DNA of 64,000 bases, from assembly GCF_037094495.1 (NCBI RefSeq), contig NZ_CP146612.1:1116001-1180000 (forward strand). The letters run 5' to 3'. Under the pieces are notes generated by a model. It saw nothing but the letters and a program-made list of their open reading frames with translations, was not told where the DNA came from and ran no database searches. The stretch is from Dehalogenimonas sp. W. GTDB taxonomy: Bacteria; Chloroflexota; Dehalococcoidia; Dehalococcoidales; Dehalococcoidaceae. Below are positions 1 through 64,000 of the stretch, piece after piece (position 1 is the first letter of the stretch; every line of letters begins with the position of its first letter). The translations under genes and the position numbers were made by a program.

Positions 1-636
1 GAGGTCAACGACAATGATGCCCTGATTCTGCAACAGGTCATTAAGTTCACCGAATCTACTTCAGGCGTGCCTTTGTCGGCGATTAATCCGGCTTTAGCTG
101 CCCTGGACTCTACTGAAACCTACGCGGTGGATCGCACCACTCGCGCCAATGTCGCCGGCGGCGACAAGTCTCGCAGCGGTCAGTTCACCTTCCCGGCTGA
201 TACCCAGCAGGAAACCTATCAATTCTGGTCGGCGACCACTGGTAGCTCCCTGCCTGCGACATTCGTCGGTGAAGAGACAATTAATGGCGTTAAAGTCTAT
301 GTTTTCAAAATTGACAGCAAGGGGAATGCTTATCCCAACGCTGCCAACGGTGCCCCTCAAACCGTGGACGTAGCCACCACCATCAAGGTTGAGCCGGTCA
401 GCGGAACTCCGGTGTACACTACGTCCAAAACCACTATTATCATGCAGGCCGGGGCGACCACCTTCATCCCGGTGCTGATCAACGAAAGCACCTTTACTCA
501 GGCAACTGTTGACGAAGCCGCGGACGAAGCCGCTTCCAACCGCAGTCTGATTCTGTGGGCCAGTGTCTACGGTTTCTGGGCAGCCATCGGGCTGGGCGTT
601 ATTCTGGTTCTGATCGGTTTCCTAAAGAAGTCCTGA
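1..636 (+). CDS. DUF3068 (PorA-like) family protein, 5'-truncated
   Basis: The reading frame is open from the first base, so the N-terminus lies outside the window. The visible 211 residues have the features of DUF3068 proteins: an extracytoplasmic beta-rich region with a VDRTT segment, a FPADTQ...YQFW segment, an INGVKVYVF segment, and one C-terminal membrane helix (about the last 25 residues, WASVYGFWAAIGLGVI onward) ending in KKS. This topology predicts a large outside domain and a very short cytoplasmic tail. Family members are annotated as PorA-like, but a pore role is not established outside Actinobacteria, and no function is claimed here. A strong terminator follows 30 bp after the stop, so this is the last gene of its transcript. 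Confidence 0.7.
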   Translation, partial: EVNDNDALILQQVIKFTESTSGVPLSAINPALAALDSTETYAVDRTTRANVAGGDKSRSGQFTFPADTQQETYQFWSATTGSSLPATFVGEETINGVKVYVFKIDSKGNAYPNAANGAPQTVDVATTIKVEPVSGTPVYTTSKTTIIMQAGATTFIPVLINESTFTQATVDEAADEAASNRSLILWASVYGFWAAIGLGVILVLIGFLKKS

Positions 637-667
637 AAATCGTTTAGTCAATCAGAAATAGAATGTA

Positions 668-698
668 CGGGGGTTCTCTTCGGAGAGCCCCCGTTTTT
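668..698 (+). terminator. Rho-independent terminator after the DUF3068 gene
   Basis: GGGGG-TTCTC, a TTCG tetraloop, then GAGAG-CCCCC form a hairpin (one G-U pair), followed by GTTTTT. It separates the DUF3068 gene from the heliorhodopsin gene. Confidence 0.9.
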
Positions 699-773
699 AT
701 TAGCCAAAAATTGTAATGACTTTTACGAAAAACCGGATATAATTATTGTATATTAAGGGCGGGAGGGGACAGA

Positions 774-1544
774 ATGGAACACGACCTGAAGTACCGTAAA
801 CTGCGTACCTGGAACCTTATTATGGGTGGGCTCCACCTGATTCAGGCGGCGGTGATATTTGCCCTCAGTCGGGACTTCACCATGCCGGTAACCAGTGCTT
901 TTCTTAATTTTGATCAAGCCACTCAGTCTTTGAAACCGGTGACGGACACGGTTTTTAACCTGCCCTTCGGCGGGGGCGTGGCTTTGTTTCTGCTTATTTC
1001 GTCAATCGCCCATTTCACTATTGCCTCGCCAAAAGTATTCCCCTGGTATGCCAGGAACCTGTCCAGAGGCATCAATTACGCCCGGTGGTTTGAGTATTCA
1101 CTCAGCGCTTCGGTAATGGTGGTGCTGATAGCCTTATTAAGCGGTTTGTCCGATATCGCCGCCTTGTTGAGCGTCTTTACCCTGACCGCGGTGATGAACC
1201 TGTGCGGCCTGTTGATGGAAGTGCGTAATCAGACTACTGCCAAAACTGATTGGGCGCCTTTCTGGGTGGGGTCACTGGCCGGGATAATTCCGTGGCTCGC
1301 CATCGCCTTCTATTTCTTCGGTTCCATTGCCACTGCCGATGGTGCCGTGCCGACTTTTGTCTATTTCATTCTGCCGATACTCTTTGTCTTTTTTAACCTT
1401 TTTGCCATCAATATGTGGCTGCAATACAAAAAAGTTGGCCGCTGGGCGGATTACCTTTACGGTGAGCGGGTTTATATTCTGCTGAGTCTGCTGGCTAAGT
1501 CAGCGCTGGCCTGGCAGGTGTTTGCCGGGACGCTGCGGCCTTAA
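774..1544 (+). CDS. Heliorhodopsin
   Basis: This 256-residue, seven-helix membrane protein is a heliorhodopsin, a retinal protein family oriented opposite to ordinary type-1 rhodopsins. The retinal-binding lysine is K242 in the last helix (LLSLLAKSALAWQVF), essentially the position of K241 in the reference protein 48C12. The Schiff-base counterion glutamate is E107 in ARWFEYSLSASV. Histidines at 21 and 80 match the internal His pair of the family. The start is set by a GGAGGGG ribosome site 6-7 bases upstream. The gene stands alone behind a terminator and converges on acpS with a 4-bp overlap at the stop codons. No retinal or carotenoid biosynthesis gene is visible in the window. Family heliorhodopsins do not pump ions appreciably and are thought to be sensory or enzymatic regulators; the partner here is unknown. 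Confidence 0.93.
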   Translation: MEHDLKYRKLRTWNLIMGGLHLIQAAVIFALSRDFTMPVTSAFLNFDQATQSLKPVTDTVFNLPFGGGVALFLLISSIAHFTIASPKVFPWYARNLSRGINYARWFEYSLSASVMVVLIALLSGLSDIAALLSVFTLTAVMNLCGLLMEVRNQTTAKTDWAPFWVGSLAGIIPWLAIAFYFFGSIATADGAVPTFVYFILPILFVFFNLFAINMWLQYKKVGRWADYLYGERVYILLSLLAKSALAWQVFAGTLRP

Positions 1545-1900
1545 ACAATGCCCGATACCACCGCCGCGGCGTAATCTCGGCTGTGGGAGAGACTGACGGC
1601 CAGGTCGGTGATGCCTAATTCCAGGGCTCGCGACCTGGCCCGCCCATATAAAGTTATTGCCGGTCGGCCGCCGGGTTCGGCGGTGACTTCAATATCACGA
1701 TAAATTAGTTCGTTCACTCCCAGCGCCTTGACCGCTGCCTCCTTGGCGGCGAAACGAGCTGCCAGTGACGGTAGTTTTCCGCGGTAAAGCCTGAGTTCCT
1801 CGGCAGTATAAACCCGGCCAAGGAAACTGTCTCCCCAGCGGCCGACAGCCTGTTCAATGCGGCTGATTTCTATAATGTCCACGCCCAAATATTGCTTCAT
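1541..1900 (-). CDS. acpS: Holo-[acyl-carrier-protein] synthase
   Basis: 119 residues, the normal length for AcpS, which transfers 4'-phosphopantetheine from CoA to the serine of acyl carrier protein in the cytosol. The two magnesium/catalytic motifs are visible: D8 in LGVDIIEISRIE and E54 in RFAAKEAAVKALG. The start codon overlaps the stop of the upstream formate-dehydrogenase-like gene by 4 bp (ATGA), so it is probably translationally coupled to that operon although the pathways are unrelated. The gene's 3' end overlaps the convergent heliorhodopsin gene by 4 bp. Confidence 0.93.
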   Translation of the reverse strand: MKQYLGVDIIEISRIEQAVGRWGDSFLGRVYTAEELRLYRGKLPSLAARFAAKEAAVKALGVNELIYRDIEVTAEPGGRPAITLYGRARSRALELGITDLAVSLSHSRDYAAAVVSGIV

Positions 1901-4566
1901 GACTTAATCACCTTTATCAGTTTGACCGCCGCCACTTTGTATTCCGGGATCCCGGCCACCGGGTCGGCTGCCGGAGAGGTCAGGATATTGGTGGCGGTTT
2001 CCGGGAAATGAAAGGTCATAAAGACCACCCCCTCAGCCAACTGATTCTTTACTTCAGCCTGAGCCGTAATTTCACCGCGGCGGGAACTGACCTTGATGGT
2101 ATCACCATCACTGATATTGAGTCTGGCGGCATCGTAGGGGGCTATTGCCAGCGTTTCCTGCGGTTGCAGCGTGAGCAGTCCGTTGACCCGCCTGGTCATG
2201 GTGCCGGTGTGGAAGTGATACAGACTGCGGCCGGTGGTCAGAATAAAGGGATATTCAGCATCTGTTTGTTCGGTCGATGGCCGGTATTCAATTGCCTTGA
2301 ACTGTCCCTTGCCACGGGTAAAGCGTTCGGTATGCAGCACCGGCGTCCCCGGATGCGTTGCCTCGGGGCATGGCCATTGCAGTCCGCCATCGTTCAATCG
2401 GTCATAGCTGATCCCCGCATATGACGGGGTAAGCGCATTTATTTCGCGGAATATCTCTGCCGGCCCTTCATAATCAAACCCCCGGCCGCCCAGCCGTTTA
2501 CCCAATTCGGCGGTAATCCACCAGTCCGGCCGGGCATCACCCGCCGGCTTTACGGCGCGGCGGATTCTTTGCACCCGCCGCTCGGTGTTGGTGAAAGTAC
2601 CGTCTTTCTCCGCGAAACTCACGGCCGGCAGCACCACATGAGCCAGGTCGGTTGTCTCGGTCGGGAATATATCCTGAACAATCAGCAGTTCCAGTTTCGC
2701 CAGCGTCTGCCTCACCCGGTTGGAATCGGCGTCGGACAGCGCTAGATTATCACCCACCAGGTACAGGGCTTTGATGCGGCCCCGGTCAATGGCGTCCATG
2801 ATTTCCGGTATGGTCAGTCCGGGTTGTTGCGGCAGTTTCACCCCCCAGGCGGCTTCAAACTTCTGCCGGCAAGCCTCAACGGCTGTTTCCTGATAGCCGG
2901 GATAAACATCGGGCAGTGCCCCCATGTCGCAGGCGCCCTGAACATTATTGTGGCCCCGTAAAGGGTTGACTCCGGCGCCGGCCCGGCCGAGGTTGCCGGT
3001 CAGCAGCGCCAGGTTGGCGATGGCTGACACGTTATCGGTGCCGTGAGAGTGCTGGGTGATGCCCATGGCGTAAAAAATACCCGCTGGTTTAGCGGCAGCG
3101 TACATTTCGGCCGCCGCCCGTATGTGGTCTAACGGCACGCCGCTGATCGCAGCGGCATGGTCAAGGTCAAAACCCCGCAGTGTTGCGGCCAGGGCCTCAA
3201 ACCCCTCGGTGCGGTCAGTGATAAAAGCTGAATCGTAAAGCCCCTCATCAATGATCACCTTGCACATGGCCGAAAGCAGCAGCACATCGGTACCCGGTCT
3301 CAGCTGAAGAAAGATATCAGCCTGGCTCCCCAGCGGTATCTTTACCGGGTTTATCACGATCAGGCGGGCGCCGCGGCGGACGGCCTTTTTGATCTCAAAT
3401 CCGATTACCGGGTGCGTTTCAGTGGTATTGGCGCCGATAATCAGCAAACAGCCGGCATCCTTGATATCGCCGATGGAGTTGGTCATGGCGCCGGAGCCGA
3501 AGGCCGTAGCCAGTCCGGCCACGGTGGGGCTATGGCACAGCCGGGCGCAATGGTCCACCGTGTTGGTGCCCAGAACCGCCCGGGCCAGCTTCTGAATCAG
3601 GTAATTCTCTTCGTTGGTAGCCTTGGCCGAGGCGATGACCGCCGTTTCCTCCGGACGATACCGGATCAGTTTGGAACAGGTATGTTCCAGGGCTTCTTCC
3701 CAACCGGTCGCCACCTGGACGCCGTCCCGGTTTTTTACCAGCGGCGTGGTCAGGCGTTCCGCATGGTGGACAAATTCCTTTATCCCGTAGCGGCCTTTGA
3801 CGCACAATCTGCCGTTGGAAGCCGGATTGGCTTCATCCCCTGTCACTCCGGTAATTCTGCCGCCCCGGATTTGTAGTTTTATACCGCAACCCACGCCGCA
3901 ATAGGGGCAGATGGTGGCTGTTTCTGAATCAGGTTTTACATAATCTTTAGGCACCAAGGCGGCGGTCGGGCAGTGAGCCACGCATTCGCCGCAGCTCCGG
4001 CAGTTGGTTTCAATCAACGGACGGGCGGCGGCCGTCCCCACCCGGCTTTCATAGCCGCGATCAATAAGTTCAATGGCGTTATTGCCGGTTATTTCGTCGC
4101 AGGCCCGGGTACAGCGGGCGCACAGGATACAGTAATTGCGGTCCAGGCGGAAAAACGGATTGGAGTCGTCAACGTCCTGAACCCGCCCGGAATGGGGCAG
4201 GCAGCGTTCGGTGAAGCCCAGATAGGCCGTCACCCGTTGCAGTTCGCAGTTCAGGTTTTTAACACAGGCCAGACAGTCCAGCGGATGCTCAGCCAGCAGC
4301 AGGTCAAGTACCGTCCGGCGGGCATCGGCCAGCGCCGGTGTATCGGTATGCACCACCATGCCTTCGGCCACCGGGGTAGTGCAGGCGGTCGGCAGGCCGC
4401 GCATCCGGTCTATCTCCACCACGCAGAGCCGGCAGCCGCCGTAGGGCTTGAGGTCCGGGGCGTAACACAGGTTGGGGATGTAAATCCCGGCGTCCCGCGC
4501 CGCTTCCAGCACCGTCTGCCCTTCAACGGCGATGATAGCTTGATCGTCAATACTGAGTTTAATCAT
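1897..4566 (-). CDS. Formate dehydrogenase-like molybdopterin oxidoreductase, catalytic subunit (Cys form)
   Basis: 889-residue NuoG/FdhA fusion type: N-terminal 2Fe-2S ferredoxin domain with Cys ligands (CYAPDLKPYGGCRLC), the His-Cys 4Fe-4S segment (HPLDCLACVKNLNC), two 4Fe-4S ferredoxin motifs (CILCARCTRAC and CRSCGECVAHCP), then a molybdopterin domain opening with CPYCGVGCGI and a C-terminal MoCo-dinucleotide domain. The metal ligand is a cysteine (ARLCHSPTVAG; codon at 3535-3537) where many formate dehydrogenases have selenocysteine. I chose the ATG at 4566 because the ferredoxin domain begins MIKLSIDD; an in-frame TTG seven codons upstream is the alternative. Together with the NuoF- and NuoE-like genes this predicts a soluble NAD(P)(H)-linked, possibly electron-bifurcating, formate dehydrogenase. 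The substrate is inferred from family resemblance. Confidence 0.85.
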   Translation of the reverse strand: MIKLSIDDQAIIAVEGQTVLEAARDAGIYIPNLCYAPDLKPYGGCRLCVVEIDRMRGLPTACTTPVAEGMVVHTDTPALADARRTVLDLLLAEHPLDCLACVKNLNCELQRVTAYLGFTERCLPHSGRVQDVDDSNPFFRLDRNYCILCARCTRACDEITGNNAIELIDRGYESRVGTAAARPLIETNCRSCGECVAHCPTAALVPKDYVKPDSETATICPYCGVGCGIKLQIRGGRITGVTGDEANPASNGRLCVKGRYGIKEFVHHAERLTTPLVKNRDGVQVATGWEEALEHTCSKLIRYRPEETAVIASAKATNEENYLIQKLARAVLGTNTVDHCARLCHSPTVAGLATAFGSGAMTNSIGDIKDAGCLLIIGANTTETHPVIGFEIKKAVRRGARLIVINPVKIPLGSQADIFLQLRPGTDVLLLSAMCKVIIDEGLYDSAFITDRTEGFEALAATLRGFDLDHAAAISGVPLDHIRAAAEMYAAAKPAGIFYAMGITQHSHGTDNVSAIANLALLTGNLGRAGAGVNPLRGHNNVQGACDMGALPDVYPGYQETAVEACRQKFEAAWGVKLPQQPGLTIPEIMDAIDRGRIKALYLVGDNLALSDADSNRVRQTLAKLELLIVQDIFPTETTDLAHVVLPAVSFAEKDGTFTNTERRVQRIRRAVKPAGDARPDWWITAELGKRLGGRGFDYEGPAEIFREINALTPSYAGISYDRLNDGGLQWPCPEATHPGTPVLHTERFTRGKGQFKAIEYRPSTEQTDAEYPFILTTGRSLYHFHTGTMTRRVNGLLTLQPQETLAIAPYDAARLNISDGDTIKVSSRRGEITAQAEVKNQLAEGVVFMTFHFPETATNILTSPAADPVAGIPEYKVAAVKLIKVIKS

Positions 4567-4653
4567 CGTTATATCTTCGGTAGGCAACTTTTAGAAGGTC
4601 GATAATGAATCCATCGGCATTTATCATGTATTTTACATTCTGACATCTGGATT

Positions 4654-6522
4654 TTATCGTACTTCCACCGCTTCCATCTTACACACGTCACGGCAAATAC
4701 CGCAGCGGTTGCACTGCGCTTCGTCCAATATCACCGGGACGCGTTTGCCGGCAAAGGTAATCGCCTGCGCCGGGCAGGCCTTGACGCAGAGCCGGCAGCC
4801 GTTGCACTTGTCATTGACGATGGCATAGGTAATCAAGGCTTTGCACACCCCGGCCGGACAGCGCTTGTGTAAAATATGGGCTTCGTATTCCTCCCGGAAA
4901 TACTTCAGGGTGGTCAGTACCGGATTGGGCGAAGTGCCGCCCAGGGCGCACAACGAAGTTGCCTTGATCTGTACGGCCAGGTTTTCCAGCGTGGGGAAAT
5001 CCTCCGGCCGTCCTTCACCGGCGGTTATCCGGTTCAGGATGCCTAGCATCTGCCGGGTGCCTGAGCGGCAGGGCACACATTTGCCGCAGGACTCGGCCTG
5101 AACAAATGACAGGAAGTAGCGGGCCACATCCACCATGCAGTTACCCTGATCCATGATGATCATGCCGCCGCTGCCCATGATGGCGCCGGATTTTACCAGC
5201 GATTCGTAATCAAGACCGATATCGGACAGTCCCGCCGGTAAACAGCCGCCGGAAGGCCCGCCGATTTGGACCGCTTTCAAACTCCTGCCTTTGGGCACCC
5301 CGCCACCGATGCCGAAAACCACTTCCTTCAGCGGCGTACCCATGGGGACTTCAATCAATCCCATATGGTTGATGTTGCCGGCCAGGGCAAAAACACAGGT
5401 GCCGCGGCTCCGGTCGGTGCCGATGGCGGCGTATTCTTCGGTATTGCCCGCCAGGATGTAGGAAGCCATCGCCAGCGTTTTGACGTTATTGATATTGGTG
5501 GGTTTGCCCCACAAACCGGAAACGGCTGGGAACGGTGGGCGGGGCCGCGGCATACCGCGCCGCCCCTCAATGCTGGCGATAAGCGCCGTTTCCTCACCGC
5601 AGACGAAAGCCCCGGCGCCCTCTTTGATGACAATGTCAAAATCAAAACCGGAGCCCATGATATCATGTCCCAGTAAACCGTTTTCACGGGCTTGCAGCAC
5701 CGCATGCTTAACCGTAGTGACCGCCAACGGGTATTCGGCGCGGACGTAGACATAGCCTTCGGCTGCGCCCACCGCATACCCGGCGATAATCAGACCTTCA
5801 ATGACTGAATGCGGGTCGCCCTCCAGAATGGATCGGTCCATAAAGGCTCCGGGATCGCCTTCGTCGGCATTGCAAATGACGTATTTCGGTGAGCCGGCAG
5901 CATCACGGCAATACTGCCATTTCTGCCCGGTAGGGAAGCCCGCGCCGCCCCGGCCGCGCAGTCCTGAAGCCATCATCTCGTCAATAACCTGTTGCGGGCT
6001 GAGCGCCGTCAGTACCCGGTGCAGTCCGGTATAGCCGCCGCGGGCGATGTAGTGGCTGATGCGCAGCGGATTGACGTGACCGCAGTTTCTGAGTGCAATG
6101 CGTTTTTGTCCCCTGAGCATGGGCATCTCATCAAGCGTCGGCACGCCGTCTATCCTGCCTTCGCCGACGGTGCATAAGGCCAAATCCGGGCGCGGGTTGC
6201 CGTTACCGATGTAGTCTTCAATGATGCTGACGGCTTTTTCCGGGGTCATGAAACCGTAACTGATACGGGGCATGCCGGGTAATACGATATCCATGGTCGG
6301 CTCGGCATAACACATGCCGAAGCAGCCCACCTGGGTGATGGTGGCCTTGATATTGGTTTTGTCCAGCGCGGTATTAATGGCATCCAATACGCTCATGGCG
6401 CCGGAAACTTTACCGCAGGTGGCGGTGCCGATGAGGATATGGGGTGTCCGGCTTTGAATCAGCCCCTGCCATTCAGCTTTGGCTTCAGTCTGGAGGGTCG
6501 TAAAATCCGTTACGGCCGGCAT
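4654..6522 (-). CDS. NuoF-like NADH-binding flavoprotein subunit with ferredoxin domains
   Basis: 622 residues, with the architecture of HydB/HylB/FdhB-type diaphorase subunits. In order: an N-terminal thioredoxin-like 2Fe-2S domain (CGK... and CFGMCYAEP), the NuoF Rossmann-like core with the NADH/FMN loop GRGGAGFPTGQKW and AGAFVCGEETALIASIEG, the N3-type 4Fe-4S site ESCGKCVPCRSGTRQ, and two C-terminal 4Fe-4S ferredoxin motifs (CNGCRLCVKACP and CNRCGICRDVC). It would bind NAD(H), FMN and several Fe-S clusters and pass electrons between the NuoE-like and FdhA-like partners. It overlaps the NuoE-like gene by 13 bp and lies 87 bp upstream of the FdhA-like gene, so the three genes form one minus-strand operon. 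Confidence 0.9.
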   Translation of the reverse strand: MPAVTDFTTLQTEAKAEWQGLIQSRTPHILIGTATCGKVSGAMSVLDAINTALDKTNIKATITQVGCFGMCYAEPTMDIVLPGMPRISYGFMTPEKAVSIIEDYIGNGNPRPDLALCTVGEGRIDGVPTLDEMPMLRGQKRIALRNCGHVNPLRISHYIARGGYTGLHRVLTALSPQQVIDEMMASGLRGRGGAGFPTGQKWQYCRDAAGSPKYVICNADEGDPGAFMDRSILEGDPHSVIEGLIIAGYAVGAAEGYVYVRAEYPLAVTTVKHAVLQARENGLLGHDIMGSGFDFDIVIKEGAGAFVCGEETALIASIEGRRGMPRPRPPFPAVSGLWGKPTNINNVKTLAMASYILAGNTEEYAAIGTDRSRGTCVFALAGNINHMGLIEVPMGTPLKEVVFGIGGGVPKGRSLKAVQIGGPSGGCLPAGLSDIGLDYESLVKSGAIMGSGGMIIMDQGNCMVDVARYFLSFVQAESCGKCVPCRSGTRQMLGILNRITAGEGRPEDFPTLENLAVQIKATSLCALGGTSPNPVLTTLKYFREEYEAHILHKRCPAGVCKALITYAIVNDKCNGCRLCVKACPAQAITFAGKRVPVILDEAQCNRCGICRDVCKMEAVEVR

Positions 6523-7013
6523 GTGCAGCCCGTTCCGTTCTTCTTCCGGCTGGTCAGCGCATCAAGTATCTTGCCGGCGGAGGTTTTACCATGGATATCT
6601 TCGTTCACCAGCACCACCGGCGCCAGGGCACACGCGCCGATACAAGCCACTGTTTCCAGTTCGTATTCCAGGTCGGGGGTGCTTTCGCCGGGTTTGATGT
6701 CAAGTTGCCGTTCCAGCTCACTCAAAATGCGTTCCCCGCCGCCGACATGACAGGCAGTGCCGCGGCAAACCTTAATGATATTCCGCCCGGCTGGTTTGAA
6801 TTTAAACTGGGTGTAAAACGAAGCCACGCTGTAAACCGTGCTTTCCGCCAGCCCCAGTTGCTCCGCTGCAGCAGTGATGGCCTCCGGCGGCAGGTAGCCC
6901 AGTTGCTGTTGGAGTGATTGAAGCAGAGGAATCAAATTGGCGCGGTCACGGCTGAAGTGCTCGGTGGCGGCGTTAATGGCCTTTTCGCTTATCGTTGGCT
7001 GGGTCAGCTTCAT
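6510..7013 (-). CDS. NuoE-like 2Fe-2S subunit
   Basis: 167 residues with the NuoE thioredoxin-like fold. The N-terminal helical part (LIPLLQSLQQQLGYLPPEAI) is typical, and the four 2Fe-2S ligands are in CRGTACHVGGG and CIGACALAPVV. It is the first gene of the NuoE-NuoF-FdhA operon and overlaps the next gene by 13 bp, which implies coupled translation and equal stoichiometry. In homologous complexes this subunit forms the diaphorase module with NuoF. The isolated NuoE/F/FdhA set, without NuoA/B/C/D/H-N genes nearby, argues for a soluble dehydrogenase rather than complex I. Confidence 0.92.
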   Translation of the reverse strand: MKLTQPTISEKAINAATEHFSRDRANLIPLLQSLQQQLGYLPPEAITAAAEQLGLAESTVYSVASFYTQFKFKPAGRNIIKVCRGTACHVGGGERILSELERQLDIKPGESTPDLEYELETVACIGACALAPVVLVNEDIHGKTSAGKILDALTSRKKNGTGCTCRP

Positions 7014-7172
7014 AAACCGCCTGACGGATAAAATATCGTTGGAAGAAACTGGTGAGGACTAAGCTAATTATAATCTATCCCCCCTGAGGCGGCAAAGGCT
7101 GAGTCCGGGGATGAATCCTGATTGACAATACCTGCGGCCTAATTATAGAATTACCCTTCAGAAGTTCACCAC

Positions 7173-7247
7173 GGCATCGTAGCTCAGTGGTAGAGCAGGG
7201 GACTCATAAGCCCTTGGTCGGTAGTTCAAATCTACCCGATGCCACCA
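7173..7247 (+). tRNA. tRNA-Met (CAT anticodon), CCA encoded
   Basis: The cloverleaf can be drawn by eye: acceptor GGCATCG/CGATGCC, D-arm GCTC/GAGC, anticodon loop CTCATAA with anticodon CAT, T-arm GGTAG-TTCAAAT-CTACC, then A-CCA. The last anticodon-stem pair (A-G) is mismatched. It reads as elongator Met, although a CAT anticodon could also be a lysidine-modified Ile tRNA. An AT-richer gene group begins about 165 bp downstream. Confidence 0.93.
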
Positions 7248-7411
7248 GTAACCCCAAATGTATTAAATCCTTTTTCGTGCGACCAAATCATCTTTCGATC
7301 TTCAGTTTATATTATCTCTAGGCACTCAGTTAATGCTTTTCTTTTGGAAATAACTGTTGACAATAAAGTAACACCATGATATATAATGATATAAGATGTT
7401 AGAGGTAAATT
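7248..7411. other. Intergenic stretch after the tRNA
   Basis: An AT-rich gap between tRNA-Met and the small DUF2683-like gene. I see no open gene. Runs such as ATGATATATAATGATATAAG near 7377-7395 could supply a -10 box for the downstream genes, but no good -35 is evident. Confidence 0.4.
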
Positions 7412-7582
7412 ATGGCCAAGATACAAATTGATCTATCACCTCAGGAAGACAAGATTGTGGAAGTCTATAAGCTTATGAATAATTTGAAGACTAAACAAGA
7501 AGCAGTGAAACGTATGATTCAATATTTTAAAGTTGAGATCAAACCCAAGAATGTGGAAGAGAAAGACTATTATTCGGTATAG
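7412..7582 (+). CDS. Small DUF2683-like protein
   Basis: 56 residues, starting MAKIQIDLSPQEDKIVEVYK and continuing LMNNLKTKQEAVKRMIQYF with a charged tail ending DYYSV. The pattern of a short beta strand (IQIDLS) followed by two helices is that of ribbon-helix-helix-like DUF2683 proteins, small proteins seen mainly in archaea and some bacteria. A ribosome site TAGAGG precedes the ATG. The stop codon overlaps the ribosome site of the next gene (TATAGGAGGCACC), so it is probably co-transcribed with the LemA gene. A DNA-binding or antitoxin-like role is possible from the fold, but no toxin partner is visible. Confidence 0.6.
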   Translation: MAKIQIDLSPQEDKIVEVYKLMNNLKTKQEAVKRMIQYFKVEIKPKNVEEKDYYSV

Positions 7583-7590
7583 GAGGCACC

Positions 7591-8190
7591 ATGGACGGTG
7601 GAGTTATTGCTTTAACTGTGGCGGTTTTGGCCTTGATTTTGGCGGGTATTCTGGTCCGTCAGTGGGTCTCTGTTTACAACAAATTTCAGTATTGGATCAA
7701 TCGCGCAAAGAGGAAGTTTGCTGACGTTGATATCATTATGCAGGAAAGGCTGGACAAAATCCAAGCCTTGTCCCAGATAGTCAAAAAGTATGATATTCAC
7801 GAATGGAAAGTTCTAAAAGATACCATTGAAGCTCGAAGTCAATGGACCAAAGACACTCCTCTTAACGAAATGGTCAAAAACACTTCGGAGATTGAAAACA
7901 ACTACCTCAAGATTCAAGCAGTTTTTGAGAAGTATCCTCAAATTAAAGCTGATCGACTTCATGCCAGCCTGATGGCCAGTGATGCCGGAGTGGAACGGCG
8001 GTTACGGAAGACCAGACTGGAATATAATCGTGTTGCCCAGCAATACAATGAGAGAGTGGCGAGATTTCCAAGAAATTTAGTCGCTAAATTTCATAAATTC
8101 TATCCGTTTGAGTATCTGGTATTCCAAGTTCAAGAACGAGAAGAACCACAACAAGCTTTTGATCCCAAAGGAATTTTTGCAGACAACTAG
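7591..8190 (+). CDS. LemA family membrane protein
   Basis: 199 residues: one N-terminal membrane helix (about residues 5-25, rich in Ala/Leu/Val) followed by long amphipathic helices, starting VYNKFQYWINRAKRKFADVD, the usual LemA signature of a helix-rich domain outside or inside the membrane. The conserved LemA pattern of YN...V.......FADVDIIMQERLDKIQAL is readable. A strong AGGAGG ribosome site lies 6 bases before the ATG. LemA proteins are widespread, and their biochemical role is unclear. The gene abuts a Nudix hydrolase gene with no gap, so the four genes from 7412 to 9465 form an operon. Confidence 0.85.
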   Translation: MDGGVIALTVAVLALILAGILVRQWVSVYNKFQYWINRAKRKFADVDIIMQERLDKIQALSQIVKKYDIHEWKVLKDTIEARSQWTKDTPLNEMVKNTSEIENNYLKIQAVFEKYPQIKADRLHASLMASDAGVERRLRKTRLEYNRVAQQYNERVARFPRNLVAKFHKFYPFEYLVFQVQEREEPQQAFDPKGIFADN

Positions 8191-8628
8191 ATGAATTTCA
8201 GCCACTCTCATGTATCAATCCGGCGCAGGGGTACTGCGATTGTGGAAACTGAACGCGGTATTCTTGTTACTGCCGGTCGGTCTGGAAAATTCCTTTTACC
8301 GGGAGGGGGAGCTGAGAGTGGGGAAACAAGAACCAAAGCCGCAGTGAGAGAATTGAGAGAAGAAACCGGGCTGAAAGCAAATTCAGTAAAATTTTTGTTT
8401 AGATATCAAGGCTCAATTAACACAAAGAAAAACGGGACACGCTGGCGGGACCATCACACTGTATGTTTAATCAGAGCCTATGGACATGCCACACCAAGAC
8501 ATGAAATCAAACTGGTTGCTTATTATACGCCAGGATGCGACATCAATATTTCCAGGACCACCAAAGCGATAATTGAAAAATATTACCGGGAATTCAGGAA
8601 TGATTGCATGTTAACAGAGAATTATTAA
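8191..8628 (+). CDS. Nudix hydrolase
   Basis: 145 residues with a complete Nudix box: GGAESGETRTKAAV followed by RELREETG, matching G-x5-E-x7-REx2EExG. These enzymes hydrolyse nucleoside-diphosphate-linked substrates with a divalent metal; the substrate cannot be predicted. The ATG immediately follows the LemA stop codon (TAGATG) and lacks its own strong ribosome site, suggesting translational coupling. The stop TAA is followed directly by the TTG start of the 2H phosphoesterase gene. Pairing of a Nudix enzyme with a 2H enzyme suggests RNA-end or cyclic-nucleotide processing, an inference from context only. Confidence 0.9.
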   Translation: MNFSHSHVSIRRRGTAIVETERGILVTAGRSGKFLLPGGGAESGETRTKAAVRELREETGLKANSVKFLFRYQGSINTKKNGTRWRDHHTVCLIRAYGHATPRHEIKLVAYYTPGCDINISRTTKAIIEKYYREFRNDCMLTENY

Positions 8629-9465
8629 TTGGACAAATATTTCATAGAGATTCGGATTTTAGGGTCAATGAAGTATGAACTTAAATCATTGACCTCCTAC
8701 ATTCGGAGGCAAGTCAAGTTGGGGCGAGGGGTAAAACATGTACCTCATATTTCTATTGTCTATAATCCGACGCCCTCACAAGGACGTAGGTATGAAAAGA
8801 GGCTTATATCTGACTTCATCTCAATTTGTTCAAAATATCCATTGATGGAATTCAGATTTAATGGTTATGGGAGGTTCAGAAATTCTTCAGCTAGAGAACC
8901 TGCAAAGGACGTCGCTATGGTTAAGATTGACGTACCTGAGTCAATCCTTGCCTTCCGCTGGGACCTTATTTGCAGATTGCGGGATTATTGCGAGCTCCAC
9001 CCCAAATTTGATCAAAAACGAAATGATTATAGTCCACACGCAACATTGGCTCTGAATTTAAAGCCGCAGACGTGTGACAGAATCGAAAATAAACTCAGAC
9101 AATTACCGCCACCCCAAAAGCATTACTATTTAGCTCGGGCGACGCTCTTAAAGAACAGCAAAATTTTGTGTGAGTATGACTTTGCTTTACGGAAATCGTT
9201 AAATCGGGCTGAAGCTTTGGATAAACGTAAAATGAGGCAGACTCTTGCCGTCATCGGTGAACGTATTGAAGAGAAAAATGGATTCAGGACTGGCTTTCAA
9301 AGGAATGTTCTTATTGGCTTGGGCCTCGGCAGTATTCTCTTGGCTGGCCTAAGCTGGGTTTCGCAGGGGCTGTTTGGTTTGAACGCAATGGTGAGCAGTC
9401 TGGCGTTGTTGGCCTGCAGTGTAATATTTTTCTATTCTGCTCTGAGCCGGAGAAAAAGCAGATAA
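8629..9465 (+). CDS. 2H (LigT/2'-5' RNA ligase-like) phosphoesterase with C-terminal membrane hairpin
   Basis: 278 residues. The two catalytic His motifs of the 2H superfamily are present: HISIVYNP (first third) and HATLALNL (middle). The C-terminal 60 residues contain two hydrophobic helices (VLIGLGLGSILLAGLSWV and SSLALLACSVIFFYSAL) ending in SRRKSR, so unlike most LigT-type proteins it should be membrane-anchored. The start is a TTG placed directly after the Nudix stop codon; no strong ribosome site is visible, so translation is likely coupled. Relatives act on 2'-5' phosphodiester or 2',3'-cyclic phosphate bonds. The membrane tail and the LemA partner point to a membrane-associated complex (inference). 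Confidence 0.8.
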   Translation: MDKYFIEIRILGSMKYELKSLTSYIRRQVKLGRGVKHVPHISIVYNPTPSQGRRYEKRLISDFISICSKYPLMEFRFNGYGRFRNSSAREPAKDVAMVKIDVPESILAFRWDLICRLRDYCELHPKFDQKRNDYSPHATLALNLKPQTCDRIENKLRQLPPPQKHYYLARATLLKNSKILCEYDFALRKSLNRAEALDKRKMRQTLAVIGERIEEKNGFRTGFQRNVLIGLGLGSILLAGLSWVSQGLFGLNAMVSSLALLACSVIFFYSALSRRKSR

Positions 9466-9559
9466 TTTAAGGCTCAATTCCTGAAAACCATCAGTCAATA
9501 ACCTGAAATACACGGTATTCAGGTGTTCCATTCAAACAGGGTACTATTATCGTTAATTC

Positions 9560-10429
9560 CTACGGTATCTCCGCAAAAACCCCCTCGGGTGCAAAGGCAA
9601 TGCCTACCATGCTGGGTCCTGTATGTGCGCCGAGTACCAGAGACATCGGTCCGCCGGGCAACCAGGTGCACTTGAAGCGGGCATCAATCAGATCATGGAG
9701 TTTTGAGGCGCCTTCAGGGTTGAAGGCATGGAGCACCTGAATTCGAAGGGCGCTGCCTTCAGGATGCTGGCGGGCAATCAGATCAACCAGTCCTTCCATA
9801 GCTTTGTTAAAAGTGCGTACCCGACCAAGCTGGATATAGGTGCCGCCCTTCTTTTCTACGCCGATCATCGGTTTGATATCCAGTAACGAAGCTATCGTCC
9901 CGGTTAGATGGCTGATTCGCCCGCCGTGAATCAGGTATTTTAATTCTTTAAGCGTATAAATGCTGTCACTGGCATCGCTGATACGTTTTAATAGCGCCAA
10001 AATTTGGTCTTTTGCCCATCCGGCCTTTGCGGCGGCTGCCGCCGCTTTCACCTGCCAGCCGGCCGCGGCTGATAAAGTCTTGGTATCAATATGGGTAATG
10101 TTGGCCTCCGGCACCAGTTTGGCGGCTGCCTGGGCAGAGTTAAGTGTGCCGCTCAAGCCGGATGACATATGGATGGACAGGATGTCGGGGTCGTTAGCCG
10201 CGACGCTTTTATACACCTCGGCGAACGCTCCAACCGATGGCTGAGAAGTGATCGGCAACTGTTTTGATGCTTCCAGCAACGGGTAGAATTCTTCCGGAGT
10301 GATGTCCAGGCCTTCGCGATAGCTTTTGCCCTCCAGAGTCACCACCAGAGGGGCAACGCTGATATTAAGTTCATTCAGTTGTTCCGAAGACAAACCAAGA
10401 TCCGTGCCGCTGTCAGTCACAATTCTCAT
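9560..10429 (-). CDS. DegV family fatty-acid-binding protein
   Basis: 289 residues with the DegV signature: MRIVTDSGTDL at the N-terminus, TSQPSVGAF in the middle, the LSIHMSSGLSGTLNSAQ loop and the C-terminal GPSMVGIAF. DegV/FakB proteins bind a single fatty acid and, where studied in Firmicutes, present it to the fatty acid kinase FakA for phosphorylation. No FakA homologue is in this window. A second DegV gene lies at 46607-47443 in the accessory region. The gene is minus-strand and lies 75 bp downstream of the cysK stop. Confidence 0.92.
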   Translation of the reverse strand: MRIVTDSGTDLGLSSEQLNELNISVAPLVVTLEGKSYREGLDITPEEFYPLLEASKQLPITSQPSVGAFAEVYKSVAANDPDILSIHMSSGLSGTLNSAQAAAKLVPEANITHIDTKTLSAAAGWQVKAAAAAAKAGWAKDQILALLKRISDASDSIYTLKELKYLIHGGRISHLTGTIASLLDIKPMIGVEKKGGTYIQLGRVRTFNKAMEGLVDLIARQHPEGSALRIQVLHAFNPEGASKLHDLIDARFKCTWLPGGPMSLVLGAHTGPSMVGIAFAPEGVFAEIP

Positions 10430-10504
10430 TTATTTACACTCCGGTAATGAATATTCCCGTATCAGTATAGCATAAGAAAATCAAAGACAATATCGGAAGA
10501 AATC

Positions 10505-11398
10505 TTACTCTTGAAATAATTTGGTAGACAGATATTTCTCACCCCGGTCAGGGAAGATGACCACAATGGTGCCGGACTCAATCTTCCGGGCAATTTCAGC
10601 AGCGGCATACAGCGCCGCGCCGCTGCTCATGCCCACAAAGATGCCCTCTTGCCGGACTATCTGCCGGGTCATTTCATAGGCGTCTTCGGTCTCTACCATG
10701 ATAGTGATATCAATCTGTGAGGGGTCGTAGATGCTCGGGACGATAGCTTCGTCCATATTCTTCAGGCCCTGGATGTAATGCCCTTTCACTGGGTGAGCGC
10801 TGACGGTTTTAATCTGCGGATTATGCTCCTTCAACACCTTGCCGACCCCCATGATGGTGCCTGATGTCCCCAGCGAGGAGACAAAATAGTCAATTTTACC
10901 GCCGGTCTGGCGCCAGATCTCTTCACCGGTGGTGCGGTAGTGGGCCATCTTGTTGTATTCATTGGAGAACTGATCCGGCATGAAATACTTATCGGGATTA
11001 GCTTTGGTCAGTTCCCGGGCTTTGAAAATGGCGCCGTCGGTACCCAGCGCGCCGTCAGTTAAGGTGACTTTGGCTCCGTAGGCCTTGATCATCTGCCGGC
11101 GCTCCACCGAAACTGCGTCGCTCATGACGATTTCAACATCATAACCTTTGACGATACCAATCATCGCCAGGGCCAGGCCGGTATTGCCGGAAGTTGGTTC
11201 AATGATGGTTTTATTTTTGGTCAGCCGCCCTGCAATCTCCGCCTGCTCAATCATGCTCAGGGCAATCCGGTCCTTGATGCTGCCGGAAGGATTAAGCCCC
11301 TCCAGCTTGGCATAGATAACGGTATCAGGATTGGGATTAAGCCGGTTAATCCGGACGATAGGGGTATTGCCGATAGTCTGGAGTATGTTTTCGGCCAA
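10505..11398 (-). CDS. cysK: Cysteine synthase A (O-acetylserine sulfhydrylase)
   Basis: 297 residues, PLP-dependent fold type II. The PLP lysine is K42 in NPSGSIKDRIALSM, the phosphate-anchoring loop is PTSGNTGLALA, and GMSSGAALYAA near the C-terminus matches the family. It makes L-cysteine from O-acetylserine and sulfide in the cytosol. It lies on the minus strand between ispH and degV, with 77 bp to ispH upstream. A cystathionine beta-synthase-type reaction cannot be excluded from sequence alone, but the length and motifs fit CysK best. Confidence 0.92.
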   Translation of the reverse strand: MAENILQTIGNTPIVRINRLNPNPDTVIYAKLEGLNPSGSIKDRIALSMIEQAEIAGRLTKNKTIIEPTSGNTGLALAMIGIVKGYDVEIVMSDAVSVERRQMIKAYGAKVTLTDGALGTDGAIFKARELTKANPDKYFMPDQFSNEYNKMAHYRTTGEEIWRQTGGKIDYFVSSLGTSGTIMGVGKVLKEHNPQIKTVSAHPVKGHYIQGLKNMDEAIVPSIYDPSQIDITIMVETEDAYEMTRQIVRQEGIFVGMSSGAALYAAAEIARKIESGTIVVIFPDRGEKYLSTKLFQE

Positions 11399-11475
11399 AT
11401 CAGTGTCCTTCCTGAAGTTGATTGCCGGATGTTCCGGCTGCCGACCATCTTTTATTTAACCGGACAGATCTCAGT

Positions 11476-12330
11476 TCAAAGTGGCAGCTGGTTCAATTCT
11501 GCCAGACTCCGGGCCACCTCATCAATGGTTTGCGGCGCGGTGGAAGCTCCGGCGGTAATGCCCACCAGTGCTTTGCCTTCAAACCAGTCCGGGTTTAATT
11601 CCCCGGCGGTTTCCACCAGATGAGTTTCGGTTACCGGCCGGCAGAGTTCCACCAGGTGCCGGGTGTTGGCGCTGTGGTGGCCGCCGATGACCAGCATCAG
11701 GTCAGCCTTCTCGGCCAGCGCCAGGGTCGCCGCCTGCCGCCGCCGGATATCGTGACAGACGGTATCCACAATGCGTAGTTCTGCGTCCTTGACCAGTGCT
11801 TTATCAATCACCGCCTGGGCAAATTTAATAAAGCTGGCCGGAACCTGAGTCGTCTGAGACAGCAGACCCACATGCCGCGGCAACTCAATCCGGTCAAGGT
11901 CTGCCAGCGATAAGGTGGCCATGCCGCGCCCTTCCGCCCAGCCCAGGATACCCTTGACCTCCGGATGATTGACATCACCGTAAATGAGCGTAAAGAAGCC
12001 GGCCTCGGCCAGTCGGTGGGCTGCTTTCTGTGCCCGCTGCACAAACGGACAGGTAGTATCCACCACTTCAATGCCGCGGGCTTTGATGGCGTCCAGTACC
12101 TGGGGTCCGACGCCGTGGGAACTTATAACCACCGTATTACCGGTAACCTCAGTAATGTCCTTGACCACCCGGACTCCCAGGCCCTCCAGGCGGGACATCA
12201 CCTGCTGGTTATGCACCAGTGCTCCCAGTGTTTCTATGCCGCCCTTTTCCCGGGCCACCTCTTCCAGTGTCGCCAGGGCGCGCTTGACGCCGAAACAAAA
12301 ACCCAGGTCGGGCGCACGTTCTACCTTCAC
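11476..12330 (-). CDS. ispH: 4-hydroxy-3-methylbut-2-enyl diphosphate reductase
   Basis: 284 residues, last enzyme of the MEP isoprenoid pathway, reducing HMBPP to IPP and DMAPP with a 4Fe-4S cluster. The three cluster cysteines are in DLGFCFGVKRAL (C12), DTTCPFVQRAQ and DTVCHDIRRRQ. The conserved HNQQVMSRLEGLGV and SSHGVGPQV segments are present. The start overlaps the plsC stop by 4 bp, so ispH is co-translated with plsC in a minus-strand operon. Confidence 0.95.
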   Translation of the reverse strand: MKVERAPDLGFCFGVKRALATLEEVAREKGGIETLGALVHNQQVMSRLEGLGVRVVKDITEVTGNTVVISSHGVGPQVLDAIKARGIEVVDTTCPFVQRAQKAAHRLAEAGFFTLIYGDVNHPEVKGILGWAEGRGMATLSLADLDRIELPRHVGLLSQTTQVPASFIKFAQAVIDKALVKDAELRIVDTVCHDIRRRQAATLALAEKADLMLVIGGHHSANTRHLVELCRPVTETHLVETAGELNPDWFEGKALVGITAGASTAPQTIDEVARSLAELNQLPL

Positions 12331-12974
12331 GGCTGGGGCTCCCCGTAAATGCCCCGGTACTTCGGCGGCAGTAAATCAGCGATGGCTCGCATTATCTGGT
12401 CGCCGTAAGCTGCCAGGTCATCCTTGTCCGGTTTTGAGTCGGTCACCGTCATCTTAAATGGTTGACCGATGATGATTTTTACCCGGTGCCGTTTCAAAAA
12501 CCACCATTTGCCTTTGATCGTCTCAGTCCCGATTAAAGCTACCGGCACTACCGGTGTCTTGAAAGCCGCCGCCAGATAGCCCGCGCCGGGCATGGCCGCG
12601 GTCAGCTCGCCGTCGGGATTGCGTTTGCCTTCCGGGAAGATAATCAAGGCACCGCCTTTTTTTATCACCCGGGCTGAAGCCTTAAACGAAGCGCCGGAAG
12701 CCCCGTCGCGGTTGAGCGGGATGGCCCCGGAGCCTTGCAGGATTTTGCCGAAGGTGCGGTTTTTGAACAGTTCCTTTTTCGCCAGGAAATATACCCCGTA
12801 GCGCGGTAGATGCAGGCCTAACAGCGGCGGATCGGCGGAACTGACATGGTTGGCGCAGATAACCAGCGGCACGCCGTCCGGCATATTTTCCTTGCCGGTT
12901 ACCTCTACCATGGTCAACAAAAACATGACGCGGGCGCTTAAGCGCACCAGCGGATAATACCATTCTAGTTTCAT
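12327..12974 (-). CDS. plsC: 1-acyl-sn-glycerol-3-phosphate acyltransferase
   Basis: 215 residues with the acyltransferase motifs NHVSSADPP (the HX4D catalytic block, with V-S-S-A between H and D) and FPEGKRNPDG (phosphate binding). It acylates lysophosphatidic acid to phosphatidic acid at the inner membrane; the N-terminus (YYPLVRLSARVMFLLTMV) is hydrophobic enough for membrane association. It overlaps ispH by 4 bp. Both genes serve lipid or isoprenoid supply. Confidence 0.9.
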   Translation of the reverse strand: MKLEWYYPLVRLSARVMFLLTMVEVTGKENMPDGVPLVICANHVSSADPPLLGLHLPRYGVYFLAKKELFKNRTFGKILQGSGAIPLNRDGASGASFKASARVIKKGGALIIFPEGKRNPDGELTAAMPGAGYLAAAFKTPVVPVALIGTETIKGKWWFLKRHRVKIIIGQPFKMTVTDSKPDKDDLAAYGDQIMRAIADLLPPKYRGIYGEPQP

Positions 12975-13095
12975 TGACGGTGATTATAGCTTCTCCCTGC
13001 CCGGCTCACAAACTTATCAGATATCGCCCGGTATTGGCGCTTCGGCGTTTGTGCGTTACACTTAAGCAGAGGGATTGCAACAAGGAGAGAGAATA

Positions 13096-15099
13096 ATGTC
13101 CAATCATCTGGCCGGTTCCTCCAGTCCGTATCTGTTGCAGCACGCTGATAATCCGGTGGACTGGTACCCCTGGGGTGATGAAGCACTGGCGCGGGCGAAA
13201 CAAGAAAACAAGCCGATACTGCTGAGTATCGGTTATTCCGCCTGCCACTGGTGCCATGTTATGGCGCACGAGAGCTTTGAAAACGAGGCCACTGCGGCGC
13301 TGATGAACCGGCATTTCATCAACATCAAGGTTGACCGGGAAGAACGCCCGGATATTGACAGTATCTACATGGCTGCGGTACAGGCCATGACCGGCCACGG
13401 CGGCTGGCCGCTGACCGCCTTTTTAACGCCCGACGGCCGCCCTTTCTACGGCGGTACCTATTATCCGCCGGAAGAGCGTCACGGTTTGCCGGCTTTCTCC
13501 ACCATTTTAGAGGCGGTGGCCGAAGCCTTCCGCGAACGGCCGTCTGAAGTGGAAAGCAGTGCCGGGAAACTTCTGGCGGCTATTGAAGAAAAACCGGCGG
13601 ATACCGCCGGGGCGGCACTGTCACCGGATATACTCAACCGGGCTTATCAGGCTTTACAGCGGGCTTTTGATACTAAATTCGCCGGCTTCGGCGGCGCGCC
13701 TAAGTTCCCTCAGCCCCTGGTGCTGGATTTTCTGCTGCGGTATTACCTGCGCAGCAACACTCCGCGAGTGCTGGAGCTAGTGGAACAAACGCTGGAAGCG
13801 ATGTACCGCGGCGGTATCTATGACCACCTGGGCGGCGGCTTTCACCGCTATGCGGTTGACGCCGAGTGGCAGGTGCCGCACTTTGAAAAGATGCTTTACG
13901 ATAATGCCCTGCTGCCCCGGGTTTATCTGCACGCTTTTCAGCTTACCGGCAAAACGGAGTACCGGCTGGTGGCGGAAGATATCTATGATTACGTGCTTCG
14001 GGAAATGACTGACCCGGCCACTGGCGGTTTTTACAGCAGCCAGGATGCGGATTCTGAAGGGGAAGAAGGCAAGTTCTACATCTGGACACCGGATGAGCTG
14101 AAATCAGTCCTCGGCGATGGCGCCGCGGCATTCATTCAGCGGTTCGGGGTGACCGAAGCCGGCAACTTTGAAGAGCGTAATATTCTCCACCTGACCGGGG
14201 AATTCAAGGCTGACCTGATAACTGCGGACCAAGGTAACAAGGAAAAACTGCGCCGGGAGCGGGAAACCCGGATTCATCCCGGCAAGGATACCAAGGTTCT
14301 GGTTTCCTGGAACGCCATGATGCAATCCAGCCTGGCGGAAGCTGGATGTGTGCTGGGTCGGGATGACTATCTGGCGGCGGCAGCCCGGAACGCCGGGTTT
14401 ATACTGGATAATTTGCGCTCCGGGGAAACCTTACGCCATACCTCCTCCGTCGCTGAGGGGTTCCTGGAAGATTATGCCCTGCTGACCGACAGCCTGCTCT
14501 GGCTGCATCAGGCAACCCTGAACCCCCGCTGGCTGTGTCAGGCAGTGGCGCTGGCGGATACCATGCTAGACCGTTTCTGGGACGAAGATGAATCTGTTTT
14601 CTACGATACCCCGGCTGGTATGTCCGGTCTTTTCAAACGGCCGCGGAGTTTTCAGGACGGGGCGGTGCCTTCCGGTGCCGCTTCCGGCGCGCTGGCGCTG
14701 CTGCGTTTGTCGCGGCTGACTGATGACCGCCGATACTGGCAGACCGGCGGCACAGCTCTTCGCGGCGTGGCGGAATACCTGGGACGTTACCCGTTGGGAT
14801 TCGGGCAGTGGCTGGCCGCGCTGGACTTTTACCTGGGGCCGCAACAGGAAGTGGCGGTCATCGGCAATACTGCTGATTCAGCCGCACGGGCGCTGGCAAA
14901 TACCGTCTGCCGCCGTTATCGGCCCAATACCGTCCTTGCTGCCCTGAACCCTGACGACCAGGAAGGTCTGTCTGATTTACCGCTGTTCCAGGACCGCACT
15001 CAGATTAACGCCCGCCCAACCGCCTATGTCTGCCGTAATTTCAACTGCTTTCCACCGGTAAACACGCCGGAGGATCTGGAACAGGTGCTGGAGTTATAA
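13096..15099 (+). CDS. DUF255 / thioredoxin-like domain protein (YyaL/SPATA20 family)
   Basis: 667 residues. The N-terminal thioredoxin-like domain has the CHWC motif (C50, C53 in SACHWCHVM), followed by the conserved [15 protein letters not shown] segment and a long alpha/alpha-toroid region characteristic of N-acylglucosamine epimerase-like folds. The ATG at 13096 is preceded by AAGGAGAG and begins [20 protein letters not shown], exactly as in relatives. The family is conserved from bacteria to animals; the enzymatic activity is not known to me. It stands alone, divergent from plsC and convergent with the giant subtilase gene. Confidence 0.92.
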
Positions 15100-15123
15100 G
15101 GCCTTGTCATATCAGCTGTTTGT

Positions 15124-18100
15124 TTATTTGCGTCTCTTGGTAATTATAACGATTGCTAACAACAAGGCCAGTCCGATACCAATACCAACGATGATTTGGA
15201 GCCAGTTGGGCTCATCCGGATTTGGGCTGGGACCGATGGATTCGTCCAATGGCGTACCCTCCGTCGTTGGTGGTGGGTCACTTGATGACGGCGGGGGTGC
15301 GCTCGTTGTCGGCGGGGGCTCGCTGGTCGGTGGCGGTTCGCTGGTTGCTGGCGGTTGTTGTGGTTCCCCGATTAATGCAAATACCGTGAAGTGATTTATT
15401 TCCACCGTTATCGTCTGGTCTTGGGTGTTGAGAGTGCCTTCCAGTTTGACCCAATCACTACCATTCCACCACGCAATATGTAACTTATTTTCATCAATTC
15501 CTTGTGGAATAGTTTCGCCGGCATAATTTATTGTGAAGGTGATTGCCGGACTGAAGGTCGCTCCGTTGGGGCCCAGTTCAAACCCTAGTATCAGCGCACT
15601 GTCGGAAGGGGCATCGGGCAGAGACGTCGGTTGGCTGGCGAATAGAGAGAACAGGGCATTTCCAGAGGCATTCAATATATAAGTACCGGGTGCAATATGG
15701 ATAGTCAGGTTTCCGTCATTCGTTGTTAAAGTTCCTCCGGTGATTACATACCCGTTGCCATTGATGACCGGATAGGTGCCTGTGAAACCTGACCCATTCA
15801 TTTGGACACCCAGTGGACCGCCAGTGGATGGCGGATTAGTTACGTTAATATCCAATGAATCCGAGTTGCTAATAGCGTAGGTTGCGTCGCCGGAATACTC
15901 AGCGGTTATGGACCTGTTGCCACTGGCCAACTCAGTCGTGGTAAGAATTGCAACACCGTCGACTATGTCTACTGGTGCGCCAATTATAGCTGTATTATCC
16001 CTGAAGGTTACCGTGCCAGTAGGAGTGCCTGATACGGAGGCAACTGTAGCGGTCAGCGTTACTGAATCCCCTCTGATAATAGCCGTTTGACTAGACACCA
16101 ACTCTACTGTGGTTGGGATTTTATTCACTTCCAGAGTTACCTCAGCACTAGTGCTGTTGAAGTTAGCGGTGTCGGCTGGAGTAAATACAACCGTTAATGT
16201 ATGTGTGCCGACTGGCAAAACAGTCCCTGTAGCAGGGTCATAGACGAAGGAACCGGCTACCGGGGTATCTGTATCGGTAATAACCGCCTCTGCGTTTAGT
16301 TGTGTCTCATCCAATGCCGTTCCGAGAATAATATCCAGTGGGTCTGACCAGACGATAGCCGGTGTGCCTTTGTTGATAGTCAATGTGGCGTTGGCACTTC
16401 CATGGTAGTTGGTTTCATTTATTACTGCCGAAACATCATAGCTGTCAACATCAATCGGTAGTGTTGAATTGCCGTCGTATGTGACTGTAACCGTAAGGTC
16501 GCTCGGGTCGGTAGTTACTGTTACTGACTTTTCGGTTCCATCATAGTCTTGCGTCAGGTCGTTAATCACTACTGTTGCAGTTGCCTTTTCAATCTCACCA
16601 GTGGCGACAGGTGTGAAGGTAACAGTGTAGTTATCGCCGTTATTGCCGTCGGACACAGAGCCGGAAGGAGTAATGGTTTTACCAGTTCCGGCATCGGCTG
16701 TATCAAAAGATTGAATAAAACCGGAGGTATCACCGGAAGCCAGTCCCGGGGAAATAGACGGTGTCTCATCGGAAGAAGTGGTACCGTCATAGACCTTGGA
16801 GTCGGTAACGGCGGTTACCGTAATTGCTAGGGCGGTAATCTCACCGGAAGTATCGTTGACGAAGGTGACGGCGTAGTTATCGCCGTTATTGCCATCGGAA
16901 ACAGAGCCGGAAGGAGTGAGTGTTTTGCCGGTACCGACGTTTTCATTATCAAAGGTTTGAGACCAGACGGCAGAATCACTGGAAGCCAGGGAGCCGGAGG
17001 TGATGGTGGGCGTACCGTCTGAGGTATTATCGCCGTCATAGACCTTGGAGTCGGTAACAGCAGTTACTGTGATTGCCAGGGCGGTAATATCGGCGGAATC
17101 GGTAGCTGAGGTAGAGGTGAGGGAGTAATTCGTGGAGTTGGTACCGGAGATAGAGATACCGGAAACGGTGACGGTTTTACCGGTCCCGACGTTTTTGTCG
17201 TTAAAGGTAGCACTGGTAGAAGAAATGGTGATGGTATCCCCCGAGAGTTTATCGGAAGACAGGGCAACAGAAGCGGTATCAGTGCCATCGTAGGTTTTGT
17301 TATCGGCGACGGCGGTTACTGTAATTGCTAGGGCGGTAATCTCACCGGAAGTATCGTTGACGAAGGTGACGGCGTAGTTATCGCCGTTATTGCCATCGGA
17401 AACAGAGCCGGAAGGAGTGAGTGTTTTGCCGGTACCGACGTTTTCATTATCAAAGGTTTGAGACCAGACGGCAGAATCACTGGAAGCCAGGGAGCCGGAG
17501 GTGATGGTGGGCGTACCGTCTGAGGTATTATCGCCGTCATAGACCTTGGAGTCGGTAACAGCAGTTACTGTAATTGTCCGGGTGGTGATCTCGCCGGTGG
17601 AGACCGGTGTGAAGGTGACGGCGTAGTTATCGCCGTTATTGCCATCGGAAACAGAGCCGGAAGGAGTGAGTGTTTTGCCGGTACCGACGTTTTCATTATC
17701 AAAGGTTTGAGACCAGAGTGCTGAATCACCGGAGGCCAGGGAGCCGGAGGTGATGGTGGGTGTGCCGTCTGAAGTATTGTCGCCGTCATAGACCTTGGAG
17801 TCGGTAACGGCAGTGACGGTTATGGCCAGGGTGGTAATCTCACCAGTGGTGACAGGTGTGAGTGTCACGGCGTAGTTATCGCCGTTATTGCCATCGGAGA
17901 CAGAGCCGGAAGGAGTGAGTGTTTTGCCGGTACCGACGTTTTCATTATCAAAGGTTTGAGACCAGAGTGCTGAATCACCGGAGGCCAGGGAGCCGGAGGT
18001 GATGGTGGGTGTGCCGTCTGAAGTATTGTCGCCGTCATAGACCTTGGAGTCGGTAACGGCAGTGACGGTTATGGCCAGGGTGGTAATCTCACCAGTGGTG

Positions 18101-21100
18101 ACAGGTGTGAGTGTCACGGCGTAGTTATCGCCGTTATTGCCATCGGAGACAGAGCCGGAAGGAGTGAGTGTTTTGCCGGTACCGACGTTTTCATTATCAA
18201 AGGTTTGAGACCAGAGTGCTGAATCACCGGAGGCCAGGGAGCCGGAGGTGATGGTGGGTGTGCCGTCTGAAGTATTGTCGCCGTCATAGACCTTGGAGTC
18301 GGTAACGGCAGTGACGGTTATGGCCAGGGTGGTAATCTCACCAGTGGTGACAGGTGTGAGTGTCACGGCGTAGTTATCGCCGTTATTGCCATCGGAGACA
18401 GAGCCGGAAGGAGTGAGTGTTTTGCCGGTACCGACGTTTTCATTATCAAAGGTTTGAGACCAGAGTGCTGAATCACCGGAGGCCAGGGAGCCGGAGGTGA
18501 TGGTGGGTGTGCCGTCTGAAGTATTGTCGCCGTCATAGACCTTGGAGTCGGTAACGGCAGTGACGGTTATGGCCAGGGTGGTAATCTCACCAGTGGTGAC
18601 AGGTGTGAGTGTCACGGCGTAGTTATCGCCGTTATTGCCATCGGAGACAGAGCCGGAAGGAGTGAGTGTTTTGCCGGTACCGACGTTTTTAGTATCAAAG
18701 GTTTGAGACCAGGCCTCGGAATCACCGGAGATTATGGAGCCGGAGGTGATGGTGGGCGTACCGTCAGAGGTATTATCGCCGTCATAGACCTTGGAGTCGG
18801 TAACGGCGGTTACCGTAATTGCCAGGGCAATGATATCAGCGGTAAGACCTGAGGGTTGGGTCAGAGTGTAATTTGCGGCTTCACTGCCGCTCAGAGCCAG
18901 GCCGGAAACAGTAACCGGCTTGTCGGAGCCGACGTTTTTATTATCAAAGGCGGCGGAATAACCGGCGGTATCAAGGGTGACGGTATCACCGCTTTCCACG
19001 CCGGTAAATGAATAGCCTGAAGTGGTTAGAGTGGTGTCAGCATCCCCGTCGTATGTTTTATCATCGGCGGTGATGCCGTCAACGGTCAGGGTTTTCGGGT
19101 TGACGGTCAGGGTAGCTGCGGCGGAGGTGTCGGTACCGGATGTATTAGTGAAAACAGCGCGGTATTGATTGCCGCTGAGGCTGACGGGAGGTTTGGTTAC
19201 GGTCAGGGAAGATGTGGTTTCGCCGGAGATATCGGACCAGCTACTACCGGAGTCGGTGCTGACCTGCCACTGGATGGTGGGAGAGGGATCACCATTGGCG
19301 GCGGCGGAGAACACGGCATCATTGCCGTAAATTACGGTCTGGTCATCCGGGTCATCAGTTACGGCGGGTGCCGGATCATCCAGAATAGTAAAGATGCCGG
19401 TATTGTAAGTAATACTGTAATTACCCAAAGCCCCGGCTGGGCTTAAAACCGCACTGATTACATAATCACCGGAAGTCTCTCCATTTTCGCGGGAATAAAC
19501 GGCAGTAATATTATCAGTTACGATGAAACCGTTGAGAATTCCCGTCAGTACCGGGTCAGCGGCACCGACTATTTTGCTTTTATTGTTAGGTGTCACAGAT
19601 GATGTTTTGGCGGTAATATTGGCCGAATCGGTAGCTGAGGTAGAGGTGAGGGAGTAATTCGTGGAGTCGGTACCGGAGATAGAGATACCGGAAATGGTGA
19701 CGGTTTTACCGGTTCCGACGTTTTTATTGTCAAAGGTAGCGCTGGTGGAATCTAATGTGAGAGTATCACCAACAACTTTATCGGAAGACAGAGTAACGGA
19801 TGCGATATTGTCGCCATCGTATATCTTATCATCGGCGACGGCGGTAACCGTCAAGTCACGGGCGGTAATATTGGCCGAATCGGTAACTGAGGTAGAGGTG
19901 AGGGAGTAATTCGTGGAGTCGGTACCGGAGATAGAGATACCGGAAACGGTGACGGTTTTACCGGTCCCGACGTTTTTGTCGTTAAAGGTAGCACTGGTAG
20001 AAGAAATGGTGATGGTGTCCCCCGAGAGTTTATCGGAAGACAGGGCAACAGAAGCGGTATCAGTGCCATCGTAGGTTTTGTTATCGGCGACGGCGGTTAC
20101 TGTAATTGCCAGGGCGGTAATCTCACCGGAAGTATCGTTGACGAAGGTGACGGCGTAGTTATCGCCGTTATTGCCATCGGAAACAGAGCCGGAAGGAGTG
20201 AGTGTCTTGCCGGTACCGACGTTTTCATTATCAAAGGTTTGAGACCAGACGGCAGAATCACTGGAAGCCAGGGAGCCGGAGGTGATGGTGGGCGTACCGT
20301 CTGAGGTATTATCGCCGTCATAGACCTTGGAGTCGGTAACAGCAGTTACTGTGATTGCCAGGGCGGTAATATCGGCGGAATCGGTAGCTGAGGTATAGGT
20401 GAGGGAGTAATTCGTGGAGTCGGTACCGGAGATAGAGATACTGGAAACGGTGACGGTTTTACCGGTCCCGACGTTTTTGTCGTCAAAGGTAGCACTAGCG
20501 GAATCCAGTGTGAGAGTATCACCAACAACTTTATCGGAAGACAGAGTAACGGATGCGATATTGTCGCCATCGTATATCTTATCATCGGCGACGGCGGTAA
20601 CCGTCAAGTCACGGGCGGTAATATTGGCCGAATCGGTAACTGAGGTAGAGGTGAGGGAGTAATTCGTGGAGTCGGTACCGGAGATAGAGATACCGGAAAC
20701 GGTGACGGTTTTACCGGTCCCGACGTTTTTGTCGTTAAAGGTAGCACTGGTAGAAGAAATGGTGATGGTGTCCCCCGAGAGTTTATCGGAAGACAGGGCA
20801 ACAGAAGCGGTATCAGTGCCATCGTAGGTTTTGTTATCGGCGACGGCAGTGACTGTCAGGTCACGGACGGTAATAGTGGCGGTAAGACCTGAGGGTTGGG
20901 TCAGAGTGTAATTTGCGGCTTCACTGCCGCTCAGAGCCAGGCCGGAAACAGTAACCGGCTTGTCGGAGCCGACGTTTTTATTATCAAAGGCGGCGGAATA
21001 ACCGGCGGTATCAAGGGTGACGGTATCACCGCTTTCCACGCCGGTAAATGAATAGCCTGAAGTGGTTAGAGTGGTGTCAGCATCCCCGTCGTATGTTTTA

Positions 21101-23949
21101 TCATCGGCGGTGATGCCGTCAACGGTCAGGGTTTTCGGGTTGACGGTCAGGGTAGCTGCGGCGGAGGTGTCGGTACCGGATGTATTAGTGAAAACAGCGC
21201 GGTATTGATTGCCGCTGAGGCTGACGGGAGGTTTGGTTACGGTCAGGGAAGATGTGGTTTCGCCGGAGATATCGGACCAGCTACTACCGGAGTCGGTGCT
21301 GACCTGCCACTGGATGGTGGGAGAGGGATCACCATTGGCGGCGGCGGAGAACACGGCATCATTGCCGTAAATTACGGTCTGGTCATCCGGGTCATCAGTT
21401 ACGGCGGGGATGCCGCCGATGTTGAAAACGGCATCTGACGTATCGTTGACTGTTAAATCGGCTATCGCGCTCACTCGTATCAGCGCCTGAGAGGTCACAT
21501 CACCGGACACGGTCCAGGCGTGGGTGCCATCATTGGCTGTATTGGCCACAATGTCTTCCCAATCGGTGCCATTGTTTCGGGATAACTCAATATGGACATT
21601 ACCGAGTATTCCGGTAGTAGTCCAGGCAATGGTGTATTCGGAACCGATATTCCATGTTTCCCCGCCGTCAGGGTATGTGACCGTAACATTGGAGGCCGCC
21701 CCGGTTCCCTGAATATTGAAATTATAGGGGTTTTCGTTGCTGTCATTGTTGGCAATGCTGATGGTCGCGGTGCGAACGCCGCCGGCACTAGGGTCAAAGG
21801 TTATCTGGAAGGTCGTAGTATTCCCGGAGCTGACCGGTGAATCGGGCTGGACGGTGACTGTAAAGTCAGAACTGTGTGTTCCGCTTACAGCCACTTTGGG
21901 TGTGCCACTCAGGGTGAGGTCCGCAAATCCGGTATTTTCTACGGTAAAAGTGCGGACTACCGTTCCGCCGGTAACGGCAATGCTTCCGAAGTCGGTATGG
22001 TCGGCTGAGGAAGGTGTTGTGTCGCCATCGGCGATACCAACCTCGTTACCTTTTACATTGATTTCAGGCTCAGCCAGCGAATTCGGCAGAAAGATTCTTC
22101 CGTTACCGTATATAGAGTCATCACCGGCGGTTCCCATGTCAACGGCGTTTGATTCAAGATATGCCCTGACTTGCGCTGGTGTCCAGTCCGGATTGGCCTG
22201 GAGTATCAGCGCCGCCGCGCCAGCGGCAATCGGGGTCGCCATGGAGGTTCCCCCCATTACATAATAGTCGGCGGTGCCACTGTTTCCATTGTTTTTAGTT
22301 GAATTATTTTCGTTAGGGCTATTGTTGGAAATCCATGCTGGGTCCGGTGAATTTAGTACGTCACTATCACGTGTCGAAATGATCGCTGTTCCAGGAGCCA
22401 CAATATCCGGTTTCAGAGGTGCCCCGGTATCTACTCTGGGACCCTGGCTACTAAAAGTCGCAATTTGATTGATGGTCTCTCCAGAAGTGTATGAATAAGG
22501 CGTATTAGTGTAATCCCACCAGGTTACTCTTGTCGTATAAGCTCCGACCGCTATGGCTCCATCCGCTTCAGCGGGAGAACCCAGAGTATATGCCGGGTCG
22601 GGGCTGGAGAATGTGGCTGTTCCATAACCGTAATAAATAAAATACAAGTGAAAGAACTGGGAGGTAGATGAATTGTTGATGACTTTTAAGTAATAAGTTC
22701 CCGCTCCTACTAGAAGGTCAGCCCATGATCGTTCACTTTCGGTACCTCTCGTACTTTCCGTTTGTGATAAGTCAGTTGAAGCCAACAATGTGTGGCTGGA
22801 ATTGTAATACCGGAGTTCCAGGTCATTGTTAGTGCCCAGACCGTCGAACCACACCATGTTGTAATATAAATCAGTACTCCCACTTGGGACATTTATCTCA
22901 ATAAAACTGGACTCGCTATTTCCGGCCACAGTTCCCGAATAATGAAATCCATCGTTTGCATCATTCCCCGCTGAGATGAACACCACCGCACCTTGGCTGA
23001 CGGCATAATCAACCGCCTGACTTTGAGCATCAGTGCCGTCATGATGGTCGCTCCATCCACCATAACTCATGGTAATTATGTCGGCATTATAGATATCTAC
23101 TGCGGCAATGATCGCATTGACGATTGCCGCCGAAGTTGCACCACTGGTTGCATCACTCCCTACCTTCAGAAATACCATATCCGCTCCAGGCGCCGAACCG
23201 GCATAAACGCCGCTGGAAGCGGTGCCTCTGCCTAAAACACTACCGGCAACATGGGTGCCGTGACCGTTGACCGTGTTGGCTACGATATCATCCAATGTCG
23301 GGTATGCTGAATAGTCCATGGAGGCGGTTACAGCACCGGCAAAGTCCGGGTGCGTCAGGTCAATCCCGGAATCCAGAACGGCGATGGTGACTCCCGAACC
23401 ATCAAGACCGTATGTATTCCGTAAATTCAGGACATTTGCGGCCTGAGTACCCAGATCGTTATGAGCTTCATTAGCCCGCTCGGCGGTATCCATCTTGGCT
23501 ACGTAGTTTTTTTCGGCCAGTTCGGTGATTTTGTCCACCGGGGCATCAGCGGTCAAAAAACCGTTCGGATGGACTCCGACGGGTGGAACCCAGGAGTCCG
23601 CATTGACGATGACTCCCATACTTGTCAGTTCCGCCAGTTGTCCGGGCCCCGGCATTTCGTTGAAGTAAAGGAAAATCTTTTGGTTGTGGATACTGGGATT
23701 GGGCATGCCCGTAGCTTCCAATATCCGGAGCAGACCGGCGGCTTCAGCATCTGACTGTGCGGCGGCCATTCCTCCCATACTTGTTATCTGTTGTTTGGCA
23801 TTCACCTGCATGGAAAGCAGGCCGCTGATTTTACTAGCGGCTGCTCCAGGATTAGAGTCGGCACCGAAAGCGGGGGTATATCCACTGCTAAAAAAAACCT
23901 GAGCTATCAACAATATCAAGCCCATAACCGCTATCGCTTTGAATTTCAT
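15124..23949 (-). CDS. Giant subtilase (S8 peptidase) with Ig/YDG repeats and C-terminal membrane anchor
   Basis: 2,941 residues. A signal peptide (about 1-30) is followed by an I9-like propeptide (about 65-160) and a subtilisin domain with triad D193 ([13 protein letters not shown]), H230 (GHGTHVAGS) and S569 (GGTSMATP), plus oxyanion N329. A 110-residue PPC-like insert lies between His and Ser. Then follow a choice-of-anchor-D (ASH-like) domain, a Kre9-like stretch, two near-identical Ig-like domains, about twenty YDG/MBG-type repeats (each with a [12 protein letters not shown] or [10 protein letters not shown] core), a Big_3-type domain, a Pro/Ser/Thr-rich stalk ([12 protein letters not shown]) and a final helix ending TKRRK. 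The protein should be displayed on the cell surface. Translation starts after AGGAGG. It sits 15 bp downstream of a lipoprotein that copies its propeptide. Confidence 0.92.
17542..18786. repeat. Five tandem 249-bp units inside the subtilase gene
   Basis: The anchor GACCTTGGAG recurs at 17542, 17791, 18040, 18289, 18538 and 18787, i.e. exactly every 249 bp (83 codons). The middle units look identical over most of their length. Each encodes one YDG-type surface repeat, so slippage or recombination would change length without breaking the frame. Confidence 0.95.
18840..19371. repeat. Copy 1 of a 530-bp Ig+YDG block in the subtilase gene
   Basis: From GGTAAGACCTGAGGGTTGGG to GTCATCAGTTACGGCGGG this block is essentially identical to 20880-21411. 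It encodes one Ig-like domain ([15 protein letters not shown]) plus one YDG repeat and indicates recent internal duplication. Confidence 0.9.
20880..21411. repeat. Copy 2 of the 530-bp Ig+YDG block
   Basis: Near-identical direct copy of 18840-19371, 2,040 bp away and in frame. The stretch between the two copies also contains repeats of the shorter type also found at 16822-17340. Confidence 0.9.
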
Positions 23950-23964
23950 CCGTGGCCTCCTAAA

Positions 23965-24405
23965 TTATCCTGGTTTACTATGCGGCTCTGATTCCCGTTC
24001 CGCTGAATCCAGTTTGATTACGTAATCTTTCGCCGCCAGTTCATCTATGTTTTCAACAGGTACTTTCGCGATCAAAAAACCGGCAGGGTGAACTCCTACC
24101 GGTGGTATCCATGAATTAAGATACAAAGTAATTCCTAGTGACTCCAGTTCTTGTTGCTGCGTGAGGGTCGGTAGATCATTAAGGTAGATAAACACTCTTT
24201 GAATACTGAGATCATCCAAGTTTAAACCTAATTCGCTCATAGTTTTATAGCGGTCTTCGGAAGGTTTTTCTAGTTGTTCCAGTCGCAGATTGATTTCCTG
24301 GAGAAGTGTCTCACTGCTTTTAATTTCCAGTATATCGTCGTTATTCTGAATGCAAGACACTGTTGTCAGCATCACAATCGCGATAATCGTGGTAATGACT
24401 TTAAT
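23965..24405 (-). CDS. Stand-alone subtilase-propeptide lipoprotein (probable AUU start)
   Basis: The C-terminal half is a paralogue of the propeptide of the giant subtilase just downstream: FIYLNDLP...NSWIPPVGVHPAGFL...KDYVIKLDSAERESEPH here matches FLYFNEMP...[15 protein letters not shown]...[17 protein letters not shown] there. No peptidase domain follows; the frame stops after SKPG. Upstream residues form a lipoprotein signal with lipobox TVSC. The first ATG (24372) or GTG (24375) would cut that signal; an ATT at 24405 preceded by AGGA at 6 bases gives a complete one (KVITTIIAIVMLTTVSC after the start). The middle (LLQEINLRLEQLEKPSEDR) may be coiled coil. Only 15 bp separate it from the subtilase start, so it could act in trans as a membrane-tethered chaperone or inhibitor. 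Alternatively it is a decayed protease gene. Confidence 0.7.
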   Translation of the reverse strand: MKVITTIIAIVMLTTVSCIQNNDDILEIKSSETLLQEINLRLEQLEKPSEDRYKTMSELGLNLDDLSIQRVFIYLNDLPTLTQQQELESLGITLYLNSWIPPVGVHPAGFLIAKVPVENIDELAAKDYVIKLDSAERESEPHSKPG

Positions 24406-24448
24406 AACGTTCCTGTCTCCCGTCGTTATTTGTAACTATATTTAAACC

Positions 24449-24489
24449 GTATTATCCAATAATGACCATATGTAATTATTGGATAATAC
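24449..24489. promoter_or_regulatory. 15-bp perfect inverted repeat upstream of the propeptide-subtilase operon
   Basis: GTATTATCCAATAAT (24449-24463) and its exact complement ATTATTGGATAATAC (24475-24489) are separated by 11 bp. It lies 44 bp upstream of the probable lipoprotein start. With no T-run it is more likely an operator or an RNA stability hairpin than a terminator. Confidence 0.6.
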
Positions 24490-24705
24490 TTACCAAAGCC
24501 ACATAAAACCGGTTCATTGTACTCCTGTTTATGGGGTATGGCAATACTTTTCGTTTGAATGTTGATATTAGAAATGAAATACAACTCTGGTTGTTAGCTC
24601 TTCCGTGATTTTACAACCCCCGCCCTCTGGGCTATACTTTTGCTTCAGTATTGATAACCCGCTGTTATTGTTCCCCTGAGTTTCTTTGTAACGGAAGGAC
24701 ACTTC
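24490..24705. other. Divergent intergenic region between the subtilase operon and terC
   Basis: No gene is recognisable. I looked for the yybP-ykoY manganese riboswitch that often precedes terC and did not find its conserved core. The terC ribosome site (GGAAGGACA) is at its right edge. Confidence 0.4.
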
Positions 24706-25686
24706 ATGGACATCGGTATCTGGCCCTGGATTCTTTTCAATGCCTTCTTGATTACCATGCTGGCGCTGGACCTTTTTGTTTTCCACCGCCATGCTCATGT
24801 TATCAAGCTGAAGGAAGCTGTCGGCTGGGTCGGGCTGTGGATCAGCCTGGCTGTCATATTTGGTCTGGGCCTCTGGGTTTTTGCCGGTTCCCATCACGCT
24901 TTGAATTATTTCAGCGCCTATGTGGTGGAAGAGGCGTTGTCGGTGGACAATCTCTTCGTCTTCCTGATGCTGTTCACCTATTTTTGTGTGCCCCGGGAAT
25001 ATCGTCACCGGGTGCTGTTCTGGGGTATCATCGGTGCTATTCTTATGCGGGCTGCCTTTATCTTCGGCGGTATTGCGCTGATCAACAGTTTTCATTGGAT
25101 AATCTATGTCTTCGGCGCTTTCCTGGTGTTCACCGGTATTAAGATGGGGATGAAAAAAGAAGAAGACCCGCATCCGGAAGCCAACCCGGTACTTAAACTC
25201 CTGCGCCGCTTCCTGCCGATGAGTCATCAGTATGACGGCGGTAAGTTCTTTACGGTTGAAAACGGCCGAAGGCTGGCTACGCCGCTTCTGGCGGTGCTGG
25301 TGGCGGTGGAAACCACCGACATCATCTTCGCCGTAGATTCCATTCCGGCGGTGCTGTCCATCACCACTGACCCGTTCATCGTCTACACCTCCAACATGTT
25401 CGCCATCATGGGCCTGCGCAGTATTTATTTTGCCCTGGAAGGTTTTGCCGACCGGCTTTACTACCTGCACTACGGTCTGGCTACCATTCTGGTTTTCCTG
25501 GGCTTCAAGATGTTGATTTCCGGCATTTACCACATGCCGACGCTTCTGTCCCTGCTGGTAATTGCCATCGTGCTGGGCATTTCTGTCATCGCCTCGCTGA
25601 AACGGCCGCCTCAGCCGGAACTGCCGCCGGAATCACCGTTTTGTGAAACCGGGTTTATGGATGACTTTGAGAAAGATGACCGGTAA
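24706..25686 (+). CDS. TerC family integral membrane protein
   Basis: 326 residues with about nine membrane helices. The TerC signatures are clear: FNAFLITMLALDLFVFHRHA at the N-terminus, the acidic helix motif EEALSVDNLFVFLMLF, and VAVETTDIIFAVDSIPAV in the second half, whose acidic residues form the metal path. TerC/Alx/MeeF-type proteins are linked to metal (manganese) export or loading of exported proteins. The next gene (TfoX-N) overlaps its 3' end by 11 bp. Confidence 0.93.
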   Translation: MDIGIWPWILFNAFLITMLALDLFVFHRHAHVIKLKEAVGWVGLWISLAVIFGLGLWVFAGSHHALNYFSAYVVEEALSVDNLFVFLMLFTYFCVPREYRHRVLFWGIIGAILMRAAFIFGGIALINSFHWIIYVFGAFLVFTGIKMGMKKEEDPHPEANPVLKLLRRFLPMSHQYDGGKFFTVENGRRLATPLLAVLVAVETTDIIFAVDSIPAVLSITTDPFIVYTSNMFAIMGLRSIYFALEGFADRLYYLHYGLATILVFLGFKMLISGIYHMPTLLSLLVIAIVLGISVIASLKRPPQPELPPESPFCETGFMDDFEKDDR

Positions 25687-25972
25687 ACAGTATCTGGATC
25701 TGGTGCTGGATAAACTCACGCCGCTCGGTGCGGTGACCGGTAAGAGTATGTTCGGCGGTTTCGGAGTGTTCCGTGACAGCCGGATGTTCGGTCTTATTTC
25801 CGGGGACGTGCTCTATCTTAAGGCCGGGCAGACCAACCTCGCGGAATATACCAGTCGTGATTGCCCGCGTTTCAAACTGATGCCTTATTACCAGGTACCG
25901 GCGGATGTTTTTGAAGATGATGACCAGCTCAGGCAGTGGGCTCGCCGTTCTATTGAACTGAATCAACTTTAA
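25676..25972 (+). CDS. TfoX N-terminal domain protein
   Basis: 98 residues (MTGKQYLDLVLDKLTPLGAV...), with the TfoX_N hallmarks SMFGGFGVFRD and FGLISGDVLYLKAG. It has no C-terminal helix-hairpin part, so it is a single-domain member; the role of such proteins is not defined, and natural competence should not be assumed. I chose the ATG at 25676, which overlaps the end of terC by 11 bp, because the domain starts there; an in-frame start further upstream would only add unrelated residues. Confidence 0.85.
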   Translation: MTGKQYLDLVLDKLTPLGAVTGKSMFGGFGVFRDSRMFGLISGDVLYLKAGQTNLAEYTSRDCPRFKLMPYYQVPADVFEDDDQLRQWARRSIELNQL

Positions 25973-26066
25973 TTTTTCTCGCTATGCCTGTTGTCGGCAG
26001 CAGAAATCCACAAAAAATCCATAATTTCCACATATTGTCTCTACCATCAGTCGCTATTATGGGCTA

Positions 26067-27446
26067 ATGAATACATTTGCCCCATTTCGCCGGATTCTAT
26101 TGTCCCTGGTTCTGACCACGGCCGCGGTTATATTCGCCGCCACTCCACTTCTGGCCTGTGAAATTGCCATTAAGCCGGACAAGACCGGAGGTGCGGTTGG
26201 AGAGACCATCAAGCTCAATGTAACTGTTGAGCTGACTCACCGTAATTGTCCGGTACCGATGGAAGATACTCAATTCAAGACTTCAAATAATTTAGCCCTG
26301 GTGAGTCAAACACCATGGGTCGCTGCCGGACGCGAAGTATACACGACGGTACTGACTGTTCAGATACTGGCTGCCGGACCGGCCAAACTGGAGATTGTCA
26401 GGGACTGTATCAAAGAGGGCGGTTACGCCTCCATAACCCTTAATGCCGGGGCCGGTGGTGAGGCGGACAGTCCGGTTGTAGCCTTGCCGATTTCGGGTGA
26501 CGGGTCATCCGATACCGGAATCATCACTACCAGCACTGATATGTCGTCAACAGCAGAACTAACATGGCCGGAGGCTTTTAAGAGGGCGTTAAGCCAACCG
26601 TTTATTTGGGCTTATCTGGGATTAACCGCCTTTGCCTACGCCGCCCTTTTAATGCGTAAGCGCCGCTGGCGTTTCATTTCACTGGCGTTTTCCATGGTCT
26701 ATCTGGGATTCTTTCTGGGCCTGTGCCCCTGTACCATCGGCGCTTTACAGAACGTCGTTCTTCACTTAGGTGACGCTAAAGAATATCTGGCTCATTTTAT
26801 TATTCTGGCTATACCTGTTGTGTCCACCTTATTTTTAGGCCGGATTTTTTGCGGCTGGATCTGCCCCATGGGGGCGGTGCAGCAGTTTCTTTACCGACGG
26901 GACTTGAGCTATAAATTACCGGAAGGACTGGGTGCTAAACTCCGGCATCTGCGTTTTGTCGTGCTGGCCGGGATTATCGTTGCCGCCTTATATACCGGCA
27001 CCACCGCCTTTGCCGAAATAGACCCGTTTAAGTCACTTTTTAATGCACAGATTGCTCCGGTGCCGACGACCTTGCTGGTTGTGTTGATCGCGGCGTCAAT
27101 CTTCATCTTCACCCCGTGGTGTCGTTTCCTCTGCCCCATGGGCGCCGTTCTGTCGGTCATCGGCCGGTTTGCCCGGCGTGAACTCAGTTTTAAGGCTGAA
27201 TGCAAAAATTGCGGTGCATGCGCCCGGACGTTTTGTGATTATAAGGCCATCTCACCCGGCACGGCGTTGCCGGTTATCGCCCAGAATGAATGCGCCCGCT
27301 GCGGCGAATGTATCTCCCGATGCCCGCGTGACAGTATGGACTATGAGGTTCCACGCCGGTCTTGCGGTGAGGTTGCCAGGGCTCCCGCGGGGGCCGTTCC
27401 TGAGTTGGCTTTGAAGGTGGAGGCTGCCGCTTCAGAGTCCGGCTAG
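26067..27446 (+). CDS. NosR/NapH-type membrane protein with 4Fe-4S ferredoxin domain
   Basis: 459 residues. A signal sequence (about 1-31) is followed by a roughly 130-residue extracytoplasmic beta domain and a multi-helix membrane domain that carries the two NapH/NosR cysteine motifs CGWICPMGAVQQF and CRFLCPMGAVLS. A soluble tail has two 4Fe-4S sites (CKNCGACARTFC and CARCGECISRCP). A further LCPCTIGAL motif lies in the membrane. Such proteins move electrons across or along the membrane; RdhC/PceC of dehalorespirers belong to the same superfamily. No Shine-Dalgarno is visible, and TATTAT ends 6 bases before the ATG, so the mRNA may be leaderless. The UGA-containing glutaredoxin follows 72 bp later on the same strand. 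Confidence 0.82.
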   Translation: MNTFAPFRRILLSLVLTTAAVIFAATPLLACEIAIKPDKTGGAVGETIKLNVTVELTHRNCPVPMEDTQFKTSNNLALVSQTPWVAAGREVYTTVLTVQILAAGPAKLEIVRDCIKEGGYASITLNAGAGGEADSPVVALPISGDGSSDTGIITTSTDMSSTAELTWPEAFKRALSQPFIWAYLGLTAFAYAALLMRKRRWRFISLAFSMVYLGFFLGLCPCTIGALQNVVLHLGDAKEYLAHFIILAIPVVSTLFLGRIFCGWICPMGAVQQFLYRRDLSYKLPEGLGAKLRHLRFVVLAGIIVAALYTGTTAFAEIDPFKSLFNAQIAPVPTTLLVVLIAASIFIFTPWCRFLCPMGAVLSVIGRFARRELSFKAECKNCGACARTFCDYKAISPGTALPVIAQNECARCGECISRCPRDSMDYEVPRRSCGEVARAPAGAVPELALKVEAAASESG

Positions 27447-27518
27447 ACACAAAAATGACCGGGAATATTTTGTTTAAGATTACTTTCACGTTATACTGAT
27501 TTTAGAGGATGTATTGAC

Positions 27519-28037
27519 ATGAAAGTAACTGTTTACACCACCCAGACCTGACCGCACTGCCACACCGTGAAAGGGTTCCTTTCACAGCAGGGTATTCCCT
27601 TTACCGAGGTTGATGTTTCGCGTGACCAGGCCGCTGCTCAGGACCTGATGCGCCGCACCGGACAGATGGCGGTACCGGTTACCGACATTGACGGCCATTT
27701 GATTGTGGGTTTTGATCGCCGTCAATTGGAATATTATATCGCCCAGTCTAAAGCCGCCGCCCCCCGATTCGGGGCCTCGGTGGCGGATGCCGCCAAATAT
27801 ACCTCAGCTCACGGCATGAAGGTGGAGCAGGGGGCTTATGTCGGAGCCGTGCGCTCCGGACAACCGGCGGCGGAGGCCGGTTTGAAACCTGGCGACATTA
27901 TCACCGGCATAGACGCTGCCAAAATTAAAAGTGCCGCCGACCTGAACAGCGCCCTCAGTGGTCTGCAACAAGGCGCCAGAGTGCGCATCACTTTCATCCG
28001 GGACGGTCAGCCTCGTCAGGCGGAGGGGCGGCTCTAG
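27519..28037 (+). CDS. Candidate selenoprotein: glutaredoxin-PDZ fusion with in-frame UGA in the active site
   Basis: The frame runs MKVTVYTTQT-[TGA]-PHCHTVKGFL through to the TAG at 28035-28037 (172 residues). TGA at codon 11 (27549-27551) replaces the first Cys of the glutaredoxin CPxC motif, giving UPHC. The first 75 residues are a glutaredoxin domain (MAVPVTDIDGHLIVGFD is the cis-Pro region); the rest is a PDZ domain (AYVGAVRSGQPAAEAGL, LKPGDIITGIDAAKI). AGAGGA lies 9 bases before the ATG, upstream of the UGA, which argues for translation through it. Starting at the GTG after the UGA would remove the first strand and the active-site residue. A perfect hairpin follows the UGA. UGA as Trp or a nonsense mutation are the alternatives. 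Confidence 0.85.
27567..27585 (+). promoter_or_regulatory. Bacterial SECIS-like hairpin after the glutaredoxin UGA
   Basis: GTGAAAGG-GTT-CCTTTCAC is a perfect 8-bp stem with the loop starting 24 nt after the UGA, the spacing expected of a SelB-binding bacterial SECIS. The loop region reads GGGTT, which includes the GGU-type apex seen in fdhF elements. Confidence 0.75.
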
Positions 28038-28462
28038 GGTGAATCCGGCCGTAAAAAATCCAGCGGCTTTTTCCGCCGCCGGTCAATAATATGCGTCAGC
28101 GCCATCAACGGGTGGCGCAGGGTCATCCGCGGCCCGGCGTACCTCATTACTTCTCTCACCCGCTGGCGCAATTCCGGCTTGTAACAATGTACCGGGCATA
28201 AGGCGCAGACGGTTTTGCCTTCACCGAATGGGCACTTATCCAGTCTCTTTACCGCGTACTCCCCCAGTTCCCGACATTCAAGACAATTGTCGGGTTGCTG
28301 ATGATGGCTCCGGCAATACATATCTATCATCACCAGGATGGTAATCGTTTCCCGCCTCAGGCGGGGACGTTCCTTGAAAAGTCCCTCGGCATTGACTGTG
28401 TATTGCTTTAATTTTCCGGCGCTCACCTTTTGATTATACTGGAAGTGTTTCCGGACGGACAA
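28034..28462 (-). CDS. YgbA-like (nitrous-oxide-stimulated promoter family) protein
   Basis: 142 residues. The conserved family block is clear: RLRRETITILVMIDMYCR near the middle, then CPFGEGKTVCALCPVHCY and VMRYAGPRMTLRHPLMAL. Eight cysteines in the core suggest binding of a metal or Fe-S cluster. E. coli YgbA is linked to recovery from nitrosative stress; no function is known here. The gene converges on the glutaredoxin-PDZ gene with a 4-bp overlap at the stop codons. The first ~30 residues are less conserved, so the exact start is uncertain. Confidence 0.85.
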   Translation of the reverse strand: MSVRKHFQYNQKVSAGKLKQYTVNAEGLFKERPRLRRETITILVMIDMYCRSHHQQPDNCLECRELGEYAVKRLDKCPFGEGKTVCALCPVHCYKPELRQRVREVMRYAGPRMTLRHPLMALTHIIDRRRKKPLDFLRPDSP

Positions 28463-28512
28463 TAACAGCAGTGTGTTAAAATACGCTATTAATCAACGGA
28501 GAACTCAATATT

Positions 28513-29253
28513 ATGCTGCGGCGCTTTATCACCGATACCGGATATGAATTGGAACCTATCAGTGTCGCCGTCATGCGGGAGATTGACCGGCTTGCCGTTG
28601 AGGAAACCGGTCCTAACCTGTTCCAGATGATGGAAAATGCCGGGCGTAATCTGGCGGAACTAACCCTGAAAATCCTGAGCGGTGAGTGGCCTCAGTCTCG
28701 GATTCTTGTCCTCGCCGGCACCGGCGGCAATGGGGGCGGCGGGCTGTGCGCCGGCCGTCACCTGGCCAACCGTGGCATACCGGTCAGCTACTGCCTGACT
28801 GATGCGCACGCGCTGTCGGGGGTTACGGCCTGGCAACTAAAACTGCTGGTCGCCGCCGGAGGCCAAGAGGTTGCTCCGGGTGACCCGGAAGCCGGGAAAG
28901 CAGATATTATTCTGGATGCGGTCATCGGCTACAGCCTCAAAGGCGCCCCCTCCGGCCGGGCGAAAGAACTCATTGAATGGGCTAATGCCTTACCGGCCAG
29001 GAAAATCTCGTTGGACATTCCTTCCGGCGTGGATGCCGACAACGGCGGTTCCCCGGGGGCATATGTCCGGGCGGACTATACGCTGACGCTGGCCTGGCCG
29101 AAGACCGGACTCACGCCGGAGAAAACCGGTAATTTGTGGCTGGGTGACCTGGGTATTCCTCCGTCGGTCTACGGCAGAGCGGGGCTGGCTAATTACACCA
29201 GTCCCTTTAATCACCGTTATCTGATTCCCTTGACGGAAACACCCCAAGTTTAA
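28513..29253 (+). CDS. YjeF N-terminal domain protein (NAD(P)H-hydrate epimerase-like, stand-alone)
   Basis: 246 residues covering only the epimerase half of Nnr. The nucleotide loop reads GTGGNGGGGLCAGRHLANRG, where typical enzymes (and the second copy at 33878) have NNGGDG, so a normally conserved Asp is Gly. The later catalytic segment LDIPSGVDADNG is intact. It may epimerise damaged NAD(P)H hydrate or have shifted to another ligand. The ATG is preceded by GGAGAAC about 10 bases away. It is convergent with the YtxH pair. Confidence 0.8.
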   Translation: MLRRFITDTGYELEPISVAVMREIDRLAVEETGPNLFQMMENAGRNLAELTLKILSGEWPQSRILVLAGTGGNGGGGLCAGRHLANRGIPVSYCLTDAHALSGVTAWQLKLLVAAGGQEVAPGDPEAGKADIILDAVIGYSLKGAPSGRAKELIEWANALPARKISLDIPSGVDADNGGSPGAYVRADYTLTLAWPKTGLTPEKTGNLWLGDLGIPPSVYGRAGLANYTSPFNHRYLIPLTETPQV

Positions 29254-29263
29254 CCCTTGGCGT

Positions 29264-29518
29264 TCAGTCCAGCTTGGCCAGCATATCGTGCCGGTATTTT
29301 TCGGCACTCTTTTTAACGGTCTCACCGGCCTCTTCGGCGCGTTCTTTGACCTGTTCGCCGAAGTGTTCAGCCCGGTTTCTGAATTCGTGAGCCTGTTTCT
29401 GCAGATTCCGGCGAGTTCGCCTGCCGGGTTGAGGTGCATACAACATGCCAATCCCCACTCCGATAGCAGCTCCAGCCAGGAGCCCCAGTACAATGCCTCC
29501 CATTGAATCGTTGCTCAT
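29264..29518 (-). CDS. YtxH domain protein
   Basis: 84 residues: an N-terminal glycine-rich membrane helix (VLGLLAGAAIGVGIGMLYAP) followed by a basic stretch (QPGRRTRRNLQ) and an amphipathic helix rich in Glu/Lys. This is the YtxH pattern, a small envelope protein often stress-induced. It is the second of two tandem paralogues on the minus strand, 37 bp after the first. Confidence 0.88.
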   Translation of the reverse strand: MSNDSMGGIVLGLLAGAAIGVGIGMLYAPQPGRRTRRNLQKQAHEFRNRAEHFGEQVKERAEEAGETVKKSAEKYRHDMLAKLD

Positions 29519-29555
29519 TTCAAAGCCTCCTTTCCTGTGATTTGGTTGTTGGTAT

Positions 29556-29795
29556 TCAGGCCGATACCGCGGCCTTTTTAAGGTGGCTCTTCACCTCACA
29601 ATTAACCTCTTCAAAACGGTCCACCAGATCATCACTGAATTCTTCGGCGCGGTCGCGCAACTCCAGCACCCGGTGTTTAAGGTCTTCTCTGATTTCGCGG
29701 CCGGGGCGCGGCGCGTACATTAACCCCAGACTGACGCCGATGGCAATGCCGGTCAACAGACCCGATAGTAAACCACCTGAATTATTATTGGACAT
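29556..29795 (-). CDS. YtxH domain protein, paralogue
   Basis: 79 residues, the same layout as its neighbour: glycine-rich helix LLTGIAIGVSLGLMYAPRPG, then a charged helix (REIREDLKHRVLELRDRAEE). The two proteins share the LxYAPxPGR core and surely arose by duplication. It is the first gene of the pair and has a good ribosome site (GGAGG) upstream of the ATG. Confidence 0.88.
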   Translation of the reverse strand: MSNNNSGGLLSGLLTGIAIGVSLGLMYAPRPGREIREDLKHRVLELRDRAEEFSDDLVDRFEEVNCEVKSHLKKAAVSA

Positions 29796-30023
29796 TTACG
29801 TTCCTCCGTCGCAATTATTTTCACTTTATAAAACGCATTTGAGGCGTCTGAGTTAGTTCTGCCTTTACCGTACATTATAAATCCAATTTACCTTCTTGTG
29901 AATCCGTAAAACTACGCAATTCACGGCTTTTGCATACTCAGGCGCCTCATTCCCGCGGTATTTTACTTCACCGTTTTTTGCGATATGATGGTAGAGACAA
30001 CGTTTGGTTTCAGGAGGTTGGAT
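29796..30023. other. Intergenic region between the YtxH pair and the baeRF gene
   Basis: A divergent promoter region of about 230 bp. No gene is recognisable. An AGGAGG ribosome site at its right edge fixes the downstream start. Confidence 0.4.
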
Positions 30024-31157
30024 ATGGAACTGCTGCATCGGGAAGATTTGTTGGAACTGTTGAAAAAACCGGCAAGTCCGGCGGTCTCAATCTATCTGCC
30101 GACCCACCGCACCGGCGACACCGGGGCGGATGCCATTGCATTCCGGCACCTGCTGGCGGAGGCCGAGCAACGTCTGACAGAAACCGGCGTCAGGGCTCCC
30201 GTGGCCCGGAAAATGCTGGCCCCCGCCCATGAACTGTTGTCGGAGGCCTTGTTCTGGCAATACCAGGAAGAAGGCTTGGTTTGTCTGGTGACTCCTTCAT
30301 CCTTTGGCTATTACAATCTGCCTTTTACGGTGCCGGCGACCGTAGTCGTGGCGGATGAATACTACATCAGGCCGCTGTTGCCGCTTCTGGCCGATGACGG
30401 CATTTACTATCTGCTGTCTTTGAGCTTGAACAATGCTGCCTTGTTCCGGGTCCGCTGGCTGGCCGGCCGGGAAATCATCCTTTCGGAAGAGTCGCGGAGC
30501 CTGGCTGGGGCTAACCAGCATGATGACTCAGAAAAACCCCTGCAATATCACACCACCGGCTCCGGCCCCGCCGTGTTTCACGGCCAGGCCGACCCGGAAG
30601 ATTTCAATAAAGTTCATATCACGCACTTTTTACAGAAACTAAGCCGGGAACTGGAAAAAGTATTGGCCGCCCAGCGGGCACCCCTGGTGGTGGCGGGCGT
30701 AGAAAACATTCGGGCTATGTTTCGCGCGGAATGTGCCTATGCCAACATTTTACCGGAAGGGATTGAGGGTAATCCCGACCGGATGACGCCGGAGCATCTG
30801 CGGAATGAAGCTTGGCAAATCGTCAGCCGTCATTTTGAACGGCGGCGCCGGCAGGTGCTGACCCAGTATCTGGAGGAAGCCCGGCCGGAACGGTCGGTTA
30901 ACGGGCTGGAACCGGTGTTGTTTGCCGCCGCCGACGGCCGGGTGACCGCCCTTTTCCTGAAGGAAGGGCTGGAGGCCTGGGGGAGCATTGACCTGGGCGA
31001 AAGACAAATAGAGACTACCCCAGCTTCGGCCGCCGGCAGTGTGGATCTGGTGGAATACGCCGTAAGGCAAACGCTCATGACCGGCGGTGATATATATATC
31101 CTGAAAACCGAAGAACAGCCGGAGGCAGCGGAAATCGCCGCGTTACTGCGGTACTAA
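30024..31157 (+). CDS. Bacterial archaeo-eukaryotic release factor-like protein (baeRF family)
   Basis: 377 residues. The N-terminal part (AVSIYLPTHRTGDTGADAI) and the overall three-domain length resemble bacterial members of the archaeo-eukaryotic peptide chain release factor 1 superfamily, which are linked to ribosome rescue or hibernation. The C-terminal region (DLVEYAVRQTLMTGGDIYIL) matches the eRF1 domain-3 fold end. I chose the ATG at 30024 after AGGAGG, 13 codons downstream of an earlier in-frame ATG that lacks a ribosome site. It stands alone, ahead of the TPP riboswitch. Confidence 0.78.
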   Translation: MELLHREDLLELLKKPASPAVSIYLPTHRTGDTGADAIAFRHLLAEAEQRLTETGVRAPVARKMLAPAHELLSEALFWQYQEEGLVCLVTPSSFGYYNLPFTVPATVVVADEYYIRPLLPLLADDGIYYLLSLSLNNAALFRVRWLAGREIILSEESRSLAGANQHDDSEKPLQYHTTGSGPAVFHGQADPEDFNKVHITHFLQKLSRELEKVLAAQRAPLVVAGVENIRAMFRAECAYANILPEGIEGNPDRMTPEHLRNEAWQIVSRHFERRRRQVLTQYLEEARPERSVNGLEPVLFAAADGRVTALFLKEGLEAWGSIDLGERQIETTPASAAGSVDLVEYAVRQTLMTGGDIYILKTEEQPEAAEIAALLRY

Positions 31158-31244
31158 ACGCCGCCGGAGTCGTAATTATTGCCGGCAGCGGTTGCCCTGG
31201 CCGGGGCTTTACTGTTATCATGGGGGCACAATTTAATATCGTTA

Positions 31245-31330
31245 CTGGGGGAGCTGAAAAGCTGAGAGTTCCGGTCTGGCCGGACGACCCTTGGAACCTG
31301 GTCTCGGTAATGCGAGCGTAGGGAAGTAGC
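31245..31330 (+). promoter_or_regulatory. TPP (THI-box) riboswitch
   Basis: The conserved core is readable in order: GGGGAGCTGAAAAGCTGAGAG, then ACCCTTGGAACCTG, then TCGGTAATGCGAGCGTAGGGA (each slightly split by variable stems). This is the thiamine pyrophosphate aptamer and controls the AIR-synthase-like gene and thiE. Confidence 0.95.
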
Positions 31331-31338
31331 AGCACTCA

Positions 31339-31372
31339 GACCGGAAGACCTTTTCTTCTGGTTTTCTTTTTT
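31339..31372 (+). terminator. Riboswitch-linked terminator
   Basis: CCGGAAGA (31341-31348) pairs with TCTTCTGG (31354-31361, one G-U pair) and is followed by TTTTCTTTTTT. It lies directly after the TPP aptamer, as expected for ligand-dependent transcription termination. Confidence 0.85.
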
Positions 31373-31432
31373 GAAGCTCCCCTGCCTCCCCCGGTGCCAG
31401 GCCTCCGGTAATCTGATGCAGAAGGAGACATT

Positions 31433-32494
31433 ATGAGCGCAGACATGCCTGAAATCGGTAAAATTTCCCCGGATATCTTTCGGGAGATTATTTTCCCCCG
31501 TCTGGGAGCACAAAGCGACACTGTGCTGGTGGGGCCGCAGCACGGCGTTGACGTCGGCATCGCCGAGATTGGCGGGCAGGCGGTATCCTTTACCACCGAC
31601 CCGGTTTTCATCGTGCCGCAGTATGGCTGGGAGCGGGCGGCCTGGTTTGCCATCCATATCATCGCCTCGGACTCTGCCACCAGCGGCCTCAAGCCCAAAT
31701 ACCTGTCTATTGATCTGAATCTGCCGATGGAGATGTCCAAGGCTGAGCTTGAACTCATGTGGGAGGTGATGCACCGGGAATGTCTTAAGATGGACATCAA
31801 CATCATCACCGGCCATACCGCCCGCTATGAAGGCTGTAATTACCCTATGGTCGGCGGGGCCACCATGATCGGCGTCGGCGGGTTGGATGAATATGTTTCC
31901 CCCAGGTTTGCCAAAGCCGGCGATGCCGTTATTATCACCAAAGGCCCGGCCATAGAAGCCTGCGGCATCTTCGCCGCCTTGTTCCCTGGTCGGATAGCCG
32001 CTGAGTTCGGGCAGGAGTTAGCCCGCCGGGCTGAAGACATCTTCTATCAGATGTCGGTGGTGGAAGACGCCATGACCGCTGTCGCTGTCGGCGTTCGGGA
32101 TAACGGTGTTACCTCCATGCACGATGCTACTGAGTGCGGTATCTGGGGCGGTTTGTATGAAGTTGCCCAGGCGGCTGGACTGGGCGCGCGGATTGATAAG
32201 GATCGGATTGTGGTTGCCGAGGGCGTGCCGGAAATTTGTCGTTTATTCGGCATTGACCCTTATGCCGCTATCAGTGAGGGTAGCCTGATTATCACCTGCC
32301 GCGCCTGCAAAGCCGGCGAGATCGTGGCCGCGCTGGCCGGCAAAGGCATCGCCGCCTCGGTAGTTGGTGAACTGACCCCGGCGGACAAGGGTATGGTGCT
32401 GGTGGAACAGGGGCAGGAAAAACAACTGGTCCACCCCATCGTAGACCCCTTCTGGAGGGCCTTCTATGATGCCGCGGCGCAGGGCGATGTCTGA
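31433..32494 (+). CDS. AIR synthase-related (PurM/ThiL/HypE superfamily) protein under TPP control
   Basis: 353 residues of the PurM-like fold: an N-terminal ATP-binding half (PQHGVDVGIAEIGGQAVSF, FAIHIIASDSATSG) and a C-terminal half with VGGATMIGVGG and a MHDATECGIWGGLYEVAQ segment resembling those of HypE and ThiL. It has no SelD-type active-site Cys/Sec at the N-terminus and no HypE C-terminal Cys. It is controlled by a TPP riboswitch and overlaps thiE by 1 bp (TGATG), so it is probably a thiamine-monophosphate kinase equivalent or another thiamine step; this is inference from context. Confidence 0.75.
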   Translation: MSADMPEIGKISPDIFREIIFPRLGAQSDTVLVGPQHGVDVGIAEIGGQAVSFTTDPVFIVPQYGWERAAWFAIHIIASDSATSGLKPKYLSIDLNLPMEMSKAELELMWEVMHRECLKMDINIITGHTARYEGCNYPMVGGATMIGVGGLDEYVSPRFAKAGDAVIITKGPAIEACGIFAALFPGRIAAEFGQELARRAEDIFYQMSVVEDAMTAVAVGVRDNGVTSMHDATECGIWGGLYEVAQAAGLGARIDKDRIVVAEGVPEICRLFGIDPYAAISEGSLIITCRACKAGEIVAALAGKGIAASVVGELTPADKGMVLVEQGQEKQLVHPIVDPFWRAFYDAAAQGDV

Positions 32495-33129
32495 TGCGTA
32501 CCTTGCCAGATACTGATATTTATGCCGTCCTGTCCGATGAGTATTCCCGCGGACGCGGCAATGTGGAGACTGCCCGGTTGCTGCTGGAGGCCGGGGTTAA
32601 AATCATTCAGTATCGGGAGAAAAACTTTGCCGTTCAACGCCGGCTTGAGGAATGTACCGCCGTCAAACGGCTCTGTGCCGCCCACGGCGCCTGTTTCATC
32701 ATCAACGATGATGTTGATTTGGCACGGGCGGTGCAAGCTGACGGCTTGCACCTGGGTCAGTCGGACACTCGTCCGGAGGAAGCCCGGCGCCTGATCGGCG
32801 ACAAGATGCTGCTGGGTTACTCGGTAACTACGCAGTATGAGATTGACCGGGCAAAAAATATTCCCGGCATTGATTACCTCGGCGTCGGCCCCGTCTTTGC
32901 CACCGGCACCAAGCCGGATGCCGCTTCACCCGGCGGCCTGGCATTGCTGGATTATGCCCTGGCTAATTCAGATCGTCCCATTGTCGCTATCGGCGGCATT
33001 AAACTGGAACAGGTGACGGCCCTTACCCGCCGCGGTGTCCGTTATCTGGCCATGGTTTCCGAATTGGTGGGGGCTGAAGATATCCGGCAGAAGGTCGTTG
33101 ACATCCGCGCCGTCATCGCCGGATGCTGA
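32494..33129 (+). CDS. thiE: Thiamine phosphate synthase
   Basis: 211 residues, a TIM barrel with the family motifs IIQYREKN, FIINDDVDLARAVQADGLHLGQ, LGVGPVFATGTKPDA and PIVAIGGI. It joins HMP-pyrophosphate and thiazole phosphate to make thiamine monophosphate. It is the second gene of the TPP-riboswitch operon and overlaps the AIR-synthase-like gene. The full de novo thiamine pathway is not visible in this window. Confidence 0.93.
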   Translation: MRTLPDTDIYAVLSDEYSRGRGNVETARLLLEAGVKIIQYREKNFAVQRRLEECTAVKRLCAAHGACFIINDDVDLARAVQADGLHLGQSDTRPEEARRLIGDKMLLGYSVTTQYEIDRAKNIPGIDYLGVGPVFATGTKPDAASPGGLALLDYALANSDRPIVAIGGIKLEQVTALTRRGVRYLAMVSELVGAEDIRQKVVDIRAVIAGC

Positions 33130-33138
33130 CAGGTGTTA

Positions 33139-33714
33139 TTATTGCGGCTGATGTGCCAATTTGGGGAACCTGAAGCAGTCAACCAGATGGTCGTTGACAA
33201 TACCCACTGCCTGCAGATGGGCATACACGATGGTTGAGCCGACAAACTTGAAACCGCGTTGTTTCAGGTTGGCACTGACCTGATCCGATAGTTCCGTGCG
33301 GGCAGGCAGTTGCTCCATCGTTTGCCGGCCGCCGACCATTGGCTGGTTAGCCACAAAACCCCACAAATAGCGGTCAAAACTGCCGTATTCTTGCTGTACT
33401 TCCAGAAAACGGCGCGCGTTGTTGATCGTGGCGGTAATTTTAAGACGGTTACGGATTATGCCGGCGTCATTCAACAATTTCTCTATCGCCTTATCATCAA
33501 ATTCAGCGATGACTGCCGGGTCAAAGTCGGCGAAAGCCGCCGCAAAGTTCCCTCGTTTTTTCAGCACTGTCAGCCAGCTCAGCCCGGCTTGAAAGGCCTC
33601 TAACACCAGAAACTCAAAATGTTTCCGGTCATCATGCACCGGAACGCCCCATTCAGTGTCATGATATTGAATCATTAACTCCCCGCCGGTTATAGCCCAG
33701 GGACAACGTTTCAT
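33139..33714 (-). CDS. tag: 3-methyladenine DNA glycosylase I
   Basis: 191 residues with the Tag hallmarks: MKRCPWA at the N-terminus (zinc Cys), YHDTEWGVPVHDD, LEAFQAGLSWLTVLKKR and FKFVGSTIVYAHLQAVGIVNDH. It removes 3-methyladenine from DNA as the first step of base-excision repair. It is a single minus-strand gene converging on thiE with a 9-bp gap. Confidence 0.95.
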   Translation of the reverse strand: MKRCPWAITGGELMIQYHDTEWGVPVHDDRKHFEFLVLEAFQAGLSWLTVLKKRGNFAAAFADFDPAVIAEFDDKAIEKLLNDAGIIRNRLKITATINNARRFLEVQQEYGSFDRYLWGFVANQPMVGGRQTMEQLPARTELSDQVSANLKQRGFKFVGSTIVYAHLQAVGIVNDHLVDCFRFPKLAHQPQ

Positions 33715-33877
33715 AAGCAGCCTGACCTTATTTAATAATTTGTGGAACCAGTGTGCCTCAGTATTATGCTGTCCGAGGGTGTCCTTAGCAAATCCATGGT
33801 TAATTTATTCTGTGATATCTTGATATTCAGGTGGAAATCTGTTGACCGCCGCATATACCACTGCTACACTTCAATAC

Positions 33878-35485
33878 ATGAAGCTGGTTACTGCCGCAGA
33901 AATGAGAGTTCTGGAACGGCGCGCTGTTGAATCCGGCATTTCGTTGCTGGAGTTGATGCGCCGGGCCGGCCGGGCGGTCGCCGAAGATATTACGCGCGTT
34001 TTTCCCCTCACCACCGATAAAAGCATAATCGTGCTGGTGGGGCCGGGCAATAACGGCGGGGACGGTCTCGTTGCGGCGCGCCATCTTAAGAAAGCCGGAG
34101 CGCTGGTGTCGGTATTTATCACCGGGCAGCGGGCAGCCGATGACATCGTCTATCGTGAAGCGCTGGCCGCCGGGTTAACGCCCATCAGTATAAGTCTGGA
34201 TATCGGGCTGGAGCGGCTGACTCAGGCACTGACCGAAACGGATTTCGTCGTTGATGCGGTGTTTGGAACCGGCATGCTACGCCCGATTGACGGCAGTCCC
34301 GCGGCGGTCCTGACTGCGGTCGCCCGGGAAAAGTGCCGGCGTCCTGAGCTGACGATTGTAGCCGTAGACCTGCCGTCCGGCCTCAATGCCGATACCGGTG
34401 CGGTTGACCCGGTGACCCTCAAAGCTGATTTAACCATTACTCTCGCTAATCCCAAGCAGGGTTTGTTTCTGTTTCCCGGGGCGGATTACACCGGTTCGGT
34501 TAGTGTTGCCGATATCGGGATTCCGGCCGGTTTGGATGAAGACCTTGCCGTTGAACTCCTCACCGATGAATTGGTTGCCGCTTTACTGCCCTGGCGTCCT
34601 GCCGACGCCAATAAAGGCGCCTTCGGCAAGGTGCTGGTCGTAGCCGGGCCGCCGGAGTTTTGCGGCGCCCCCGTTCTGGCCTGTCAGTCAGCGTACCGCA
34701 GTGGTGCCGGGCTGGTCACACTGGCCCAGCGCTGTGGCTTACACCCGGTTTTCGCAGCTAAACTGACTGAAGTTACGCATCTCCTCCTGCCGGAAACAGC
34801 CGCCGGGGAACCGGCGCCGGAGGCGGTGGAGCTGATTACTGAGCGCCTGGGCGAAATCGCCGCGCTGGTAATCGGTCCCGGTTTAGGTAAAGACCCGGTG
34901 ACCTCGCTTTTTTTTAACGGTATCCTGTCCGGACTGGATCACCCAATGTCGCCGGATCTCCGGCCCGGCAGCGCCCGGTTGCCTGAAGTGGTGCTTGACG
35001 CCGACGCCCTGAATATTTTGGCGGTGACACCGGACTGGTGGCAGGAACTCCAGCCTCATTGTGTCCTGACGCCGCACCCGCGGGAGATGTCCCGGCTGAC
35101 CGGGCTGGCGGTGGAACTGATTCAGGCCGACCGTGTCGGCACCGCCTGTCGCTACGCTGAACTGTGGCAGCAGATTGTGGTGCTTAAAGGTGCGCATACC
35201 GTCGTCGCTGCGCCGGACGGCCGGGTAGCCGTTTCCCCGTTCGCGAATCCGGGTCTGGCTACTGCCGGCACCGGAGATGTCCTGGCCGGGGTCATCGGCG
35301 GTCTGCTGGCTCAAGGGCTGACTGCATTCGACGCCGCCCGGGCCGGCGTCTATCTTCACGCTGCGGCAGGGGAATCGGTGCGGGCTGATCTCGGCGAAGC
35401 CGGGATGGTCGCGTCTGACCTGTTGCTGCTCATCCCCCGGACCATCAAAGCCCTTAAGGAGAATTTTCATGCTGCTGGTAATTGA
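33878..35485 (+). CDS. nnr: Bifunctional NAD(P)H-hydrate repair enzyme
   Basis: 535 residues. The N-terminal epimerase domain has GPGNNGGDGLVAARHL and DLPSGLNADTGAV; the C-terminal ADP/ATP-dependent dehydratase domain has VIGPGLGKDP, LTPHPREMSRL and TAGTGDVLAGVIGGLLAQG. It restores hydrated NADH and NADPH. The start is the ATG at 33878 (MKLVTAAEMRVLERRA), the usual N-terminus. Its end overlaps coaX by 17 bp. Confidence 0.95.
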   Translation: MKLVTAAEMRVLERRAVESGISLLELMRRAGRAVAEDITRVFPLTTDKSIIVLVGPGNNGGDGLVAARHLKKAGALVSVFITGQRAADDIVYREALAAGLTPISISLDIGLERLTQALTETDFVVDAVFGTGMLRPIDGSPAAVLTAVAREKCRRPELTIVAVDLPSGLNADTGAVDPVTLKADLTITLANPKQGLFLFPGADYTGSVSVADIGIPAGLDEDLAVELLTDELVAALLPWRPADANKGAFGKVLVVAGPPEFCGAPVLACQSAYRSGAGLVTLAQRCGLHPVFAAKLTEVTHLLLPETAAGEPAPEAVELITERLGEIAALVIGPGLGKDPVTSLFFNGILSGLDHPMSPDLRPGSARLPEVVLDADALNILAVTPDWWQELQPHCVLTPHPREMSRLTGLAVELIQADRVGTACRYAELWQQIVVLKGAHTVVAAPDGRVAVSPFANPGLATAGTGDVLAGVIGGLLAQGLTAFDAARAGVYLHAAAGESVRADLGEAGMVASDLLLLIPRTIKALKENFHAAGN

Positions 35486-36236
35486 CATCGGCAATACCAA
35501 TATTTCCATCGGTGTTTATGACGCGGACCGGCTGGCGCTCAGCCTGCGCGTGGCCACGGTAATTAACCGGATGCCGGATGAATATGCGGCTCTTCTGCTG
35601 CAATTGCTTGACATAAACGGTATCAAAGCCGAATCCATCAACAAGGTCGCTCTGTGTTCCGTGGTGCCGCCGCTGACCGATACCTTTGAGGAATTGAGCC
35701 GCCGTTACTTTAAGGCCGAGCCGCTGATTGTCGGCGCTGGAACTAAAACCGGCGTTAAGATTCGTATGGACAATCCGCGGGAAGTCGGGGCTGACCGCAT
35801 CGTCAACGCCGCTGCCGCCTATCAACTTTACAAAACGGCGTGTATCGTTGTTGACCTGGGGACGGCTACCACCTTTGATACCGTTTCCGCCGACGGCGAA
35901 TATATCGGGGGTGCCATCGCGCCCGGTCTGAATACGGCTGCTGAAGCTCTGACCTCCCGCGCTTCCATGCTGCCCCGTATTGAGCTGCACCGGCCGGAAA
36001 AAGCTATCGGCACCTCCACCGTCAAAGCCATGCAGTCCGGTCTGATTTTCGGCTACGTCGGTCTGGTAGAGGCTGTTATCGGGCGGATCCAGGCGGAGCT
36101 TCCTTCCCAGGCTACGGTTATTGCCACCGGCGGTCATGCCGACCTTTTGGCCGCCGAAACCCGGATTTTTAATACGATAAACCATGATCTGACGCTCTAC
36201 GGCCTGCGCCTGATATACTATATGAACCGGGCATGA
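35469..36236 (+). CDS. coaX: Type III pantothenate kinase
   Basis: 255 residues with the acetate-kinase-fold motifs of CoaX: MLLVIDIGNTNISIGVYD (phosphate loop), GADRIVNAAAAY, IVVDLGTATTFDTV and VIATGGHADLL. It phosphorylates pantothenate, the first step of CoA synthesis. It overlaps the end of nnr by 17 bp. The CoA pathway gene coaBC follows after a short repeat region and a membrane protein. Confidence 0.95.
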   Translation: MLLVIDIGNTNISIGVYDADRLALSLRVATVINRMPDEYAALLLQLLDINGIKAESINKVALCSVVPPLTDTFEELSRRYFKAEPLIVGAGTKTGVKIRMDNPREVGADRIVNAAAAYQLYKTACIVVDLGTATTFDTVSADGEYIGGAIAPGLNTAAEALTSRASMLPRIELHRPEKAIGTSTVKAMQSGLIFGYVGLVEAVIGRIQAELPSQATVIATGGHADLLAAETRIFNTINHDLTLYGLRLIYYMNRA

Positions 36237-36269
36237 CATGATGAACCGAACATTAATATCAGACTGCCA

Positions 36270-36431
36270 TGTGTTATTGCGAAGCCGCCGAAGCGGCTGT
36301 GGCAAACTCGGTTCCTATTTGGGATTTGGCATTTGGGAATTAGAATTTCCCGTAGGGGCGAGGCATGCCTCGCCCGCCAGGTCAACACCTTCTCTCCCCG
36401 TCATTGCGAGCCTGCGGCGAAGCAATCTCGG
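36270..36431. repeat. Cluster of palindromic intergenic repeats
   Basis: Three repeat-like pieces: TTGCGAAGCCGCCGAAGCGG near 36277; a perfect 20-bp palindrome GGGCGAGGCATGCCTCGCCC at 36356-36375; and TCATTGCGAG...GAAGCAATCTC at 36400-36430. The last two resemble dispersed repeats I know from many bacterial genomes, including Chloroflexota. No gene lies here. Confidence 0.7.
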
Positions 36432-36500
36432 TTTCTTTCCCATCGTGACGCTGAAGTCGGTTTACTCTCGGTCACTCGTCGAAATTCGGAGCAGATTGCT

Positions 36501-36881
36501 ATGATTCACATTATTGACGACTATTTCCTACTCGCCGGTGCGGCGGTTGCCGTCATCTGGGGCATCGTGGCTGTCTATCTCACCCGCTCAATGGTCCGTC
36601 GTGCCGCTGAGTCCGGCAATTCTGGTCTGATTACCTCATTATGGCTGGCGCGCAATTTACTGGTAGTCTTCGCCGGTCTGCTGGTTTTCGGTATTATCAC
36701 CACGCTGGGTACGGAGAACTCCGTTGCCCAACCCTTTGCCATGCTGGCGGGGATGACGATCATCGTGCTGGTGCTTTTAACCGCGCCCCGCGCTTATACC
36801 ATCATGCCGGTTGCCGGTAAAATAGGGGTGCTTTTGGAACTGCTGGCAGCTATACTGATACTGGTTGGGAGCGTTATATGA
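36501..36881 (+). CDS. Small integral membrane protein, unknown
   Basis: 126 residues with four likely membrane helices (about 8-27, 45-67, 76-94 and 103-124). I do not recognise a family. The ATG at 36501 was chosen because the region upstream is repeat DNA. The stop codon overlaps the coaBC start by 4 bp (ATGA), so the two are probably co-translated, but nothing in the sequence ties it to CoA synthesis. Confidence 0.75.
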   Translation: MIHIIDDYFLLAGAAVAVIWGIVAVYLTRSMVRRAAESGNSGLITSLWLARNLLVVFAGLLVFGIITTLGTENSVAQPFAMLAGMTIIVLVLLTAPRAYTIMPVAGKIGVLLELLAAILILVGSVI

Positions 36882-38059
36882 TTCTAGAGGGTAAAACCGT
36901 CGTTCTGGGCGTTACCGGATCAGTAGCTGCCTATAAAGCTGCGGACATCGCCTCCAAACTCACCCAGAACGGCGCCCGGGTGGAAGTGGTCATGACTGAT
37001 TCCGCTCAGCGCTTTGTCACTCCCCTGACCTTCCGGGCTATTACCAATCGTCCCCCGGTGACTTCCATGTGGGATATGGCCGGAGAATACTCCATTGAGC
37101 ATGTTTCCCTGGCTGAGGCCGCCGATGTTATTCTTATCGCTCCGGCTACCGCCAACACCATCGCCCGGCTGGCTTACGGTTTCGCCGATGACATGATCTG
37201 TTCCACGGTGCTGGCGACCAAAGTCCCCGTCATCATCGCTCCGGCCATGAATTGCACCATGTATGAGAACGCGGCCACTCAGGAGAATATCCGGAAACTG
37301 AAAGACCGCGGCGTTATTTTTGTTGAACCGGAAACCGGCCATCTGGCTTGTGGTACCGAGGGTAAAGGGCGGCTGGCTGCTGCGGATGTTATTCTCGGTG
37401 TGCTCAGGCATACGCTGGCTCAGGGCGGCACTCTGGCTGGCAAGACGGTGGTCGTCACCGCCGGTGGTACCAGAGAAGCTGTTGACCCGGTCAGATATCT
37501 CGGCAACCGGTCATCCGGCAAGATGGGTTATGAACTGGCGCTGGCCGCCCGGGATCAGGGGGCTGCGGTTAAACTGATTGCTACTACGGATTTACCGGCT
37601 TCCGCAGGTATTGAGGTCATCCGGGTGGAAACCGCTGCGGAAATGCTTTCGGCGGTTCAGTCAGCCGTCAAAGGCGCTTATGCCCTCGTCATGGCCGCCG
37701 CCGTCGCCGATTACCGGCCGGTGGCCGCGGCCACGGATAAAATTAAAAAAGGTAGCGGCGAGTTTGATTTGAAGCTGGAGTCGACGGAGGATATCCTGTC
37801 GGCGGTTAAAGGTGATTTCATCCGCATCGGTTTCGCTGCTGAAACCGGGGATTTAATCGCCAATGCCAAGAAGAAACTGGCCGCCAAGAATCTTGACCTC
37901 ATCGTTGCCAATAATGTCACTGTTCCCGGCGCCGGTTTCGGCGCTGATACCAACAAGGTTACTCTGCTGTTTAAGGACGGGCGGGTTGAAGACCTGCCGC
38001 TGATGAGTAAGCGGGAAGTGGCGGAGCGGGTGATGGGGGAGATGGCGCCTGGAGAATGA
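36878..38059 (+). CDS. coaBC: Bifunctional phosphopantothenoylcysteine decarboxylase / phosphopantothenate-cysteine ligase
   Basis: 393 residues. The CoaC flavoprotein half has GVTGSVAAYKAADIASKL, the catalytic His region SIEHVSLAE and the PAMNCTMYEN active-site Cys motif; the CoaB half has VTAGGTREAVDPVR, NRSSGKMGYELA, AAAVADYRP and KIKKGSGE. It performs steps two and three after CoaX. The next genes downstream are AT-rich and on the opposite strand, so this is the right-hand edge of the core block. Confidence 0.95.
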   Translation: MILEGKTVVLGVTGSVAAYKAADIASKLTQNGARVEVVMTDSAQRFVTPLTFRAITNRPPVTSMWDMAGEYSIEHVSLAEAADVILIAPATANTIARLAYGFADDMICSTVLATKVPVIIAPAMNCTMYENAATQENIRKLKDRGVIFVEPETGHLACGTEGKGRLAAADVILGVLRHTLAQGGTLAGKTVVVTAGGTREAVDPVRYLGNRSSGKMGYELALAARDQGAAVKLIATTDLPASAGIEVIRVETAAEMLSAVQSAVKGAYALVMAAAVADYRPVAAATDKIKKGSGEFDLKLESTEDILSAVKGDFIRIGFAAETGDLIANAKKKLAAKNLDLIVANNVTVPGAGFGADTNKVTLLFKDGRVEDLPLMSKREVAERVMGEMAPGE

Positions 38060-38185
38060 AAGCAAATTTATTCGAACGTATTTACTACTGGGCAAATATA
38101 CAGATGACAGTGCAAATAGACCGTAGCTTTCCATCACGCGAAGAGACAATTTTTAGAAACCTTTCCAAACAATTGGATAGAGCCT

Positions 38186-38620
38186 TTAGCCAATTGCAAA
38201 CGAAGAATATAATGATGGTCTTACTAAATCGACTACCGAGTGTCGTTTATACCCATATCTCGTAGTTCTTTGTTCTTCTGGATATTCATCAATGTATTGG
38301 CATGCTAAGCTTTTATCTCGTAGCAATCGTTCCCATGGATCATACTCCTCATATATTAAACTTTTCCCTGTCGTGGTGTGTGATAGGATGCATTTAATAC
38401 TGCGAGCGTTCCACAACTCTTCCGCTGGTTCATCCAAAACTAAGGATTGTAAATGGTCTTCATAGTTTTCAACTCTCTCGTTCAATTTTTGTGCATTGTG
38501 GGCTAATTCAATCCCAAGTTGTTGAATTTCGCTGTATATTTTGTGCCTAGTCCGAGCTCGATAAATCGACAATACAACACCAATAAACACGAGACATAGT
38601 AGTACAATATCAGTAATCAT
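38186..38620 (-). CDS. Hypothetical membrane protein of an AT-rich three-gene operon
   Basis: 144 residues: one N-terminal membrane helix (IVLLCLVFIGVVLSIY), then a helical, possibly coiled-coil stretch (QQLGIELAHNAQKLNERVEN) and a polar C-terminus with several Tyr and Arg. I do not recognise a family. It is the last gene of a run of three minus-strand genes (gaps 8 and 10 bp) whose base composition is clearly more AT-rich than the flanking coaBC gene, suggesting acquisition. Confidence 0.65.
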   Translation of the reverse strand: MITDIVLLCLVFIGVVLSIYRARTRHKIYSEIQQLGIELAHNAQKLNERVENYEDHLQSLVLDEPAEELWNARSIKCILSHTTTGKSLIYEEYDPWERLLRDKSLACQYIDEYPEEQRTTRYGYKRHSVVDLVRPSLYSSFAIG

Positions 38621-38628
38621 GATTACTC

Positions 38629-38862
38629 TTATTTCCTCTGAATCAATTTTTGAGTTACCTCAAACAGTTTGGTGTCGTGGTTTGCCATTTGGCTATGTAA
38701 TGTGTCCATGTGTTTATTAAAGTTTAGCATTTGATCACGAAGTGCTTTGAGTTCTGGAGTTCCATTCCAATTTCTTACAATTTCAACTATCCAATACACT
38801 ACTATGAATACCCCCGCGGTATTGGCAGATAGTTGAATCCATTCGCTCAGGGTTGATTGCAT
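38629..38862 (-). CDS. Hypothetical small membrane-anchored coiled-coil protein
   Basis: 77 residues: a membrane helix (NTAGVFIVVYWIVEIV) followed by a polar heptad-like helix (ELKALRDQMLNFNKHMDTLH). No family is recognised. It lies between two other unknown genes in the same AT-rich minus-strand operon. Small size, one helix and coiled coil suggest a scaffold or regulator of its neighbours (inference). Confidence 0.6.
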   Translation of the reverse strand: MQSTLSEWIQLSANTAGVFIVVYWIVEIVRNWNGTPELKALRDQMLNFNKHMDTLHSQMANHDTKLFEVTQKLIQRK

Positions 38863-38872
38863 TGTTATCGTC

Positions 38873-39520
38873 CTAAATGGGAATTATTTTATGACCCAAA
38901 TCATTTTTAACTGTTTGAAAAAGGGCTTTTAGTTCCTCTAAATTTGATATAGATTCATCAACATCCTTCTCATCTAACTGGAAACTAACAACGTCATTTT
39001 CGCCACTTTCCTTTGAAATTGTCATTTCAACAAGGCCAATGGGAACGTAGCCGATAATTGATTTATCATGGCGCTCTACTGCCCGAAGATCGCATCGTAC
39101 CTGCATATTGCTGAAAAATGGTAAAATTGAGGTAGCTACAATTTTGGCCATAAGAGTTTTTTCCTGTTTTTCATCGGGGCTGAATAGGGTTTTAAGACGA
39201 GCATCACACTTGAGAGATAACGAGTCCGCAAAATCACAAACCTCACGAAAAGCTATGTCGGCGGAAAGGCCAGTAACGAAAGCCCTTGAACGTAAATATT
39301 CAGCGACGTTGAACGCACTTCGCGATTTTTCAATAGATAATTTGAGCTTTTCCGCAACGTTCTCAACAAGCTCATCCGAAACATCAAAGGCAGGTTGTTT
39401 CAGTATGGTATCGATGACCTCATCAATTTCGTGCTTAGAAAGAGACACCAGCTCCTTGAAATCTCTTTGAAAACCCGAAGACTTAGTGAGGTTTTTAAAA
39501 ATAAGTTTGTTTTCGGCCAT
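38873..39520 (-). CDS. Hypothetical cytoplasmic protein, first gene of the AT-rich operon
   Basis: 215 residues, soluble, no signal peptide or membrane helix. The N-terminal half is helical (FKELVSLSKHEIDEVIDTIL) and the C-terminal half has alternating beta-like segments (QVRCDLRAVERHDKSIIGYV). No catalytic motif or known family is recognised. AGAGGGAA lies 7 bases before the ATG. Codon use is AT-rich, like the two downstream genes. A defence or phage-related origin is possible but unsupported. Confidence 0.65.
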   Translation of the reverse strand: MAENKLIFKNLTKSSGFQRDFKELVSLSKHEIDEVIDTILKQPAFDVSDELVENVAEKLKLSIEKSRSAFNVAEYLRSRAFVTGLSADIAFREVCDFADSLSLKCDARLKTLFSPDEKQEKTLMAKIVATSILPFFSNMQVRCDLRAVERHDKSIIGYVPIGLVEMTISKESGENDVVSFQLDEKDVDESISNLEELKALFQTVKNDLGHKIIPI

Positions 39521-40013
39521 AGATATTCCCTCTTTGGTTCAGGTTAAGTAATTCTTGCATGGGATACCTCCTATGTCAAGATATGATGTGGGTCATAGAT
39601 GTGTAAATAGAATATGTGATAATTGATTACTTCATCGCGCCGATACCGTTTTAAGTAGTTACTGTTGTTTGTGCAGTAATTTGGAGTTTGCGCTCCCCCT
39701 GTTAGTGAGGTAAGGGGGTCTTGACTGAAGGAGTCACCTTGTTTGACTGCAAACTCATACACCAATCCCCGGACGAGGACAGTATAATCCCCCCTTATAA
39801 GCGTTTCATTGGGTCTTGGTTACCAGGCCCTATGTACCTTGATGATTTGGCCGGAAAAAAAGCTGGCCTTGCTGGAGAGACCGTGATATGTGGAAGCTTG
39901 ATATTGCATTAGCTAGAGGCGGCATCAACTGCTGTGTCAGTAATGGCTTATCACTTTGTTTTAACGACGGGTATTCATTTTGAAAAGTTCGTCAAGGCAA
40001 CAAAATATCAATC
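39521..40013. other. AT-rich intergenic stretch without a convincing gene
   Basis: About 490 bp. A 63-codon frame at 39721-39912 has no ribosome site and no recognisable protein features. A GC-rich inverted repeat (CCCCC...GGGGG) lies around 39694-39718. Otherwise I see nothing definable; it may be remnant DNA between the unknown operon and the UGA-containing operon. Confidence 0.4.
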
Positions 40014-40226
40014 TCAATCAACCGAAGTAGCCATCCTCTTCTGCTTATATCCCAGCCCGATAAAATAGAATCCGCCAATCATTGACGCAATATGAAATAC
40101 CACCGCCGGTATCTGTGACCAGACGGTCAGGCCTTCTTTCGCGGCGACCGCCGCGACAATAGTGCCGGCTCAGACAATGCCGATTACCAGCAGGGTGTAA
40201 CCTAATCCTTTATAAAATGAACTCAT
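40014..40226 (-). CDS. Candidate selenoprotein A: 70-residue two-helix membrane protein with in-frame UGA
   Basis: Frame: MSSFYKGLGYTLLVIGIV-[TGA]-AGTIVAAVAAKEGL..., ending MATSVD-TGA. The UGA is codon 19 (40172-40170), inside the first membrane helix; the second helix is about residues 38-58 (AVVFHIASMIGGFYFIGLGY). AAGGAGAGGA precedes the ATG, ahead of the UGA, and the frame stays open and membrane-like for 51 further codons. A perfect stem with GGTC loop follows. It lies 12 bp downstream of candidate selenoprotein B, in one operon. I do not recognise the family. Alternatives are UGA read as Trp, or a pseudogene; two adjacent genes with the same interruption make random decay less likely. 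Confidence 0.75.
40139..40156 (-). promoter_or_regulatory. SECIS-like hairpin after the UGA of protein A
   Basis: On the minus strand, TCGCGGC-GGTC-GCCGCGA is a perfect 7-bp stem with a GGUC tetraloop. The stem starts 13 nt and the loop 20 nt after the UGA. The GGUC apex matches the E. coli fdhF SECIS loop. Ala/Val codons could produce some of this symmetry by chance. Confidence 0.65.
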
Positions 40227-40238
40227 GTCATCCTCTCC

Positions 40239-40427
40239 TTAAGTCTGTCCCACGGCTTCAATGAACATCCACAGTGCCAGCAGGGCGAAGGTGCCATGGA
40301 AGGCGTAGCCGACCATTGAATTCTTGCTGAATGGTTTCTCTTTTTTGCGGAACACGCCCGCCATAATCATGACTATTCAGACAAGCTGTAAGATGAAGAA
40401 GAATACTGTGCCAATCCACCAGCCCAT
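40239..40427 (-). CDS. Candidate selenoprotein B: 62-residue two-helix membrane protein with in-frame UGA
   Basis: Frame: MGWWIGTVFFFILQLV-[TGA]-IVMIMAGVFRKKEKPF..., ending FIEAVGQT-TAA. The UGA is codon 17 (40379-40377) within helix 1; helix 2 is about residues 43-58 (AFHGTFALLALWMFIEA). AAGGGGAGG lies before the ATG. It is the first gene of the operon, behind a near-consensus promoter. The context LQLV-U-I resembles IGIV-U-A of protein A, hinting at a shared motif or common origin. No family is recognised; a membrane redox or electron-transfer role is conceivable for a Sec in a helix, but unsupported. Confidence 0.72.
40347..40361 (-). promoter_or_regulatory. Possible SECIS hairpin after the UGA of protein B
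   Basis: GCGGG-CGTGT-TCCGC (five pairs, one G-U) begins 15 nt after the UGA, with the loop starting 20 nt after it, the same placement as in protein A. The stem is weaker than the other two; outer pairs are interrupted by mismatches. Confidence 0.45.
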
Positions 40428-40470
40428 ATTTGTCGCCTCCCCTTATAGTTATTATCTTTAACCGTTTATG

Positions 40471-40499
40471 ATAATAGTCTTCGGCGAGGCGCAAAGCAA
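40471..40499 (-). promoter_or_regulatory. Sigma70-type promoter of the UGA-gene operon
   Basis: On the minus strand TTGCTT (40499-40494), a 17-bp spacer, then TATTAT (40476-40471). Transcription would start near 40464, giving a leader of about 37 nt before the first ATG. Confidence 0.7.
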
Positions 40500-40559
40500 T
40501 AGACTTTCTTGTAGTTTTTACCTGTTCTTTCAGGCAGGAATGGTTGATTCCGCCGTTTT

Positions 40560-40918
40560 GGCGAAGCTGTGGTAAACTGAATTAATTGACTTGTTATTGG
40601 AGAATAACATGACCGAAAAAGAATCCCTGATATCCAAAGCTCTTGACCTGGCCGAACTTATTGCTTACCAGCCTGGAGCCGTAGTCAGCCGCACGCTGAC
40701 CGATAAGCCCGCGGGCACTATTACCCTGTTTGCCTTTGATGAGGGGCAGGACTGTCGGAGCATTCCGCGCCCTATGATGCCTTCGTCTATGCCGCGGATG
40801 GGACGGCTGACGTCACCATCGCCGGTAAAGTAAACCAGGTCAGCAAGGGGCAGATGATAATCATGCCGGCTAATGACCCTCACGCATTGCGCGCGACCGC
40901 GCCGTTCAAGATGCTGCC
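40560..40918. repeat. Direct repeat, left copy (cupin gene and its upstream region)
   Basis: Begins GGCGAAGCTGTGGTAAACTG and runs to the IS3 junction; it is near-identical to 47903-48261 apart from scattered substitutions and a one-base deletion. The two copies flank the lipid/membrane cassette. Confidence 0.92.
40609..40918 (+). pseudogene. Cupin gene, frameshifted and 3'-truncated
   Basis: It starts like the intact copy at 47952 (MTEKESLISKALDLAELIAY) and stays in frame to DEGQ. There the run GGGGCAGGGACTG of the intact gene is GGGGCAGGACTG, a one-base deletion that shifts the frame. Similarity continues at DNA level through the second cupin motif to AAGATGCTGC, where IS3-family DNA begins, so the last ~11 codons are missing. 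The upstream region is the same in both copies, so the pseudogene may still be transcribed. Confidence 0.9.
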
Positions 40919-41110
40919 GGTCAATCAGCTTCATGATCTGATGCTCCTCATCGGCTAGCTCTCTGGGACGATAGTAGTACCCGGAACGGCTGATACCCAA
41001 GAGCTCGCACCGGCGGCTGACCGGCAGCTCTTCCCCGGAGATCTCCGGGGCTGCTACTTTGCTGCGTCGTTCCTCGATACTCAGCGACGCAGTACATGCT
41101 CTAAAAAATC
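40918..41110 (-). pseudogene. IS3-family OrfB, N-terminal fragment
   Basis: In the -1 frame after the slippery site the sequence reads SIEERRSKVAA, then PVSRRCELLGISRSGYYYRP and HQIMKLIDRQ, which is the start of an IS3 OrfB. It then runs into cupin DNA. The DDE catalytic domain is absent. The junction shares a few bases (GACCGGCAGCATCTT) plausible for either partner, so microhomology recombination is likely. Confidence 0.85.
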
Positions 41111-41365
41111 CTTCTCTACCTTAAGCTGGCCAATCTGCTGGTACAGCTGGGCAACCAGGTTTTCATCCTGTTGCTGCTTACGAGTATGCCCTTCGCTGAA
41201 GATACTGGCGGCTTCGTCCTGAAGGGCCTTTTTCCATTTGGTGACCTGAGTCGGATGAATCTGGTGCCGGGCGGCGATTTCAGCAATGGTTTGCTCCCCT
41301 TTGAGCGCTTCCAAGGCTACTTTGGCCTTGAAGGCCGGATTGTGGTGTCTGCGGTTTCCTTTCAT
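41081..41365 (-). CDS. IS3-family transposase OrfA
   Basis: 94 residues with the helix-turn-helix of IS3 OrfA proteins: MKGNRRHHNPAFKAKVALEA, GEQTIAEIAARHQIHPTQVT, then a leucine-zipper-like C-terminus (LVAQLYQQIGQLKVEKDFLE). It binds the terminal repeats in intact elements. TTTTTTA near its 3' end (41108-41102 on the minus strand) is a slippery site for the -1 frameshift into OrfB. OrfA itself looks complete; its partner is truncated. Confidence 0.92.
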   Translation of the reverse strand: MKGNRRHHNPAFKAKVALEALKGEQTIAEIAARHQIHPTQVTKWKKALQDEAASIFSEGHTRKQQQDENLVAQLYQQIGQLKVEKDFLEHVLRR

Positions 41366-41511
41366 GTTCTGCTCCTTTTCTTACCTTATTCTAAGAGCAG
41401 TTTTCCACCTTAACAACCTGTCCGAATTTTGGGGACCACCTCAATATCCTCGCAATGGCACAATGTTAGCGTCAACCTAAATTTGACGCCGGTCGTGAAC
41501 TATATTACCAT

Positions 41512-41531
41512 ATATTTTGGTTTCTTTGGAT
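41512..41531 (+). promoter_or_regulatory. 20-bp repeated box upstream of the patatin gene
   Basis: ATATTTTGGTTTCTTTGGAT; it differs by one base from the box at 43248-43267 upstream of the PAP2-like gene. It lies 111 bp before the patatin start. A shared operator or upstream promoter element is likely, perhaps for the regulator at 42527. Confidence 0.55.
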
Positions 41532-41642
41532 TTATTAAACCACAATAGAGTTATCCTGGCAAATGACACGTCTCATGGGAAAGCTATGAAAGTTGTGGAA
41601 TGGAGGCCAAAGAATCATAAGCAGTAGATAAGGGTTGTATTA

Positions 41643-42467
41643 TTGGATAGCGTATTTCCAGAAAAAAAGATCGGTTTGGCGCTCAGCAGTGGTGCCGCAA
41701 GAGGTTTAGCCCATATTGGCGTACTGGCAGTATTAGAAAAAGAAGGGATTCCAATACATATGATTGCTGGCACGAGTATGGGATCCCTTGTAGGTGCTGT
41801 TTACGCGGAGGGGCAAGCTATTAATCGGATGAAACAATTAGCAGTAGAATTGGGGCATGAAAAATTCTCCTTCTTCACAGACCCGGCCTTGCCAAAATCC
41901 GGTTTGATTCGCGGACGAAAAATAGGGAGCATGTTGAGATCAATTATCGGCGACGTTGAATTTCAAGATTTAAAAATACCGTTTGCCTGTTCAGCCACTG
42001 ATATAGTTAACAATCAAGAGGTTGTGATCAAGCAGGGTCTGATATGGGAGGCTGTACGGGCCAGTTGTTCAATTCCGATACTATTTACGCCGGCTAAATT
42101 TGAAGGCAGGTATCTGGTTGATGGCGCGTTGGTCGATCCGTTGCCGGTGAAAGTATTAAGGGAGATGGGGGCAGATTTCGTTATTGCCGTGAATGTAATA
42201 CCCGCCGATCAAGATGCGAATTCTGAGATAAGTAATGACACTAGGACGTCAAATTGTCCCAACATCATAAGCATAGCAATCCAAACCGTTAATATTGTTA
42301 GTAGTCGAGCATTAATGCAAAGTTTAAATGGAGCGGATGTGATAATCGAACCGCGGGTATCCCATATTAATTTTGGGGCCTTTCACCGTGCCGATGAGTT
42401 TATTACCAAAGGTGAACAGGCCGCTCAGGCCTCCATTTTTGAGATAAAAAGATTGTTGACCCGTTGA
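41643..42467 (+). CDS. Patatin-like phospholipase (RssA-type)
   Basis: 274 residues. The oxyanion motif is GLALSSGAARGLAHIG (SGAARG in place of the usual GGGxRG), the nucleophile Ser is in AGTSMGSLVGAVYAEG and the catalytic Asp is in VDGALVDPLPV. Patatins release fatty acids from membrane lipids. The start is a TTG; AAGGG lies 12 bases upstream. It is the first gene of an AT-richer cassette and is followed within 60 bp by a winged-helix regulator. A lipase role fits the neighbouring PAP2-like, MMPL and DegV genes. Confidence 0.88.
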   Translation: MDSVFPEKKIGLALSSGAARGLAHIGVLAVLEKEGIPIHMIAGTSMGSLVGAVYAEGQAINRMKQLAVELGHEKFSFFTDPALPKSGLIRGRKIGSMLRSIIGDVEFQDLKIPFACSATDIVNNQEVVIKQGLIWEAVRASCSIPILFTPAKFEGRYLVDGALVDPLPVKVLREMGADFVIAVNVIPADQDANSEISNDTRTSNCPNIISIAIQTVNIVSSRALMQSLNGADVIIEPRVSHINFGAFHRADEFITKGEQAAQASIFEIKRLLTR

Positions 42468-42493
42468 TCTTTCCCTGTGCTAAATTTTCGGTG

Positions 42494-42499
42494 TATAAT
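42494..42499 (+). promoter_or_regulatory. Probable -10 box of the wHTH regulator gene
   Basis: A consensus TATAAT at 42494-42499 has only a weak -35 (TTCCCT) 17 bp upstream. It lies 27 bp before the ATG at 42527 and supports that start over earlier in-frame codons. Confidence 0.5.
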
Positions 42500-42526
42500 G
42501 CGCCTAACTGGGGGCAAACAAAGGCT

Positions 42527-43237
42527 ATGAAACTTACGTTTAGGCAGAAGGTATTTCTTAGTAAACTCCTCGACACTTATCGGGACATGCAAGAACCAGT
42601 TCATTATAGTGTCATTGCCAATCGCCTGGGTCTCAACAATTCCACAGCTTATGATATGTTAAGGATGCTTGAGCAAAAAGGAATGGTAGTTTCTGTTTAC
42701 GATACCCCCAAGGAAACTGCCGGACCTGGACGGTCCAGTATACGTTTCCTTCCCACGGCGCAGACTATTGAGCTTTTTTCTCATCTGGCGGGCGACATAC
42801 GAGAGCAAGAAAAGTGGGACGATATTAAAACCCGTGTTTTGACAAACTTAGGAAAGGGAGAAGGGAAAGATTACAAAGATATCTTAGATGACTTACTTAT
42901 CAGGATACCTGAACCGAGTTCATCACTTGTGCAATGCGCTGAAGTTATAACGGCCTTATTACTCCAACTCAGGGAATCAAAACAGGATTTGATTGAGCAA
43001 GGTTCATTGGATAATCTACTGAAGGCACCAACCAGCAAGCTACGCATGAGTATTCTGGTCGGGCTCATTTTGGGGCTATCATGCGCCGATAAGAGAACCC
43101 ATGGATTTATGGAACGTTATCAAGCATACGCTGAAAAATATGAAGCGTCGCTTCAGGAATTAAGTCGCGACAGTTTATCCAAACTACATCGGTTTACCCG
43201 TGACGTCTGGCATATTCTAAGAACTCCAACGGGTTAA
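42527..43237 (+). CDS. Winged-helix transcriptional regulator
   Basis: 236 residues. The N-terminal 70 residues form a winged HTH (KVFLSKLLDTYRDMQEPVHY, VIANRLGLNNSTAYDMLRML, then a wing with TAGPGRSSIRF). The remaining ~160 residues are helical and unassigned and may bind a ligand or dimerise. It lies between the patatin and PAP2-like genes of the lipid cassette, whose upstream regions share a 20-bp box, so it is the natural candidate to control them. The effector is unknown. Confidence 0.8.
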   Translation: MKLTFRQKVFLSKLLDTYRDMQEPVHYSVIANRLGLNNSTAYDMLRMLEQKGMVVSVYDTPKETAGPGRSSIRFLPTAQTIELFSHLAGDIREQEKWDDIKTRVLTNLGKGEGKDYKDILDDLLIRIPEPSSSLVQCAEVITALLLQLRESKQDLIEQGSLDNLLKAPTSKLRMSILVGLILGLSCADKRTHGFMERYQAYAEKYEASLQELSRDSLSKLHRFTRDVWHILRTPTG

Positions 43238-43247
43238 TTTTTATTTA

Positions 43248-43267
43248 ATATTTTGGTTTTTTTGGAT
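43248..43267 (+). promoter_or_regulatory. 20-bp repeated box upstream of the PAP2-like gene
   Basis: ATATTTTGGTTTTTTTGGAT, one mismatch from the box at 41512-41531. It lies 96 bp before the PAP2-like start. Confidence 0.55.
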
Positions 43268-43362
43268 ATTATGTTATTGTAGGTTAACTTCTACATAGCA
43301 AAACAATAAATCAGTGGACTTCTCACAGAGTTTTAATGTGAACCAAATTATGAGGTCAGACA

Positions 43363-43977
43363 ATGCCAAGCACCATATCTGAGACCGACAGAATAGCCAA
43401 AATAACATCCTACGTGCTGCATCCGTATGTGATCTTTATCCCAATCATAATTTTACTAGCTATTAGGTTTGGCCCTGAAGCCTGGGTTAAGTGGAGCATC
43501 ATTGCCCTATTTCCAGCCTACTTCGCCCCTCTCTTATACATGCAAGTGAGAGTTGCTATGGCTACGCGTACCTCCGGGACCAGAATAACCCATCGGGCGC
43601 TGTTCCGGGAACAACCCAGGGAAATGTTCTTTTTGGTATGCCTATTTAGTTTACCCAGTTCGTTGATACTATACTCTTTTAAGGCTCCTTTGAGCATTAT
43701 TGCCACCTTGGTGGGGCTTGGCTCGACGGCCTTATTAATAACTTTTATCAATTTACGCTATCGAGCCAGTTTCCACTTGTCTCTTTTTACCAGCGTGGTT
43801 ACTTCGGTCGTTATTTTATTCGGACTACCGGCGTTAGTTGCCGCCGCTTTTATCCCGCTACTGGGGATTTCCCGTTATCAGTTGGGAGAGCACACTCCTT
43901 TACAGTTAGTGACCGGGTTTATCGTTGGATTTGCAATTACTGCGGTCGTTTTTCAGGGAATGAATCTTATCTACTAA
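43363..43977 (+). CDS. PAP2-like membrane protein
   Basis: 204 residues with about six membrane helices. The C-terminal part (ASFHLSLFTSV and GISRYQLGEHTPLQLVTGF) resembles the second and third phosphatase motifs of PAP2 enzymes (SGH and SR-x5-H-x3-D), but the final Asp is Gln here and the first motif (KX6RP) is not clear, so catalytic activity is doubtful. It sits directly upstream of the MMPL transporter (26-bp gap) in the lipid cassette. A lipid-phosphatase-like binding role is possible. Confidence 0.72.
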   Translation: MPSTISETDRIAKITSYVLHPYVIFIPIIILLAIRFGPEAWVKWSIIALFPAYFAPLLYMQVRVAMATRTSGTRITHRALFREQPREMFFLVCLFSLPSSLILYSFKAPLSIIATLVGLGSTALLITFINLRYRASFHLSLFTSVVTSVVILFGLPALVAAAFIPLLGISRYQLGEHTPLQLVTGFIVGFAITAVVFQGMNLIY

Positions 43978-44003
43978 GGTAAAAGTCAAGAAAAGGAGCA
44001 AAG

Positions 44004-46316
44004 ATGGAACAATTCTTCAGAAAGTTGGGTATGTTCATTGAGAGCAAACGCCTGTTGGTAATCGCTCTCAGTGTCATACTTCTTATAGCAGCCCTCTTTG
44101 GTACCTCGCAACTCAAGCTGGCAACCGGTGTTGAAACTTACCTATCCACTGATTCCCAAGCCTACCAGGATTATACGAGGTTCAACCAGCATTTCGGCAG
44201 CAACATAGTAGTAGTATTGGTGACGGGTAATGATTTAACACAACTACTTCAGCCTGCCAATATAGCAGCGATGGAATCTATCGAGAACCAGATGGGATTG
44301 AATCCAAATGTTGTTTCCGCCCTAGGTCCTACTTTCTTTATAAAACAGGCGGTTGCTCAACAAACTGGTAGCCCCGATTTACCGCTTGACCCCGCAATTC
44401 TTCAATCTATTGTCGTAGATCCTCAGAGTGGTCAAATTACCCCGTTTTTTATAAGGGTCTTGCCTGACGCTCAGCATGCTCTTATCGCCATAACCCTGGC
44501 AGGGGATTTATCAATCGCTGAACAAAATCTGGTAGCCGGAGAGATTGAGAAACTGGTAGGTGATGCCGGCTTTTCCGGGGTAGAGACTGTGGTCACTGGT
44601 ATGCCTGTTGTCTTGAGCCAGATAGAAGATATGATGTCCAGCAGCCTGCTAAATATGCTACTGGTATCTACACTATTAATGCTGGTAATCCTGTCCCTTG
44701 TCTTCAGTGTTCGTGGGTTATTTGTCTGGAGATGGTTGCCGTTAGGAATTGTTCTTATCGGTATTATATATACCTTTGGCACCATGGGTGTGCTTGGTGT
44801 TCCTATAACTATGGTTACCATGGCGGCGTTTCCCATAATAATAGGCCTTGGAGTAGACTACGCCATCCAATTCCATAACAGATACGATGAGGAGGCCAGA
44901 CGGGGTGAAACTGTAGCCGAAGCTATTGTTGATTCAATTACTCATATTGGTCCGACAATTGGCATCGCTATTATTGCGGCTTCGCTTGGTTTTGCGGCAT
45001 TGTTCTTCTCACCCGTGCCTATGGTTCGTGATTTTGGTCTTCTGTTGATAATTGGCGTGGTAGCCACCTATCTGGCAGCAATATTTTTACTTATGGGTAT
45101 CCTGTATATGCATGACCGCCGTAAAGTAAACCAGGCGTCAAAAAACGGCGGGATGATTAAAACCAAGGCAGAGAAGGCCGGCTTTGTGGAAAGAGGCCTC
45201 GGAAAACTTGCGCCGTGGGTGATTAAAAATCCGGCAATAATTATCCCACTGGCTTTAGTGCTAACCATAAGCGGCCTGATAAGTGACTCTAAGATTGCTA
45301 CCGAAACTGAAGAGACAAATTTTATCTCTCAGGACGTTCCTGCGCTGAAAAATCTGATGGCTTTAGGGGAAATAGCTGGTGGTGTCAGTTCGGTTAACAT
45401 ACTAATTGAATCTAGTAATACTACCGACCCGACAGTTTTAGCCTGGATGGTGCAGCTGGAACAGCGCATTGCCTTGGAACAGTCCGATTTTATTACGGAT
45501 ACGGCCAGCATTGCCGACTTAGTCCTTCAGGCTACCGGCGGTATCATGCCTGAAAGCTCAGAGCAAGTCAAACAAATCCTCGCCCAACTCCCTGTACCCA
45601 TCAAACGCAACTTGATTAACGATGACTACTCTGCCGCGAATCTTGTCATTAATATTGAACAGGTGGAGTTAGTCAGGATACAGGAAGTAAGAAACCAATT
45701 GGCTGGGTACATAGTCAATCCGCCTGGTGATGTAAATGTCTTCCTGACAGGAACGCCCATAATCGCGATCGAACTCTTTAACGCCCTGACCGAGGGGCGG
45801 ATACAGATGACGCTCATCGGAGTTGGTTTGATCTTTTTGGTCCTATTTATCCTCTTCAAATTCAATCTGCTGCGTGCCCTGCTAGCAGTCTTACCGATAG
45901 GACTCATCCTAGGCTGGTCAAGCGGAATAATGTATCTCTTCGAGATCAAATACACCCCCCTCACCGCCACCCTCGGTGCGCTGATCATGGGTATCGGGGT
46001 GGAATTCACTATCTTGCTGATGATGCGGTATTACGAAGAGAGGCGCAAAGGCGAAGGGCCTGAAGAAGCGATGACCACGGCCATGACCAAGATCGGTCGT
46101 GCCATTATCGCCTCAGGTCTTACTGTGATCGGTGGCTTCGGCGCGCTATTAATCGCTAAGGATTTCCTGATATTGCGTGACTTTGGCATAGTCACCATGA
46201 TCAATGTCTTCTTTGCCTTGGTCAGCACCCTATTCGTATTACCGGCTCTAATCGTCTGGGTAGACTCCCGACGAGAGAAAAAACAACGCCTGGCTGTAAA
46301 ATCAGGACGAAAATAA
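44004..46316 (+). CDS. MMPL/RND-type (HAE3-like) membrane transporter
   Basis: 770 residues with the duplicated RND layout: helix 1 (LLVIALSVILLIAALFG), a large extracytoplasmic loop, five helices including GLGVDYAIQFHNRYDEE (the conserved GxxxDY motif), then a second half with another loop and GIGVEFTILLMMRYYEERRK. AAGGAG precedes the ATG. HAE3/MMPL proteins move lipids, hopanoids or other hydrophobic compounds, usually driven by proton flux. With patatin, PAP2-like and DegV genes around it, lipid or fatty-acid transport is the best guess. Confidence 0.9.
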   Translation: MEQFFRKLGMFIESKRLLVIALSVILLIAALFGTSQLKLATGVETYLSTDSQAYQDYTRFNQHFGSNIVVVLVTGNDLTQLLQPANIAAMESIENQMGLNPNVVSALGPTFFIKQAVAQQTGSPDLPLDPAILQSIVVDPQSGQITPFFIRVLPDAQHALIAITLAGDLSIAEQNLVAGEIEKLVGDAGFSGVETVVTGMPVVLSQIEDMMSSSLLNMLLVSTLLMLVILSLVFSVRGLFVWRWLPLGIVLIGIIYTFGTMGVLGVPITMVTMAAFPIIIGLGVDYAIQFHNRYDEEARRGETVAEAIVDSITHIGPTIGIAIIAASLGFAALFFSPVPMVRDFGLLLIIGVVATYLAAIFLLMGILYMHDRRKVNQASKNGGMIKTKAEKAGFVERGLGKLAPWVIKNPAIIIPLALVLTISGLISDSKIATETEETNFISQDVPALKNLMALGEIAGGVSSVNILIESSNTTDPTVLAWMVQLEQRIALEQSDFITDTASIADLVLQATGGIMPESSEQVKQILAQLPVPIKRNLINDDYSAANLVINIEQVELVRIQEVRNQLAGYIVNPPGDVNVFLTGTPIIAIELFNALTEGRIQMTLIGVGLIFLVLFILFKFNLLRALLAVLPIGLILGWSSGIMYLFEIKYTPLTATLGALIMGIGVEFTILLMMRYYEERRKGEGPEEAMTTAMTKIGRAIIASGLTVIGGFGALLIAKDFLILRDFGIVTMINVFFALVSTLFVLPALIVWVDSRREKKQRLAVKSGRK

Positions 46317-46379
46317 GGAGGAGAGTATTAGTAAATACGGTCTGTTTAAGTGGTCAATCAAAATATATAGGAGGGTGCA

Positions 46380-46520
46380 ATGAGGAGAATCAAAGCGGCT
46401 TTACGGTGGTTGTTCGACAAGATGATGGATCTCATTGTCAGCTTATGGAATTGGAAGGTAAAGGTTTGGTTTCGCATGGGATGGTCACGACCGCTAAATG
46501 TTAAGGGCAAAAAGAAATAA
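46380..46520 (+). CDS. Small basic 46-residue protein
   Basis: MRRIKAALRWLFDKMMDLIV then SLWNWKVKVWFRMGWSR and a Lys-rich end (VKGKKK). It is an amphipathic, Trp- and Lys/Arg-rich peptide that could lie on the membrane. AGGAGG 5 bases before the ATG strongly supports translation. It lies between the MMPL transporter and DegV in the same orientation. No family is recognised; a small transporter partner is possible by position only. Confidence 0.65.
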   Translation: MRRIKAALRWLFDKMMDLIVSLWNWKVKVWFRMGWSRPLNVKGKKK

Positions 46521-46606
46521 TCTGGCTAGATTTAGCGGTATTTGTCGAATATGCCTTTTAGAAGCAAGGATTATTGGTCATATACTAAAATAAAAGGAGT
46601 GTTACT

Positions 46607-47443
46607 ATGGCTGTTGTGGTAGTTACTGATAGTACCGCCGATATTCCATCACAATTGGTAAAAGATCTGGGCATTGTGGTAATCCCTTTATACGTGATCT
46701 TTGGTAGCAAATCATATCGCGGCGGGGTTGATATAGCCGAGGATGAGTTCTATCGGAAGCTTTTGCACGAGCCTGTGCTGCCAAAAACTTCCCAGCCTAC
46801 CCCGCAGGATTTCATAGATGCCTATACACAGCTCGCCAAGGAAGCCGACGGGATCCTTTCTATTCATATATCTTCTAAAATGAGCGGCACAATCAATTCC
46901 GCCGAACAAGCCAAAATGTTGGCCAAGCTTACGTGCCCTATTGAAGTTATTGATTCCCAAAATCTATCCATGGCGTTAGGTTTGATTGTTATAGCTGCCG
47001 CCAGAATGGCCAGGGCGGGCAAGGGACTGACTGAAATCGCCGATGCCGTCAGAAAGACGATGCCCAATACCAGATTGCTGATCCTTTTTGACACACTGGA
47101 ATACTTAGCTAAGGGCGGGCGGATTGGCAAGGCTAAATCAATGCTCGGCTCAATATTGAATGTTAAACCACTGCTGACACTCAAAGAGGGTGAATTTGTG
47201 CCAGCGAGTCAGGCGCACAGTCGCACCAAGGGCAAGGAAAAACTGTTGGAGTTCGTAAAGAGTGTTAAAGATATCCAAGACCTGGCAGTTTTATACAGCA
47301 CCACTCCTGAAGAGGCTAAAGAACTAGTCGCCAGCATCACGGCAATCTCCAAAGTCTCCATAATCATCGCCCGTGTGGGTCCGGTGTTAGGCGTTCACAG
47401 TGGGCCAGGGGCGCTAGGTATCGCATTGCGAACGAAAAGCTAG
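46607..47443 (+). CDS. DegV family fatty-acid-binding protein, accessory copy
   Basis: 278 residues with DegV motifs: MAVVVVTDSTADIPSQLV, TSQPTPQDFIDAY, SIHISSKMSGTINSAEQAK and GVHSGPGALGIA. AAGGAG precedes the ATG. It should bind a fatty acid. It is a divergent paralogue of the core copy at 9560-10429 and belongs to the lipid cassette: a patatin could release fatty acids that this protein captures (inference). No fatty acid kinase gene is visible. Confidence 0.9.
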   Translation: MAVVVVTDSTADIPSQLVKDLGIVVIPLYVIFGSKSYRGGVDIAEDEFYRKLLHEPVLPKTSQPTPQDFIDAYTQLAKEADGILSIHISSKMSGTINSAEQAKMLAKLTCPIEVIDSQNLSMALGLIVIAAARMARAGKGLTEIADAVRKTMPNTRLLILFDTLEYLAKGGRIGKAKSMLGSILNVKPLLTLKEGEFVPASQAHSRTKGKEKLLEFVKSVKDIQDLAVLYSTTPEEAKELVASITAISKVSIIIARVGPVLGVHSGPGALGIALRTKS

Positions 47444-47557
47444 GTTGCTGTCCTTGGCGGTCATAGTATAAAAAGAGCATCAGTCGATGAGCTAACCTGC
47501 GATTTATATATACTTCCTGAAGTTACAACAGGTAGGAGTTGAGAGGTAGTAACAAAA

Positions 47558-47842
47558 ATGGACTTCTTCGGCATGGGTACTTTTGAGATTATTACTATTC
47601 TCGTTGTAGCTACTCTTATTTTCGGTCCCAATCGTATCCCCAAATTCGCAAAAAAGGCTGGGGAGTTCATGCGTAGTTTTCGAAAAATGACCAGTGACAT
47701 GACCAAGGAGTTTGCCAAGGCCGTTGATAGTTCACCATCTAAACCCTCTGGTACTGGCAAATCTCCTGACTCTTCCATCAGCATGGGCTTAGACAAATTT
47801 TTTAACCCTAAAGGTAACAAATATAGGGCTTATCCAGTTTAG
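47558..47842 (+). CDS. TatA/TatB-like twin-arginine translocase protein
   Basis: 94 residues: a short membrane helix (FEIITILVVATLIFGPNRIP), then the amphipathic helix KFAKKAGEFMRSFRKMTSDM and a Ser/Pro-rich polar tail. The FGPNRIPKFAKKAG hinge is typical of the TatA/B family. The Tat pathway exports folded cofactor proteins such as the reductive dehalogenase at 54154. No tatC is nearby; this may be an accessory copy carried with the lipid cassette. Confidence 0.88.
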   Translation: MDFFGMGTFEIITILVVATLIFGPNRIPKFAKKAGEFMRSFRKMTSDMTKEFAKAVDSSPSKPSGTGKSPDSSISMGLDKFFNPKGNKYRAYPV

Positions 47843-47902
47843 AAGAGTGGTAAGTTGCCAAAAATTACGGCACTAAAGCACTGTGTCCGCCTGATGATAA
47901 AC

Positions 47903-48261
47903 GGCGAAGCTGTGGTAAACTGAATTAATTGACTTATTATTGGAGAACAACATGACCGAAAAAGAATCCCTGATAGCCAAAGCTCTTGACCTCGCCGAAC
48001 TCATTGCCTATCAGCCGGGAGCCGTAGTCAGCCGGACGCTGACCGATAAACCCGCGGGTACCATTACCCTGTTTGCCTTTGATGAGGGGCAGGGACTGTC
48101 GGAGCATTCCGCGCCCTATGATGCCTTCGTCTATGCCGCGGACGGGACGGCTGACGTCACCATTGCCGGTAAAGTAAATCAGGTCAGCAAGGGGCAGATG
48201 ATAATTATGCCGGCTAATGAGCCTCACGCATTGCGCGCGACCGCGCCATTCAAGATGCTGC
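47903..48261. repeat. Direct repeat, right copy (cupin gene and its upstream region)
   Basis: Matches 40560-40918, starting at GGCGAAGCTGTGGTAAACTG and including about 50 bp upstream of the start codon. It marks the right boundary of the accessory cassette. Confidence 0.92.
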
Positions 48262-48293
48262 TGGTGATGATCCGGTCAAAGTCTGAAGCTTAG
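47952..48293 (+). CDS. Cupin domain protein
   Basis: 113 residues forming one small beta barrel. Cupin motif 1 is around LSEHSAPYDAFVYAADGTAD and motif 2 is GQMIIMPANEPHAL, with His residues available to bind a metal. GGAG lies 8 bases before the chosen ATG (47952), which matches the start of the broken copy at 40609. The function of single-domain cupins cannot be told from sequence. It is the intact partner of the pseudogene and converges on the histidine kinase gene. Confidence 0.9.
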   Translation: MTEKESLIAKALDLAELIAYQPGAVVSRTLTDKPAGTITLFAFDEGQGLSEHSAPYDAFVYAADGTADVTIAGKVNQVSKGQMIIMPANEPHALRATAPFKMLLVMIRSKSEA

Positions 48294-48301
48294 AGGTTAT
48301 T

Positions 48302-49735
48302 TCATACCGGCAGGGTGACGGTAAAAGTGGTGCCTTTGCCCGGTGTGCTTTGTACGCTGACCCGGCCGTCGTGGGCGGTAACCATCTGTTTGACTATTGC
48401 CAGTCCCAGTCCGGCGCCGCCGTCGTCGCGGGAACGTGAGTCCTCCACCCGGTAAAAGCGGTCAAAGATGTGTTTCAGATCTTCGGGCGCGATGCCTTCG
48501 CCGGTATCAGATATGCTGACGCTGACCGCCGGTTGGCCATTCAGTTCCCCTTCGCCCAGGTGTACTTCCACAGTGCCGCTGTCCGGCGTATGGCGCAGGG
48601 CATTGGACAGCAGGTTGCTTAAGACCTGTTCCAAACGGACCCAATCGCCGGAAATCGCGGGCAGGGTGCCTGGGTCATGGCATCGGAGGGTAATGCCTCT
48701 GGCTTCGGCCAGGGAGCGGAACTGCTCCAGTTTGCGGCAGGCCAGCGTGCCCAGGTGGATGGTGGATTTCCCCAATTTCAACTGCCCCGCTTCGGCCAGT
48801 GACAGGTCTCGCAGGTCGGCGATGAGCCGGGTCAGTAGTACGGATTCTTCCTTAATGGTGCCCAGTTGATGTTCGTCTGTCGGCAGGACGCCGTCCAGCA
48901 TCGCGTCTACCGTACCGTTGATGACGGTCAGTGGTGTTCTTAATTCATGGGCCACATCAGCCAGCAGTCTCTTGCGGGATGATTCGCTTTTTTCCAGCGC
49001 CTCAGCCATTTCATTGAACGATTCAGCCAGCCTGCCGGTTTCATCGGCTGAAGATACCTTTACCCGGTGAGACAGATTGCCGGATGCCAGTTCCCGTGCT
49101 CCGGTGTTGAGGGCCCGGAGAGGCCGGCTGATCTGGGAAGCCAGCACGATGGCTATGACGATAGCGACCGCCACCGCCAGACCGCCGGAAATCCACAGCC
49201 AGCGGTTAGTCTGGGTTAGGAAATCTTCTTCAGCGTTGGAGACTACCACGGTGCCGCCGCCGCCGATGCTGCCGGAACCGGGTCCGCTACCCATTCCCGA
49301 TCCCATACCTGACCCCATGCCGCCGGTACCCCCGGTATGCCCGGCGATATAATAAAACTGGCCGATGACGGTGCGGGGTCGGTACAACTCTACATAATAT
49401 GGGCCGAACAGACTTGTCTGGCTGACCTTAACGCCGACCAGTTCTCCGCCGGTATCAGCCACGATGGTGCCGCTGCTGTCAGCCAGAATCAGCCGGTCAC
49501 CGGTAAAGGCCAGGAAGGACGTCATGATTTCACCAACATCTTCCCATGAATTATTGTTCTGCAGGTAATAGACGGCCAGCGTATTGCCAATCGCTTCCGA
49601 GAACGACGGATTGGTGGACACATAAGTCTGGAATTCACTTTTAGTGTACTGATTGGTCAGCCCGGCCATAATAGCCACGGCGATGACGGCCACCAGTACC
49701 AGGGCTGCCCCCAGCTTCAATGACAGGCTTTTCAC
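48302..49735 (-). CDS. Membrane sensor histidine kinase
   Basis: 477 residues. Helix 1 (about 8-25) and helix 2 (about 179-200) bracket an extracytoplasmic sensor domain that ends in an unusual Gly/Met/Ser run (residues ~134-161; MGSGMGSGMGSGPGSGS). Then come HAMP, the HisKA site H263 (VAHELRTPLT) and a HATPase_c domain (NLLSNALRHT, DTGEGI, GGAGLGLAIVKQM). Its start overlaps the response regulator stop by 4 bp. The Met/Gly repeat could bind a soft metal such as copper; this is a guess from composition. Confidence 0.93.
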   Translation of the reverse strand: MKSLSLKLGAALVLVAVIAVAIMAGLTNQYTKSEFQTYVSTNPSFSEAIGNTLAVYYLQNNNSWEDVGEIMTSFLAFTGDRLILADSSGTIVADTGGELVGVKVSQTSLFGPYYVELYRPRTVIGQFYYIAGHTGGTGGMGSGMGSGMGSGPGSGSIGGGGTVVVSNAEEDFLTQTNRWLWISGGLAVAVAIVIAIVLASQISRPLRALNTGARELASGNLSHRVKVSSADETGRLAESFNEMAEALEKSESSRKRLLADVAHELRTPLTVINGTVDAMLDGVLPTDEHQLGTIKEESVLLTRLIADLRDLSLAEAGQLKLGKSTIHLGTLACRKLEQFRSLAEARGITLRCHDPGTLPAISGDWVRLEQVLSNLLSNALRHTPDSGTVEVHLGEGELNGQPAVSVSISDTGEGIAPEDLKHIFDRFYRVEDSRSRDDGGAGLGLAIVKQMVTAHDGRVSVQSTPGKGTTFTVTLPV

Positions 49736-50421
49736 CGGCTCGCCTCTAGCTTGTACCCGGCGCCGTATACGGTATGAATATAGGCCGGTCTATCGGGGTC
49801 GGGTTCTATTTTCCGGCGCAGGTTTTTAATGTGGCTGTCAATGGTGCGTTCATAACCTTCGTAAGAGTCGCCCTGAAGCCGGTCAAGTATCTCTGAACGG
49901 GAAAATACCCGTCCGGGATAAGCCGCCAGGAGTTTTAGCAGGTCAAATTCGGTAGTGGTCAATTCTATCGCTTTGCCGCCGATGTCGGCTTGGCGACGTT
50001 CGGTGTCAACGGTCAGTTCTCCGATACGCATGACCGGAATAAATGACCTTTGCTCGGTCCGGCGCAGGATAGCCTTGATCCGGGCTACCAGTTCCCGTCC
50101 TTCAAATGGTTTGGTGACATAATCATCAGCCCCCAGTTCCAGCCCGACGATTTTATCGGTAAGTTCGTCGCGGGCAGTCAGCATGACGATCGGGGTGTCG
50201 GATTCTTGACGGATAATCCGGCAGAGGTCGTTGCCTGACAATTTGGGCAGCATCAGGTCCAGCACGACCAGGTCCGGTTTTTCCAGCCGGTAGGTTTTCA
50301 GTCCGGTTTCTCCGTCGGTTGCTGTCAGCACCCGGTAGCCTTCCTTTTCCAGGTAGGCCCGGACAATGTCTATGATCTTGCGCTCGTCGTCAATGACCAG
50401 AATCTTTTTTGTCATATTCAT
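49732..50421 (-). CDS. OmpR-family response regulator
   Basis: 229 residues from the ATG at 50421. The receiver domain has ILVIDDERK, the phospho-acceptor D55 in LVVLDLMLPK and the conserved Lys in DDYVTKPFEGRE; the C-terminal winged helix has LTTTEFDLLKLLAAYPGRVF and TVYGAGYKLE. It partners the overlapping histidine kinase. An earlier in-frame start at 50451 lacks a ribosome site. A long hairpin separates it from the upstream secreted-protein gene. Confidence 0.95.
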   Translation of the reverse strand: MNMTKKILVIDDERKIIDIVRAYLEKEGYRVLTATDGETGLKTYRLEKPDLVVLDLMLPKLSGNDLCRIIRQESDTPIVMLTARDELTDKIVGLELGADDYVTKPFEGRELVARIKAILRRTEQRSFIPVMRIGELTVDTERRQADIGGKAIELTTTEFDLLKLLAAYPGRVFSRSEILDRLQGDSYEGYERTIDSHIKNLRRKIEPDPDRPAYIHTVYGAGYKLEASR

Positions 50422-50451
50422 AATATAAACCTGTCTGCCGTCCCAAGGCAA

Positions 50452-50487
50452 TGAAGGGGGACGGTTTTGGTAAACCGACCCCCTTCA
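50452..50487. promoter_or_regulatory. Long hairpin between the secreted-protein gene and the two-component genes
   Basis: TGAAGGGGG...CCCCCTTCA (outer 9 bp) and CGGTTT...AAACCG (inner 6 bp) separated by one A-A mismatch, with a TGGT loop. It lies between the stop of the upstream gene and the regulator start. Without a T-run it may be a partial terminator or an mRNA-stabilising structure that sets unequal expression. Confidence 0.7.
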
Positions 50488-50518
50488 CTAAGGAGAGAAA
50501 CCTTCAATTAAGCAGGTT

Positions 50519-51031
50519 TTACCGTCCCATGCGGCCCATGCCGCCGAAACCGGCGCGGACACCGTCTTCAGCCGGGACTTCACCGGTTAGACAACCGCCG
50601 AAGCCTCTGGGACCAATCTGGGAAGTGATTGAGAGCCTGATGCTTTCGCTCATGTTCTGGAGCATCAGTTCAGCCTGTTCCGGGGTTAGCCGTCCGGCTT
50701 CCACCGCTGCGGCCAGCACCTCTTCCCGTTCTGCCAGAATGGCAGCTACCAGGGCATCTTCGCTTACGCCTTTGGCCGCGGCGATTTCCGCCAGGGTCTT
50801 GCCGTCGGCACGCAGATCGTAGAGTTCTTCCGCAGTCAGGCTCAGGAGGTCGGTGAGTACTGCTGAATTACCGCCGAAACCACCGAAACCACCCATGCCG
50901 AAACCCGCACCCGGACCGGCGCACAACAGTTCATCAGTGTCCTCCGCGGCAAAGGCTACGGTACTGAAACCGACACCCAGCGCTACCACGGTCAGGGCTA
51001 CCGCTGCTATTTTCCAAGTCTTTTTCATCAT
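50519..51031 (-). CDS. Secreted Gly/Met-rich protein upstream of the two-component system
   Basis: 170 residues. A signal peptide (KKTWKIAAVALTVVALGVGF...AFA) is followed by a Gly-rich segment (GPGAGFGMGGFGGFGG), a helical core (LTAEELYDLRADGKTLAEIA and LTPEQAELMLQNMSE) and a Gly/Met/Arg tail (AGFGGMGRMGR). The helical core resembles DUF2680-type secreted proteins of Firmicutes; a CpxP-like stress-sensor role is possible. AAAGGTGG precedes the chosen ATG. It is co-oriented with, and lies just upstream of, the response regulator and kinase. Confidence 0.8.
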   Translation of the reverse strand: MMKKTWKIAAVALTVVALGVGFSTVAFAAEDTDELLCAGPGAGFGMGGFGGFGGNSAVLTDLLSLTAEELYDLRADGKTLAEIAAAKGVSEDALVAAILAEREEVLAAAVEAGRLTPEQAELMLQNMSESIRLSITSQIGPRGFGGCLTGEVPAEDGVRAGFGGMGRMGR

Positions 51032-51131
51032 TGTCACCACCTTTCGTTGTTTATTTCTATGCTTTCATCATAGCAATTGATTGTGGAGGAAATATGGAGG
51101 CGGTTTGTTGATTTCAAGGAGAAAAATTGTA

Positions 51132-51160
51132 TTGTTGACTGGCGGCGATGGTGTTATAAT
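51132..51160 (+). promoter_or_regulatory. Promoter of the short CPC-peptide transcript
   Basis: TTGTTG (51132-51137), 17 bp, TATAAT (51155-51160). Transcription would begin near 51167, just before a strong ribosome site. Confidence 0.65.
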
Positions 51161-51190
51161 TCCTGCAATAAACTTAAGGAGGGGTATCTG

Positions 51191-51244
51191 GTGACTGTCC
51201 GAAAATCTTCATCTGCCGAATCATGCCCCTGCGGGTCTGTCTGA
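51191..51244 (+). CDS. 17-residue CPC-containing peptide (leader peptide candidate)
   Basis: GTG start after AAGGAGGGG at 6-7 bases; the peptide is MTVRKSSSAESCPCGSV, stop TGA. It lies between a good promoter and a strong terminator, so it could be a stand-alone small transcript or an attenuator leader for rsgA, which starts 125 bp downstream. The CPC motif suggests cysteine-sensitive translation or metal binding. No similar leader is known to me. Confidence 0.55.
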   Translation: MTVRKSSSAESCPCGSV

Positions 51245-51268
51245 GTTAACCTGTGTTTCATCATTGGA

Positions 51269-51295
51269 CCGTTCCTGCCCGGGAACGGTTTTTTC
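51269..51295 (+). terminator. Terminator/attenuator upstream of rsgA
   Basis: CCGTTCC-TGCCCG-GGAACGG followed by TTTTTTCTTT. It lies 25 bp after the 17-codon reading frame and 73 bp before the rsgA start. Confidence 0.88.
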
Positions 51296-51368
51296 TTTGT
51301 AAAGCCTGTAGGGGATGATTCGGTGCTTTTCGTTATAAAATAAGAAAGAATCGGAGAAATTCCCTGAG

Positions 51369-52463
51369 ATGGAATCATTGAATTCAAAAATAGATTACCC
51401 CGCCCTTGGCTGGGATGCCTCTTTCGGCGAATTGCCGACACCGGAAGCCGGTGTTGCCGCCCGCGTCGTGACTGAAAATCGGGGGCATTTTGTGGTGCTC
51501 GGTCCGTCCGGTGAGTCTGCCGCCGTGTTGGCCGGGGCACTTCGTAAAAATCCCGAACTCCGGCCGGCGGTTGGTGACTGGGTGGTCATGGGCTTTGAAG
51601 GTTGTGCGGGGGTGCCGACCATTCATCGTGTTTTGGCGCGGAAAAGCAAACTGTCCCGGAAGGTAACCGGGCGGATGACCCGCGAGCAGGTAGTCGCCGC
51701 CAATCTGGATACGGTGTTTATCGTCAGCGGTCTGGATGGCGGCCGCAATCTGAATCTGCGCCGTATTGAGCGTTACCTGGTTTTTACCTGGAACAGCGGC
51801 GCCGTTCCGGTCATTCTGCTCAACAAGGCTGACCTGCACGGCGATAATACCGCCTTTGTCCGGGAGGTTGAAGCCGTTGCCGGAGGTGTGCCGGTTCAGG
51901 CCGTTTCGGCGCATGATGGTACCGGGTTGGATTTTGTCCGGAGTTACCTGGGGCCGGGGAGGACGATCGGCTTCGTCGGCTCGTCCGGAGTCGGTAAGTC
52001 GGCCCTCACTAATGCATTGATCGGCCAGGTCACTCAACTCACCGGCGATGTCCGGCAGGGGGACCTGACCGGGCGTCATACCACTACCCGGCGGCAGTTG
52101 CTGCTCGTGCCGGGCGGCGGCATGATAATTGACACTCCCGGGATGCGGGAGCTGCAACTCTGGTCGGAAGACGAAGATCTGAACGATGCCTTCGGTGATA
52201 TCGCCGCCGCTTCCCGGCAATGCCGTTTCAAGGATTGTACTCATACGGTAGAGCCGGGGTGCGCCGTGAAAGGGGCTGTAGACGACGGAGATATTCAGAC
52301 CGCCCGGCTGGAGAGTTATCATAAACTGAGCCAGGAAATTGAGCACCTGGCCCAACGGGAGTCTTATCTGGGCCGGCTGGAAGAAAAAGCGCGGGGGAAA
52401 ACCTTCGGGAAAATGCTGAAAACCTTCAATAAAACGAATCGGAAGCAAGGCGGGACGCTTTAG
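51369..52463 (+). CDS. rsgA: Ribosome small subunit-dependent GTPase A
   Basis: 364 residues with the circularly permuted GTPase order: an N-terminal OB-like domain, then NKADL (G4), then the P-loop GSSGVGKSALTNALIG (G1), the GRHTTT switch and DTPGMREL (G3), and a C-terminal zinc site (CRFKDCTHTVEPGC). It assists late 30S ribosome assembly. The first ~15 residues upstream of the OB domain are less typical. A terminator-like element and short peptide gene precede it and may regulate it. Confidence 0.95.
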   Translation: MESLNSKIDYPALGWDASFGELPTPEAGVAARVVTENRGHFVVLGPSGESAAVLAGALRKNPELRPAVGDWVVMGFEGCAGVPTIHRVLARKSKLSRKVTGRMTREQVVAANLDTVFIVSGLDGGRNLNLRRIERYLVFTWNSGAVPVILLNKADLHGDNTAFVREVEAVAGGVPVQAVSAHDGTGLDFVRSYLGPGRTIGFVGSSGVGKSALTNALIGQVTQLTGDVRQGDLTGRHTTTRRQLLLVPGGGMIIDTPGMRELQLWSEDEDLNDAFGDIAAASRQCRFKDCTHTVEPGCAVKGAVDDGDIQTARLESYHKLSQEIEHLAQRESYLGRLEEKARGKTFGKMLKTFNKTNRKQGGTL

Positions 52464-52472
52464 TCAATGCAG

Positions 52473-52495
52473 GTGACATAAGTTACTTACATCAC
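52473..52495. promoter_or_regulatory. Imperfect palindrome upstream of the zinc-ribbon gene
   Basis: GTGACATAAGTTACTTACATCAC: an 11-bp perfect centre (TAAGT-T-ACTTA) with outer GTGA/TCAC arms and one mismatched dinucleotide per arm. It could be a dimeric regulator's operator; the regulator is unknown. Confidence 0.4.
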
Positions 52496-52550
52496 GCCGG
52501 CAATACCTTAAAATGGGCTCACCCTGAATTAAAGGTGAAACGGAGGTCGG

Positions 52551-52745
52551 ATGATGTATAAGATTAAGAGTTGCCCCCGCTGTCAGGTTGGTGACGTTTT
52601 CGGCTCCAGTGATGAATATGGTGCTTATGAACAGTGTTTTCAATGCGGCTGGGTGAACTACGGGGATAAGGTGTTGAGCCAGAAAGAGGCTGAGGCGGAG
52701 AAACTGGAGGCGGTCGGCTCTAAAGATAGGCGCGGCCGTCGCTAG
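52551..52745 (+). CDS. Small zinc-ribbon protein
   Basis: 64 residues. Two Cys pairs, CPRC (near the N-terminus) and CFQC, about 23 residues apart, form a zinc ribbon; the tail is charged (QKEAEAEKLEAVGS...RRGRR). CGGAGG precedes two adjacent ATG codons (52551 and 52554). The family is not recognised; such proteins are usually nucleic-acid or protein binders. It is a single-gene unit ending in a strong terminator. Confidence 0.75.
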   Translation: MMYKIKSCPRCQVGDVFGSSDEYGAYEQCFQCGWVNYGDKVLSQKEAEAEKLEAVGSKDRRGRR

Positions 52746-52770
52746 GGTTCATTCAGCGGTGTAGCCCTAA

Positions 52771-52805
52771 GGGGAGGCAGTTTTAACTGCCTCCCCTTTT
52801 TTTTT
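52771..52805 (+). terminator. Rho-independent terminator after the zinc-ribbon gene
   Basis: GGGGAGGCAGTT-TT-AACTGCCTCCCC followed by nine T residues. It is also the meeting point with the convergent M29 peptidase gene. Confidence 0.93.
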
Positions 52806-52807
52806 GG

Positions 52808-53914
52808 TTAAATCTCAATGACAAAGGCGCCGTTTTTGAACAGCAGATCGCCGTCCACCCGAATCTCCCCGCCCTGCCGCAGATCACAGACCATATCCCA
52901 GTGGATGGCGGATTCGTTGACTGAACCGGTTTCCGGGTAACCAGCCCCCAGCGCCAGGTGAAAACTGCCGCCGATCTTTTCGTCAAAAAGTATCTCTCCT
53001 GTAAACTTGGTAATTCCTTCATTGGTGCCGATGGCGAATTCGCCCAACCGGCGGGCGCCCTCGTCGGTTTCCAGTGTTTTCAAGAGAAATTCTTCATTCT
53101 TTTCGGCGGTAGCCTTAACTACTTTGCCGTTTTCAAACCACAGCCGGATTCCAGCCACTTCACGTCCGCTCTCAATGGCGGGATAGGAAAAATAGACATG
53201 ACCGTTGGCGGAGTTTTCCACCGGTCCGGTAAAAACCTCGCCATCCGGCATATTAAATCGCCCGTCGCATTTTACAAATGAGCGTCCGGCGATGGACAGG
53301 GTCAGATCGGTGCCTGGCGCGGTGATATGAACCTCTTTGCGGCCTTTGAGCCAGTCAATGACCTTTTGCAGTTTATCACTCTGTTTTTGCCAGTAACCGA
53401 TCGGGTCGCCGGGGTCCGGCAGACAGGCGCCATAGACAAAATCCTCATATTCTTCCAGACTCATTTCGGCGTCCTGGGCCATGGCGTTGGTCGGGAAGGG
53501 GGCTACTACCCAGTTGAATTCTCCCGCAGCCGACCGCTTCATCATTGTTTTCATCAGTTCGGTGCGCGCCCGGTCGGAAATTACCATTTTCTCCGGGTCA
53601 ACCCCGGATAGTTTTTTGGTATTGTCTTCCGCCAGAATGGCGAAACGGGCATCGTAGTGCTCGGTGACATGCCGCTGCGGTTCGTGAATAAACCGGAGTT
53701 GCTCATCAGTAGCGTGGCGGTAGAGCAGATCCTCAAAGTCGCCTCGCGGCAATACCAGCGGGTGGCCGCCGGCCTTTAACACCTCCTGATAAATGGCGCG
53801 GGCCAGCGGCAGTGCGCTGGTCGGGGCGTTAATGACGGCCTTGTCGCCGGGTTTGATTTTGGTGGAATATTTTACCAGCAGTTCAGCCAGTTGTTGGATT
53901 CGCGGGTCAACCAT
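52808..53914 (-). CDS. M29-family aminopeptidase
   Basis: 368 residues starting MVDPRIQQLAELLVKYSTKI. M29 metal-binding residues are recognisable in the C-terminal domain: GEVFTGPVENSANGH, RRLGEFAIGTNEGI, and the end EIRVDGDLLFKNGAF after a His-containing segment (ALGAGYPETGSVNESAIHWD). These cytosolic dimetal enzymes trim N-terminal residues from peptides. The ATG at 53914 follows AAGGAGA; an in-frame start 21 codons upstream has no ribosome site. Confidence 0.93.
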   Translation of the reverse strand: MVDPRIQQLAELLVKYSTKIKPGDKAVINAPTSALPLARAIYQEVLKAGGHPLVLPRGDFEDLLYRHATDEQLRFIHEPQRHVTEHYDARFAILAEDNTKKLSGVDPEKMVISDRARTELMKTMMKRSAAGEFNWVVAPFPTNAMAQDAEMSLEEYEDFVYGACLPDPGDPIGYWQKQSDKLQKVIDWLKGRKEVHITAPGTDLTLSIAGRSFVKCDGRFNMPDGEVFTGPVENSANGHVYFSYPAIESGREVAGIRLWFENGKVVKATAEKNEEFLLKTLETDEGARRLGEFAIGTNEGITKFTGEILFDEKIGGSFHLALGAGYPETGSVNESAIHWDMVCDLRQGGEIRVDGDLLFKNGAFVIEI

Positions 53915-54153
53915 AGATATTGTCTCCTTCTCAATAACGGGTCTCTTTATTTTAATCCGCATGCGGTAGGAAGACAAAAAGACTGTAAATTAAGGAAAAT
54001 AACACTAGGTAAATATATACTAATAATAAATACGTCAAATGGCGGATAGTAATTGGTCGTAACATCGGATATATTATTCATTGCCCCTAAGGGCGACCTG
54101 GTAACGGCTGTGGTCCGCCGGGTATCAGAAAAATTAAATGGAGGAAAAATAGA
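53915..54153. other. Divergent promoter region of the M29 and rdhA genes
   Basis: AT-rich, with runs such as TATATACTAATAATAAATACG near 54013-54034. No gene is visible. I could not settle on a convincing -35/-10 pair for rdhA, and saw no regulator gene immediately adjacent to it. Confidence 0.4.
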
Positions 54154-55551
54154 GTGACCAATTTTCACACAACGGTGTCCCGCCGGGACTTCATGAAGGG
54201 CATCGGCCTCGCTGGTGCCGGCCTTGGTGCCGCCGCAGCCGTAGCTCCGGTCTGGCATGACCTGGATGAAGTTACCAGCTCATCAGCCCAGTTCAAGCAC
54301 CCCTGGTATGTCAAGGAGCGGGAATATGATGATCCCACCTTGGAAGTTGATTGGAACGTTTTTGATCGTATTGACCGGACTGTTTCTGTTCTGGGCGTAA
54401 AAGGACGTTTGACCGCTACCAACGCTGCTCATGGTGCCCTTCACCCGGAAATTCAAAAATACATTGACATGAAGAAGAATGGGCGCGATATTGAGTACAT
54501 GAAAGAGAAATTCCCCTCTTATCAAGGACCGAGCCTAAGAGATTACTCCTTGGCTGATGCTAACATAGCTTCCCGTCGGCTTGGGAGGCCTGATTTTACT
54601 GGTAACTATTCCGGATTAACTATTAAGACTCCTGAAGACCGCAATATGACAAAGTGGCAAGGAACCCCGGAAGAAAATCTTCAAACGATCACCAATGCCT
54701 TCAAGTTCTTTGGTGCCACTCGCATCCGGGTCATGGAATTGACGGAAAAAGGCAAGAAGTTGGTCTATAAAAACGAATCCTCTGGTAAACCTTATAATTT
54801 TAAAGATGCCGCCAAACCTGAAGACACTGGTTCGGAATATGTGATCCCTAATACCGCCAGATACCTTATTAATTACGCCTGTCTGGAGGCGACCGACCAC
54901 GTTAGACAAGCGCCTGGTCCCACTTATTCAGGTTATTGTCACGGTGAAAAAGTATCCGCAAACGTCCATTACTTTCTGGGTTCCATGGGCTTCATGCACA
55001 TTGAAGCCGGTGGTTTCACCCCCGCGGCCGGTGTCGGCGCTTTTGCCGGTACCACCGAACATTCCCGCTCCGCCATGGTAGGCACCTCTTACTCTCACGG
55101 CAACCTGTTCCGCTGGATGGGCCGTGTTATCACCGATATGCCGCTGTCGCCCACCAAACCGTATGATGCCGGCATCGCCCGCTTCTGCGTGGACTGCATG
55201 ACCTGTGCCGATAACTGTCCATACGGCAGTATGCCGCTGGGTGATAAAATGTGGGAACATGAGAGCCCTGAAGAAGAAAAAGTCAAGAACTATGTTGCCG
55301 GTTACAAGGGCTGGAGGCTTTTCAACTTCCGTTGCCCGCGCTGCAAGGGTTGCCACGGCACGTGTGTATTTAATGGTGGTAATGAGGCGGTAATCCATAA
55401 TATCGTCAGAACAACCCAGTCTATTACTCCCATTTTCAATGGCTTTTTTGCTGACATGGAAGAAATGTTTGGTTATGGTACCCGCAATCCGGATGTCTGG
55501 TGGACTCATGAAGTTCCCACCTTCCAGTTTGACCCGACCTACCTGTTCTAA
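54154..55551 (+). CDS. rdhA: Reductive dehalogenase catalytic subunit
   Basis: 465 residues. The Tat signal is SRRDFMKGIGLAGAG (residues 10-24), followed by an Ala-rich hydrophobic stretch. The C-terminal third holds two 4Fe-4S motifs: C345-x2-C348-x2-C351-x3-C355-P (FCVDCMTCADNCPYG) and C394-x2-C397-x2-C400-x3-C404 (CPRCKGCHGTC). The enzyme uses a corrinoid to remove halogens from organohalides on the outside of the membrane as terminal reductase of organohalide respiration. GGAGGA precedes the GTG start. No rdhB anchor gene follows: a terminator comes 22 bp after the stop, and the next gene is unrelated. The substrate cannot be predicted. Confidence 0.95.
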   Translation: MTNFHTTVSRRDFMKGIGLAGAGLGAAAAVAPVWHDLDEVTSSSAQFKHPWYVKEREYDDPTLEVDWNVFDRIDRTVSVLGVKGRLTATNAAHGALHPEIQKYIDMKKNGRDIEYMKEKFPSYQGPSLRDYSLADANIASRRLGRPDFTGNYSGLTIKTPEDRNMTKWQGTPEENLQTITNAFKFFGATRIRVMELTEKGKKLVYKNESSGKPYNFKDAAKPEDTGSEYVIPNTARYLINYACLEATDHVRQAPGPTYSGYCHGEKVSANVHYFLGSMGFMHIEAGGFTPAAGVGAFAGTTEHSRSAMVGTSYSHGNLFRWMGRVITDMPLSPTKPYDAGIARFCVDCMTCADNCPYGSMPLGDKMWEHESPEEEKVKNYVAGYKGWRLFNFRCPRCKGCHGTCVFNGGNEAVIHNIVRTTQSITPIFNGFFADMEEMFGYGTRNPDVWWTHEVPTFQFDPTYLF

Positions 55552-55572
55552 TTCGGCATATCCGGTCTTCCA

Positions 55573-55604
55573 GGGGGCGGCTCATATGAGCCGCCCCCTT
55601 TTTT
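55573..55604 (+). terminator. Rho-independent terminator after rdhA
   Basis: GGGGGCGGCTCAT-ATGAGCCGCCCCC followed by six T. It makes rdhA a single-gene transcript. Confidence 0.95.
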
Positions 55605-55673
55605 CTTGCTGATTTACCGTAATCAGGTTAAGATAACCGTGGTCTTGAATTTATTTGGTTCGTTGGAGGGATT

Positions 55674-56282
55674 ATGCCGTCAAAACTCTCCAGAGTGTTG
55701 TCAGTTGAACTGAAACTCAGTTATTACCTCATCAAATGGATTTTTCAGCAGGATCGTCTGGCGGCGGATGAATACACCTACCACAAGAAATCCGCCGCCA
55801 TGGCCCTGACCTTCGCCTTGATTTTCGTGACTCCCGTGGCCATTGTCCTGCTGGCGGTTATTTTGTCTCAGGACTGGCTGACCTGGGTTCTCAGTATTGC
55901 GGCAATCTACGGTCTGTATTGGACGGTCGGTTTGTACGCCTCCATGGTGGCCTTGCCGCATAAGCTCGGAGCGGACGCTTTCATTATTCGCTACGGCGCT
56001 TTGGCCTCGGTCAATATTCCCTATGCCGATATTGAGACGGCGGAATTAAGCCTTGAGGGGATTGCGCAAGGGGGTGACGGCCTGAAATTTGACGACCGGG
56101 CCCCCATCGCCTATTTCAGCGTCGGCAGCACCACCCGCATTAAGCTGTCCCTGCGGCAGCCGGTAACGCCGGAGTTATGGCGCCGCCCGACCCAGCCGGT
56201 CAGCACCATTTTCCTGAATGCCGACCGGCCGGACCTTTTGGTGGAACGGCTTCAGGAAAAATCAGGGACTGCGGCGGGCTAA
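55674..56282 (+). CDS. PH-like domain membrane protein, unknown
   Basis: 202 residues. Two membrane helices (about 45-65 and 72-95) follow an amphipathic N-terminus; the remainder looks like a bacterial PH-type beta domain (ADAFIIRYGALASVNIPYAD, then IAYFSVGSTTRIKLSLRQP). It is not an RdhB (different length, only two helices plus a soluble domain), although it follows rdhA. It converges on the kinase gene with a 4-bp overlap at the stop codons. Confidence 0.75.
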   Translation: MPSKLSRVLSVELKLSYYLIKWIFQQDRLAADEYTYHKKSAAMALTFALIFVTPVAIVLLAVILSQDWLTWVLSIAAIYGLYWTVGLYASMVALPHKLGADAFIIRYGALASVNIPYADIETAELSLEGIAQGGDGLKFDDRAPIAYFSVGSTTRIKLSLRQPVTPELWRRPTQPVSTIFLNADRPDLLVERLQEKSGTAAG

Positions 56283-56902
56283 AAGTCAGTCAGTCGTTCG
56301 TTAAGCGCCTTTAAGGCGTCTTCCGCCGTGGTCGCCGCACCGACCGGCAGACGGATTATCCGGGCCCGGCCCTTGCTTTCATAATAGTCCAGCAGCGGCA
56401 GAGTCCGTTCGTTGAAGATGGTGAGTCGCCGTTTGACCTGCGCCAGCTCGTCATCTGAACGTTCCCGGCGGTCGCCGCCGGTATCCCGGGCAATCCGCTC
56501 AAAGACTATCTCCGGTGTACCGTCCAGCACCACAATCGTATTGATGTGAAGCAGTTTCTCCAGCGCCGCCGCCTGACCGGTGTGCCGCGGCAATCCGTTC
56601 ATGATGATGATGTCGGTCGCCGGGTTCAGACCGTCCGCGATAAACCCGGTCAGCAGTTTCTCGGCAATGCCGAAGTGCCGGTCCTCCAGCAGTGCCCCGC
56701 TGCTCAGCGATGCCCGTACTACCGCCAGTTCCTCTTCAGTGAGTATCCCGGAAGGTCTCGCAGCATAGTTTCTCAACCGGCTGCCGAAATCAAAGTGACG
56801 GGCTTTGTGTCCGTGGACGCCCCTGACCTCCAGCAACTCCCCCAGCGGGGTCTTGCCGGACCCGGTCGGTCCCAGTATCAATATCGCAGTCGGTAAAGCC
56901 AA
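56279..56902 (-). CDS. Adenylate kinase-like nucleoside monophosphate kinase
   Basis: 207 residues from a TTG at 56902. The P-loop ILILGPTGSGKTPLGELL is at the N-terminus, the NMP-binding part is RHFDFGSRLRNYAA, and IIIMNGLPRHTGQAAAL resembles the adenylate-kinase DGFPR motif (here NGLPR). The lid arginines lie around RIARDTGGDRRERSDD. AAGGAG sits 6 bases before the TTG, which is why I prefer it to the GTG at 56986 that adds 28 unconserved residues. The NGLPR change means substrate specificity may differ from canonical Adk. Confidence 0.8.
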   Translation of the reverse strand: MALPTAILILGPTGSGKTPLGELLEVRGVHGHKARHFDFGSRLRNYAARPSGILTEEELAVVRASLSSGALLEDRHFGIAEKLLTGFIADGLNPATDIIIMNGLPRHTGQAAALEKLLHINTIVVLDGTPEIVFERIARDTGGDRRERSDDELAQVKRRLTIFNERTLPLLDYYESKGRARIIRLPVGAATTAEDALKALNERLTDF

Positions 56903-57114
56903 TTGGATCTCCTTGGTCGGCCGGTTGCCGCCCGTACGCCGTGGCCTTGCCGGGCGTAGCTGTCCAATCCTGTTGGTATTTGACACTCAGCTTGCGCCGT
57001 GGCATACTCTAGGGCGGTTGAAAGATGGTATTCCAATTCACCGTGGTTTGTCCCGTGATCCGGATGACCAGACCGTAAACCAAAGTATAAACAAAAAAGG
57101 AGCACAAGTCATCC

Positions 57115-57405
57115 ATGGCACAAGACAGAACCATCCAATGCGCTGATTGCGGCACCGATTTTATCTTCAGCGCCTCAGAACAGGAATTCTTTGCGTCAAA
57201 GGGTTTCACCAATGAGCCCAAGCGCTGCCCGACCTGCCGGCAGACCCGAAAGCAGACTCGCGGTGGAGCCGGGATGGGCGGAGTTCGCCAGATGTTCCCC
57301 GCGGTGTGTGCATCCTGCAACCAGGAAACCGAAGTTCCCTTTGAGCCCCGCAACGGTCGCCCGGTCTATTGCAGTGACTGTTTTGCTAAATCCAAGACCG
57401 AATAA
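57115..57405 (+). CDS. Zinc-ribbon protein (CxxC-type)
   Basis: 96 residues. An N-terminal treble-clef/zinc-ribbon with CADCGTDFIF and CPTCRQTRK and a second one with CASCNQETEVPF and CSDCF. This layout matches the small CxxC zinc-ribbon proteins common in Chloroflexota and Firmicutes. The linker is Gly/Arg-rich. The Ala codon after the ATG follows an AAGGAG site. Probably a nucleic-acid binder; the function is unknown. It is a single-gene unit with its own terminator. Confidence 0.85.
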   Translation: MAQDRTIQCADCGTDFIFSASEQEFFASKGFTNEPKRCPTCRQTRKQTRGGAGMGGVRQMFPAVCASCNQETEVPFEPRNGRPVYCSDCFAKSKTE

Positions 57406-57430
57406 ACAGAATAAAATAATGTTAAAGACA

Positions 57431-57466
57431 GCCGGAACCCTGACTCAGGGTTCCGGCTTTGCTTTT
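57431..57466 (+). terminator. Rho-independent terminator after the zinc-ribbon gene
   Basis: GCCGGAACCCTGA-C-TCAGGGTTCCGGC followed by TTTGCTTTT. It lies just upstream of crcB. I looked for a fluoride riboswitch here and did not see its core. Confidence 0.9.
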
Positions 57467-57494
57467 ACCCGGCTTAAATCAATAAAATAGCGTT

Positions 57495-57881
57495 ATGAAT
57501 ATTGTACTGATGATTGGCGTCGCCGGAGCATTGGGAGCGGTCTCCCGATACGCTTTATCCGGTTCGGTTTATGCTTTGTTGGGCCAGAGCTTTGCCTACG
57601 GCACTCTGGTGGTCAATGTGCTGGGCAGCCTGGCCATCGGCCTGGTGATGCAGTTGGGTATAGCCACCGATATGTTCTCACCGAATGTCCGCACCGCCGT
57701 AGCGGTCGGTTTCCTGGGTGCTTTTACCACCTTTTCTACTTTCAGTTATGAAACCGTGCAGATGATACAGGACGGAGCCTGGGGTCCGGCGCTGCTGAAT
57801 ATTCTGGCTAACGTGACTATTTGCATTATCGCCGTACTGGCCGGCGTTTATCTCGGAAAATTAATCGGCGGAGGTGCCTGA
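57495..57881 (+). CDS. crcB: Fluoride channel (CrcB/Fluc)
   Basis: 128 residues, four membrane helices. The Fluc motifs are visible: GALGAVSRYALSG, YGTLVVNVLGSLAIG (pore Asn) and GFLGAFTTFSTFSYE (Phe-box and Thr-Phe-Ser track). It exports fluoride passively as a dual-topology dimer. The stop overlaps the start of the DUF190 gene (TGATG), a common pairing. In an organohalide respirer, fluoride protection could matter, but nothing ties it directly to rdhA. Confidence 0.95.
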   Translation: MNIVLMIGVAGALGAVSRYALSGSVYALLGQSFAYGTLVVNVLGSLAIGLVMQLGIATDMFSPNVRTAVAVGFLGAFTTFSTFSYETVQMIQDGAWGPALLNILANVTICIIAVLAGVYLGKLIGGGA

Positions 57882-58225
57882 TGCGGAAAATAGAAGGCGA
57901 ACAGGTCCTGATGCGGATTTTTATCGGTGAGTCTGATACTGCTCACGGTAAACCGCTGTATCTGGTGCTGACCGAACTTTTCAAGGAAAAAGGTCTGGCC
58001 GGCGCCACGGTACTCCGGGGTATCACCGGCTACGGCGCCCGCAGTCACATTCACTCTACGCACCTGCTGCGGCTGTCCCAGGATTTACCGGTGGTCGTGG
58101 AAGTAGTTGATTCTCAGCTACACCTGGATGCGGTCCTGCCGCAAATTGAATCCTTGATGGGTGACGGCCTGATAACCATGGAAAAAGTCAGGGTATTGCG
58201 CTACGGGCCGGTTTCAGAGATATAA
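57881..58225 (+). CDS. DUF190 family protein
   Basis: 114 residues, PII-like fold family often coupled to crcB. The core is VLMRIFIGESDTAHGKPLY, LFKEKGLAGATVLRGITGYG and PVVVEVVDSQ. It may bind a nucleotide or modulate the fluoride channel, inferred from gene pairing. Its start overlaps the crcB stop by one base; its end overlaps the convergent hydrolase gene by 25 bp. Confidence 0.92.
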   Translation: MRKIEGEQVLMRIFIGESDTAHGKPLYLVLTELFKEKGLAGATVLRGITGYGARSHIHSTHLLRLSQDLPVVVEVVDSQLHLDAVLPQIESLMGDGLITMEKVRVLRYGPVSEI

Positions 58226-59286
58226 CTGGCCAGAGTCGGTGAGGTTTGGGCCAGGATTGTGGCGGCCGCGGTATCATCTTTCAGGTAAAGGTCAAAGAAC
58301 GCCAGCGAGTATGTGATAATCACCTGCAGCTGGGAGTCTTCATCAATAGCCGCCGGGACCCAGCCGAGGCCTGAGTCGGTTTCAGAAAAAGTAAAATGGT
58401 CGGCGTTTTTGACCACCAGGTCGTAGTAAGGCGGATTAACCCCGTCGTTGAGGTACCAGAAATTGTCTTCCGGCCGGTTCAGCAATACGTCCAGTTCACC
58501 CTTCATGGACATGATCGGAATGTGCACATTGCCGTAATTATCCTCAAACGGGTAGGAAGGGGCAGACAGCATCAGTGCGGCTTTGATGCGGCTATCCAGT
58601 CGGGACGGGTCGTTGCTGCCGCCGATCAACCCCAGCGTGGTCAGACCGCCGAATGAATGGCCGCCCATAGCGATGGCACCGGTATCAATACTACCGGCAA
58701 ACAACGAAGCCTCGCGGCCATTTTCCTGAACCATATATTCCAACAAGGCTTCGGCGATGGGGAAACGGTAGGTATTAAAATACTTCTCATATACCTGATG
58801 CACATAGTCGTCTACCCCGTTGCTGTTCTGTAAGTTCCCCAGCTTCAGCAGGTCAAAAAATCCGGACCATATATTGTCATCAAAATGCACCGAAGCCACG
58901 ATGTAGCCTTCCGCGGCCAGGGCTTCCTTGAGATACAAAGACTGCATTTCACTGGCGTTAAAACCGTGATTGAAGATTATCAGCGGGAAAGGTCCTCCGG
59001 TCTCAGCCACCGCGCCGTCTTCCGCCAGGTAGCTTTTGGGGCCGTTGCTGTAGGTGTATTCAAAGACTTCATCAGATGTCGGATACCAGACCGCGGCGTC
59101 AAAGGTTTTTGAAACGCCTTCAGGGTCGGTGTAGTCAAACTGAAGAGTATGGATGCCGACATCGTAGGTCCGTTCCGGAACCGGATACTCTCCTGCCGCC
59201 GGACCGAGCTGAGGCAATAGCAGCACTGCCAGAATGACCGCCAGCCGCTCTGTCGCCGCCAGACCTAATACCAAAGGTAACTTCAT
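58201..59286 (-). CDS. Secreted alpha/beta hydrolase (PAF-acetylhydrolase/dienelactone hydrolase-like)
   Basis: 361 residues. A hydrophobic N-terminus (LPLVLGLAATERLAVILAV) is a likely signal peptide. The fold motifs are PLIIFNHGFNASE (oxyanion loop), the nucleophile Ser in AMGGHSFGGLTTLG and the catalytic His in KNADHFTFSE. The general layout resembles platelet-activating-factor acetylhydrolase-type esterases. The substrate is unknown. Its 3' end overlaps the DUF190 gene by 25 bp on the opposite strand. Confidence 0.88.
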   Translation of the reverse strand: MKLPLVLGLAATERLAVILAVLLLPQLGPAAGEYPVPERTYDVGIHTLQFDYTDPEGVSKTFDAAVWYPTSDEVFEYTYSNGPKSYLAEDGAVAETGGPFPLIIFNHGFNASEMQSLYLKEALAAEGYIVASVHFDDNIWSGFFDLLKLGNLQNSNGVDDYVHQVYEKYFNTYRFPIAEALLEYMVQENGREASLFAGSIDTGAIAMGGHSFGGLTTLGLIGGSNDPSRLDSRIKAALMLSAPSYPFEDNYGNVHIPIMSMKGELDVLLNRPEDNFWYLNDGVNPPYYDLVVKNADHFTFSETDSGLGWVPAAIDEDSQLQVIITYSLAFFDLYLKDDTAAATILAQTSPTLASYISETGP

Positions 59287-59393
59287 GTGATAATTATATC
59301 ACTAATGTCCCCCGGCTGACATCCGGTACGATTGAGTATGCCGCGGGTACTATCGCGGACGGCGGAGGTAAAGAATTAAAACCTGGTTAGCGC

Positions 59394-59422
59394 TTGACGC
59401 AAATTGTCTAAAATAGTATATT
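59394..59422 (+). promoter_or_regulatory. Promoter of the HTH-receiver gene
   Basis: TTGACG (59394-59399), 17-bp spacer, TATATT (59417-59422). It is 48 bp before the ATG, with a GAGGAGG ribosome site between. Confidence 0.75.
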
Positions 59423-59469
59423 CAGGGCTGGATATATTTCCAATATTAGACGGTTGAGGAGGCCTTGAG

Positions 59470-60009
59470 ATGCCTGAGCTTATGACGGTTAGAGAAGTCG
59501 CAGATTACCTGCGGGTAACCCAAAAAACGGTGTACCGCTTGTTACAGAAGGGAACCATCCCGGCGCTGAAGGTCAGCCACAGCTGGCGTTTTGACAAGGC
59601 CGCCATTGATGAGTGGCTGAAATCCACAGCGGTCGGGGCCAAGACCTCTATCCTGGTCATTGACGATGACCAAACCATCCGGGACCTTTTCCGGGATATT
59701 CTGGAAGACGCCGGGCACCATGTTGTCACCGCCGGCAGCGGCGCTGAAGCGCTGGAATATATCAAAGCCAAGGACTTTGCGCTGGTCTTCCTGGATCTCA
59801 AGATGCCGGGTATGAACGGTGCCGATGTTCTCAGAAAAATCCGCACCATTGATCCGGAATTACCGGTCACCATTATCACCGGTTTTCCGGATAGCGAAAA
59901 TATGGCCCAGGCGCTGTCCCAGGGCCCCTTCGGCGTTATGAACAAGCCTTTCGGTGAAGCTGACGTCTTGAACGCGGTCAAGAGTTTCATCCGCATAGAC
60001 CGTAGCTGA
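59470..60009 (+). CDS. Excisionase-type HTH fused to a response-regulator receiver domain
   Basis: 179 residues. Residues 1-53 are a MerR/excisionase-like HTH_17 domain (LMTVREVADYLRVTQKTVYR...SHSWRFDKAAIDEWL); residues 58-178 are a receiver domain with acidic pocket DDD (65-67), phospho-acceptor D109 in VFLDLKMPG and the conserved Lys in NKPFGEAD. DNA-binding at the N-terminus and receiver at the C-terminus is the reverse of usual response regulators. It is followed 47 bp later by a PAS histidine kinase, its obvious partner. Confidence 0.92.
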   Translation: MPELMTVREVADYLRVTQKTVYRLLQKGTIPALKVSHSWRFDKAAIDEWLKSTAVGAKTSILVIDDDQTIRDLFRDILEDAGHHVVTAGSGAEALEYIKAKDFALVFLDLKMPGMNGADVLRKIRTIDPELPVTIITGFPDSENMAQALSQGPFGVMNKPFGEADVLNAVKSFIRIDRS

Positions 60010-60055
60010 AACAGCCTTTCAGGATGCATTATTTCACGGAGGACCACTTCGGCCC

Positions 60056-61570
60056 ATGACCAGTAACGGTAATAAAAACCAGTTTTCGCGGGAAGAGATT
60101 GAGCAGCGGCTGCTCAGTGACCCCACCATTCTGTTCCGTACCATGTTTGAGCGCTCCGGTACCGCCAAAGCCATTCTGAATAAAGAAGGCATCATCGTGA
60201 TGGCCAATGAAACCCTGGCCAGACTGGTGGACTTGAGCGTTCGGGATATTGAAGGCAAACATTCCTGGTTTGAGTTCGTCGCTGAACATGACCGCCGCAA
60301 GGCTCAGGAGTATCACAATCTGCGGCGCAGCCATCCGGGGCTTGCCCCGGAGCGTTACGAGTTTATTCTGACCGACCGGAACGGTGCCGGCCATGACATT
60401 GAAATCAACGTCGCGGTGTTTCCCGGGACCGATCTGTCGCTGTTATCCATGGTGGAGGTTACCCATCTTAAAACCGCCCAGGAAATGGGGCGGTTGACCC
60501 GTTTTGCCGTGGAGAACGCCGGCGAAGCCATTTTCTGGCTGGATGCAAAGGGCGCCATTCTCTACGCTAACGGCGCGGCCACCCGCATGTTCGGCTATAA
60601 TATCGGTGTTTTAATGTCCAAATCCATTCAGGATCTGGATGCCGTGACTGCCAAACGGGACTGGAAGAAGAAGCTGGCGGACCTGAAGCAAACAGACTCG
60701 CTGGTGTGGAATACGGAATACCGGCGCAACGACGGCCGGGTATTGCCGGTTGAGGTGCTGTTAAGTTTCATCCAACTGGGCGATAAAGGCTACTACTGGG
60801 CGTTTATCCGGGATGTCAGTGAGCGCGTTGAAGCAGCGGAACGCGAAAAGCAGCTTCAATCGGAGCTTAATCTTTCGGGGCGGCTGGCCTCGGTGGGCGA
60901 ACTGGCCGCCGGCGTCGCCCATGAAATCAATAATCCGCTGACCGGCATTATCGGCTTTTCTGAGCGGCTGCTTCGTAAATCCAGCGATGAAAAAATGACG
61001 ACCGACCTCAAGCGCATTCATTCAGAAGCGCAGCGGGCAGCCAAGGTGGTGCAGAATCTGCTGACCTTTGCCCGCCAGCGGGAGCCGCGCAAGGAACCGG
61101 TGGATGTTAACGAGATACTGGCGGAATCACTGGAACTGCGGGAATATGAACTCAAACAGCTTGGCATTCAGGTGGTTACCCATTTTGCCGACCTGCCCGG
61201 CATCAGCGCTGACTATTACCAGCTGGAGCAGGTCTTTGTGAATCTGATAATCAACGCCGAGCAGGCCATCACCACCTCAGGCAAGGGGGATCGGCTGAAC
61301 ATCTCTTCCGGTGAGATGGACGGCTACATCGTGGTTACCGTTGCCGACAATGGCCCGGGCATTAAACCGCGTGACCTGAAAAAGGTTTTTGACCCGTTTT
61401 TCACTACCCGGGGTGATGAGGGCGGCACCGGGCTGGGGCTGTCTATCTGCCACGGTATTATTGAAGAGCACGGCGGCCGGATCAGCGTCGCCAGCGAACC
61501 GGGTGAAGGGACCACCTTTACCATTTCACTGCCGCTGGAAACCGAAGCAGACCGCGCATCCGAAGGCTAG
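60056..61570 (+). CDS. Cytoplasmic PAS-domain histidine kinase
   Basis: 504 residues, no membrane helix. Two PAS domains (about 23-135 and 146-260; FERSGTAKAILNKEG and NAGEAIFWLDAKGAILYANG), a HisKA domain with H289 in GVAHEINNPLTGIIGFSE and a HATPase_c domain (NLIINAEQAI, DNGPGIKP, GTGLGLSICHG). The PAS domains probably sense a cytoplasmic redox or small-molecule signal. Paired with the HTH-receiver protein upstream. Similar soluble PAS kinases regulate rdh genes in Dehalococcoides; whether this pair does so for rdhA at 54154 is unknown. Confidence 0.94.
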   Translation: MTSNGNKNQFSREEIEQRLLSDPTILFRTMFERSGTAKAILNKEGIIVMANETLARLVDLSVRDIEGKHSWFEFVAEHDRRKAQEYHNLRRSHPGLAPERYEFILTDRNGAGHDIEINVAVFPGTDLSLLSMVEVTHLKTAQEMGRLTRFAVENAGEAIFWLDAKGAILYANGAATRMFGYNIGVLMSKSIQDLDAVTAKRDWKKKLADLKQTDSLVWNTEYRRNDGRVLPVEVLLSFIQLGDKGYYWAFIRDVSERVEAAEREKQLQSELNLSGRLASVGELAAGVAHEINNPLTGIIGFSERLLRKSSDEKMTTDLKRIHSEAQRAAKVVQNLLTFARQREPRKEPVDVNEILAESLELREYELKQLGIQVVTHFADLPGISADYYQLEQVFVNLIINAEQAITTSGKGDRLNISSGEMDGYIVVTVADNGPGIKPRDLKKVFDPFFTTRGDEGGTGLGLSICHGIIEEHGGRISVASEPGEGTTFTISLPLETEADRASEG

Positions 61571-61848
61571 TCCTCGCCCGCCAGCCGGGCCATGATTTCC
61601 GCTTCGGTTAAGCCGCTGACAGCTATCGCTTTTTGACGCGCGGTCTGCCCCCGGATTACCTCAATATTGCTCTTCGGAATACCCAGTACGTCCGCCAGTA
61701 GTGCAACCACCGCCTGATTGGCCTTACCGCGTTCCGGCGCGGCGGTCACCCGGAGTTTGAAATAATCTCCAACGCGTCCGGCTACGGCATTCTTTGAAGC
61801 GCCGGGTTGCACGCGGATATTGATGATGATTCTATCGTCAGCGGACAT
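61567..61848 (-). CDS. DUF167 (YggU) family protein
   Basis: 93 residues with the family core INIRVQPGASKNAVAG, RVTAAPERGKANQAVV and NIEVIRGQTARQKAI. Its function is unknown; the fold is small alpha/beta. It converges on the kinase gene with a 4-bp overlap and is divergent from the pncC gene 77 bp away. Confidence 0.94.
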   Translation of the reverse strand: MSADDRIIINIRVQPGASKNAVAGRVGDYFKLRVTAAPERGKANQAVVALLADVLGIPKSNIEVIRGQTARQKAIAVSGLTEAEIMARLAGED

Positions 61849-61925
61849 TTTATCTCACACTCAGCATAATCAACCGGCGGCGGTTATTCAAGCTTTAATT
61901 TCCGTTCTGTTATAATCAACACAAC

Positions 61926-62426
61926 ATGAAAAATGACGGGCAGGGTGAATTGAATCTCTCAGAACCGGAAGTCCTGGCCGGTAAGCTGTTGCGGGAAAAG
62001 GGGTTAACCATCGGTACGGTGGAGTCGGCCACCGGCGGTCTGCTGGCCGCCCGGATTATTGGCGTCCCCGGGGCCTCGGATTATTGCCGGGGCGGTATCA
62101 TAGCTTACCACAACGAGGTCAAGATGAGTCTGGCCGGGGTTAAGTACGCCACCCTCCTGGCTTTCGGGGCCGTCTCCGCCCGGGTCGCCGAGGAAATGGC
62201 CGCCGGCGGCCGTCAGCGCCTGGGGGTGGATATCTGTATTTCCGATACCGGCATCGCCGGTCCGGGCGGCGGCAATGACAACAAACCAGCCGGTCTTTTC
62301 TATCTGGGTCTGGCCACTGCCGAAGGCGTTCGCCATCGCAAGTATATTTTCAAGGGTTCCCGTCAGCAGAACCGGACCGCCGCGGTCAATGCCGCGCTGG
62401 AATGGCTTCTGGAAGAATTGGCCTGA
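61926..62426 (+). CDS. pncC: Nicotinamide-nucleotide amidohydrolase (CinA C-terminal domain)
   Basis: 166 residues. The core motifs of PncC are TVESATGGLLAARIIGVPGA (active-site Ser region), GGIIAYHNEVKMSLAGV and SDTGIAGPGGGNDNKPAGLF. It deamidates NMN to NaMN for NAD recycling. It lacks the N-terminal CinA domain. Its final 51 bp are repeated almost exactly at 63950-64000, on the far side of the following gene. Confidence 0.93.
   Translation: MKNDGQGELNLSEPEVLAGKLLREKGLTIGTVESATGGLLAARIIGVPGASDYCRGGIIAYHNEVKMSLAGVKYATLLAFGAVSARVAEEMAAGGRQRLGVDICISDTGIAGPGGGNDNKPAGLFYLGLATAEGVRHRKYIFKGSRQQNRTAAVNAALEWLLEELA
62370..62420. repeat. Direct repeat copy 1: 3' end of pncC
   Basis: Matches 63950-64000 with 3 differences in 51 bp. 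It encodes the last residues of PncC (TAAVNAALEWLLEEL). Confidence 0.9.
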
Positions 62427-62442
62427 CCGCTGTTTTCACTAA

Positions 62443-63834
62443 TCAAACAGCCGCGGGTTGAAGTCGCCGACCAGTTTTCATGGTAATCAGCAAAGCGGCC
62501 AGAATTATCAGGTCAACGTAGAAAAAATAGTTGCCGAGACTGCGCCAGGCAAAGAACATTGGCAGTATTGAGAGCAACAATCCCGTTTCAGCCAGCCCTC
62601 GGCCATGCTGGAAATACCATAACAACCCGCCGGCAAATGCGGCGGCCTCCAGAATGGTGAATAAGGTGGAAGACCCGATGTGAAATATTCCGGTTTCTAC
62701 CAGGCTGACCAGGCCGACGCCCATGGGGTAAAGTTCGTCAACCATGGGGGCAAATACCGACGACAGCCAGAGTCCCGGACCCGCGAAGATGAACGGCAGG
62801 TTGAACGCAATAAAAACACCGGCGGCGATGGCCGCACCTCTGAAAGCTTGTCTCCATCCCCAACGATGATAAACGTAAATCACAGCGAATGGCAACAGGA
62901 ACCAGGCGGTTTGATAAGCTGCCGTTGCCACCCCGATCAATGCCATGGCGGTTTTGGGTTTTTCAGGAATTAATATCCAGCCCATCATCATAAAAGGCAG
63001 TATGATGACTCGTTTATCCAATCCGATAATACCGGAGACCCAGATTTCCGTACTGACCACCAGCGCCAGCGCAAAGATTAGCCTGTTTCTGGAAGGAATG
63101 CGCCACAGGGCATATCCGGCTGTAGCGATCAGGAAAATTGCCAAAATCACTTGTAAGGTGTCTATTCCCGCCAGCATGAACGGCGCAGTCAGCAGGAAAG
63201 ACCCGGCCGGATAGTTAAGGCGGGATTCAAGTTCAACCGGTATGGTGTCCGGCGTCAGGGCTGATTCGTTCCAGAGTTCCAGCAATTGTTCCTGGCTTGG
63301 ATAGGGGAATACCTCAACAAAGCGCCCTGCCTGCAGCGGGGTCAGGTGAATATAGGGTCCCTCAAATTCATCCATGGCCGTCAGGACGTTGGATACCGCG
63401 TAGGGATTTTCACCTTCCATGAAGTTTTCGGTCGCCTGATGGGTAAGGGCCGCGCCATCGGAATACCGGGGTTGAGCTTCCAGCGAGGCCAACAATTCGC
63501 TGATTGGTTCGGGGAAATCAGCCGCATGGATGATTTCCGATTTTAAGCCGATGTATGATCCGGCAATGGAAACTCCGATTAATGCCAGCACCAGCACCGC
63601 GACCTGGGCTGTCTGCCGTAACCGACTGGCAAATCGGTGCAGATAGACGTCGGTCTGCGGCAGGGTGACCAGCCATAACACCCCAAACCATAGCAGCCAA
63701 ACCACGATACCCCAGGCTGATTTAGCCTGGGTGACGGAATAGGTGTCCCCGGTCAGTGAGGAATAGCCGAGTTTCAAGATGATGGAAATAAAGAAAAGGC
63801 TGATTCTGGGGCTGGCGGATTTGAGAATATTTAT
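62443..63834 (-). CDS. Polytopic membrane protein (glycosyltransferase-like, DUF2029-type)
   Basis: About 10 membrane helices and a roughly 110-residue extracytoplasmic loop (HAADFPEPISELLASLEAQ, then Asn/Tyr-rich PYAVSNVL, TPLQAGRFVEVFPYP). The layout resembles polyprenyl-phosphate-mannose-dependent glycosyltransferases of DUF2029, but the catalytic Asp motif is not convincing. A TTG at 63777 gives 444 residues. An ATA at 63834 follows GGAG at 7 bases and would add a natural first helix (NILKSASPRISLFFISIIL), so a non-standard start is possible; I extended the feature to it. It is flanked by the repeated end of pncC. Confidence 0.65.
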   Translation of the reverse strand: MNILKSASPRISLFFISIILKLGYSSLTGDTYSVTQAKSAWGIVVWLLWFGVLWLVTLPQTDVYLHRFASRLRQTAQVAVLVLALIGVSIAGSYIGLKSEIIHAADFPEPISELLASLEAQPRYSDGAALTHQATENFMEGENPYAVSNVLTAMDEFEGPYIHLTPLQAGRFVEVFPYPSQEQLLELWNESALTPDTIPVELESRLNYPAGSFLLTAPFMLAGIDTLQVILAIFLIATAGYALWRIPSRNRLIFALALVVSTEIWVSGIIGLDKRVIILPFMMMGWILIPEKPKTAMALIGVATAAYQTAWFLLPFAVIYVYHRWGWRQAFRGAAIAAGVFIAFNLPFIFAGPGLWLSSVFAPMVDELYPMGVGLVSLVETGIFHIGSSTLFTILEAAAFAGGLLWYFQHGRGLAETGLLLSILPMFFAWRSLGNYFFYVDLIILAALLITMKTGRRLQPAAV

Positions 63835-63949
63835 TAGAAAACTCCGTTAAGTCTTAACTCTATTTCAATATTATATTCTAAAAATCGGCATACGCAATTA
63901 TCGTCCTTAGCGTCACCGCTGCTAATCGACATGAGTTCAGTTATTGTAA

Positions 63950-64000
63950 AACCGGACCGCTGCGGTCAATGCCGCGCTGGAATGGCTGCTGGAAGAACTG
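63950..64000. repeat. Direct repeat copy 2: pncC 3'-end duplicate, runs off the window
   Basis: ACCGGACCGC through CTGGAAGAACTG at the window end, 48 of 51 bases identical to 62370-62420. The right end lies outside the window, so its full length cannot be told. Confidence 0.9.

Follow-up and report, generated by a model that had tools for sequence, protein, structure and literature searches.

A tandem pair of two-helix membrane proteins, each with a conserved in-frame UGA predicted to encode selenocysteine

The window analysed here, a stretch of 64,000 nucleotides, carries on its minus strand two short tandem reading frames, which we call ORF1 and ORF2 (Table 1). Written with U for the in-frame UGA, ORF1 translates as MGWWIGTVFFFILQLVUIVMIMAGVFRKKEKPFSKNSMVGYAFHGTFALLALWMFIEAVGQT and ORF2 as MSSFYKGLGYTLLVIGIVUAGTIVAAVAAKEGLTVWSQIPAVVFHIASMIGGFYFIGLGYKQKRMATSVD. 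An earlier reading of this DNA from its letters only (hereafter the sequence-only reading) had described tandem minus-strand frames of 62 and 70 codons, each with a ribosome site of its own and each broken by a single in-frame TGA inside the first membrane helix. Both frames are where it had placed them, both have a good ribosome-binding site, and the two TGAs are seen at codons 17 and 19. It had also put a promoter, TTGCTT-17-TATTAT, ahead of the genes. The letters are indeed there, but they share only 8/12 bases with the consensus, and a consensus scan reported no promoter-like site. Sequence upstream of ORF1 is barely conserved, the ribosome site excepted.

Table 1. Genes and signals of the ORF1-ORF2 pair, with positions counted from the first letter of the window.
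Feature	Position	Strand	Remarks
ORF1	40239-40427	(-)	62 aa; predicted two-helix membrane selenoprotein; stop TAA; orthologues in 8 genomes
ORF2	40014-40226	(-)	70 aa; predicted two-helix membrane selenoprotein and ORF1 paralogue; final stop TGA; orthologues in 8 genomes
In-frame UGA, ORF1 codon 17 (Sec17), membrane helix 1	40377-40379	(-)	TGA in 8/8 genomes
In-frame UGA, ORF2 codon 19 (Sec19), membrane helix 1	40170-40172	(-)	TGA in 8/8 genomes
ORF1 SECIS-like hairpin GCGGG-CGUGU-UCCGC	40347-40361	(-)	loop starts 20 nt past UGA; frozen codons
ORF2 SECIS-like hairpin UCGCGGC-GGUC-GCCGCGA	40139-40156	(-)	loop starts 20 nt past UGA; compensatory stem replacement
ORF1 ribosome-binding site AGGGGAGG	40436-40443	(-)	from sequence; purine-rich site in congeners too
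ORF2 ribosome-binding site AGGAGAGG	40232-40239	(-)	from sequence; purine-rich site in congeners too
Weak promoter-like element TTGCTT-17-TATTAT	40471-40499	(-)	from sequence, 8/12 consensus bases; only possible

The gene divergent from the pair (40591-41365) encodes a cupin that is frameshifted and truncated relative to an intact 122-aa copy in the congener G010, and remnants of an IS3-type transposase (40665-41000 and 41081-41365, minus strand) adjoin it. A TPP riboswitch lies elsewhere in the window, at 31237-31341 (Rfam RF00059, 64 bits). Downstream of the pair, coaBC is found in the congeners, whilst the neighbours differ in more distant relatives. We considered coaBC as a functional partner and rejected it: its position reflects the genome backbone and it is not near the pair in the distant genomes. 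No conserved partner gene was found across the congener and distant-genome neighbourhoods. In the distant genome G203 (locus L032), a Cys-rich ORF that is YgbA-like by eye lies approximately 360 nt downstream of ORF2 on the same strand; it was not seen beside the pair in other genomes.

A search of same-family genomes found ORF1 and ORF2 side by side, always in this order, in 5/8 congeners, the window's own genome counted. These five are probably Dehalogenimonas, and the sister genus of the congeners would then be Dehalococcoides. A class-wide search yielded one further, distant genome with both genes (G203), and a phylum-wide search two more from another class (G549 and G465). All three belong to the Chloroflexota. 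In each of them the genes are again in tandem, both with TGA at the homologous codon, and identity to the window copies goes down to 39% for ORF1 and 24% for ORF2. In locus L040 of G465, ORF2 shows no in-frame ATG, GTG or TTG after AGGAG followed by AATAACATC, which points to an unusual start codon or an assembly error. Over the eight genomes the homologous site is TGA in 16/16 genes and TGC, TGT or TGG in 0/16. Because UGA has been kept at the same codon in 16 genes of eight genomes, the pair and its UGAs are more than a chance occurrence. Three congeners that possess SelA and tRNA-Sec (G007, G008 and G009) lack both genes, and the pair is therefore dispensable. No relatives of the pair were found in viral contigs, and none of ORF1 on plasmids. 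Further genome matches at E 0.003-0.05 (G325, G366, G148, G219, G062, G359, G131, G373, G364 and G109) were excluded as homologues; the match in G325 is a permease, that in G373 lies antisense to another frame, and most of the remainder fall within longer uninterrupted frames.

The sequence-only reading had proposed asking whether homologues carry UGA, Cys or Trp at these positions, and had named TGG homologues, frameshifts and stops elsewhere as evidence against itself. The answer is UGA in all 16, with neither Cys nor Trp in any, and no frame is otherwise broken. It had overlooked that a Cys form is apparently lacking. None was found in samples of 393 genomes of the class and 400 of the phylum, in the 29-genome class of G549, or in a pattern scan of limited reach and sensitivity over 84,980 species genomes. 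A Cys form may yet exist elsewhere, because the genome searches were samples and the scan was of limited sensitivity.

The machinery for decoding UGA as selenocysteine accompanies the pair. The Rfam tRNA-Sec model scores 69-76 bits in 8/8 pair-bearing genomes; it scores other tRNA genes up to ~52 bits, and only the strong match in each genome was counted. SelA was found in each of the eight congeners, also in the three that lack the pair, and in none of the three genomes of the sister genus. In the window's own genome ARAGORN calls tRNA-SeC(tca), a SelB-like factor lies near it, and in-frame UGA codons occur in SelD and in a formate dehydrogenase. The same set has been reported for D. alkenigignens, whose genome paper mentions multiple putative selenoproteins and gives just two examples, SelD and formate dehydrogenase (PMC4918011). 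The molybdopterin oxidoreductase in the window (2494-3756) is an 897-aa uninterrupted frame without UGA; the UGA-containing formate dehydrogenase sits elsewhere in the genome. In the mechanism that we propose, SelB and tRNA-Sec very probably decode UGA 17 of ORF1 and UGA 19 of ORF2, guided in each case by the hairpin with its loop 20 nt further on.

These hairpins are much as the sequence-only reading had described them, with loops about 20 nt past the UGAs and, in ORF2, a perfect 7-bp stem and a GGUC loop. The distance from UGA to loop start is 20 nt in 16/16 genes. Published constraints for a bSECIS are an apical loop of 3-9 nt, an upper stem of 4-16 bp, a G among the two opening bases of the loop (usually as G[G/U]), a UGA-to-loop distance of 16-37 nt and a minimum free energy <= -7.5 kcal/mol (PMC13188914). 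Loops and stems of both genes lie within these ranges (ORF1, 5-nt loop and 5 bp, or 6-nt and 4 bp in G004; ORF2, 4-5-nt loop and 6-7 bp), as does the spacing in both genes of all genomes, and the loops CGUGU (ORF1) and GGUC[U/C] (ORF2) carry the expected G. The ORF2 hairpin has an energy of -13.9 to -22.9 kcal/mol, below the threshold in 8/8 genomes. For ORF1, folded as 45 nt, the energy is <= -7.5 kcal/mol in 6/8 genomes and stays at -6.5 in the window copy and in G010; in two of the six, G006 and G465, the minimum-energy fold of the 45 nt differs from the common hairpin. Against synonymous randomisation the folding energy of the ORF1 hairpin was not significant, being ordinary for its codons, and that of ORF2 gave a mixed result. 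Because folding energy alone is unremarkable for ORF1, we take the support for its hairpin from conservation.

The ORF2 stem is UCGCGGC-GGUC-GCCGCGA within the genus and (U/C)GGGAGG-GGUC[U/C]-UCUCCC(G/A) in G203, G549 and G465. Both its 5′ and 3′ strands have been rewritten, with the pairing and the GGUC loop retained. The ORF1 stem is nearly invariant, and its covariation is limited to one pair, where G549 and G465 have a closing A-U in place of G-U, and to a one-base shift in G004 (GCGG-CGUGUU-CCGC, 4 bp and a 6-nt loop). As to the covariance that the sequence-only reading had asked about, ORF2 shows compensatory stem replacement and ORF1 almost no variation to draw on. Codon usage also bears on the hairpins. 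Among twelve degenerate codons for invariant residues of ORF1, only those for V25, F26 and R27, in the hairpin, are a single codon in all eight genomes (Fisher p 0.0045). Within the genus, 5/5 codons of the Ala-Ala-Val-Ala-Ala stretch of ORF2 are frozen, compared with 1/9 other four-fold codons (Fisher p 0.003). Moreover, SelD and the formate dehydrogenase of the same genome likewise show a UGA followed by a hairpin, with resembling 5-nt loops of the form N-G-(U/G)-N-U (CGGGU and AGUUU, respectively) and a spacing of 16-18 nt. They differ from the pair in being enzymes of known function and unrelated sequence, with no Sec in a membrane helix.

For ORF1 the five congeners give a pN/pS of 0.22 on the 5′ side of the UGA and 0.21 on its 3′ side; the corresponding values for ORF2 are 0.41 and 0.38. 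Judged by these ratios, purifying selection at the protein level is equal on the two sides of the UGA in both genes. This bears on the possibility that the frames are pseudogenes, contain sequencing errors, or encode peptides of 16-18 aa ended by UGA before a chance open frame. One stop per frame would suit such an account, but the downstream frames are conserved at the ratios of 0.21 and 0.38, they are kept down to 39% (ORF1) and 24% (ORF2) identity, and the position of the stop is shared by eight genomes, so that we consider it extremely improbable. It is also very improbable that the UGA is decoded as Trp, or that general readthrough passes it with no Sec inserted. Trp could fit in the hydrophobic helices where the sites lie; the invariant Trp residues of the same proteins, however, are encoded by TGG and never by TGA, the site itself is TGG in 0/16 genes, and a hairpin with a conserved loop follows each UGA. 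Furthermore, UGA serves as the genuine terminator in the window's ORF2, and in ORF1 of G203, G549 and G465. Given this termination and the TGG codons for Trp, UGA does not act as a sense codon in general here. Decoding of both UGAs as selenocysteine is strongly supported by comparison, and we put the probability that ORF1 and ORF2 are two Sec-decoded, paralogous and functional membrane proteins at roughly 0.9. The new two-protein selenomembrane system suggested by the sequence-only reading gains support from UGA in 16/16 genes, selection past the UGA, the hairpins, and tRNA-Sec in 8/8 genomes.

AlphaFold models have helices at residues 2-26 and 35-60 in ORF1 (pLDDT 92.9) and at 2-28 and 35-68 in ORF2 (pLDDT 80.1); a Foldseek search against the PDB gave no significant match for these two-helix hairpins. 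Counting residues from the turn, Sec17 and His44 of ORF1 lie at a similar depth in the hairpin, as do Sec19 and His45 of ORF2. Both Sec, both His, Met22 of ORF1 and Met49 of ORF2 are invariant in 8/8 genomes, and the eight-genome alignments contain no conserved Cys or second Sec in either chain. Models and conservation support a Sec/His arrangement in which each protein would fold in the membrane as a hairpin of two helices, the first carrying Sec and the second, at an equal depth, the invariant His. Profile comparison shows the two proteins to be paralogues (hhalign probability 95.5, E 1.5e-8), in an alignment that pairs the two Sec and likewise the two His. They would have arisen by duplication and always co-occur. 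In 8/8 genomes ORF1 has 2-5 K/R in its loop and 0-1 at its termini, and ORF2 has 4-8 at its termini and 0-2 in its loop. This opposite charge bias implies, by the positive-inside rule, opposite insertion in the membrane. Predicted from charge alone, the loop of ORF1 would face inside and that of ORF2 outside. The same bias makes an antiparallel four-helix heterodimer of ORF1 and ORF2 rather probable, and such a heterodimer would place two Sec/His sites within the membrane, one nearer each face. The paralogy, the opposite predicted topology and the invariant His at the depth of Sec had escaped the sequence-only reading.

Pfam and NCBIfam models matched the two proteins and all their relatives at chance level only, a weak match to the SMR model excepted (best E 1.8e-4, in four ORF2 members; ORF1 has no SMR match). 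EbrA and EbrB are paired small multidrug resistance proteins, dual-topology paralogues of opposite charge bias. The pair resembles them in being tandem duplicated small membrane proteins with opposite K/R bias and a probable antiparallel heterodimer; tandem paralogy together with opposite K/R bias, the criteria for a dual-topology paralogue pair, is found by sequence in 8/8 genomes. Unlike SMR proteins, its chains have two helices rather than four, and Sec/His takes the place of the SMR Glu. MerE and MerF are small two-helix Hg transporters with Cys in a membrane helix. Like MerF, MerE and MerT (PF02411, with a predicted Sec form; PMC13188914), ORF1 and ORF2 are small membrane proteins with Cys or Sec in a membrane helix. 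Unlike MerT, the pair lacks vicinal Cys, each chain has a single Sec, and there are two co-occurring paralogous subunits. PF02411 matched no member at E<=1, and no conserved Cys lies near Sec, in contrast to the C/SxxU motif of the MerT selenoproteins. The pair also recalls TsoA/B/C/X/Y and other multi-selenoprotein operons (NCBIfam), where several predicted selenoproteins are treated as one system; in contrast to the Tso systems, no NCBIfam selenoprotein model (Tso, Sao, UXX-star and others) matched ORF1 or ORF2 at E<=1 among the 16 proteins.

A 2026 inventory of 119 prokaryotic selenoprotein families holds nothing recognisable as the pair by name, domain or motif (PMC13188914). The statement that neither family is known agrees with this, there being no Pfam or NCBIfam match and no named entry among those 119. 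A second statement, that Sec within the membrane would be very unusual, holds in part. It is rare, but not unheard of, because the inventory predicts several membrane selenoproteins: a mercuric transport protein (PF02411, MerT-like), a YeeE/YedE transporter, the SO_0444 Cu/Zn efflux transporter and the permease SaoP (PMC13188914).

As to function, we would rank transfer of a soft ligand first, an electron relay next and a cofactor anchor last. We tentatively suggest that the Sec/His sites may bind a soft ligand, for example a thiophilic metal ion or a chalcogenide, and pass it across the membrane. We favour such a site over a thiol enzyme of the classic CxxU kind because a conserved partner Cys is missing from both chains, and because Sec and His, with Met nearby, share one membrane depth. 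A transmembrane redox relay, which likewise takes the UGAs to be Sec, would have the two selenols join with partners in a diselenide or selenenyl-sulfide and move electrons across the membrane, as do the thiols of DsbB/VKOR-like and CcdA-like proteins. Sec is usually redox-active, its positions match in the two paralogues, and the hosts are anaerobic and use Sec. We nevertheless think a relay unlikely, since neither chain has a conserved second Cys or Sec, an antiparallel pair would set the two Sec at different depths, and no conserved redox partner gene adjoins. The invariant His of each subunit, in helix 2 and at similar depth, could also suggest that the two His ligate heme or another redox cofactor, as happens between the two small subunits of cytochrome b559, with Sec, again accepted as such, tuning or protecting it. 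However, this would leave the retention of Sec in 16/16 genes unexplained, and opposite topology would not position the His as in b559; we regard an anchor of this kind as quite improbable. More broadly, we see it as a serious possibility, though at somewhat under even odds, that the pair is an obligate-Sec family without a Cys form, whose oppositely oriented duplicated subunits make up a mini-transporter or relay with paired Sec/His dyads within the bilayer.

The novelty here lies in the pairing of two-helix proteins and in the apparent absence of a Cys form. According to the authors of deep-Sep, Cys homologues now seem to exist for every known selenoprotein (PMC12013277). Methods for detecting bacterial selenoproteins lean on such homologues, and a Sec-only family would therefore be invisible to them. 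The pair could be one of many Sec-only families that Cys-based methods have missed. Moreover, it would place Sec chemistry inside a membrane helix of a very small paired unit, and the function of a selenol in the bilayer would thereby become directly testable.
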